A DNA stretch of 29,646 bases from a virus. Location of the stretch: IMG/VR virus record IMGVR_UViG_3300009606_000289, positions 1 through 29,646 of that record. One strand, written 5' to 3'. Position numbers and translations under genes: made by a program. Numbering within the stretch: the first letter of the stretch is position 1; every line of letters begins with the position of its first letter. Shown piece after piece: positions 1 to 29,646 of the stretch. The notes under the pieces were generated by a model, which was not told the origin of the DNA, made no database searches, and was given only the letters and a program-made list of their open reading frames with translations.

Positions 1-268
1 ACAAGTCTACTTGTTCAGGACCAATTGTGCTTCTAATAATTAGCTGACACTTGTCTTTATATTCTTCATAAACTGATTGTAGTATGCTAATATCTAGTTC
101 GTTTCCTGTAGATGGAGTTGGGACACAAACAAATGCATACTCTACTGTCTCAAAATCACATAACAAATATTTTGTCGGATCGTGAAGTTGTATATTACAA
201 TTTGTCTTTTTTAAGAGATATTCTGTAGCTTTACCAACAAAGCCATAACCAATAATTGCTACGTTCAT
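1..268 (-). CDS. UDP-glucose/GDP-mannose dehydrogenase-type protein, N-terminal part (3' end outside window)
   Basis: I translated this by hand; 89 codons are visible and the gene runs off the left edge. The protein opens MNVAIIGYGFVGKA, the Rossmann NAD-binding start (GxGxxG) of the UDP-glucose 6-dehydrogenase family. It continues with a DFETVEYAFVCVPTPS stretch, the strand and VPTP loop characteristic of that family, then an IIRSTIGP segment. Family members oxidise the C6 of a nucleotide sugar to the uronic acid using NAD+. The ATG overlaps the gp43 stop as ATGA (bases 265-268), implying translational coupling to the polymerase. The catalytic Cys region lies outside the window, so enzyme activity cannot be judged. 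The segment between the glycine loop and VPTP is shorter than in cellular enzymes, so this may be a compact viral form. Role inferred: supply of a sugar for a glycosyltransferase. Confidence 0.8.
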   Translation of the reverse strand, partial: MNVAIIGYGFVGKATEYLLKKTNCNIQLHDPTKYLLCDFETVEYAFVCVPTPSTGNELDISILQSVYEEYKDKCQLIIRSTIGPEQVDL

Positions 269-2754
269 GAAAATAAGTCCTCAAGTGTATTTTGTTTCTC
301 AGTCTCCCAACCAAGAGATTTGACAATAGTGTCCATTGGATCAAGAAATGATTTCTTAAACATCAAATCATAATCTACATATCTGTGAATATTAAATTCT
401 TTAGGAATGACTGTATTGAATGAGATGCAATTCTCTTTCATCGTATTAGGCTCTTTCAGATACAAGAACTTAATCTTGTCTCCCTCTTGTATCCTTTCAT
501 ACTTTTGATCTATCTTGTTTTTCTTTAGATAATAGTTATATAGTAGACTTCCTCGCACATGCATCGGAGTGCCTTTTTTATAGATATCAGCAGAGTCAGT
601 GTATTTTCCTAAATTGTTACAACCTCTAGGAAAAGCAATCTCTTCCGCTGGCATTTTTATAAATGCATTGCGAGTATCTGTAATAAACTTCTGAAGAGTC
701 TTCTCATCAGTAGTCAAAGTCAGCCTTACGGCTTCTCTCAGAGACTCTCGCACAGGCGCAGGCGTAGACGAACGAACAATCTCTAGCCCCATTACCTTTA
801 GTTTAGGTTCTTTGTAACGAGTACCTTCGTTGTCGTAAACATTCATCGCATATCGTTTCTTAGCGATCCAGATAGCCTTGTCTGCGATTGCTTCTCGCTT
901 AAAGAATATCTTTTTCTCAAAAGCATGAGTATAGTCTACAAGACTGTCCATTGCCTTTGAGATACAAGGTTCAATTTGCTCTGTGCCTATCTTGTCAAGT
1001 ATGTCAATTAGCTTGTCCATATCTTTGTCTGCAAAGAACTTATCAACGACTGCCTTGAGAGTGATATAGCAAGAGTCAGTGTCAGAATAGAAACTGTACA
1101 TCTCATTCTCGGTACCTACAATCTTATTGACAAATTCATCAAGCGCCGTAGCAGTTTCCCGAATAATGAATTGACCAGATAGTGTAATGCCTTCTGCTAT
1201 TCTGTCATCATAGAATCTGAAATATTGATTAGCCATCGCACCATAGAGAGAGTTGAGCTGAATCTTTCTTGCCATCTGAAAGTTGTTGTACTTTGCGATT
1301 TCATTCTTGTACTTAGGATCTTTTGTGTCCTCAAGTAACTGTTCTGCTTCTTTCATTAACTTCTTGTACTTCTGTCTATCATCAAAAAACTTCTGTACAA
1401 TCTCAGGCATGTATCCTAGTTTACTTCGTGAGAAACATTGACCATTTGCTGCAACTGCATACTTGCCATCAAAATTGTATTTGCGCTCTAACATGCCATC
1501 AACTGTGACATCGTACACTTCACCTGGCACGAGAGTCTCAGGAGACATATTGTATTGCATGATAATAGAAGGATACAGTGAAGTAGCATCAAAACTTTCT
1601 ACCCATTCGTACTGACCAGGGACAGGTTCTTGTACATACGCACCTGCAATACTTCGGCTGCTCTGTGTCTGTTGTTTCTGCCCAAACACAACTTTCTGTT
1701 CCCATAGATGATTGTATAACAAACAGTCCCACGTCTTTACAGGAGATGCAACATCAGAGTAGTTCATCTTACCATCGTATGCCATTGTAAGGCATAGTTC
1801 GATAAGTTTAAGTTTGTCTTCTAGTTGATCTACGAGAACACTGTCGATGATGTTATATTCAACGAACAAGTTCCAATCTTTCTCGTAGAAGTCTTTGAAT
1901 GTATCATGAGGATTCTCTAGCTTGTTGTGACCTAGTTCTACCTCTGTGATGTGATCTAGCTTGTAGTTTTCTCGTGTTACATAAGTAAATTTCTTATACA
2001 GGTCAAGATAGTCTAGTTGTGCAACACCCCAAAGTTCATACCGCAGAAACTCACGACCACCAATCTTTACTTCTTTTTTGTTGACAAGATTGAAAGGACT
2101 GAACGCTTTCTTCATGTCATCGCCAAACAACTTCTCTGAACGAGTGACAAGATAAGGAATATCGAATAGCTGAATATTCCAACCAGTCACAACATCAGGC
2201 GGATCCTGCGCCCACCAATCTAGAAACTGCTTGAACAAATCCTTCTCATCTGAACAATACCGATAGTCTACGCCTAAGTGAGCAGTGTGTTCAGTGGGAG
2301 TATATTCACCACAACCCCATGTAATGATTCGCTTAGTGTTAGCTTCCATCACTGAGATTAGAGTGACTTCTTCCATAGGATTATAAACATCAGGGAAGCC
2401 ATGATTGACCGTAGTCTCGATATCGATTGAGATAATCTTTATTTGAGTTTGATTCCAAGGAACTTCTCCCGGAAACTTCTCAGTAAGATATTGATAGTTC
2501 CAATCAGATTGTCCGTAAACAGGGAAGTTTGAAACATCTGAATATGTTTGAATGAATTCAGATGCTTCTTTGTTCGTGCTGAACTTGATGGGAGAGACTG
2601 TTTCTCCGAACATTGACTTGTAAGGGCTAGGCTTGTCGGATTTTACAAATAGAGTCGGCTGAAAATCATGCCTTGCGGTCTGTCGCTTACCAGAAGGACT
2701 GATACCTCGGTAAAGTATTTTGTTGCCGTAATGTCTAGCGTAAGTGTAAAACAT
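265..2754 (-). CDS. 43: DNA polymerase, family B, T4 gp43-like
   Basis: Replicative DNA polymerase with 3'-5' proofreading, 829 residues (T4 gp43 is about 900). Exonuclease motifs are complete: Exo I SIDIETT (about 110), Exo II GWNIQLFDIP (about 192), Exo III YNIID (about 300). Polymerase motif A is DATSLYPSI (about 389), motif B KIQLNSLYG (about 497) and motif C YSDTDS (about 556), with both catalytic aspartates present. A longer reading starts at a TTG at 2766. I chose the ATG at 2754 because a GGGAG ribosome site sits 7 bases before it and MFYTYARHYGNKILYRG matches the usual phage N-terminus. It is preceded by its own sigma-70-type promoter. It lies downstream of gp45, gp44, gp62 and regA as in T4, but separated from regA by desaturase, hsp20, Sm-like and nuclease genes. 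No intein or split is seen. Confidence 0.99.
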   Translation of the reverse strand: MFYTYARHYGNKILYRGISPSGKRQTARHDFQPTLFVKSDKPSPYKSMFGETVSPIKFSTNKEASEFIQTYSDVSNFPVYGQSDWNYQYLTEKFPGEVPWNQTQIKIISIDIETTVNHGFPDVYNPMEEVTLISVMEANTKRIITWGCGEYTPTEHTAHLGVDYRYCSDEKDLFKQFLDWWAQDPPDVVTGWNIQLFDIPYLVTRSEKLFGDDMKKAFSPFNLVNKKEVKIGGREFLRYELWGVAQLDYLDLYKKFTYVTRENYKLDHITEVELGHNKLENPHDTFKDFYEKDWNLFVEYNIIDSVLVDQLEDKLKLIELCLTMAYDGKMNYSDVASPVKTWDCLLYNHLWEQKVVFGQKQQTQSSRSIAGAYVQEPVPGQYEWVESFDATSLYPSIIMQYNMSPETLVPGEVYDVTVDGMLERKYNFDGKYAVAANGQCFSRSKLGYMPEIVQKFFDDRQKYKKLMKEAEQLLEDTKDPKYKNEIAKYNNFQMARKIQLNSLYGAMANQYFRFYDDRIAEGITLSGQFIIRETATALDEFVNKIVGTENEMYSFYSDTDSCYITLKAVVDKFFADKDMDKLIDILDKIGTEQIEPCISKAMDSLVDYTHAFEKKIFFKREAIADKAIWIAKKRYAMNVYDNEGTRYKEPKLKVMGLEIVRSSTPAPVRESLREAVRLTLTTDEKTLQKFITDTRNAFIKMPAEEIAFPRGCNNLGKYTDSADIYKKGTPMHVRGSLLYNYYLKKNKIDQKYERIQEGDKIKFLYLKEPNTMKENCISFNTVIPKEFNIHRYVDYDLMFKKSFLDPMDTIVKSLGWETEKQNTLEDLFS

Positions 2755-2777
2755 AATAACTCCCAATCATTTTATAT

Positions 2778-2807
2778 AGTATATAACAAAAGGGAGTCAT
2801 TTGTCAA
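2778..2807 (-). promoter_or_regulatory. Sigma-70-type early promoter for gp43
   Basis: On the minus strand TTGACA (2802-2807), an 18-base spacer, then TATACT (2778-2783), 24 bases before the gp43 ATG. It gives the polymerase an independent start besides read-through from the nuclease gene. It is the only promoter of the series with an 18-base rather than 17-base spacer. Confidence 0.8.
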
Positions 2808-2825
2808 GCGTTTTTCTCATACTAA

Positions 2826-2845
2826 TCGTTCAAAAACCATTATAT
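2826..2845 (-). repeat. Copy A of a 20-bp repeat (other copy 16731-16750)
   Basis: Plus-strand sequence TCGTTCAAAAACC, then A, then TTATAT. It matches 19 of 20 bases at 16731-16750. Both copies lie just after a nuclease gene's stop (thermonuclease here, gp47 there) and ahead of a replication/recombination gene. Here the minus-strand reading also allows a small CCAT-ATA-ATGG hairpin followed by five T, so a weak terminator is possible at this copy only. Confidence 0.5.
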
Positions 2846-2859
2846 GGCCGGACGAAGAT

Positions 2860-3303
2860 TTAGACAGATACTACACCTTCGGCAATAAGTCGTTGGCGGT
2901 TCTTCATATGCGCTTCTTGCACATCGTCCTTAGACTGACCTTCGTACAGTACCGCATACCCTTCTTTGACTAGTATCTCTCCGGCAAGACAGTATCGATC
3001 TTCAGCAGCATAGTAGACTTCGAAGTCGCCTAGAATACGACCGAACTTACCTTTCATGTCTTCGCCGTCTTTGGCTACACGAGTCTTCAGTACAGCAGTC
3101 TTGCCGAGCAGAGATTTCAATCTAGCACCGGCTGCTTTACCAAACTTCTTCTCAACCTTATCTCGTGTGCGTGATTCGGGGGTATCAATGCCCATGATAC
3201 GGACACGCTCATCCTTTAACCATATACCAAACCCGAGGTCGATGTCAACATCTACGGTATCACCGTCAACTACTTTAACTATTGTTGCTCTATACTCGTA
3301 CAT
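2860..3303 (-). CDS. Staphylococcal-nuclease-like (thermonuclease) protein
   Basis: 147-residue SNase-domain protein. Family members hydrolyse DNA or RNA phosphodiester bonds with Ca2+. The hallmark VVDGDTVDVDID (11-22) is followed by RVRIMGIDTPESR, whose Arg35 and Glu43 align with the catalytic Arg35 and Glu43 of staphylococcal nuclease. Arg89 in GKFGRILG corresponds to the second catalytic arginine. There is no signal peptide, so it should act inside the cell, perhaps in host DNA or RNA degradation. The start has an AGGA ribosome site seven bases upstream. It sits 3 bp downstream of the Sm-like gene and just before the polymerase promoter, and probably belongs to the hsp20 transcript. Confidence 0.9.
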   Translation of the reverse strand: MYEYRATIVKVVDGDTVDVDIDLGFGIWLKDERVRIMGIDTPESRTRDKVEKKFGKAAGARLKSLLGKTAVLKTRVAKDGEDMKGKFGRILGDFEVYYAAEDRYCLAGEILVKEGYAVLYEGQSKDDVQEAHMKNRQRLIAEGVVSV

Positions 3304-3306
3304 GAT

Positions 3307-3648
3307 TTATCCTGTAATGATTTGTTTAGGAGCAGGTGTTGCTACTTTGTCATCAGGAACTACAATACCACTACCGAATCTACGGTTATACTCGTTGAGC
3401 AATTCAGTAGAAGGATAGTATATAGAGATAACATGCATAGGCATAATAGGAACAGATTGATCCTTAGCATACGGACAGTAAGGAGTTAGGCCAAGTACAA
3501 ATTCGTATTCATTCTCAGGCTTTGGTCTCATCATAATGTAGCACGGCTTTGTTATCTGAAGCATTTTACCGCCTTCAAGATTTACTTCAGTGACATCACC
3601 AATGATATCTTCGCCTGAAGAAAGTTTAATAATTTGTACGTTGGCCAT
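3307..3648 (-). CDS. Sm-like (LSm/Hfq-fold) phage protein
   Basis: 113 residues. The N-terminal stretch VQIIKLSSGEDIIGDVTEV has the Sm1 pattern: hydrophobic strands around an SGE-x-I-G-x-V core. This is followed by MLQITKPCYIMM and a strand ending MHVISIYYPS, the expected place for the last Sm strands. The C-terminus is Pro-rich and probably disordered. Proteins of this type recur in marine T4-like phages, and a crystal structure of one of putative cyanophage origin showed a novel Sm-like fold. Function is not established; RNA binding is an inference from the fold. A second protein of this general type is at 26058-26486. It lies between hsp20 and the nuclease in one transcript. Confidence 0.65.
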   Translation of the reverse strand: MANVQIIKLSSGEDIIGDVTEVNLEGGKMLQITKPCYIMMRPKPENEYEFVLGLTPYCPYAKDQSVPIMPMHVISIYYPSTELLNEYNRRFGSGIVVPDDKVATPAPKQIITG

Positions 3649-3662
3649 AATAATATCCTATT

Positions 3663-4106
3663 TTATTTCACTTTGATTTCTTTCGGTTTTTTCTCTTCAG
3701 GAATGATTCGTATCAGAGAAATATTCAACATACCATCAACAAAGTCTGCGCCTGTCACTTCAACATCTTCCATCAATGCGAAAGTGCGTGTGAAGTTTCG
3801 TGATGCAATTCCTTTATGATAGTATTCTTTTTTGTCTTCGCCACGATCTTGAACACCTTGTACAACGAGCTTCTTGCCTTCGGGAACTACGTGGATGTTG
3901 AATTCATCCTTAGTAAATCCTGCAGCAGCAATCTCGATGACAAACTCTTCATCGTTTGTTTTGACAATGTTGTATGGGGGATAGTTGCTTGCGACCTCGG
4001 AAACTGTTTCCAAGTTGTTGAACATTCTATCAAAGCCCACTGTGAATGGACGAACATTGTCTAAGATTTCGGCCATGTCAGCCGCTATGAACTTGCGTGT
4101 TACCAT
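3663..4106 (-). CDS. hsp20: Small heat shock protein, Hsp20/alpha-crystallin family
   Basis: 147-residue ATP-independent holdase chaperone. The alpha-crystallin domain runs from about 50 to 135, with YNIVKTNDEEFVIEIAAAGF opening, SRNFTRTFALMEDVEV in the middle and a near-canonical A-x-x-x-G-M-L motif (ADFVDGMLNISL). The C-terminus (PKEIKVK) contains the I-x-V anchor used for oligomer assembly. Hsp20 is a common accessory gene of cyanophages and other marine T4-like phages, where it is thought to protect host or capsid proteins. The start has AGGAG seven bases upstream. It has a leader of over 120 bases with strong secondary-structure potential (4139-4234), plus tandem early and late promoters at 4236-4284, so it may be expressed throughout infection. 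Confidence 0.96.
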   Translation of the reverse strand: MVTRKFIAADMAEILDNVRPFTVGFDRMFNNLETVSEVASNYPPYNIVKTNDEEFVIEIAAAGFTKDEFNIHVVPEGKKLVVQGVQDRGEDKKEYYHKGIASRNFTRTFALMEDVEVTGADFVDGMLNISLIRIIPEEKKPKEIKVK

Positions 4107-4138
4107 CTTACTTCTCCTATTAAGCGAGTTTTATGTGT

Positions 4139-4234
4139 GAGACCCTTTCGGCGTCTCGATTGGTGCTAATAACAAGCCCGCTGTTCCTTCTTTGTGAAGC
4201 GTCGGACTACACTGACGACTTGCCATCAGCAATC
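4139..4234 (-). ncRNA. Candidate structured RNA leader of hsp20
   Basis: Read on the minus strand, GATTGCT (4228-4234) can pair with AG and CAATC (4158-4162) to close a domain, with a CAC bulge. Inside lie CAAG/CTTG (4219-4222 with 4173-4176), a CGTC/GACG stem (4214-4217 with 4200-4203) and a CTTC/GAAG hairpin (4196-4199 with 4187-4190). Immediately after comes a GAGAC...GTCTC hairpin (4139-4157) whose inner CC/GG is capped by GAAA, a stable tetraloop. The sequence is noticeably richer in G and C than its surroundings and has no open reading frame. I recognise no known riboswitch class. A cis-regulatory leader, thermosensor or processed small RNA are all possible. Pairings were found by eye, not by energy calculation. 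Confidence 0.4.
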
Positions 4235-4235
4235 T

Positions 4236-4243
4236 TATTTATA
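4236..4243 (-). promoter_or_regulatory. T4-type late promoter box upstream of hsp20
   Basis: Minus-strand TATAAATA, the T4 late promoter -10 recognised by gp55-containing RNA polymerase with the gp45 clamp. It lies between the early -10 (4256-4261) and the structured leader. Transcription from it would begin near 4230, close to the first paired base of the leader domain. Confidence 0.55.
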
Positions 4244-4255
4244 CATCATTTAACT

Positions 4256-4284
4256 ATAATACTAAACTTTTTTCGTATTGTCAA
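4256..4284 (-). promoter_or_regulatory. Sigma-70-type promoter for hsp20
   Basis: TTGACA (4279-4284), 17 bases, TATTAT (4256-4261) on the minus strand. The -35 and spacer are inside the last codons of the desaturase gene, so the promoter straddles that gene's stop. It would give an hsp20 leader of about 140 bases. Confidence 0.7.
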
Positions 4285-4978
4285 TAGCTTCTATTAATAT
4301 TCCACCTGCATCATACTTGTGCCATCTGTGAATGGCTGCTTTTTCGTGGTGTAATTTGTGAAACCCTTCACCGAAAGTTAGCATTCCCAACCAGAAGTCA
4401 TCGTTAGCCACTCTATTTCTATGTGAGTAACTGAATACAAAACTTCCTATTAGTTTACTAAATCCTGCAGGTGCTAGATAAGCATACACAACAGCGAACG
4501 GATCGATTAGATAAAGAATGCCCGCATAAGCCGCTATCATGTGCCAGTAATACTTAGTCTGTTTTCTGTATGCGTCCTGCTTCAATAAGTCCCTGACATA
4601 TTTCAAATGTATTGGCGATAACACTTGTAGAAAGTAACTTCTAAACCATCCTTTGTGAAAAGGACTGTGAGGATCTTTATCTGTGTCAGAGTATCTATGA
4701 TGCTCACGATGATTAGCTACCCATACCATAGCAGGTCCATAAAATGGAATGCCAGCAAAAAAGAGGAGTATATTTCTAAGCAAAGGAGGACAGTTGAAAG
4801 CACGATGAGAGGCTAGACGATGATATCCTATAGTCACACTAATCATCATACAACAATAAACGACAAGAGTTATTGCCCACTGCCATAGTGTAGCAGTGGG
4901 CATCAAACTCGTTGAAAGTATCGCCACTATCTGTCCTAAAAGCAACAAGTAGGGAAACACTCGCTTATTGTTAAGCAT
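4262..4978 (-). CDS. Fatty acid desaturase, delta-9 acyl desaturase-like
   Basis: 238-residue integral membrane di-iron desaturase. All three histidine boxes are present: HRLASH (53-58), HREHH (90-94) and HKLHH (207-211, within EGFHKLHHE). Hydrophobic segments lie near residues 8-50, 67-90 and 148-185. Family members introduce a cis double bond into acyl-CoA or acyl-lipid chains using O2 and reduced ferredoxin or cytochrome. It is shorter than most bacterial DesC/OLE1-type enzymes and has no fused cytochrome b5. It lies 3 bp after regA and ahead of hsp20, inside the replication cluster. Inferred role: adjusting host membrane fluidity or lipid supply during infection. Exact substrate and position specificity cannot be read from the sequence. 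Confidence 0.93.
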   Translation of the reverse strand: MLNNKRVFPYLLLLGQIVAILSTSLMPTATLWQWAITLVVYCCMMISVTIGYHRLASHRAFNCPPLLRNILLFFAGIPFYGPAMVWVANHREHHRYSDTDKDPHSPFHKGWFRSYFLQVLSPIHLKYVRDLLKQDAYRKQTKYYWHMIAAYAGILYLIDPFAVVYAYLAPAGFSKLIGSFVFSYSHRNRVANDDFWLGMLTFGEGFHKLHHEKAAIHRWHKYDAGGILIEAIDNTKKV

Positions 4979-4981
4979 AAT

Positions 4982-5404
4982 CTATCGCTTCTTACCTATG
5001 TTATATTTAGGAACTAAGTTCCATTCTTTTTTATCTTTGTAAGAAATAATTTTTACTTGACTCAATGGAGCGAATTCTAAACTGTCAGCTTCATTGACAA
5101 TCTTAATCAGTCCCCATTCTTGAAGAAGTTTTGCTATAGTATTTCTTCTTTCAAGATCATTGTCAGAAAAGTCTGCCGCTTTGCCATCTAATGCAAACAG
5201 CTCTTTAAAGTGAGTAATAAAATATCTTCCTTGTTTATGAAGAATGTGACAGGACTGGTATAAAGTATTGTCCTTTTTAGATGCCACACCTATACGAGAA
5301 AGTGTCTCTTTTACTTTTAAAAAGTTTTCGGAATCTTCTAACAAGATTTCAAGAGGAACGTATCCCTCATAATCAATATTAAAGAAATCATCTTGGTCAT
5401 TCAT
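4982..5404 (-). CDS. regA: RegA translational repressor
   Basis: 140 residues; T4 RegA has 122. It matches RegA closely along its length: NFLKVKETLSRIGVASKKDN, LYQSCHILHKQGRYFITHFK, the RRNTIAKLLQEWGLIKIV segment and the C-terminal EWNLVPKYNIG. RegA binds the translation initiation region of many early phage mRNAs, including its own, and represses them. The protein has an extra acidic N-terminal extension of about 18 residues (MNDQDDFFNIDYEGYVPL) compared with T4. The gene keeps the T4 position after gp62. An AT-only inverted repeat lies 13 bases upstream of its ATG and a late promoter box lies 41 bases upstream. Confidence 0.97.
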   Translation of the reverse strand: MNDQDDFFNIDYEGYVPLEILLEDSENFLKVKETLSRIGVASKKDNTLYQSCHILHKQGRYFITHFKELFALDGKAADFSDNDLERRNTIAKLLQEWGLIKIVNEADSLEFAPLSQVKIISYKDKKEWNLVPKYNIGKKR

Positions 5405-5416
5405 GTCAATCTACCT

Positions 5417-5433
5417 ATTATAATTGTTATAAT
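5417..5433 (-). repeat. Perfect AT-only inverted repeat in the regA leader
   Basis: ATTATAA, a three-base loop, TTATAAT, 13 bases before the regA ATG. A hairpin here would be weak but is placed where an autoregulatory operator for RegA, or a duplex-binding regulator, would act. Chance is possible given the AT-rich background. Confidence 0.4.
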
Positions 5434-5444
5434 CAACTAACAGG

Positions 5445-5452
5445 TATTTATA
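5445..5452 (-). promoter_or_regulatory. T4-type late promoter box upstream of regA
   Basis: Minus-strand TATAAATA at the very end of the gp62 coding region, 41 bases before the regA ATG. Its spacing to the next gene matches the other late boxes in this window. It would allow late transcription of regA and the desaturase separately from the early clamp-loader transcript. Confidence 0.5.
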
Positions 5453-5903
5453 ACTTGCCACCTTTTGAACTAATCAACTTGAGTTTGATCTTCTCAATAT
5501 CATCACTAGTCAAAATGCGTAAAGCCTCTTTCGCTTTGTTGAAACTATAACCAAAATATTGTTGAATTGCCTCTAAATTCTCTTCTTCAGACTTAATCCA
5601 TTTACTGTATCGTTTGCTCTTGCGAACAACCGCACATAGAAAATCATACTGCATCTTGTTATCTATGTGCGGCCGAGAGTTCATTTCATTCGCAGGAATG
5701 ACCGTATCAGCAGCAAATCCCATTGCACGATTAACGATGAAAGGATTGTATTCTTTCTCCGTAGCTTCATCGACAATGAGATTTTCTTTTGTAAAGTTTA
5801 TGCTATTAGCAAAATCAAATGGGCTGATCTTTTTTACTTTCTCGCTAAAAGACTTCTCATCAACTTCTACTACTGGCGGTCCAAGTTCTTCCAAAAAGCT
5901 CAT
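5448..5903 (-). CDS. 62: Clamp loader small subunit, T4 gp62-like
   Basis: 151 residues (T4 gp62 is 187). Recognised by the phage gp62 pattern SPFDFANSINFTKENL, then YNPFIVNRAMGFAADTVIPANEMN, then the DFLCAVVRKSKRYSKWIK block, and by its position directly before regA. With four gp44 subunits it forms the clamp loader that opens and places the gp45 ring on primer-template DNA. It has no ATPase motifs, as expected. In T4 it follows gp44 directly; here a 71-residue protein and a TauD-like oxygenase intervene. Confidence 0.92.
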   Translation of the reverse strand: MSFLEELGPPVVEVDEKSFSEKVKKISPFDFANSINFTKENLIVDEATEKEYNPFIVNRAMGFAADTVIPANEMNSRPHIDNKMQYDFLCAVVRKSKRYSKWIKSEEENLEAIQQYFGYSFNKAKEALRILTSDDIEKIKLKLISSKGGKL

Positions 5904-5906
5904 AAT

Positions 5907-6122
5907 TTATTCCCAAATAATTTTAGTTCTGCTGCCTATTCTTATAATAGAAGATATTTCGTCCGGTTTAAACTCTAACATTTGATTTTCTTCGTCTGTG
6001 TGTTCCCATTCTAAATGTTTTTCTGGAGTTATAGACAAATCTTTTACCCAAAAATCATGGGTGTATCCGCATTTAAAAACTACACGAATTTTTATTTGTA
6101 GTTCATTTCTTGGCCATTTCAT
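5907..6122 (-). CDS. Small conserved phage protein of unknown function (71 aa)
   Basis: I do not recognise a functional family. The protein is mostly beta-strand-like: LQIKIRVVFKCGYTHDFWVKDLSI, then an acidic HTDEEN stretch, then LEFKPDEISSIIRIG and a KIIWE terminus. Small proteins with the FKCGYxHDFW pattern seem familiar from marine T4-like phages, but that is recollection, not a search. It lies 3 bp downstream of the oxygenase and 3 bp upstream of gp62, so it is clearly part of the clamp-loader operon. It has a single Cys and no membrane segment. Confidence 0.7.
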   Translation of the reverse strand: MKWPRNELQIKIRVVFKCGYTHDFWVKDLSITPEKHLEWEHTDEENQMLEFKPDEISSIIRIGSRTKIIWE

Positions 6123-6125
6123 TTA

Positions 6126-7004
6126 TTATTCCTCGTAACAGTTTTTATTTCGCTCAATAATAACTTTCGGGTCAGTTATATTGCTTATGGGAAAGGTTAA
6201 TCTGTGTAAGATTCTCCTCTCAAAAACAGCATCTGGTCTTAGTGGTCTACGATGTAAAGTAAGTAGTTGATCGCTTAGAACGATGTCTCCTATTTCCCAT
6301 TCATGATGATACATAAATTTTTCTTGAAATAGAAACGATTTGAGTTCTTCATAAAGTTCTATATCATCGGCATCGCCGTCACTTACCTGCAAGTCGTTAT
6401 TCGTATAGAAATACAATCCTTTAACACCTGCAATGTTCTCTTGTTCGATCCACATACGATATGAAGGATCTTTCTTAGCGTGATCTAGGTGCCAAGGAGT
6501 TTCTGCCCAGTTCGCCATGTTGTATGTGTATGTACAATACTTGCCTTTGATCTTATCTTTGAGACTCTGCGGCATAACAGCATACGCTGCTGCTGTATCT
6601 AACCAAGAAGTAACAGTACCTTCTACTCCTGCATAGCCTTGAAGAGCAACACCATCTGCTCTATCAGGACCATTTAGATTAGCATGCCAGTCTAGCTTGC
6701 CTTTAGGAAAGATGCCAGTTGGCTTGTTGTCTTTCTCTTTAGCAGTGACTCTCTGTACCAATACTTCATCTACTTGCCAAGGATCTAATGGCTCTGTAGG
6801 AACTCCTTTGAAGTTGCCTTCTACGTCCCAGAAACATTGTTTCCAATTTGCTATGTGACTCATGCCAGCAATTAATCTGTGCATACCAATAGGATTAGTA
6901 GGTGCCTTTTTTATGACAACTACAAGTTCCTTCTTCAACAACTCAAACGTCTCTAAACAATCTTCTTTAGTTAGGTTATCAAAATCTAGTGTGTGATATA
7001 TCAC
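6126..7004 (-). CDS. TauD-like Fe(II)/2-oxoglutarate-dependent oxygenase, variant metal site
   Basis: 292 residues with a TauD/TfdA-type double-stranded beta-helix pattern. The first metal-binding region reads LDWHANLNGPD (104-114), aligning with WHTD of TauD. Its second ligand position is therefore Asn109 rather than Asp or Glu. The distal His is His251 in GDIVLSDQLLTLHRRP, and the 2OG-binding arginine is in FERRILHRLTF (263-264). Family members hydroxylate, halogenate or otherwise oxidise small molecules or nucleic acids. Start is GTG with AAGGA upstream; no ATG is available near it. It lies 3 bp after gp44 and interrupts the usual gp44-gp62 pair. The substrate is unknown, and the loss of the carboxylate could mean altered chemistry or an inactive centre. 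Confidence 0.8.
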   Translation of the reverse strand: MIYHTLDFDNLTKEDCLETFELLKKELVVVIKKAPTNPIGMHRLIAGMSHIANWKQCFWDVEGNFKGVPTEPLDPWQVDEVLVQRVTAKEKDNKPTGIFPKGKLDWHANLNGPDRADGVALQGYAGVEGTVTSWLDTAAAYAVMPQSLKDKIKGKYCTYTYNMANWAETPWHLDHAKKDPSYRMWIEQENIAGVKGLYFYTNNDLQVSDGDADDIELYEELKSFLFQEKFMYHHEWEIGDIVLSDQLLTLHRRPLRPDAVFERRILHRLTFPISNITDPKVIIERNKNCYEE

Positions 7005-7007
7005 TTA

Positions 7008-7946
7008 TTAGTCCTTGAACTGTATACTTGCCATGATTTCAGTTAAACACGCTGTTAGATTTATTTCTTGATCGGCGACAAATGCCGCTTTATACTGATA
7101 GTCTGCAATCAACAGAACCATCTGAGGAACTGTTTTGATCTCAGGAAGTAAAGAATCATAAATGTAACGAAATATGCCTTGCGGATCAGTATCAACATTG
7201 TTAGCAACCCACTGCCGCATCTTCTTCCAATCTTTATCTTTCAAAGATGTGATTAGATCCTTAGTATTTATATCAGAAATATTGCTAAGAATACCTTCAT
7301 CTATAGTACCAGATGAACTATATCGCTGCATCTCATTGAGTACACGGCGATAGTCTGGAATGTATTTCATCAACAATTCTGCAAGTACTTTGTCTTTGTA
7401 CGTCACGCCTTCAGCATCAAGAACGAACTGCATGCGCTTCATGAACTTGCCTGCTAATCCAACCTGATCTTTCTTGTCAGTCTTAAACTCAATGACAGTA
7501 GTTCGACTGTGAAGAGGAGCAATGATCTTCTGCTTGTAGTTACATGTGAAGATGAAACGACAATTTTCAGAGAATGTTTCGATGAATGCTCGAAGTGCAG
7601 GCTGTACTGACTCACGATTGAGATAGTCTGCCTCATCAATGATTACAACCTTAGTCTTGCTTTCGAAACTGATAGCACTAGCAAACTGTTTGATCTTTGT
7701 ACGAAGAGTGTCGATTTGACGACCTTCATCTGAACCATTGATAACGATATAATCGCAACCTAGTTCTTCACACAAGGCTCGTGCGACTGTAGTCTTGCCT
7801 GTGCCTGCTGTACCACAAAGGAGAAGATTAGGTACTTCTCCTTTCTTTAGAAACTCTTTGAAAGTTGCTTTTGTGGCATCAGGTAGAATACAGTCTTCGA
7901 TAGTTTGTGGGCGATACTTTTCTACCCAGAGGAAATGATCTTTCAT
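7008..7946 (-). CDS. 44: Clamp loader large subunit AAA+ ATPase, T4 gp44-like
   Basis: 312 residues (T4 gp44 is 319). Opens WVEKYRPQTIEDCILPD, typical of clamp loaders. Walker A is CGTAGTGKTT (44-53), Walker B VVIIDEADYL (100-109) and the SRC-like motif HSRTT (146-150, Arg finger present). ATP-driven subunit of the gp44/62 complex that loads the gp45 clamp. It lies downstream of gp45 and two small genes, as in T4-like phages, and shares the gp45 promoter. A TATAAATA string inside it (7265-7272) is probably fortuitous. Confidence 0.98.
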   Translation of the reverse strand: MKDHFLWVEKYRPQTIEDCILPDATKATFKEFLKKGEVPNLLLCGTAGTGKTTVARALCEELGCDYIVINGSDEGRQIDTLRTKIKQFASAISFESKTKVVIIDEADYLNRESVQPALRAFIETFSENCRFIFTCNYKQKIIAPLHSRTTVIEFKTDKKDQVGLAGKFMKRMQFVLDAEGVTYKDKVLAELLMKYIPDYRRVLNEMQRYSSSGTIDEGILSNISDINTKDLITSLKDKDWKKMRQWVANNVDTDPQGIFRYIYDSLLPEIKTVPQMVLLIADYQYKAAFVADQEINLTACLTEIMASIQFKD

Positions 7947-7970
7947 TTTTCACACCATTCATAATATAAT

Positions 7971-8153
7971 TTAGCTGCCGAATCTTTCTTTAGTGTTTGT
8001 GCCATCAGACAAATCTAAGATAATATGTCGGCCTCGCTTAGGCTCAATCTCTTCAACTGTCTCTACTGGGTAGTGGTCACACCCTTTCGTATAACCCTTA
8101 GGAGTGTCGATGACCTTCGCACCGCATTCCTCACAAATAAAATTATTCACCAT
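7971..8153 (-). CDS. Small zinc-ribbon protein (60 aa)
   Basis: A CEEC pair near residue 6 and a C-x-H (GCDH) about 20 residues later suggest one zinc site. The rest is a short charged tail (EPKRGRHIILDLSDGTN). A TTG codon three codons upstream gives a longer reading. I chose the ATG at 8153 because a GGAG lies just before it, though the spacing is short (3 bases), and the GTG immediately after is an alternative. It overlaps the preceding gene and lies 24 bp ahead of gp44. Function unknown; small zinc ribbons between gp45 and gp44 could modify the replisome or RNA polymerase, but that is only position-based. Confidence 0.65.
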   Translation of the reverse strand: MVNNFICEECGAKVIDTPKGYTKGCDHYPVETVEEIEPKRGRHIILDLSDGTNTKERFGS

Positions 8154-8319
8154 CGTCTCCAAAAATTTCTACGTCTCCTGTCATTACTTTCTTAACAAAA
8201 CTAATAGCAGGGCCAGGTCGAGCGTACACATATTCTACCGTGTCATCACCCTTAGTGAATTCAACCAACCAACCGTTAGTTGCTTCTCTAATGTTTACAT
8301 TCAATTGAATATCGTTCAT
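8143..8319 (-). CDS. Small conserved phage protein downstream of gp45 (58 aa)
   Basis: No recognised family. A longer reading from 8364 would overlap gp45 by over 40 bases. The ATG at 8319 has GAGG seven bases upstream, directly at the gp45 stop, and is preferred. The protein is acidic at its C-terminus (DVEIFGDDGE) and looks like a small alpha/beta domain (LNVNIREATNGWLVEFTKGDDTVEYVYAR, then a helix). Translational coupling to gp45 is likely because the start is 2 bp past the gp45 stop. Confidence 0.6.
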   Translation of the reverse strand: MNDIQLNVNIREATNGWLVEFTKGDDTVEYVYARPGPAISFVKKVMTGDVEIFGDDGE

Positions 8320-8320
8320 A

Positions 8321-8977
8321 CTATACCTCAGATGATTGGTGTAGTGCCAACCAATACTTGACATCAGAATTAGTGTTTACCATATGCATGAATTTCTTTT
8401 GAGAAATGATAACACGATAATCACCAGGGAGGACTTTGAGATTTTCTATTTGCAAGTGTGCTGCAAATGTCTTATCAGTCTCGGCGATAACTTGCTTGAA
8501 GCTATTGCTCTTAGGAGTTGCAGGATCACCTACAGTGATTGTAGCAGTACTGCCGTTACCTATCACACTCACCATAGGAGCAGCAGTGATACCTGCTGCC
8601 TTCTGAATCATGCTTAGATCGTCTGCTGAGAGGTCGAAGGTGAAGAATTCATCTACTTCGATTTGCTTGTCGGGTGCACCAACAATGATTTCAGGATCAG
8701 CGTAGTAGTATTCAAACAAACTACGATCCTTAGACACTGTAATAGACTCGTCACCAAAAGACACTTCAGTATCTTCCATGAGAGTCAGTAAGCCAAGAAG
8801 GCTATTGAGATCGTAGATTGCAAACTCACGATCAAAAGTCTCTGCCACTGTAGCACGAGCAAAAATATTCTTACCTGTGCTAATAGTGGAGAGAGTGTTA
8901 CCTTGTCGGACGAGAATGTTTGTATTCACGCCTGCAAAGTTTTTGAGGACTGAAAGTGTATCGTTACTAATTTTCAT
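8321..8977 (-). CDS. 45: Sliding clamp, T4 gp45-like
   Basis: 218 residues (T4 gp45 is 228). Opens MKISNDTLSVLKNFAGVNTNILVRQGNTLSTIS, the typical phage clamp N-terminus, followed by the repeated strand-rich pattern (FDREFAIYDLNSLLGLL, FTFDLSADDLSMIQKAAG, HLQIENLKVLPGDYRVIIS). It forms the trimeric ring that tethers gp43 to DNA and in T4 also activates late transcription. A longer reading starts 16 codons upstream, but the ATG at 8977 is the conserved start. It has its own promoter with a palindrome over the -10 (9001-9038). Confidence 0.96.
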   Translation of the reverse strand: MKISNDTLSVLKNFAGVNTNILVRQGNTLSTISTGKNIFARATVAETFDREFAIYDLNSLLGLLTLMEDTEVSFGDESITVSKDRSLFEYYYADPEIIVGAPDKQIEVDEFFTFDLSADDLSMIQKAAGITAAPMVSVIGNGSTATITVGDPATPKSNSFKQVIAETDKTFAAHLQIENLKVLPGDYRVIISQKKFMHMVNTNSDVKYWLALHQSSEV

Positions 8978-9000
8978 AATATATCTCACAAAGTTAATAT

Positions 9001-9021
9001 TGTCTGTACAGTATACAGACA
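9001..9021 (-). repeat. Operator-like palindrome over the gp45 promoter
   Basis: TGTCTGTA, five bases, TACAGACA: perfect 8-bp arms. The -10 hexamer (9010-9015) lies within it, a classic position for a repressor or activator site. A related palindrome with the same 5-base spacer and GTGTGTA arms is at 29200-29218. Confidence 0.5.
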
Positions 9022-9038
9022 TCATAATAAAAAGTCAA
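9010..9038 (-). promoter_or_regulatory. Sigma-70-type early promoter for gp45-gp44-gp62
   Basis: TTGACT (9033-9038), 17 bases, TATACT (9010-9015) on the minus strand, about 33 bases before the gp45 ATG. It is expected to drive the clamp, clamp-loader and perhaps regA transcript. The -10 is inside the palindrome 9001-9021. Confidence 0.8.
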
Positions 9039-9045
9039 GCAACTT

Positions 9046-9339
9046 CTAAGTATTTTCTACAATATCCATAGTAAGTATGATATCTAAAGATGCGCATTTA
9101 TCGGCGATTTTTTCTTTTCCCCAAAGAAATTGTGCATGTTCATAGAAAGCGCCATATTCTTTAATACTAGGCGCAGTGTGTCGTAAAGTTCTTATCAATT
9201 CGTCATCTGAAAAAACTACTTCTGTAGAGACAGAATATTCTTCTCTCAATTTAGACATTTCTTCTGTTTGAGCGCCATTCGTTGGAAAATCTACTTCCTT
9301 ATTTGGTCTCTTCATCACATATTCTACTACAATAGGCAT
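9046..9339 (-). CDS. Conserved phage protein, paralogue 2 of a tandem pair (97 aa)
   Basis: No recognised functional family. It is homologous by eye to the next gene at 9357-9641: both have a V-x-x-RP opening, a D-[FW]-P segment, an E(M/L)xxLREQY-like LREEYSV core, a SDDEL motif followed by [RT]-x-x-x-T-x-P, and a FW/LW near residue 70. It lies 17 bp after its paralogue and shares the late promoter box at 9674-9681. Late expression would suggest a virion or assembly role, but there is no direct evidence. Single-domain, soluble, no membrane segment. Confidence 0.7.
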   Translation of the reverse strand: MPIVVEYVMKRPNKEVDFPTNGAQTEEMSKLREEYSVSTEVVFSDDELIRTLRHTAPSIKEYGAFYEHAQFLWGKEKIADKCASLDIILTMDIVENT

Positions 9340-9356
9340 AATATTCCTTAATAAGT

Positions 9357-9641
9357 CTAAACTACTCTAGAATCAATCGTAACATTATTATCAGAAGCAA
9401 TTGTATTTACTCCTGTTTTTTGCCAAAAACTTTTATATGCAGAAAAATAATCTTGTACGTTTTCATCAGGACAAGTTTCATACCATGTCCAAACTAATTC
9501 ATCATCGGATACACTATCAGAGGAAGTGACATTGTATTGTTCTCGCAAAGAATTTAATTCAGAAACTCCTGAAAGGCTTGACCAAGGCCAGTCAGTGTCT
9601 GTGCCCGGACGAGTGATTTTAAATTCAACGGTCATCGCCAT
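9357..9641 (-). CDS. Conserved phage protein, paralogue 1 of a tandem pair (94 aa)
   Basis: Shares with 9046-9339 the opening strand (VEFKITRPGTDTDWP), LREQYNV, the SDDELVWTWYETCP motif and an aromatic FW later. AGGAG lies eight bases before the ATG. A TATAAATA box is about 33 bases upstream, at the end of the DUF3310-like gene. Trp-rich compared with its partner (DWPW, WTWYE), so the pair has diverged. Function not known. Confidence 0.7.
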   Translation of the reverse strand: MAMTVEFKITRPGTDTDWPWSSLSGVSELNSLREQYNVTSSDSVSDDELVWTWYETCPDENVQDYFSAYKSFWQKTGVNTIASDNNVTIDSRVV

Positions 9642-9672
9642 TTTTTATTCTCCTGAAATGGTTTTGTTTCTC

Positions 9673-9984
9673 TTATTTATAAGAAACGGTGACTGTATCT
9701 TCAGAATATTTACGATCATGCTCATACAATGCTAAGAAACCGTAGTGAATAATCTTCACAATATCCTTTCGCCATTCTGCTGGCGTTTCACCTTTCTTAC
9801 CGTATCGACCATTGTACTTGTCGATGTTGCCGTGAAAGAACCCATCACCGTGTCCTCTATCGACAATGATCTCAGCGGACTGAAGTCCGCCTTGACCGTA
9901 GTGAGCATTGTAAGTAGAGTCTATGTACTTCTTAAACTCCTCAATCAATTCATCTTCACGAAACTTGTAGATTTTCTTACTCAT
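9673..9984 (-). CDS. DUF3310-like phage protein (103 aa)
   Basis: Small protein with the pattern FFHGNIDKYNGRYGKKG followed by a basic-hydrophobic helix DIVKIIHYGFLALYEHDRK. This resembles the DUF3310 family, common in tailed phages and of unknown biochemical function. The ATG overlaps the stop of the AAA+ gene by one base, so it is in the same operon as the AAA+ and possibly translationally coupled to it. No catalytic residues can be named. Confidence 0.65.
   Translation of the reverse strand: MSKKIYKFREDELIEEFKKYIDSTYNAHYGQGGLQSAEIIVDRGHGDGFFHGNIDKYNGRYGKKGETPAEWRKDIVKIIHYGFLALYEHDRKYSEDTVTVSYK
9674..9681 (-). promoter_or_regulatory. T4-type late promoter box for the paralogue pair
   Basis: Minus-strand TATAAATA overlapping the stop of the 9673-9984 gene, about 33 bases before the ATG at 9641. 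Same arrangement as the boxes at 28428-28435 and 29040-29047. Confidence 0.6.
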
Positions 9985-11141
9985 TAGAAGTTGACTCCTT
10001 CTGTGGGATCTTTCAGAACAAGATTGTCGTAATCTTCATTTGTAGGATCAACTTTGCCATACAGGTCGATAAACGCTTGCTTTGTATCCTCATCGAAGCG
10101 ATTAGTACACAGAGTGATTGCTTTTACTTTGTCATTGAACACTGCAAAAGCATTGACAATATGTTCTAGGCGGCGAGTAGAAACAAGCTCATCGATTGCA
10201 CCTTCCATATAGGTCTTGCGAATAACGTCAGACCATGTGACGAGGTGTGTAGCAAAGTCCTCATCGACACAGCCTGCACGGGTCATTTTGTTGAGAACAA
10301 TTTTTTTCTCAACTGTCATTGTAGGATACTCCTGCTCAACGGTGATGGCAAATCTCTCCAAGAAAGCCTCGTCAAGTAACTGGGCGCTAATAAATTTACC
10401 ATCATCTGAACCACGACCTTTTGTGTTAGCCGTTGCAATGATTGTAAAACCGTTAGCAGGAGTAATGGTCTCGCCAGTCTTTTTATTGAAGTAGGACTTA
10501 CCCTCGAGGACAGCTTGGAGACACATCAGCTTATTCGATCCACGATCTACTTCATCTAAAATGAGAACTGCGCCCCGCTTCATAGCGGTGAGGACGGGCC
10601 CTTCTCGATAGACTACGTTACCATCAACTAGTGTATTGCCACCGATCAAATCGTCCTCATCGGTTTCAATACTAATATTGACACGAATTGCCTCACGCTT
10701 GAGGTTCGCACAAATCTGTTCTACCATTGTAGTCTTGCCGTTACCTGACAGACCACTAATGAATACAGGATAAAATATTCGGCTGTCAAGAACCTTTTTG
10801 AGGTCTTTATAGAAGCCGAACGGTACAAAGGTATCATCCTTTACAGGGATTAGATTTTCTATTTCCACGGTAAGTTTTGCCTGTGTAACATTTTTGACTA
10901 CAGGTGTAGTATTGTCTACTACAATTTTAGGTGCTGGTACTGCTTGAACACCATTGAACATCTCGGTTAAGTCATAAAGACCACGACCAGCTTTCAAAGA
11001 GGTGTCGTTAAGTAGCCAATGTGGATATTTGACACCAGATTCTTTATGCGTTTCGATGATATCTTTACGCTTGAAAGTGCCAGTTCCGTTGTCCTTTGCT
11101 TTTAGTGCCGACAACAATGTTTCACGATTAATGTTATTCAT
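9984..11141 (-). CDS. MoxR/CobS-family AAA+ ATPase
   Basis: 385 residues. The N-terminal 60 residues look like a separate small helical domain (TFKRKDIIETHKESGVKYPHW). The AAA+ core has Walker A GLSGNGKTT (130-138), Walker B AVLILDEVDRGS (191-202), the sensor stretch FTIIATANTKG and the arginine region ERFAITVEQEYP. This is the MoxR/CobS clade, whose members act with VWA-domain partners in remodelling or metal insertion. Phage copies are often labelled CobS, but there is no cobalamin gene here. I start at ATG 11141 because GAGGG lies eight bases upstream; an ATG at 11162 is an alternative. Its own consensus promoter lies upstream, and the gene for its likely VWA partner precedes it. Confidence 0.92.
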   Translation of the reverse strand: MNNINRETLLSALKAKDNGTGTFKRKDIIETHKESGVKYPHWLLNDTSLKAGRGLYDLTEMFNGVQAVPAPKIVVDNTTPVVKNVTQAKLTVEIENLIPVKDDTFVPFGFYKDLKKVLDSRIFYPVFISGLSGNGKTTMVEQICANLKREAIRVNISIETDEDDLIGGNTLVDGNVVYREGPVLTAMKRGAVLILDEVDRGSNKLMCLQAVLEGKSYFNKKTGETITPANGFTIIATANTKGRGSDDGKFISAQLLDEAFLERFAITVEQEYPTMTVEKKIVLNKMTRAGCVDEDFATHLVTWSDVIRKTYMEGAIDELVSTRRLEHIVNAFAVFNDKVKAITLCTNRFDEDTKQAFIDLYGKVDPTNEDYDNLVLKDPTEGVNF

Positions 11142-11199
11142 AATATAGACCCTCACAGTCATAGTTAAAAAATAGTTTGTTTTTTCATTCTATGCTTAC

Positions 11200-11228
11200 A
11201 TTATAGCACCTATTGGGCATATTGTCAA
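11200..11228 (-). promoter_or_regulatory. Consensus sigma-70 promoter for the AAA+ gene
   Basis: TTGACA (11223-11228), 17 bases, TATAAT (11200-11205), both hexamers perfect. The -10 is preceded by AGGTGC, identical to the next promoter upstream at 13466-13494. This promoter occupies the 96-base gap after the VWA gene. Confidence 0.88.
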
Positions 11229-11258
11229 GCACTTATTTCTCTCATACAAATCAACAAC

Positions 11259-13427
11259 TTAGGCTATCTGTGATGAGAATTTCTGCACAAATACTCGATT
11301 TTGAGCCTTGTTTCCGGCAAATTTCTTGAATCCTCGAAGTAAATCGCCCTTAGTGTTAGACTTTACTTCCAAATCGGAATCGACGGATAACTCTGAACCG
11401 TTGATAACGTAGCGTACATCGAATCCAACAGGGTCCTTGACCTCTAGAAGTCCACTAGAGCGTTTTGTCATGATCTGATCCCACTCGGTGTAGTGATCAC
11501 CTTTGTGATTGACAGTAAACAAGGACTTGCACTCCTCAATGTTTCGCTTGTTCCACTTTGCAATCAAGTGATAGTTTATCACCTTAGAACCTGTAGCCTC
11601 TTTATACAGATCGATAAGAGTAGCAGATAGAATAGTGTTTCGGTGAGCCCACCCTGTGCTATACATTGGTGTTACTGTGCTTCCGTACTTTAGTACTATT
11701 GGTGAATGGCCGCCCCAGTTTGAACTCTCACGGAGAACGTCAGAGGTTTCACTAGCTCTCCAGTATGTAGCGTAGTCAGTCGCCTCACCATCAGTAAGAA
11801 TAATAGTGTTGAGAACCTCGATACGATTTGCCTTGCGAAACTGTTTTGCAATCTCAAGTCCAACGACTAGTGTTGCATTCAAAGGTGTAGCACCCATACT
11901 AAAGCCGTTGTGATCGACACGAATATCGGTTCGATAGTTTGCCGGAGTACGGAAACTGTCACGCCACAGTAGTAAACACTTGTATGCCATTTCAGTTTGC
12001 TGTTTAGTGAAACTAGATGACAGTAAGTGAGTAAGAGATAGATTCTCTAAATAGTAATCTTTCTCTTTAGTGCCTTCAGGTGGGACTGGTGTTGCATAGT
12101 CATTCAAAGATGTAAAGCCGTAGACTTCGAAAGGAATGTTGACCTTACGAGCGAACATCGACAACCTGATTAACTGCTCGATAGTACCTCGCATGTTAGG
12201 ATACATAGAGCCTGACATATCAAGATACATAATCATACCATGATTCTTGCCTTCAGGTATAGTAGTAATCTGCTTGAACAGATTGTCCGAAGTCTTATAA
12301 GACCACAGACGCTTATCATCGAGGTCGCCAGTCTTAGCAGTTTTAGCTTTGATATAGAGTGACGCTTTACGCTTCATCTCAAAGTTGGCAACCATTTGAC
12401 TGACAGACTTTGAATTCTTAGCAACAAATTCTTTGTAGTTGCTTTCGGCAACAAATTCAATATGTTTTCCTGACCAGCTAGAAAAATTTTCATACTTGTA
12501 AATAGATGAAGCAGTTTTGATGTAACGTGAAGGATCTATTTTAGTAGGTATATTAACATACACAGGATCTTTCTTAGGCTCATTGTCTACAAGACGTTGT
12601 TCGTTTTCACGAAACTCTGAATCTGTGATTGAACCAACGCCGCCGTCCTCGACAAACTTTTTGACAGATACAGGAGTCTCGTCCTCATCTTCATCCGGCT
12701 CACTGAACAGTTGGTCGAATTCATCAGGTTCAGCATCGCCAGAGAAGCCTGAGTCCAACTCACTGTCTTCCTCACTGTCACTAGACTCGCCTGCGCCTTC
12801 GCCAAAAGATTCTTCCTCATCGTCATCATCGGAATCGTTTTGAAATTGCTCAAGCAGATCCTCAATAGTGTCCTCTGCTTCTTCCTTTGCCTTGCCGTGA
12901 AGTTCACGAGCGAGTGCCTCAACATCTTCCCAAGTTTCAGTAGCGGCACAACGATTTACAATCGACTTTTCATCTGCACTAAACTGTACATTGAGGAATG
13001 AACCAACTTTGAAGTGTAGATTGATTCGGTCGATAAGAGGAAGAGTATTGACATCTACATCCTTGACGCCGAAGAAATCACGCTCGAACAATTCACGATA
13101 TCCTGCGTAAAATGATTTTACAAGACCGGGATAGCGTGACTTGATGTTGCGCTCGATACGTGCGTCCTCAATAACATTGAGAAAACCTTTGAGTGTAGGG
13201 TCCTCACACACTGCATCATGCCATCCTTCAGCAGGCGTATCCCAAGCGTGACCTACTTCGTGACCGATAAGTAGGTCTTGAAGTGAGTTAGACATATCCT
13301 TCCAGTTAGGGATATAAAGAGTTCGTGTAGTGGGATTGAAAGCAGCCGTCGGAATATTCTGCTGTTCTACAGATATATTCTCGGTAGCAAGTAGCTTGGC
13401 TAGAATTGACTTTGTTTCGATCTTCAT
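11259..13427 (-). CDS. CobT-like VWA protein with N-terminal HExxH metallopeptidase-like domain
   Basis: 722 residues. N-terminal HEVGH (about 56-60) is followed about 27 residues later by NVIEDARIE, giving a gluzincin-like H-E-x-x-H...E arrangement of possible zinc ligands. Residues about 195-250 form a very acidic Asp/Glu/Ser linker. The C-terminal VWA domain has the MIDAS motif MYLDMSGSM (about 400-408) and later TDGEATDYA. CobT-type proteins pair with CobS/MoxR AAA+ ATPases; the matching ATPase is the next gene. The start at 13427 has GAGG eight bases upstream; a reading from 13454 adds nine residues. The peptidase-like domain argues for proteolysis or chaperoning rather than cobalt chelation. 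Whether it cleaves anything is unknown. Confidence 0.85.
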   Translation of the reverse strand: MKIETKSILAKLLATENISVEQQNIPTAAFNPTTRTLYIPNWKDMSNSLQDLLIGHEVGHAWDTPAEGWHDAVCEDPTLKGFLNVIEDARIERNIKSRYPGLVKSFYAGYRELFERDFFGVKDVDVNTLPLIDRINLHFKVGSFLNVQFSADEKSIVNRCAATETWEDVEALARELHGKAKEEAEDTIEDLLEQFQNDSDDDDEEESFGEGAGESSDSEEDSELDSGFSGDAEPDEFDQLFSEPDEDEDETPVSVKKFVEDGGVGSITDSEFRENEQRLVDNEPKKDPVYVNIPTKIDPSRYIKTASSIYKYENFSSWSGKHIEFVAESNYKEFVAKNSKSVSQMVANFEMKRKASLYIKAKTAKTGDLDDKRLWSYKTSDNLFKQITTIPEGKNHGMIMYLDMSGSMYPNMRGTIEQLIRLSMFARKVNIPFEVYGFTSLNDYATPVPPEGTKEKDYYLENLSLTHLLSSSFTKQQTEMAYKCLLLWRDSFRTPANYRTDIRVDHNGFSMGATPLNATLVVGLEIAKQFRKANRIEVLNTIILTDGEATDYATYWRASETSDVLRESSNWGGHSPIVLKYGSTVTPMYSTGWAHRNTILSATLIDLYKEATGSKVINYHLIAKWNKRNIEECKSLFTVNHKGDHYTEWDQIMTKRSSGLLEVKDPVGFDVRYVINGSELSVDSDLEVKSNTKGDLLRGFKKFAGNKAQNRVFVQKFSSQIA

Positions 13428-13465
13428 ATGACGGTCCTCACAACCTTTTCTCATTTTGTCCTACT

Positions 13466-13494
13466 ATTATAGCACCTGGTTGTGAGGATGTCAA
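13466..13494 (-). promoter_or_regulatory. Consensus sigma-70 promoter for the VWA gene
   Basis: TTGACA (13489-13494), 17 bases, TATAAT (13466-13471). The AGGTGCTATAAT block is shared exactly with the AAA+ gene's promoter, suggesting the two genes are co-regulated although each has its own start. Confidence 0.88.
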
Positions 13495-13523
13495 GCATTT
13501 ATTTCTCTAAGGAAATCAATGAC

Positions 13524-14153
13524 TTAGGCTTTCTTTGCCCTTTTCCGAGGGGTTTTAGTCTCGGTAACAGACTTTTTAAGCCCTTTTTCGAGGATATCAT
13601 TGCGCTTCTGTAGTCTTTCGGTCACTTCATCAGGAGATAACCAATAGTCTTTACCTTCTAGTATACTATCAATTTCTTCCTGTGTAAAGAAGTCTTTGTA
13701 GATACTTTCCATCAAGCCTCTAGACCACTTGTCATTGTGATGGACTTGTGCCATCATCTCATTTCCCTTGCCGATAGTACCGCCTGAGAAATTGTGGAAC
13801 ATAAAGATACTGTGATCTGAAATCTCACAAACATCTGCCATCAAGAATAAGAAGGTTGCTGCTGACATACAAGCACCTTCAACTGAAGCTACAACTGTTG
13901 CTCGTGATTCTGAAATTGCTCGCATCAATTGTACAGCAGTAAGTGCTTGTCCGCCGTAACAGTTGATGTGTAAGTAAACAACATCTTGCTCAGTAGAAGA
14001 CCGTAGAATCTGATTCCATTCTGCGTAGTCTTCTGGATTTCCTATTGAGCTGTTTAGGTAGAAATCTAATATTTGACCAGTTGGACGATTGAATACTCCT
14101 CGCACTACGGGTGAAACTTCGTAATCTCTTTCTGTTGCTTTTGCTCTGGCCAT
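13524..14153 (-). CDS. ClpP-like serine protease
   Basis: 209 residues with the ClpP/crotonase fold pattern. GQILDFYLNSSIGNPEDYAEWNQIL opens, VVYLHINCYGGQ gives the oxyanion strand, and the nucleophile is probably the Ser in EGACMSAATFLFLM. The His is in IFMFHNFSGG, and an Asp lies in the KDYWLSPDEV region. The C-terminus is highly basic (PRKRAKKA). ClpP forms tetradecameric chambers that degrade proteins with a Clp ATPase; phage versions may act in head maturation or on host proteins. I start at ATG 14153, which has GGAG six bases upstream; the ATG at 14165 has no ribosome site. No ClpX or ClpA partner is in the window. The MoxR AAA+ nearby is not a known ClpP partner. Confidence 0.85.
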   Translation of the reverse strand: MARAKATERDYEVSPVVRGVFNRPTGQILDFYLNSSIGNPEDYAEWNQILRSSTEQDVVYLHINCYGGQALTAVQLMRAISESRATVVASVEGACMSAATFLFLMADVCEISDHSIFMFHNFSGGTIGKGNEMMAQVHHNDKWSRGLMESIYKDFFTQEEIDSILEGKDYWLSPDEVTERLQKRNDILEKGLKKSVTETKTPRKRAKKA

Positions 14154-14166
14154 ACTATACTCCATA

Positions 14167-14535
14167 TTATATTTTATTGTAATATCGTGTCACTGCTTTT
14201 ATTCGTTCTACTTGTTTATCTATAATGGCTGTTCTATTCGGCCAGTGAATATAATCCTTTTCAGGATTCTTTTGAAGATTGAATAGTAGTGGTAAGATAA
14301 GGTCCTCTACTTGTTTCAATTTAGCTACAACGTCCTGTTGAACTAATTCTCGATGCTCGTTTATCATGTCGTCATTATTAGTAGTGAGAACTAAGCCTTC
14401 TAGCCTTTCCAACTTATCCATTATAGCCTGTAGCTGTTCGTCATCTACTTGCGCTACTACTGGTTGTGCTGGTTCGCTTACTTGAGTAGGTATATCATCT
14501 ACGGCAGTAAATCCAAAGTCCCAATCGTCTGACAT
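14167..14535 (-). CDS. Small acidic conserved phage protein (122 aa)
   Basis: No assigned function. The N-terminus is acidic and low-complexity (SDDWDFGFTAVDDIP). A probable coiled coil follows (LQAIMDKLERLEGLVLTT), then LKQVEDLILPLLFNLQKNPEKDYIHWPNR, a block I associate with T4-like marine phages, and a helical end. It lies 1 bp downstream of the deformylase gene with a consensus promoter inside that gene's end, so it and the ClpP-like gene can be transcribed separately. A structural or adaptor role is possible from the coiled coil, with no direct evidence. Confidence 0.7.
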   Translation of the reverse strand: MSDDWDFGFTAVDDIPTQVSEPAQPVVAQVDDEQLQAIMDKLERLEGLVLTTNNDDMINEHRELVQQDVVAKLKQVEDLILPLLFNLQKNPEKDYIHWPNRTAIIDKQVERIKAVTRYYNKI

Positions 14536-14536
14536 T

Positions 14537-15055
14537 TTACGCTACCTTTCTCTTATTATAGTGTTTTAATACTTTTTTGTCAAGTGCTTTTAACGCTCTT
14601 TGAATTTTCAAAGGTGAAGCTCGCATAGTAAAGTTTTGTCCTACCATGTGGTCGTATTCGTGTAGGATTACACGTGCGTAAACACCGCCAAACTCTTCAA
14701 TGACTTCTTCGCCGTTTACGTCTTGATACTTTAGTACGCATGAAGTTGGGCGAGTCAAGTTAAGCCAAAGTCCAGGATAGGATAAACAACCTTCTCGCAT
14801 TGTGACGCCTTCTTTCCCAACTGATAGTAGTTCTGGATTGAAGAATGCTTTCTCGTCTAGTCCTGAGCCACCGACTACAAAAACTTTCATGTCAAAGCCA
14901 ACTTGGTTTGCAGAAAGTCCTACACCGCCAAATTTACGCATCGCAATAAAGAGTTGTTCGCTGATTTCTTCAGCATTATCTTTTTCAAAATCAAAAAGTG
15001 CAGGTTCTCTTTTCAAGAGAGGGTCTACAAAAGATATTAGTTTTAGTTCTTCCAT
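14537..15055 (-). CDS. def: Peptide deformylase
   Basis: 172-residue metalloenzyme that removes the formyl group from N-terminal formyl-methionine. All three motifs are intact: GVGLSANQVG (44-53), EGCLSYPG (88-95, Cys90 is a metal ligand) and HEYDH (132-136, both His ligands and Glu133). It is a known accessory gene of marine phages, thought to help process host or phage proteins during fast translation. Its ATG overlaps the gp46 stop by one base. The C-terminus carries the promoter for the next gene (14555-14583). Confidence 0.96.
   Translation of the reverse strand: MEELKLISFVDPLLKREPALFDFEKDNAEEISEQLFIAMRKFGGVGLSANQVGFDMKVFVVGGSGLDEKAFFNPELLSVGKEGVTMREGCLSYPGLWLNLTRPTSCVLKYQDVNGEEVIEEFGGVYARVILHEYDHMVGQNFTMRASPLKIQRALKALDKKVLKHYNKRKVA
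14555..14583 (-). promoter_or_regulatory. Consensus sigma-70 promoter inside the end of def
   Basis: TTGACA (14578-14583), 17 bases, TATAAT (14555-14560), both perfect. It overlaps the last 15 codons of the deformylase and would drive the 122-residue protein and the ClpP-like protease. Confidence 0.82.
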
Positions 15056-16725
15056 TATATCATCACCGAATAGTTGTTTTTCTTTTCAAATTTAATCACG
15101 CTTCTAAACTTGTCGAAGAGAACATCTCCTTTATGAGAGATTACGAATACGTTTGTCTCTTCGCCTATAGTATTTAGTAGCTGCATCACATAGTCTGTGC
15201 CATTCACATCTAGTGAACTATCAAATACTTCATCGAGTAGCAATAGGTTAGTGCTTGCGCTGTTTTTCATCTTAGCAATCGTTCGCCAAGTAAATACAAG
15301 TGCTAAGTCTATGCGTTGCTTCTCACCTTCACTGAATGAAGCGTAACTAAAGTTGTCCCTGTGTCGTGACTTGATTGTTTCTTTGAATGTCTCATCAAGA
15401 TCAAACTGAACAAAGAAGTCCATCGACTTTAGATACTTGTTTACTAATTTATTTATCACAGGAAGATACTGACGAATAATTTTAGTTTTAATGCCTGAAT
15501 CTTTTAGTAGTGACTCAGCAATACTATTATACTCTTGTTCTTCACTATAAGTAGACCGTTGAGCAGTTTTGCCTACTAAGTCTTTAGCAATGTCTTTGAG
15601 TTTAGCAGTTTCTTTCTCTATGTCGCCTACTTTGTTTTCTGCTTCAGTTTTTTCAAGGATCAATCTTTGCAGAAGAGTTTGACTAGACATGATGCTATTG
15701 TTAGTGTCTATAATTTTCTGTTGAATGTTAAGGAAATCATCATATGATTTATCTAATTCTTCCCACTGCTCAGATAGTTTAGTATTGCCTTCTTCGAGTT
15801 CGTTTATCTTGTACTCTTTTTCAGAGGTAATCGTTTCTTTGAAGTCATGTGGGATGCCTTGCTTACAAGTAGGACAGTCATCATGATTATGATAAAAGTC
15901 CAATTCTTTCTTTTGTTCACGAATCTTCCTAGCAAACTCTGTTTTGAATGCATCTAGTTTCTTTCTCTTAGATTCGATATCACCAAAACTTTCTTTCTCT
16001 TCGGTGTCATACTCTACTTGCTTTTGTAGTGTATCCAAAGTAGCCTGAAGCCCTACAATTTCAGATTCAATTTTTGTGACTCTTTCTTTCTTGTCACTTT
16101 CAAGAGTATCGATATATTGCTTTTGTAAGTTTGCCTTTTCTTTAGTTACAGTAAGTTCACTCTCTATGAATCTTAGCTTCTCTTTTAAGTCATTGACTTT
16201 AGTCTTCAACACTTCTTTCATCGTAGTGAAGATTCGAATGTCCAGAATGTCTTCAATAATCTCTCTGCGAATGTTAGGAGTCAACTGCATGAACGGTGTA
16301 AACGAAGCACTGCCAAGTATCACGATCTGTGTGAATGACTTATAGTTTAGCTTTAGTATATTTTCTTCAAGATGCTTTTGATAGTCACGGACACTAGCAT
16401 TTTGATCTACCATCTCGCCGTCAATCTCAATCTCAAACACACCAGGATTGCTACCTCTGCGTATCAGGTACTCTTTATTCCCTATCTGAAACTCAACCTC
16501 AACAAGCATAGCTTTTCGATTGATGCTGTTGACTAGTTGAGGTTTAGAGATGTTTCTAAAGGGTTTATTGAACAAAGCAAATGTGATGGCGTCAAGCAAT
16601 GTTGATTTGCCTGAGCCGTTATCACCTAAAATCAAAGTACTACTACTTCTATTCAAAGATACTTCAGTAAATGCATTACCAGTAGAAAGGAAGTTTTTCC
16701 ATCGTATAGTCTTAAAATTTATCAT
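15055..16725 (-). CDS. 46: Recombination endonuclease subunit, T4 gp46-like (Rad50/SbcC family)
   Basis: 556 residues (T4 gp46 is 560). Walker A is LGDNGSGKST (33-42). Coiled-coil arms flank a zinc hook CPTC (284-287) that dimerises the arms. ABC signature SFSEGEKQR (463-471) and Walker B LLLLDEVFD (494-502) complete the ATPase. With gp47 it resects DNA ends for recombination-dependent replication and host DNA degradation. It lies 43 bp downstream of gp47; the gap holds copy B of the 20-bp repeat. Confidence 0.98.
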   Translation of the reverse strand: MINFKTIRWKNFLSTGNAFTEVSLNRSSSTLILGDNGSGKSTLLDAITFALFNKPFRNISKPQLVNSINRKAMLVEVEFQIGNKEYLIRRGSNPGVFEIEIDGEMVDQNASVRDYQKHLEENILKLNYKSFTQIVILGSASFTPFMQLTPNIRREIIEDILDIRIFTTMKEVLKTKVNDLKEKLRFIESELTVTKEKANLQKQYIDTLESDKKERVTKIESEIVGLQATLDTLQKQVEYDTEEKESFGDIESKRKKLDAFKTEFARKIREQKKELDFYHNHDDCPTCKQGIPHDFKETITSEKEYKINELEEGNTKLSEQWEELDKSYDDFLNIQQKIIDTNNSIMSSQTLLQRLILEKTEAENKVGDIEKETAKLKDIAKDLVGKTAQRSTYSEEQEYNSIAESLLKDSGIKTKIIRQYLPVINKLVNKYLKSMDFFVQFDLDETFKETIKSRHRDNFSYASFSEGEKQRIDLALVFTWRTIAKMKNSASTNLLLLDEVFDSSLDVNGTDYVMQLLNTIGEETNVFVISHKGDVLFDKFRSVIKFEKKNNYSVMI

Positions 16726-16730
16726 AATGT

Positions 16731-16750
16731 TCGTTCAAAAACCTTTATAT
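16731..16750 (-). repeat. Copy B of a 20-bp repeat (other copy 2826-2845)
   Basis: Plus-strand TCGTTCAAAAACC, then T, then TTATAT; one mismatch to copy A. It fills half of the gp47-gp46 gap. No hairpin forms at this copy, so a terminator does not explain both. A binding site for a phage middle-transcription or mRNA-processing factor is one possibility. Confidence 0.5.
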
Positions 16751-16768
16751 ATATGAGTGAAACTTCGG

Positions 16769-17830
16769 CTACTCTGTGGCTTGCGCTTCAACATAGAGTG
16801 ATTGCAGTAGTGCTTTCAGCCTTTCCTTGTCAACTGTCACTTCAATGCCATCAACATATTCTTTCAGTAATGACATAGTGTCTTCAAGGTCAACGTCTTC
16901 ACCTACAGCCTCGTCTTCGAACTCAGACAAGTCCTCAATGATTTTCAACTCAATGAGTTCACATTGGTATAAGTTATCTATAAGAGCATCAAACTTAGCA
17001 AAGTCTGTCTTCTTAACTACAATAACTTTTACACAACCGCCTTTAACTGACTCAAAATCGTATACGCTATCACCAGAAAAATGTCCAGTGTCGGTGTCAT
17101 CATAATAAATCTTGTGAAAGAGCTTGTTCGGATTGTTGACATATTCCAGCTCTTTTGTGTTGGTATCATATATTGCAAAGCCTCGTGGGTCGTCATAGTC
17201 TGACCAGGTTATCTCGTAAGGATTACCCATGTATGTAATATTACCTTTGGTATGCCTATGATGAAAATGACCGCTAACAACCATAGGCAAATGCTTAAAC
17301 ATGCCAGGATCCATACCATGAGGATTAGGGGATCCACGATACATGTCATAACCAGAGAACTCAAAGTGTCCCAAGCATATGTCAGCTTTTGATTTAGAGA
17401 TGATTTCAAATGACTCTTCATAGTTTTCATTACATATCCAAGGCACAAACAGTACTGTGCTTTCACCCATCTTAATTTCAGTGACTTTCTGATAAAGGGC
17501 AATGTTAGTATAGTCTCTCAACAAAAGATCAGGAGAGTTTACATCGTTAGTGTTTTTGAAATAGGTATCATGATTGCCAGGAATCATATGCAAGTCAATA
17601 TCTAGTTCTTGCAAGCGGTCAAAGAAATATTCTTTACAACTTTTGAGGGTATTGTAATTAATAAACTTTCTTCGGTCAAATGTATCGCCCAAATCAAAAA
17701 CAGTTTTAATGCCTTGGCGCTCAAGTTCTGGAAAGAATACCTCTTCGTAAAATCTACGAAAATGATTATCAAAGGCAAGTGAGTCACTTCTCGCACCGAA
17801 ATGTAAGTCTGTTACTAAAGCAAATTTCAC
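16769..17830 (-). CDS. 47: Recombination endonuclease subunit, T4 gp47-like (Mre11/SbcD family)
   Basis: 353 residues (T4 gp47 is 339). Calcineurin-like phosphoesterase motifs in order: TDLHFG (7-12, Asp and His metal ligands), DLGDTFDRR (46-54), PGNHD (84-88), GHFEF and SGHFHHRH. Mn2+-dependent nuclease partner of gp46. The ATG overlaps the QueD stop as ATGA. An acidic C-terminal stretch (EFEDEAVGEDVDLED) precedes the last helices. Transcribed with QueD from the promoter at 18322-18350. Confidence 0.98.
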   Translation of the reverse strand: MKFALVTDLHFGARSDSLAFDNHFRRFYEEVFFPELERQGIKTVFDLGDTFDRRKFINYNTLKSCKEYFFDRLQELDIDLHMIPGNHDTYFKNTNDVNSPDLLLRDYTNIALYQKVTEIKMGESTVLFVPWICNENYEESFEIISKSKADICLGHFEFSGYDMYRGSPNPHGMDPGMFKHLPMVVSGHFHHRHTKGNITYMGNPYEITWSDYDDPRGFAIYDTNTKELEYVNNPNKLFHKIYYDDTDTGHFSGDSVYDFESVKGGCVKVIVVKKTDFAKFDALIDNLYQCELIELKIIEDLSEFEDEAVGEDVDLEDTMSLLKEYVDGIEVTVDKERLKALLQSLYVEAQATE

Positions 17831-18276
17831 GAATTGATCTCATATATAGCTGAATTAGAACCGTGTTCTGCTACTTCTACTTTCACACACCAGCAGCGGC
17901 CGTTAGTCATTTCAAATACTAAGTTGTCTGCAAAGTCATATGCGTGTTGAGCAAACTTCTCAGCACCAACGCCATCCATGACAGTTAGTTCAGCAAGACC
18001 TTGTTGCTCTAACATATACAGAATATCTATTTTAGGATCAGCAGAATCGACTACGACTTTATGGTCAAAACTATCCTCTAGCCAGTTTTTAAGTTGCTTC
18101 AGTCCGCCGAAGTCTACTACCCAGTTCTTTTCGTCTAGTTCTCTACATGCAAATGTGAATGTAAACGCTAAACTGTAGCCGTGTAATAGATGACAGTGTG
18201 AATGATCTGCTTTAGGTTGACGAAATACTGCTGACAATCCTATATCGTGACCGTATCTTTTTGTGCTGTAATGCAT
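17827..18276 (-). CDS. queD: QueD-like 6-carboxytetrahydropterin synthase
   Basis: 149 residues, T-fold family. QueD converts dihydroneopterin triphosphate (the FolE product) to 6-carboxytetrahydropterin, the second step towards 7-deazaguanines. Cys28 and His32 lie in SHCHLLHGYS, DFGGLK is the expected substrate strand, DSFDHK carries the His, and EHGSNSAIY (137-145) carries the conserved Glu. The usual zinc motif HGH reads HGY here, so one ligand is replaced or comes from another His; I recall the same HGY form from phage and alphaproteobacterial homologues. Start and upstream stop overlap as TAATG. It is separated from queE and folE by about 5 kb but is on the same strand. Confidence 0.88.
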   Translation of the reverse strand: MHYSTKRYGHDIGLSAVFRQPKADHSHCHLLHGYSLAFTFTFACRELDEKNWVVDFGGLKQLKNWLEDSFDHKVVVDSADPKIDILYMLEQQGLAELTVMDGVGAEKFAQHAYDFADNLVFEMTNGRCWCVKVEVAEHGSNSAIYEINS

Positions 18277-19250
18277 TATTTAATTCCCTCAAACCAAACT
18301 TTCAAACATTCATTATCAATCATTATACTATCTTGTGTGTTGTTTGTCAATGCTTCACACACCATGTTTACACTTTCTTCGAAAGAATCATACAAGTATT
18401 TAGAGTCATAAAGTTCTGGGTATACTAGACGATTAGGTACAACTGGTGTAGAACTCAAATAAGATGCTTCTGCAATACCGAACCCAAAGTTTTCTTGTAG
18501 TGCGTAACTAACAGTACACTTCGATCTGCCTAAGAGTTCGTAGTATGCTTCTTTGCTTAGATTCTCTTCTTGAGTTTTTATAAACTTAGCATCTATGCCA
18601 CGAGACTTAACTTGTCTCTCAAGTTCATCAAACAACCACGGTTGTTTTTCGTCACAAACTCTGCCGTTGAACACAACAATATCTTCTTTCTGTAGACCCT
18701 TGAACGTATCGAGTCCTGAAAAATCAACAGGCAGCCCAGAAACAATTAGTTTGTTGGGATCAACAATGCGCTTTTTGATAATGTCGTTACGAATAAAGTT
18801 ACTAGCACAAAATACTTTGTCGCTGATATCAAACACGATATCTTCAAAGTTCTTTGCCCATCGTTCCATGTCACGAACAAAATCAGTATCAGTGAAACTA
18901 CCTGCATGAATGATACCAGTGATACTAGTTTTCTTCTTGTGAAAATAGTTCATGTAAGCAATAGACTCAATGCCTGGGAACCAAATATCACTAAAGAAAA
19001 ACACATCGCCGTCTTTAATCTGATTCTGTTCATACAGTGCAGCTATAGTAGCCATTTGCATAGACTTGAACCTAGTTGTAAATGCAGCATTCAAAAACAT
19101 ACCTTCAGGCAGGTCAGCACTTTTTTCAGTGGGAATCACTTTTAGGTATTGAATACCGTTTTCTTCTAAGTAGTTAGTGATGTCCCTGTCCATATGAACA
19201 GTGTAACGTCCTTCAATGTGTTCTAAAGGAACATAAATCAACTTACTCAT
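18276..19250 (-). CDS. GT-B glycosyltransferase, GT4-like
   Basis: 324 residues. The C-terminal half has the GT4 nucleotide-sugar pattern: a strand VVFNGRVCDEKQPWLFDEL, then ALQENFGFGIAEASYL with the E-x7-E-type arrangement, then TPVVPNRLVYPELY. The N-terminal half is poorly conserved, as usual for the acceptor domain. Family enzymes transfer a sugar from a nucleotide donor to a lipid, protein, glycan or (in phages) DNA base. It overlaps the isomerase-type cupin gene by 4 bp, which suggests shared sugar metabolism. Acceptor and donor are unknown; virion or surface glycosylation and DNA glycosylation are both open. A consensus promoter is embedded in its 3' end. Confidence 0.8.
   Translation of the reverse strand: MSKLIYVPLEHIEGRYTVHMDRDITNYLEENGIQYLKVIPTEKSADLPEGMFLNAAFTTRFKSMQMATIAALYEQNQIKDGDVFFFSDIWFPGIESIAYMNYFHKKKTSITGIIHAGSFTDTDFVRDMERWAKNFEDIVFDISDKVFCASNFIRNDIIKKRIVDPNKLIVSGLPVDFSGLDTFKGLQKEDIVVFNGRVCDEKQPWLFDELERQVKSRGIDAKFIKTQEENLSKEAYYELLGRSKCTVSYALQENFGFGIAEASYLSSTPVVPNRLVYPELYDSKYLYDSFEESVNMVCEALTNNTQDSIMIDNECLKVWFEGIK
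18322..18350 (-). promoter_or_regulatory. Consensus sigma-70 promoter inside the glycosyltransferase end
   Basis: TTGACA (18345-18350), 17 bases, TATAAT (18322-18327), both perfect. It lies about 46 bases before the QueD ATG and should drive queD, gp47, gp46 and def. Confidence 0.82.
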
Positions 19251-19597
19251 TCTACTCTCCCGTAGTCATCTTGAAGTCTAACAATATCATCTTCGCCCAA
19301 GTAACTACCAGTCTGCACCTCTATGATTACTAAGTTTTCTTCGCCGTCGTTAATGAGACGATGAGGTTCTAGCTTATCAATCATGACATAAAAACCAGAC
19401 TTTACATTTGTTGAAAGATCGCCCACTACTATTTTACCACTACCTGCAGTGACTACCCAATGCTCACTGCGATGGTGATGATACTGCAATGATAGTCGTT
19501 GCCCTGGCTTCACAACAATACGTTTGACTTGAAAGCCATCTCCTTGATTTATAGAAGTATAATTTCCCCAAGGTCTATCAACTCTCTGATTAAGCAT
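19247..19597 (-). CDS. Cupin, mannose-6-phosphate isomerase / mannose-1-phosphate guanylyltransferase C-terminal type
   Basis: 116 residues from ATG 19597, which overlaps the preceding stop by 8 bp; a reading from 19630 adds 11 residues. Opens VDRPWGNYTSINQGDGFQVKR and continues with PGQRLSLQYHHHRSEHW, VVTAGSGKI and PHRLIN, the metal-binding cupin signature of type II phosphomannose isomerases. These interconvert fructose 6-phosphate and mannose 6-phosphate, feeding GDP-mannose. The nucleotidyltransferase domain found in the bifunctional cellular enzyme is absent. It is 4 bp overlapped with the glycosyltransferase, so the two are probably one functional unit. Confidence 0.85.
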   Translation of the reverse strand: MLNQRVDRPWGNYTSINQGDGFQVKRIVVKPGQRLSLQYHHHRSEHWVVTAGSGKIVVGDLSTNVKSGFYVMIDKLEPHRLINDGEENLVIIEVQTGSYLGEDDIVRLQDDYGRVE

Positions 19598-19943
19598 TAC
19601 TGAGTATCGCTCCGTTTTCGTCATCTTCAAATACTTCTACTTGTGCCACTCTGCCAGGATAGTTTACTTCAATGTATCCTATAAGTTCTTCTGCCATCAT
19701 TTCACATGACTTATAATCTGCTTGCATCACCCCTGACTCAAACAAGTCTTCCATTTCACGTTTGAACAGGATAAACTCTACGTCTCGGTCATTGTGGTTG
19801 ACTTCTAACGTCACATAAAAATGAAAGATGTGGCGATGAGGATATTGTAAAAACTCTACCCCCGGCAAATCTTTAGCTGCTGGATATCTGTGTATGCCTT
19901 CTTTCTGAAAGCTAACACGAATGTGTCTACTAGTTACTGGCAT
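19590..19943 (-). CDS. Conserved phage protein, possible T-fold relative of QueD (117 aa)
   Basis: A longer reading starts at 20000 deep inside the preceding gene; ATG 19943 (MPVTSRHIRVSFQKEGIHRY) is the likely start, overlapping that gene by 14 bp. The layout resembles the tunnelling fold: PHRHIFHFYVTLEV strand, DVEFILFKREMEDLF, SCEMMAEELIGYIEVNYPG helix, then VAQVEVFEDDENGAIL, which resembles the end strand of QueD with its Glu. The QueD catalytic Cys-x3-His is missing. So it may be a non-catalytic or divergent T-fold protein. The fold assignment is by eye only. I recognise the family as a recurrent phage hypothetical. Confidence 0.7.
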   Translation of the reverse strand: MPVTSRHIRVSFQKEGIHRYPAAKDLPGVEFLQYPHRHIFHFYVTLEVNHNDRDVEFILFKREMEDLFESGVMQADYKSCEMMAEELIGYIEVNYPGRVAQVEVFEDDENGAILSNA

Positions 19944-20475
19944 TGAACCACTCCGGTGTTTGGCGTTTAGTCCACTTAGCAAAATCCTTTTTGTATACAC
20001 GATAGTAATTGCGATAAGCCTCTATCACATTAGGAAGTTTTGCATCGTCAGGCATTGCTTGTGGAATCTCAGTGAGATCACCGTCAGGAATATTTGACGG
20101 TGTATTACATAGTATACTCTCTAACTTTTGTTGTGTCAAGTGAATTCTACCATATCGGTGAGTATACTCTCGGCACAAAGCAATCCATAGTTTGAACATG
20201 TACTCATAGTTTGCTCTAGTTGCCCTCGTCCATATACCGGAAGGGTGATTGATGTGCGATGCTTTGTATACATCAGCTTCAAGGACGGTATCAGCTAAAC
20301 GCCACCGTTTGATGTTACGGTTGTTGGCAGTTTTATCTTGATACATTGTTCCGTCTAGCACACGATGAGCAGTGGACATAAGTTGAGCGTACTCAATAAT
20401 CATTTTTACCACATGCTTATCGCAATGCATTTGCGCCGAAACAACAGGGTCTTTATCTAGAGCAAATATGTTCAT
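19930..20475 (-). CDS. Conserved phage protein with DKHVVKM motif (181 aa)
   Basis: Family without a firm function. The N-terminus MNIFALDKDPVVSAQMHCDKHVVKMIIEYAQLMSTAHRVLDG is strongly conserved in appearance and recurs in T4-like marine phages. A second block, ASHINHPSGIWTRATRANYEYMFKLW, contains His, Arg and Trp residues that could form an active site. The C-terminus is EAYRNYYRVYKKDFAKWTKRQTPEWF, basic and aromatic, compatible with nucleic acid binding. I cannot name a reaction. It has its own promoter upstream and another inside it. Confidence 0.75.
   Translation of the reverse strand: MNIFALDKDPVVSAQMHCDKHVVKMIIEYAQLMSTAHRVLDGTMYQDKTANNRNIKRWRLADTVLEADVYKASHINHPSGIWTRATRANYEYMFKLWIALCREYTHRYGRIHLTQQKLESILCNTPSNIPDGDLTEIPQAMPDDAKLPNVIEAYRNYYRVYKKDFAKWTKRQTPEWFNASN
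20111..20139 (-). promoter_or_regulatory. Intragenic sigma-70-type promoter upstream of the T-fold-like gene
   Basis: TTGACA (20134-20139), 17 bases, TATACT (20111-20116), inside the 181-residue gene. It could drive the T-fold-like protein, cupin and glycosyltransferase. It is 170 bases from the next start, farther than the others, so confidence is lower. Confidence 0.55.
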
Positions 20476-20503
20476 AACGAATGTTCCTTTAGTTTACCTT
20501 ACC

Positions 20504-20532
20504 ATGATAACATAGGAACTAGCAGGTGTCAA
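20504..20532 (-). promoter_or_regulatory. Sigma-70-type promoter at the end of dsbA
   Basis: TTGACA (20527-20532), 17 bases, TATCAT (20504-20509). The -35 overlaps the dsbA stop codon. It starts transcription of the 181-residue gene. Confidence 0.7.
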
Positions 20533-20759
20533 GACATAATATTCTTGAATGTGGTCTCGAATTCTTCGTTGATGGTAGTTTCTTCCGCAAAGTTCTGCTT
20601 GTGATATACACGAGCCATTTTCCGGATAACTCTTTTGTCCAGAAACTCTTCTTCGTGCAGCTTGTTTACGATCTCTTTGATGAGGTCACGTTCTGCGTCC
20701 ATGCGTGTCATTGAGTTTGACATTTCAACAATTGCGTTTCTTACTTTTTGTGCGTCCAT
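20529..20759 (-). CDS. dsbA: DsbA-like double-stranded DNA-binding protein
   Basis: 76 residues. The stretch ERDLIKEIVNKLHEEEFLDKRVIRKMARVYHKQNFAEE followed by EEFETTFKNIM matches T4 DsbA in pattern (NELIKDI..., ALYHKDN..., acidic helix near the end). T4 DsbA (89 residues) binds double-stranded DNA, including late promoter regions; it is unrelated to the disulfide oxidoreductase of the same name. It lies 10 bp after the 2OG oxygenase and before a promoter. Two or three helices are predicted by eye; no other domains. Confidence 0.8.
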   Translation of the reverse strand: MDAQKVRNAIVEMSNSMTRMDAERDLIKEIVNKLHEEEFLDKRVIRKMARVYHKQNFAEETTINEEFETTFKNIMS

Positions 20760-20769
20760 TATATACTTC

Positions 20770-21282
20770 CTATATCAAATCAAACATTAGGTGTATTCTA
20801 TCAAAATCTTTGTTAGAATTTAGTGCGGTGTGTCTTTTTTTCGTATTGACCAAATAAGCATTGCCGTCTGCTGGCATATGAATTATTTCATCATCAACAA
20901 TCATTAAGCAGTTTTCATTGGTGGTAATTGGGATATGAATTCTTTTTTCCATATCAGTGTGCAAAGACATACATTTTCTTCCAGTAAGTTTCATCAACCG
21001 CATCCTACCGAAATTATAATCTTTTTCTATAGTATTGTGTATTGCTTCTATGTAGGACCCTTTCAACATTTCATTTAGCACAATGTATTCTTTGGTGTTG
21101 AGAAATTGGCCTTCGCCAATAGCAGACCCTATGCCATCATCCCATTGCGATTCTTTGTCTGTGTTTTCTCTGTGTTTGAGACTAATCTGACCACTGGAGC
21201 CATACTTTTCAAACAATTCAAGAGACTCTACTGCCAACCTGTCTACATCAAAATTGTAGTTTAGTTTAGAATAGTTACTCAC
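20770..21282 (-). CDS. Aspartyl/asparaginyl beta-hydroxylase-like Fe(II)/2OG oxygenase
   Basis: 170 residues. The C-terminal half has the complete signature of the PF05118-type cupin hydroxylases: MSLHTDMEKRIHIPI with the metal pair H-x-D (about 108 and 110), then DEIIHMPADGNAYLVNTKKRHTALN with the distal His (about 151), then DRIHLMFDL with the 2OG-binding Arg. This family includes aspartyl hydroxylase and proline/arginine hydroxylases. The start is GTG 21282 (or TTG 21285, one codon earlier); GAGGG lies eight bases before the GTG, and no ATG is near. It overlaps the DpdA stop, so the two are probably coupled. The substrate is unknown: a protein residue, free amino acid or modified base are all possible. 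Confidence 0.82.
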   Translation of the reverse strand: MSNYSKLNYNFDVDRLAVESLELFEKYGSSGQISLKHRENTDKESQWDDGIGSAIGEGQFLNTKEYIVLNEMLKGSYIEAIHNTIEKDYNFGRMRLMKLTGRKCMSLHTDMEKRIHIPITTNENCLMIVDDEIIHMPADGNAYLVNTKKRHTALNSNKDFDRIHLMFDLI

Positions 21283-22633
21283 CAAACAGACCCTCTAGTG
21301 AATTAGGAGCTACATCGCTAATAGGCATTGACTTCATTTTCTTACCAAGAGCGGGGTTGTTGTACCAATAATTAAAACTTTCACGATCTTTTACTGCATA
21401 CAGTCCGTTGTACTGATTAAACAATTTGATAGAAGAAGAATACGCTAACAATTTTTCTTTATCATTCAGCATATTATTTATTTGAATCATAAAATTTCTA
21501 ATACTTGCAGCTGCAAATGTTGCTCTAACCTCTGCCCATTTCTGAGTATTACCATATCTTTCTTTCCAAATACTCGCAGCATTATTCATCACTTCATGAA
21601 AAGCAATCAAGTCTATTTCTAAAGGATGCAATGAATTTATGTCTTCATACACAGCTAAATAGTCAGCTCCAGGATCTGCTTGCTTAGGAGTATATCCATC
21701 TAAACAATCATCAGCAGCCCTATCTCTGCCAAACTTTACAGTAGACCCTGGTCCGTATGTTCTTCTCCCTGATTTTTTACAAACATCTCCGAGCATATAA
21801 TAAAGACCAGTTTCTACTCCTCTAGAGTGTGTAGTGCTATCATATGATAAGTGTACGTTTTTATACAAGCCACTCTGTTGAAAAATCAAATAAGGAAGCA
21901 TTCTTCGTAAAGAACCTACTCCAAGAATGTGTAGATTCATTTGTCCGTCTTCATCACGAATAGGCACTTCACTTGCAATATAAGCACGCTGAACATCTTC
22001 TAAGTTACCTGTACCAAGCGCAGCAGCTCCCATCGCAATACCGCCTAGAAGATGATGTTGATCTTTAGGAACAGTTTTGAGAATAATATCTGCCCACTCT
22101 AGATAAGTATCTACATCATTGCCTTGCATAATAACAAAAGGCTTACATTTGCTACCAGTTCTCGTAAAAACTTCTAGTTGATTTTTTACATTCTCTCCAG
22201 TTTGTTTTGCGTATTTGTGAAAATTAGCACGATCAAACTTTCGTCCGGTAGTATCATTTCTATCTGATTTTCCAGTGTCAGTAATAACTGGAATCTCATC
22301 AAAACACATTCCTACATCTGCCCACTTGGCTTGATTCTCATACACTGCTTGTTTCAGTTCAGGAGTGACTGCCTTACCAACAGTAATAACTTGAAGGCCG
22401 CCAGAGTCAGCATGTATTTTATGCACATGACTGGCGTACTTTTGAAATTTCTCTCCATAACTATGCTCACAAAATGCATTGTATAACATAGAAAAAGTAT
22501 GTCCAGTTTCTTCTTCTACAAATAGTTTTTCAAACATATTGTTTATCTTTGAAACCGTATCAGGATTGCTAAGAGTTTCCTCGTTAGCTAAACGAATGAA
22601 AGAAGTACCTGAAACTACATACTCTAAACTCAT
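21275..22633 (-). CDS. dpdA: DpdA-like tRNA-guanine-transglycosylase-family DNA 7-deazaguanine transglycosylase
   Basis: 452 residues, TGT superfamily. Motifs in order: HADSGGLQ (74-81, Asp76 as in TGT base recognition), CFDEIP (110-115), GGIAMG (197-202), HILGVGSLRRML (235-246) and LSYDSTTHSRG (262-272), where Asp265 aligns with the TGT catalytic Asp region. DpdA proteins exchange guanine in DNA for a 7-deazaguanine, protecting phage DNA from restriction. The company of folE, queE and queD, all needed for the precursor and with no tRNA-related gene, favours the DNA rather than tRNA enzyme. ATG overlaps the exonuclease stop as ATGA. Which DpdA subtype it is cannot be decided by eye. Confidence 0.85.
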   Translation of the reverse strand: MSLEYVVSGTSFIRLANEETLSNPDTVSKINNMFEKLFVEEETGHTFSMLYNAFCEHSYGEKFQKYASHVHKIHADSGGLQVITVGKAVTPELKQAVYENQAKWADVGMCFDEIPVITDTGKSDRNDTTGRKFDRANFHKYAKQTGENVKNQLEVFTRTGSKCKPFVIMQGNDVDTYLEWADIILKTVPKDQHHLLGGIAMGAAALGTGNLEDVQRAYIASEVPIRDEDGQMNLHILGVGSLRRMLPYLIFQQSGLYKNVHLSYDSTTHSRGVETGLYYMLGDVCKKSGRRTYGPGSTVKFGRDRAADDCLDGYTPKQADPGADYLAVYEDINSLHPLEIDLIAFHEVMNNAASIWKERYGNTQKWAEVRATFAAASIRNFMIQINNMLNDKEKLLAYSSSIKLFNQYNGLYAVKDRESFNYWYNNPALGKKMKSMPISDVAPNSLEGLFGE

Positions 22634-23160
22634 GATTTTAACATATCCATAATAAGTTTTGCTTCGGCGATTGCATCATGCAAAGCGTTGTGATTGATAC
22701 CAGTCTTTTCTAACTTGCGTCCAAGAACAGAAGTCAATGTTCTCATGTCGTATATGTCCCAAAACTTCCAAGGCAGTTTGCCTGTTTGCCAGCCCAAAGC
22801 ATACAGTGATGACTCTAATATAGTAACATCAAAACTAGAACCGTTTCCCCAGATAGGAATAGACTTGTCACCATAAAAAGTAACGAACTTATCTATAGCT
22901 TCGTCTAGTGGCACTGGATCTTTTTTCCACGAATCAATAGCTTCTTTAGGCTGAGTCGCCCACCAAGCTACAGTTTCTTTATCTATGTGCAAACCTGCTT
23001 CTTTACATGTAACAGGATCAACATTGATAAAAAACTCTTCTAGAATTCCATCTTGTAGATTGAACTTAACTGCGCCTATCGAAGTTATGCACGAGTTAGG
23101 ACGAACACTTAGCGTTTCTAAGTCTACTACAATTTGAACATCAGATGGCTTTATCCGCAT
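22630..23160 (-). CDS. DEDD 3'-5' exonuclease, DexA/Rv2179c-like
   Basis: 176 residues. VVDLETLSVRP (11-21) holds the first Asp and Glu, IPIWGNGSSFDVTILES the middle Asp, and HNALHDAIAEAKLIMDM the His and final Asp. This is the DEDDh pattern of the RNase T-like fold. The W-W-x-x-Q motif (VAWWATQP) typical of the Rv2179c/T4 DexA group is present. Such enzymes degrade single-stranded DNA or RNA from the 3' end. It overlaps folE by 10 bp and dpdA by 4 bp, embedding it in the modification operon; it may degrade host DNA while modified phage DNA is spared, but that is inference. Confidence 0.87.
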   Translation of the reverse strand: MRIKPSDVQIVVDLETLSVRPNSCITSIGAVKFNLQDGILEEFFINVDPVTCKEAGLHIDKETVAWWATQPKEAIDSWKKDPVPLDEAIDKFVTFYGDKSIPIWGNGSSFDVTILESSLYALGWQTGKLPWKFWDIYDMRTLTSVLGRKLEKTGINHNALHDAIAEAKLIMDMLKS

Positions 23161-23825
23161 AACTGTTCCTGTATTTGAATGTTGTGCATAAATTCGTTAC
23201 GCATAGCTGGATCAGTCTTCAAACGTCCCTTAAGGACAGTAGTTTGAGTTGAACTGTTTGAAGAACGAATGCCCCGATTCTCACAACAACCATGTCGGGC
23301 ACGAATGTATACACCCACTGCATCTGATTCTGTGAGGTTTACTATTTCTTCTGCAATCATTTCAGTGAGTTCTTCTTGCAAGTGTCCACGTTGTGCTAGA
23401 TGTTGTGCTATGCGAGTGTACTTAGACAATCCGATAACATTATTCCCTGGCAAACAAGCAATATAGCAGATACCAGACACAGGTTGGTGATGATGAGAAC
23501 ACATGCTGCGAATATCAGACCTAACAATAATTAACTGATCATATTTACCATCGTTAGGAAATGAAGTTACTTTAGGTGCTGGCTCATATCGACCTGACAT
23601 TATTTCATTCACATACATTTTTGCTAGACGCCGTGCTGTATCTTTACTATTAGGATCGTTCTCAATATCAATAACGAGGCTACTTAATACTCCTTCGAAC
23701 TTCTCTGTAAGTTCTTCTATAAGTCTAGGCTTTTCATCTTCATAGATAAACTTAGAGATATTATCTGAGGCGTAAAATCTTGTGTTTTTATGCGCTAATC
23801 TTGCTTTAATTACTTCACTTATCAT
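23151..23825 (-). CDS. folE: GTP cyclohydrolase I
   Basis: 224 residues. Converts GTP to 7,8-dihydroneopterin triphosphate, the entry to deazaguanine and folate synthesis. The zinc site is visible: Cys109 and the His pair 111-112 in RSMCSHHHQPVSG, and Cys180 or 181 in RHGCCENRGIRS. VIGLSKYTRIAQ (130-141) and QEELTEMIAEEI follow in the usual order. It is of usual length for bacterial FolE. In this context it most likely supplies QueD. ATG overlaps the 63-residue gene by 11 bp. Confidence 0.97.
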   Translation of the reverse strand: MISEVIKARLAHKNTRFYASDNISKFIYEDEKPRLIEELTEKFEGVLSSLVIDIENDPNSKDTARRLAKMYVNEIMSGRYEPAPKVTSFPNDGKYDQLIIVRSDIRSMCSHHHQPVSGICYIACLPGNNVIGLSKYTRIAQHLAQRGHLQEELTEMIAEEIVNLTESDAVGVYIRARHGCCENRGIRSSNSSTQTTVLKGRLKTDPAMRNEFMHNIQIQEQLCG

Positions 23826-24006
23826 TTTTTATAATACCTGTGTCCCAGTTTCTTGCAAAAGACTCTGCGTAGTGAATGCTTTTACCTGGAAATTCATTTG
23901 AGCCAACTTTTTTCCCGTCTTCATACATGTCAACAACATACATAATGTCAGGCCCTGACAGACCATTACCACTGTAAGGAATTTGTCTTATAGTACTGTA
24001 TCTCAT
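23815..24006 (-). CDS. Small phage protein of unknown function (63 aa)
   Basis: No recognised family. Reads MRYSTIRQIPYSGNG, then MYVVDMYEDGKKVGSNEFPG and SIHYAESFARNWDTG: a strand, a turn and a helix rich in Tyr, Trp and Asp. Overlaps the phosphoribosyltransferase stop as ATGA and folE by 11 bp, so it is a real member of the modification operon. It is worth testing as an accessory subunit. Confidence 0.65.
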   Translation of the reverse strand: MRYSTIRQIPYSGNGLSGPDIMYVVDMYEDGKKVGSNEFPGKSIHYAESFARNWDTGIIKNDK

Positions 24007-24425
24007 TCAGCCTCCCAAGGGAAAACTACCCATTCATCCACATTATATAATGCTTGACCTACAATGTCAATACCTTTATCGTTTCTTTTATTTAGCAGTA
24101 CTGCTCGCTTGGCTAATGGAGCTAACTCAGCTACATCGTCCATTGTCAACCCACTATCACATATGTCATCAATGAATAGTGTAGTGTTGTGATTATTGTC
24201 GGCCACCTTTTCTACATCTTGACTATAGCCGTCTCGTGTCTGCCAGGCTACAGGTTCAAAAGGAACATTCAGTATATGAGATACAATAACACCCGGTATC
24301 AATCCCCCTCGTGAAATGCCAACTACCTTAGTGATGCCAAGATGTTTAGCATCGTGTGCGATATCTAGACACAATGCGTCTATATCCATCCAATCTACAT
24401 ACAGTTTGTGATCTCTAAAGTCCAT
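24003..24425 (-). CDS. Purine phosphoribosyltransferase-like protein
   Basis: 140 residues, type I PRTase fold. The PRPP-binding motif is TTLFIDDICDSGLTMDD (about 81-97); an SRGG loop (ISRGGLIPG) binds pyrophosphate. The end DEWVVFPWEAE resembles xanthine-guanine phosphoribosyltransferase C-termini. Such enzymes join a purine base to PRPP. Between queE and folE, a role in purine salvage for GTP, or in handling deazaguanine bases, is plausible but unproven. ATG lies 2 bp past the queE stop. Confidence 0.85.
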   Translation of the reverse strand: MDFRDHKLYVDWMDIDALCLDIAHDAKHLGITKVVGISRGGLIPGVIVSHILNVPFEPVAWQTRDGYSQDVEKVADNNHNTTLFIDDICDSGLTMDDVAELAPLAKRAVLLNKRNDKGIDIVGQALYNVDEWVVFPWEAE

Positions 24426-24427
24426 AA

Positions 24428-25315
24428 CTAAGTCCCTATTTGATTTCCATAAACATAGCAGTGATTGCGAGTAGCAACCTTATACCCACGTTGCATAGCT
24501 TGGTTGCAAATTTCTGCAACTTGCTCTTGCTCTTCTTTTGTTGCACCGGCTGGCATTATCCAAATCTCTGGCTTAACAATCTCTGCGCTTCTAGCATACT
24601 CTGCTATCTCTTTCGCATATTGATCTATCTCTTGCCAACTTTCTTCTGTGCCGTTACAAACAAATTTGATAATACTAGTGCTGCAAGTTTTTTCTACATA
24701 AGACATTAAGTTATCTACCATAACTTGTCCCTGTTCACCTGCTGTGTGCCAAGTCTTAGGACTAATTGACCAGTGCCAACGAATGTCCATCTCAGCAAGA
24801 TAGTCGTTTATGAAATCTTGTAAATCTTTGTTTATTTTCTTAGTGCCGTTAGTTTCGACTGTAATAATTTTAGGAACATTGCCACGAATAAGAAACTCGT
24901 TGACAATTGCTTTCATCTGCTTTTGTTGCAGCATGGGTTCGCCGCCAGTAAAGGCAAGCATATTTTCTTGATTTGAAATAGGGTGTGTAAATTTACCATG
25001 AGGAAGAAGTGATTCAAGTTTATCACATGCGCCTTCTACGTCAACGTCTGTTGCTAGATGCTTGTACTTCATTGACCATGTATATGATGAGTCACAGCCT
25101 TTGTCCCACACAGGAAGATCCTCTACACGATCTACTGCAATCAAGTCGTAGTCTTTGTAGGGTAGTTCCCATGTGTCAGGCTTTGTTGGATGTGTTTGAC
25201 CGAAGCCGTTGCACTCTAAGTTACAGCCGAAAAATCTAAGCCATACTGTTGGAGTGCCGGCAAGTTCTGCTTCGCCTTGAAATGACCAGAACATTTCGGA
25301 AAAACGAATTTTCAT
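24428..25315 (-). CDS. queE: QueE-like 7-carboxy-7-deazaguanine synthase (radical SAM)
   Basis: 295 residues. Converts 6-carboxytetrahydropterin to 7-carboxy-7-deazaguanine with a 4Fe-4S cluster and S-adenosylmethionine. FWSFQGEAELAGTPTVWLRF is the QueE N-terminus. The cluster cysteines appear to be Cys31 and Cys35 (FFGCNLEC) plus Cys74 (KGCDSSYTW), so the third is displaced by a 38-residue insertion. TGGEPML (SAM-binding GGE), SPKTWH and a PAGATKEEQEQ region complete it. I recall this inserted form from other marine phages. Transcribed from the promoter at 25342-25370, first gene of the operon. Confidence 0.92.
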   Translation of the reverse strand: MKIRFSEMFWSFQGEAELAGTPTVWLRFFGCNLECNGFGQTHPTKPDTWELPYKDYDLIAVDRVEDLPVWDKGCDSSYTWSMKYKHLATDVDVEGACDKLESLLPHGKFTHPISNQENMLAFTGGEPMLQQKQMKAIVNEFLIRGNVPKIITVETNGTKKINKDLQDFINDYLAEMDIRWHWSISPKTWHTAGEQGQVMVDNLMSYVEKTCSTSIIKFVCNGTEESWQEIDQYAKEIAEYARSAEIVKPEIWIMPAGATKEEQEQVAEICNQAMQRGYKVATRNHCYVYGNQIGT

Positions 25316-25341
25316 AATAGAAGTCTCTCAATGTTTTAACC

Positions 25342-25370
25342 AGTATAGTACTATTTAGGTCAAATGTCAA
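25342..25370 (-). promoter_or_regulatory. Sigma-70-type promoter for the queE-dpdA operon
   Basis: TTGACA (25365-25370), 17 bases, TATACT (25342-25347), 27 bases before the QueE ATG. The -35 lies beside the gp55 stop codon. It is predicted to start the seven-gene modification operon. Confidence 0.82.
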
Positions 25371-25923
25371 GCACTGATTCTTCTTTTTCATCAAAATATT
25401 TCGGTCGTCTTTTCGGCTGTGCTGTTTCGGAGACTTTACTAATTTCTTTCTTGTCTTTAGCGTTGCTGTCGATTTGTTCTTGAACCCACTTCAAATACTC
25501 ATAGTTTCCAGAGTCACCTTCAATCTCATCAAGTAGTTGCTGCAAATCGATACTAGCTAAGTAGTTTAGTTTAGTTTCAGTTTGCCGAGCTTCTTTCTTG
25601 ATACGACGGATGAAACTGTAGTATGTGATCTGAGTGAAGTAAGCGAAGGGATTGTTTGACTTCTCCGGATTGAACCTATCAGCATATCTCAAGCAGTTCT
25701 CAATGCCGTCAAGAATCATTTCATCTCGGAAAGTATAGTTTACAAAGTTTGATTTGTATGCTAAATGATTTGATATCTTAACGAAACACTCGCCGAGATA
25801 GTTTGTACATTGAGGTTTTGGCGCACCATCTAAAACCGCTTGATCCCAAAGTATCTTCCATTCTTTTATTTCGGCAAAAAACTTTTTGTTATCAATATAG
25901 TGTGCGTTTTTTTGTTTAGACAT
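25360..25923 (-). CDS. 55: Late sigma factor, T4 gp55-like
   Basis: 187 residues (T4 gp55 is 185). Matches T4 gp55 in NAHYIDNKKFFAEIKEWK, YTFRDEMILDGIENCLRYADRFNPEKSNNPFAYFTQITYYSFIRRIKKE: the sigma region 2 equivalent that binds core polymerase and the TATAAATA box. The C-terminus is divergent and charged, as expected. Start ATG 25923 is six bases after GGAG; the ATG just before it and a TTG give 1-4 extra residues. It should read the late boxes seen in this window. It has its own promoter. Confidence 0.95.
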   Translation of the reverse strand: MSKQKNAHYIDNKKFFAEIKEWKILWDQAVLDGAPKPQCTNYLGECFVKISNHLAYKSNFVNYTFRDEMILDGIENCLRYADRFNPEKSNNPFAYFTQITYYSFIRRIKKEARQTETKLNYLASIDLQQLLDEIEGDSGNYEYLKWVQEQIDSNAKDKKEISKVSETAQPKRRPKYFDEKEESVLDI

Positions 25924-25951
25924 CATAGTCTCCAATTGAATTCATAATACA

Positions 25952-25980
25952 ATAATACTAAAAAAAGATTGCCTTGTCAA
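25952..25980 (-). promoter_or_regulatory. Sigma-70-type promoter for gp55
   Basis: TTGACA (25975-25980), 17 bases, TATTAT (25952-25957), 28 bases before the gp55 ATG. Its -35 is one arm of the inverted repeat at 25972-26011. Confidence 0.78.
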
Positions 25981-26011
25981 GTAAATAAATTGCAATAAAT
26001 GCTTGACAAGG
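25972..26011. repeat. Inverted repeat joining two back-to-back promoters
   Basis: CCTTGTCAAG (25972-25981) and CTTGACAAGG (26002-26011), perfect 10-bp arms with a 20-base AT-rich spacer. Each arm contains the -35 hexamer of one promoter. Confidence 0.75.
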
Positions 26012-26031
26012 TTTTGCCGTATTGTTATAAT
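26003..26031 (+). promoter_or_regulatory. Perfect sigma-70 promoter on the plus strand
   Basis: TTGACA (26003-26008), 17 bases, TATAAT (26026-26031), both hexamers perfect. It fires away from gp55 into the 3' end of the Sm-like gene, where no plus-strand gene is visible. Transcription would begin near 26038 and be antisense to 26058 onwards. A 10-codon reading frame starts at 26061 (MNNLIFTINQ, stop at 26093) with only an AGAAG-type ribosome site. Confidence 0.7.
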
Positions 26032-26057
26032 TGCTTTGTTAGAAAGAAAGAGAAGAA

Positions 26058-26486
26058 CTAATGAACAATCTTATCTTTACCATCAATCAATAAATCTAAC
26101 TGCTCCGTCAGATAGTCAAGTTCATCAAAATCAAGATCTTCTAATTCTTTAGCTTCAGGGTCATCTTTCAAGAAGTTACCTTCAAAAGAAACAGGCTTAC
26201 CATAAACATTCTCTACCATCTCCTCGTAAGAGGAGTACAGGCGCTCACTTAATCTATTCATACAAATAACATTGAACTGGTCTATAACAACTTCACGGTC
26301 ATCAGTCATAACTAAGAACGGCCTAAGTACCATATGTTCACCTATTATTTTACCGTTATCATCAGTTACAGGTTTAGCAGTAATCTCTAAAGGAAATTTG
26401 AGAACAATAGAATCAGGAGTGTATTCTAAATCACCGACTAGATTGATACCATTGGCTAAGTGTACAATGTTGTAGTTAATCTCCAC
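26058..26486 (-). CDS. Sm-like phage protein with acidic C-terminus (142 aa)
   Basis: The N-terminal half, YNIVHLANGINLVGDLEYTPDSIVLKFPLEI, has the Sm1 pattern (strand, NG turn, G-D-L). MVLRPFLVMTDDREVVIDQFNVICMNRLSE gives the remaining strands. The C-terminal 40 residues are acidic and helical (DDPEAKELEDLDFDELDYL). The layout parallels the protein at 3307-3648, so the two may be distant paralogues. RNA or protein scaffolding is inferred from the fold only. GTG start with AAAGG upstream, overlapping UvsW by 11 bp. A plus-strand promoter lies just beyond its stop. Confidence 0.65.
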   Translation of the reverse strand: MEINYNIVHLANGINLVGDLEYTPDSIVLKFPLEITAKPVTDDNGKIIGEHMVLRPFLVMTDDREVVIDQFNVICMNRLSERLYSSYEEMVENVYGKPVSFEGNFLKDDPEAKELEDLDFDELDYLTEQLDLLIDGKDKIVH

Positions 26487-27960
26487 TGATAGGTACCTTT
26501 ATCATTTTGTATTCGAATCCTTCTTCATTATATATTTTTACACGCTCAACCATATGTCCAAGAGTGTAGTTCTTTTTAGACTTCCAAGATAGGTCATCAC
26601 CAATATCAAAAAGCTCACAAGATGTCTTGTTGTCGCCTTTTCTCAACCCTCTACCAATACTCTGTAAGTTTCTGATTCTACTTTTACTAGGTGAAGCAAA
26701 AACGATATTGTGCAAGTTACGAATATTTATGCCTGTTGAAAACGTACCATATGAGGCGATAATGATAGCATCATTTTCTTTTTCAGTCAATGCTCGTATC
26801 TGTTCTCGTTGTTCAGTATCAGTGCCGCCATGAACAAAGAACACACTTCGTTTGTCTCCTACTTTCTCACTTACTAAATCGTTCAGCACCTTACCGTGCT
26901 TCTCTACATATTGAAACAACACTAGCGTATTGCCTTTCTGAGTAGTGCATAGATTTTTTATGAATGTGTTACGCCTGGGATTAGATACAATCCAATCCAT
27001 CTCTTCTTGATAGGTCATTTTTTTTACTAGCTTTCTATCTTCGTCACTATAATCCAGAAGAAGACAAGTAATAGCAAGATCAGCTACACTTTTTTGTTCC
27101 ATTAGTTTTTTAGTAGTGATTACTTTTTTGACAGCACCAAAGATGCCTTCTAGTACTAACTTGTGTGTCTTAGTACCGTCAAGCGTACCAGTAGTTCCTA
27201 TTCTATAAGGTGCGTTAGAGCATTTGTCTAGTATAGAAGTAAGAGATTTTGCTTTGAAGTTATGTGCTTCGTCTCCATACACAACGTCAAACTGCTCAAA
27301 CCATTGCTTAGGAAACTTGTAGATAGATTGCCAAGTAGAGATAGTTATTGGTGCTGAGTTTGACTTTTCTTTTCCGCCGTAGATTCTGTGACAGTTTTCT
27401 GCTGCGTTCCAATCATCTGCTGTTGCGTAGTCTCCGAAGTCTCCAAACATCTGCTCAACGAGCGAGGTTGTTGGCACAATGAGGAGCTGTTTGCGACCAA
27501 GCTGTTGGTGATAGCGAACAAGGTTATAGATAATAAGAGACTTCCCAGATGCAGTGGGGGAAAGTAAGAGGGCTCTCCCTTCGTTGATAGAGTGTTTGAC
27601 AGCCTCGATTTGATAGTCTCTGATTTCAATGTCTTTTCCGCCGCTCTGTAGTTTTAGTTTTTTAGCTAATGATTCTACATACTGAGTAGATACTGGATCG
27701 CCAACATCTTTTATATCAACTTCTATTTTATATTCTAAAGTATTTGCAAATTCTTTTAGGTACGGTAACAGACCTACATAAAGTTCTTGTCTGTACATGT
27801 TGAACAAACGTGCTTTTCCATCCCACATGCGACTCTTGTAGCTAGGCATAAACTTAGCTCCAGGCACATCGAATGTAAAGAATTCAGATATCTCTTGAGC
27901 AGTAGAAGGGTCACTATCTACTTTGAGAAACACTTCATTCTTTTTAGTTACTCGTATCAC
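26476..27960 (-). CDS. uvsW: DNA helicase, T4 UvsW-like
   Basis: 494 residues, superfamily 2. The N-terminal domain reads AKFMPSYKSRMWDGKARLFN, typical of UvsW. Walker A/motif I is SPTASGKSL (134-142), motif II YGDEAHNF (DEAH), motif III IGTTGTLDG and motif VI LQSIGRGLRKGD. UvsW unwinds R-loops, branched DNA and stalled forks and switches off origin-dependent replication late in infection. GTG start overlaps the UvsY stop by one base. A late promoter box upstream of uvsY fits T4, where uvsW is a late gene. Confidence 0.97.
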   Translation of the reverse strand: MIRVTKKNEVFLKVDSDPSTAQEISEFFTFDVPGAKFMPSYKSRMWDGKARLFNMYRQELYVGLLPYLKEFANTLEYKIEVDIKDVGDPVSTQYVESLAKKLKLQSGGKDIEIRDYQIEAVKHSINEGRALLLSPTASGKSLIIYNLVRYHQQLGRKQLLIVPTTSLVEQMFGDFGDYATADDWNAAENCHRIYGGKEKSNSAPITISTWQSIYKFPKQWFEQFDVVYGDEAHNFKAKSLTSILDKCSNAPYRIGTTGTLDGTKTHKLVLEGIFGAVKKVITTKKLMEQKSVADLAITCLLLDYSDEDRKLVKKMTYQEEMDWIVSNPRRNTFIKNLCTTQKGNTLVLFQYVEKHGKVLNDLVSEKVGDKRSVFFVHGGTDTEQREQIRALTEKENDAIIIASYGTFSTGINIRNLHNIVFASPSKSRIRNLQSIGRGLRKGDNKTSCELFDIGDDLSWKSKKNYTLGHMVERVKIYNEEGFEYKMIKVPISGD

Positions 27961-28403
27961 TACATAAGTCCGTTAGTAAACTTCATAAACTCGATAGCAT
28001 TTTTGATATCACAAGTTCTGCTATTCAGAGATTTCATAACAAACTCACACTGATACAAACACGCTTTAATATATTCTATTTTATCTACGATTTTTATTAT
28101 GTCAGAATCGCTATCTAGATATTCTTGCATCTCATTTTTTAGAGGCTGCGGTCCTAGATACTGTTCCCATCCTAAGTTGTCTAACTCTTCACGAGACAGT
28201 TCGCCTCTGAAGTAACGCCACTTAATACGGCGCAAAGAATACATCTGAGATTCATATTTTCTCAGTTGCAACTTGAAAGTTGTAAGGTGGTTCAGATACT
28301 TAGAGTGTAACTCAGGAGTTTTTGTAGATTCACTGCCAAGATTTAGTTCATCAATTTTGCAGTCAGCTTTCCACTGATCCTGCAATTCGTTCAACGTAAT
28401 CAT
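27960..28403 (-). CDS. uvsY: Recombination mediator, T4 UvsY-like
   Basis: 147 residues (T4 UvsY is 137). Matches the UvsY pattern: LNELQDQWKADCKIDELNL, ELHSKYLNHLTTFKLQLRKYE, a WRYFRGELS turn, YLDSDSDIIKI and the C-terminal helix LNSRTCDIKNAIEFMKFTNG. UvsY displaces gp32 and loads the UvsX recombinase on single-stranded DNA. Gene order uvsY-uvsW is reversed by strand but conserved in adjacency with T4. A late box lies 25 bases before the ATG. Confidence 0.92.
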   Translation of the reverse strand: MITLNELQDQWKADCKIDELNLGSESTKTPELHSKYLNHLTTFKLQLRKYESQMYSLRRIKWRYFRGELSREELDNLGWEQYLGPQPLKNEMQEYLDSDSDIIKIVDKIEYIKACLYQCEFVMKSLNSRTCDIKNAIEFMKFTNGLM

Positions 28404-28427
28404 AATAAAGCCTCATAATATATAAAC

Positions 28428-28435
28428 TATTTATA
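28428..28435 (-). promoter_or_regulatory. T4-type late promoter box for uvsY-uvsW
   Basis: Minus-strand TATAAATA overlapping the tail-gene stop (GTA TAA ATA), 25 bases before the UvsY ATG. Confidence 0.7.
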
Positions 28436-29012
28436 CTGCCTCTATCTTGTATTGTCTGTATCTAAAAGAAGCTACTCCTTGAAAGTAATCAGTATTCCCT
28501 GAACTTAATTCAAACTCTAGTCCACTCAAAGATGTAGGAAACGCATCTTGAAATACAATTTTAGTTTGTGGATTGTTATTAGAGTCTAGAATAAACAAAG
28601 ACGCATCACTGAAATTTCCTAACGCTTGTTGTTTATCAACTCGGATGTTAGGAAAACGATATGACTGGCTGTTAGAGAAGTCTGTGTATTGCTTGTGTGA
28701 TTCAGGAAAACCTAGACCAATAAGCCATTCATAAAGCTCATTATAGTTTGCCATGTTTTCTTGTATGATAAAGCGAATCATTAATTCACCGTATGCAAGT
28801 TTATCACCCGGCTCATAGTAATCTACGAGAGGTGTTGCAACTTGAGGTGATCCCAATGAAACATCAGGAATGTTCGCCGACTGACAGAAGAATGATACGT
28901 TGGGCAAATTATGAACTAGAAACTTAAAACCATTTGGCTTTAGATAATCTAGTTCACTCGGATTCCCAGCGGACCATGATGCTTCTTTTACACTTGTTAA
29001 GATGTCAACCAT
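28431..29012 (-). CDS. Tail tube-like / baseplate structural protein
   Basis: 193 residues. The pattern NGFKFLVHNLPNVSFFCQSANIPDVSLG, then PLVDYYEPGDKLAYGELMIRFIIQENMANYNELYEWLIGLG and a C-terminal SFRYRQYKIE is the tube-domain pattern shared by T4 gp19, gp48 and gp54 and their marine-phage relatives. It is longer than gp19 (163) and shorter than gp54, so it may be a baseplate or tube-initiation protein rather than the main tube subunit. AGGA upstream of ATG and a late box 28 bases away fit a late structural gene. Next to uvsY, in line with T4 where baseplate genes 25 and 26 follow. Confidence 0.7.
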   Translation of the reverse strand: MVDILTSVKEASWSAGNPSELDYLKPNGFKFLVHNLPNVSFFCQSANIPDVSLGSPQVATPLVDYYEPGDKLAYGELMIRFIIQENMANYNELYEWLIGLGFPESHKQYTDFSNSQSYRFPNIRVDKQQALGNFSDASLFILDSNNNPQTKIVFQDAFPTSLSGLEFELSSGNTDYFQGVASFRYRQYKIEAV

Positions 29013-29039
29013 AGTAATATCCTTAAAAATCGATACTAC

Positions 29040-29047
29040 TATTTATA
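29040..29047 (-). promoter_or_regulatory. T4-type late promoter box for the tail gene
   Basis: Minus-strand TATAAATA, 28 bases before the ATG at 29012. It follows the stop of the 34-residue membrane peptide by 5 bases. Confidence 0.72.
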
Positions 29048-29052
29048 ACGAT

Positions 29053-29157
29053 TTAAACTACTGCGATTGCAGCCATTACGACAGGTGAAGTTACTACTAA
29101 TGCTAATAAAAAAGTAACAACAGTTTCTAGCTTGGCAGTCTTTGCGCCGATTCTCAT
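29053..29157 (-). CDS. Small membrane peptide (34 aa)
   Basis: Found by hand. ATG at 29157 has AAGGA eight bases upstream. The peptide starts MRIGAKTAKLE, with four basic residues, followed by one long hydrophobic segment (VVTFLLALVVTSPVVMAAIAVV without its first residues) to the stop, consistent with a single membrane span, basic end inside. No family recognised. Candidates by type are a small lysis or membrane-modifying protein, but nothing demonstrates either. It sits in the gap between the copper monooxygenase-like gene and the tail gene, with a palindrome and an imperfect late box upstream. Confidence 0.55.
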   Translation of the reverse strand: MRIGAKTAKLETVVTFLLALVVTSPVVMAAIAVV

Positions 29158-29199
29158 TTCTAGTTCCTTGCCTTGTGAGCAGAATAAAGTTAAAATAAA

Positions 29200-29218
29200 G
29201 TGTGTAGATAATACACAC
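29200..29218 (-). repeat. Operator-like palindrome upstream of the membrane peptide
   Basis: GTGTGTA, five bases, TACACAC; perfect 7-bp arms. Same spacer length and similar half-site as the gp45 palindrome (9001-9021). A TATAAGTA string (29222-29229), one mismatch from the late box, lies just before it on the minus strand. The rest of the 29158-29286 gap holds only a further TGACAAA/TTTGTCA inverted repeat at 29269-29284. Confidence 0.4.
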
Positions 29219-29286
29219 ATATACTTATAACAATTATGCGCTCACATGACAAGATTCTAACAAAATAATGACAAAAGTTTGTCAAT

Positions 29287-29646
29287 TTATTCTACATTCT
29301 TCCAAGTAAATGCTCCAAAGAACATTTCATCCTCGCTCATCTGTCCCCAAGGCACTAGTCTGCTTGGATCTGGATTCATTGGATTGTCTGCTGAGTTATC
29401 AAACGCACCCTCTACAAACAATCTAGTTCCTGCAGGAATAAACTTAGGCTCTCTCCACGTATATGAAAGTTGCCAAGCGTAGTCGTACTTAGGAATATCA
29501 ATCAACTCTTCTTCAGTACCATCAGCATAGATTGCTTTTGCTTTCATGCTCTTACCACGGAAATGCATGTGAGGCAAGAATGTATGCAATCTGATATCAT
29601 TCTTCAATGTAATCTCTGCTGTCTGTACAAAGTTAGGATCGTATGG
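29287..29646 (-). CDS. Copper type II ascorbate-dependent monooxygenase-like protein, C-terminal part (5' end outside window)
   Basis: At least 119 residues visible; the reading frame is open to the right edge, so the gene starts outside. Hand translation of the first part gives PYDPNFVQTAEITLKNDIRL. The segment FLPHMHFRGKSM has the H-x-H copper pair (29563-29571) of the peptidylglycine hydroxylase C-terminal domain. The DNSADNPMNPDP loop and WGQMSEDEMFFGAF follow; the Met at 29323-29325 fits the third CuM ligand. This closely resembles the C-terminal domain of large secreted copper monooxygenase-like proteins known from Planctomycetes and other marine bacteria. No such gene is standard in T4-like phages. 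The N-terminal copper domain, any signal peptide and the true length cannot be seen. A TTG internal codon is not the start. Confidence 0.75.
   Translation of the reverse strand, partial: PYDPNFVQTAEITLKNDIRLHTFLPHMHFRGKSMKAKAIYADGTEEELIDIPKYDYAWQLSYTWREPKFIPAGTRLFVEGAFDNSADNPMNPDPSRLVPWGQMSEDEMFFGAFTWKNVE

Follow-up and report, generated by a model that had tools for sequence, protein, structure and literature searches.

The truncated gene at the end of this T4-like phage contig belongs to a redox cluster of two or three genes, made up of two tandem genes for predicted heme-fused copper monooxygenases (hereafter P1 and P2) and, at some loci, a cytochrome c gene between them. We think it probable that the cluster is auxiliary cargo encoding a redox module that is expressed late and exported, and whose two heme-copper enzymes hydroxylate C–H bonds in the host periplasm. 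On balance, we also lean toward the view that the cytochrome c and the two heme-copper PHM-fold enzymes make up a self-contained periplasmic chain, a new auxiliary class that is exchanged among unrelated phages and acts on a specific host compound. The PHM/DBH superfamily is well known in animals, and its heme-fused form already exists in bacteria; what appears to be new is an auxiliary gene class in phages built from a divergent branch of this superfamily. The original prediction had recognized a copper type II monooxygenase-like gene from its C-terminal domain; it had no sight of the heme domain at the N-terminus, of the CuH half, or of the partner gene P1 and the cytochrome.

A Copper Monooxygenase-Like Gene at the End of a T4-Like Phage Contig

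The window analyzed here is the full 29,646-base IMG/VR record IMGVR_UViG_3300009606_000289, in which T4-like phage genes for DNA polymerase, a gp46-like SbcC, UvsW, UvsY, and tail tube were recognized. At its end lies a minus-strand frame (29287..29646) that is open up to the contig end, with no start codon before it, and that encodes the C-terminal 119 aa of P2, i.e., the CuM half of a predicted heme c-PHM-fold copper monooxygenase, with 98% identity to P2 of locus L003. As anticipated, the frame contains an HMH motif, corresponding to two CuM histidines (codons 29571-29569 and 29565-29563, minus strand; H319 and H321 of L003 P2), the methionine of EDEMFFG, a putative CuM ligand (29325-29323, minus strand; M401 of L003 P2), and the DNSADNPMNPDP loop; the two histidines and the methionine are invariant in our alignment. 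P2 was also said to lie on the same strand as a tail gene and 274 bases upstream of it, and both the strand and the exact distance hold. This gap (29013..29286, minus strand) contains a T4-late-type TATAAATA, identified by sequence (29040-29047), upstream of the tail gene, which encodes a gp19-like tail tube protein (28431..29012, minus strand; PHROG_45, E 9e-34, and synteny). The cluster is inserted next to this gp19-like gene, which is followed on the same strand by the genes for the recombination mediator UvsY (27960..28403; PF11056, E 1e-28; PHROG_231) and the helicase UvsW (26476..27960; PF21241, PHROG_16). Elsewhere in the window, a QueE-like radical SAM gene and a GTP cyclohydrolase gene (24428-25315 and 23151-23825) make up a 7-deazaguanine pathway pair.

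Bacterial contamination or chimeric assembly could in principle explain P2 in the window, as the contig end falls within the gene and relatives are frequent in one bacterial family. However, two contigs from different samples repeat the window end almost identically (L002, 99.94% over 3502 nt; L005, 99.96% over 4687 nt), including the P2–gp19–UvsY junction, which rules out a chimeric end; the break that would have told against the original prediction is absent, and L002 lengthens the window P2 gene to 314 aa. The same P2–gp19–UvsY order is found in many more diverged contigs. T4-like contigs share the gene order gp22, gp23, P1, P2, gp19, UvsY, UvsW, and in intact examples, such as L067, phage hallmark genes stand on either side of the pair, which rules out bacterial contamination. 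Moreover, phage P2 sequences form a single, separate clade with a long stem and full support, albeit in trees that, for P1 and P2 alike, were quick and contain long branches. The T4-like phage context is genuine, and the probability that either artifact accounts for P2 is negligible. A candidate bacterial host copy was also rejected: L082 (1-6996), a MAG contig whose P2 is 76% identical, is probably a chimeric join or a phage fragment, because its phage-type P1 is 5'-truncated and its GC content shifts from ~62% to ~40% at about 4.9 kb, and it was omitted from the trees.

Predicted Heme and Copper Sites in a PHM/DBH-Type Fold

Full-length viral relatives are ~410-450 aa long. P2 of L003 (412 aa) consists of an export signal, a domain with a CQSCH motif, and a C-terminal part of ~300 aa, and P1 (~430 aa), encoded upstream of P2, has the same layout and ligands at ~28% identity to P2. 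Using a simple heuristic, signal-like N-termini were found in 56/58 P2 and 45/45 P1 sequences. We aligned 39 sequences, comprising phage P1, phage P2, and bacterial relatives with identity down to ~28%, and found C41, C44, H45, M77, H185, H186, H248, H319, H321, and M401 (L003 P2 numbering) to be invariant. By its sequence, the CxxCH motif (C41, C44, H45) is a c-type heme attachment motif in a predicted exported protein, with M77 as a possible axial heme ligand. The predicted CuH ligands are H185, H186, and H248, which in a profile alignment pair with the HH and VHY motifs of DBH, and the predicted CuM ligands are H319 and H321, together with M401; the HMH of the window likewise pairs with the LHTHL motif of human DBH. 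M401 falls outside the DBH alignment and is a putative ligand by position and spacing, the methionine of EDEMFFG lying at a constant spacing of 80 from the second histidine in 66/66 P2 sequences.

Curated Pfam models place these proteins less readily. Of the two families that had been proposed, PF03712 (Cu2_monoox_C) was indeed seen but below its cut-off (11.6-15.6 bits versus the 23 needed, with 15.6 for the window frame), and PF01082 was not reported among the relatives scanned with Pfam. The cytochrome c model PF13442 was also below cut-off in 37/39 members of the alignment. P1 and P2 thus represent a divergent branch beyond the reach of PF01082 and PF03712. A domain-only, bacteria-rich profile of the C-terminal domain matched human DBH (4zel; E 2.3e-6) with the HH, HY, and HxH motifs aligned; direct PDB sequence searches with P2 or a mixed full-length profile did not reach PHM. 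AlphaFold models of full-length relatives of P2 and P1 were of moderate confidence (pLDDT 69.5 and 71.5), with the lowest values near the heme motif, and the best 28 (P2) and 31 (P1) PDB structure matches to these models were all PHM/DBH (probability 1.00, E 1e-9 to 1e-11, target-normalized TM up to ~0.6). Together, profiles and models assign P1 and P2 to the copper type II PHM/DBH superfamily fold, and the assignment made from the window frame is upheld by the DBH profile match, the fold models, and the invariant metal ligands.

The same fold raises the question of whether P1 and P2 are virion-associated or displayed structural proteins, the double jelly-roll serving as capsid or tail decoration; a virion-displayed domain had also been offered in the original prediction. 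The location between gp23 and gp19 would suit such a role, some viral capsid proteins share the double jelly-roll fold (PMC8812541), and weak matches to PRD1 P3 and iridovirus capsid proteins were seen, although far below those to PHM. Yet the signal peptides, the invariance of the heme and copper ligands, and the companion cytochrome in the same cluster all point away from it, as does strong purifying selection, with pairwise dN/dS of ~0.1 for both P1 and P2 (an approximate value, because dS is high), and in other phages P1 and P2 sit far from structural genes. In the full-length relatives the copper ligands persist and the structural matches are to PHM/DBH, not to a fiber or baseplate domain; the reverse would have overturned the original prediction. 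We regard a structural role as very improbable. The HxH motif was kept in every phage copy checked and is absent from some bacterial paralogs (L154, L157, L172, L122, and L126).

A Mobile Gene Cluster with Late-Type Promoters

Homologs in other phage genomes, for which a search had been advised, proved numerous. A viral contig scan found close relatives of the window frame in 116 viral stretches, and a profile of the partner family P1 found 303. P2 usually follows P1 in tandem, with the two genes close together or overlapping; the overlap is commonly 29, 8, or 1 nt, and otherwise a few hundred bases lie between the two. At 17 viral loci, the slot between them holds a gene for a secreted protein of 95-123 aa, which is a cytochrome c by its match to PF00034 (E 1e-7, over the Pfam cut-off). 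One of these P1–cyt–P2 loci, L055, has the closest backbone to the window among P1-bearing loci (93% over 3.6 kb). Among 153 viral loci, 111 had both genes, 27 had P1 only, and 15 had P2 only. Of the P2-only loci, 14/15 were cut at the contig end, and one, L056, has a cytochrome directly upstream, after which the contig ends. We dropped the idea that P1 and P2 invariably occur together, as 21/27 P1-only loci had room for P2. In several phages, the gene just 3' of P2 encodes a small protein that is EF-hand-like and whose C-terminal half is hydrophobic (L080:10466-10795, L066:8434-8760, L016:10374-10718, and L039:11130-11468).

In 6/7 distinct loci with gp19 context, TATAAATA, the T4 late promoter motif, stands 37-72 nt before P1, with a chance expectation of about 0.03 per 220 nt. 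The isolates nearest by gp23, Melnitz (69%) and HTVC008M (68%), have gp23 and gp19 and lack the P1/P2 pair between them. Among the uncultured phages that carry it, the pair was found mostly in T4-like ones, but it is present in other backbones too: ahead of a giant tail gene (gp9/10-like, ~2,900 aa), in a 339,794-base contig next to tail sheath genes, and elsewhere close to ribonucleotide reductase genes or to NAD ligase/DnaB. The similarities of gp19 and P2 disagree, the gp19 of L055 being 96% identical to that of the window but its P2 only 84%, whereas L003, of a different backbone, has a P2 98% identical to the window's, which indicates that the cargo moves between phage types. Being of cellular type, inside phage genomes, and not universal in their backbone, P1 and P2 are phage auxiliary metabolic genes. 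No relative of P1 or P2 was found in INPHARED, PHROGs, PLSDB, or PADLOC, and a search of the open-access literature likewise found no description of such genes in phages; the INPHARED, PHROGs, and literature results agree with the earlier remark that no phage auxiliary gene of this kind is established.

Bacterial Relatives and Gene History

The closest cellular relatives of P1, up to 83-88% identical, come from one family of Pseudomonadales-order genomes (gammaproteobacteria), and strong matches were present in 32/59 sampled genomes of that family. Elsewhere in the phylum, 1/398 sampled genomes matched, and that one is itself a member of the family. Many genomes of the family encode 10-37 heme c-PHM candidates each. 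A large heme c-PHM expansion was observed in G002, G004, G836, and others of the family, with some paralogs lacking the CuM histidines. The relatives suggest that the hosts are probably marine gammaproteobacteria. Since phage P1 sequences occupy at least two positions inside the bacterial diversity of the tree, these genes have passed between the bacteria and phages more than once. The nearest bacterial relatives of phage P2, at about 50% identity, have an additional N-terminal AhpC/TSA redoxin domain.

Directly beside bacterial P1 pairs is a conserved secreted protein of 308-312 aa with no Pfam match (L122:9554-10477, L124:9400-10335, and L125:11914-12852). Near it are an MFS transporter and, in two genomes, also kynureninase, a possible clue to the substrate.

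Proposed Function

We propose that P1 and P2 would be expressed late and exported by Sec, with heme attached by the host in the periplasm and copper acquired there. The fused heme would receive electrons from the host's pool of cytochrome c, or from the phage cytochrome, and relay them to CuH and CuM, taking the place of the ascorbate used by animal PHM/DBH, and O2 on CuM would hydroxylate a C–H bond in a substrate located in the periplasm, in the envelope, or bound to the surface. P1 may be the core activity, as 21 loci that have space for P2 carry P1 without it; P2, from which the redoxin domain of its bacterial relatives has been lost, might act on the P1 product or on a second substrate. 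The likeliest benefit to the phage would be a host metabolite rerouted or scavenged late in infection.

Two other functions were weighed against this one. The pair could oxidize a host surface component late in infection, masking the receptor and blocking adsorption of further phages, and both the export signals and the late-type promoters are compatible with such superinfection exclusion, as is a fixed pair common to very different phages that may compete for the same hosts. However, a bacterial family with 10-37 paralogs of its own better suits a catabolic or general metabolic role, and no match to a defense family was found with PADLOC; we therefore consider exclusion unlikely. Alternatively, the proteins might chiefly consume O2 or electrons, or bind copper, keeping the periplasm of the dying cell reduced, with hydroxylation secondary. 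Two heme-copper proteins plus a cytochrome do resemble an electron-transfer chain, and a redoxin domain is present in P2 relatives from bacteria, but a two-copper PHM layout in which every ligand is conserved is what a coupled monooxygenase has, and terminal oxidases are built differently, so that we give little credence to an electron sink or oxidant protection as the main role.

If hydroxylation by active enzymes is indeed the function, phages would be supplying their hosts with O2-activating copper chemistry that has a built-in heme electron source, and a new type of reaction would be added to phage auxiliary metabolism. The cluster is common in viral metagenomes, to judge from the 303 stretches retrieved with one profile, yet missing from the phage isolates searched. 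The phage genes also offer a handle on a large uncharacterized bacterial family of heme-copper enzymes: that phages keep two of 10-37 paralogs points to the activities that may be most important during infection.

Comparison with Known Systems

Like eukaryotic PHM and DBH, the phage proteins are predicted to be exported, share the fold over their last ~300 aa, and have His-His and His (CuH) followed by His-x-His and Met (CuM) in the same order with similar spacing. In contrast to PHM/DBH, they carry a fused c-type heme domain, and identity over the fold matches is 9-17%. In PHM, the peptide carboxylate is bound by R240, N316, and Y318 (rat numbering). Counterparts were absent at the phage motif positions in a motif comparison (as distinct from a structural superposition), where HxH is preceded by Leu or Gln and the Met is followed by FF/GA or TH/AW, and no PAL (NHL propeller) lyase partner was recognized among annotated phage neighbors, so that PHM-like peptide amidation is not favored. 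In one bacterium, an SMP-30/NHL-type propeller (L122:16500-17423) lies about 3-4 kb from a P1 pair and is a possible lyase-like partner.

The bacterial heme c-PHM paralogs have the same architecture and ligands as the phage proteins, and they too occur in tandem, as P1–P1 copies. Those of P1 type have ~440-560 aa and those of P2 type 570-640 aa, the latter including the redoxin domain that is gone from phage P2. The copy number differs, with 10-37 in the bacteria and two in phages, and the P1–(cyt c)–P2 layout was found in phage contigs only.

The nearest known idea is that of phage pmoC and viral amoC. Here, too, phages carry an auxiliary gene for a copper monooxygenase, namely for the C subunit of a membrane enzyme (e.g., PMC7674155). 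These, however, belong to an unrelated integral-membrane family and supply a lone subunit that needs host partners, whereas P1 and P2 are predicted to be exported and soluble, each with a heme domain of its own.
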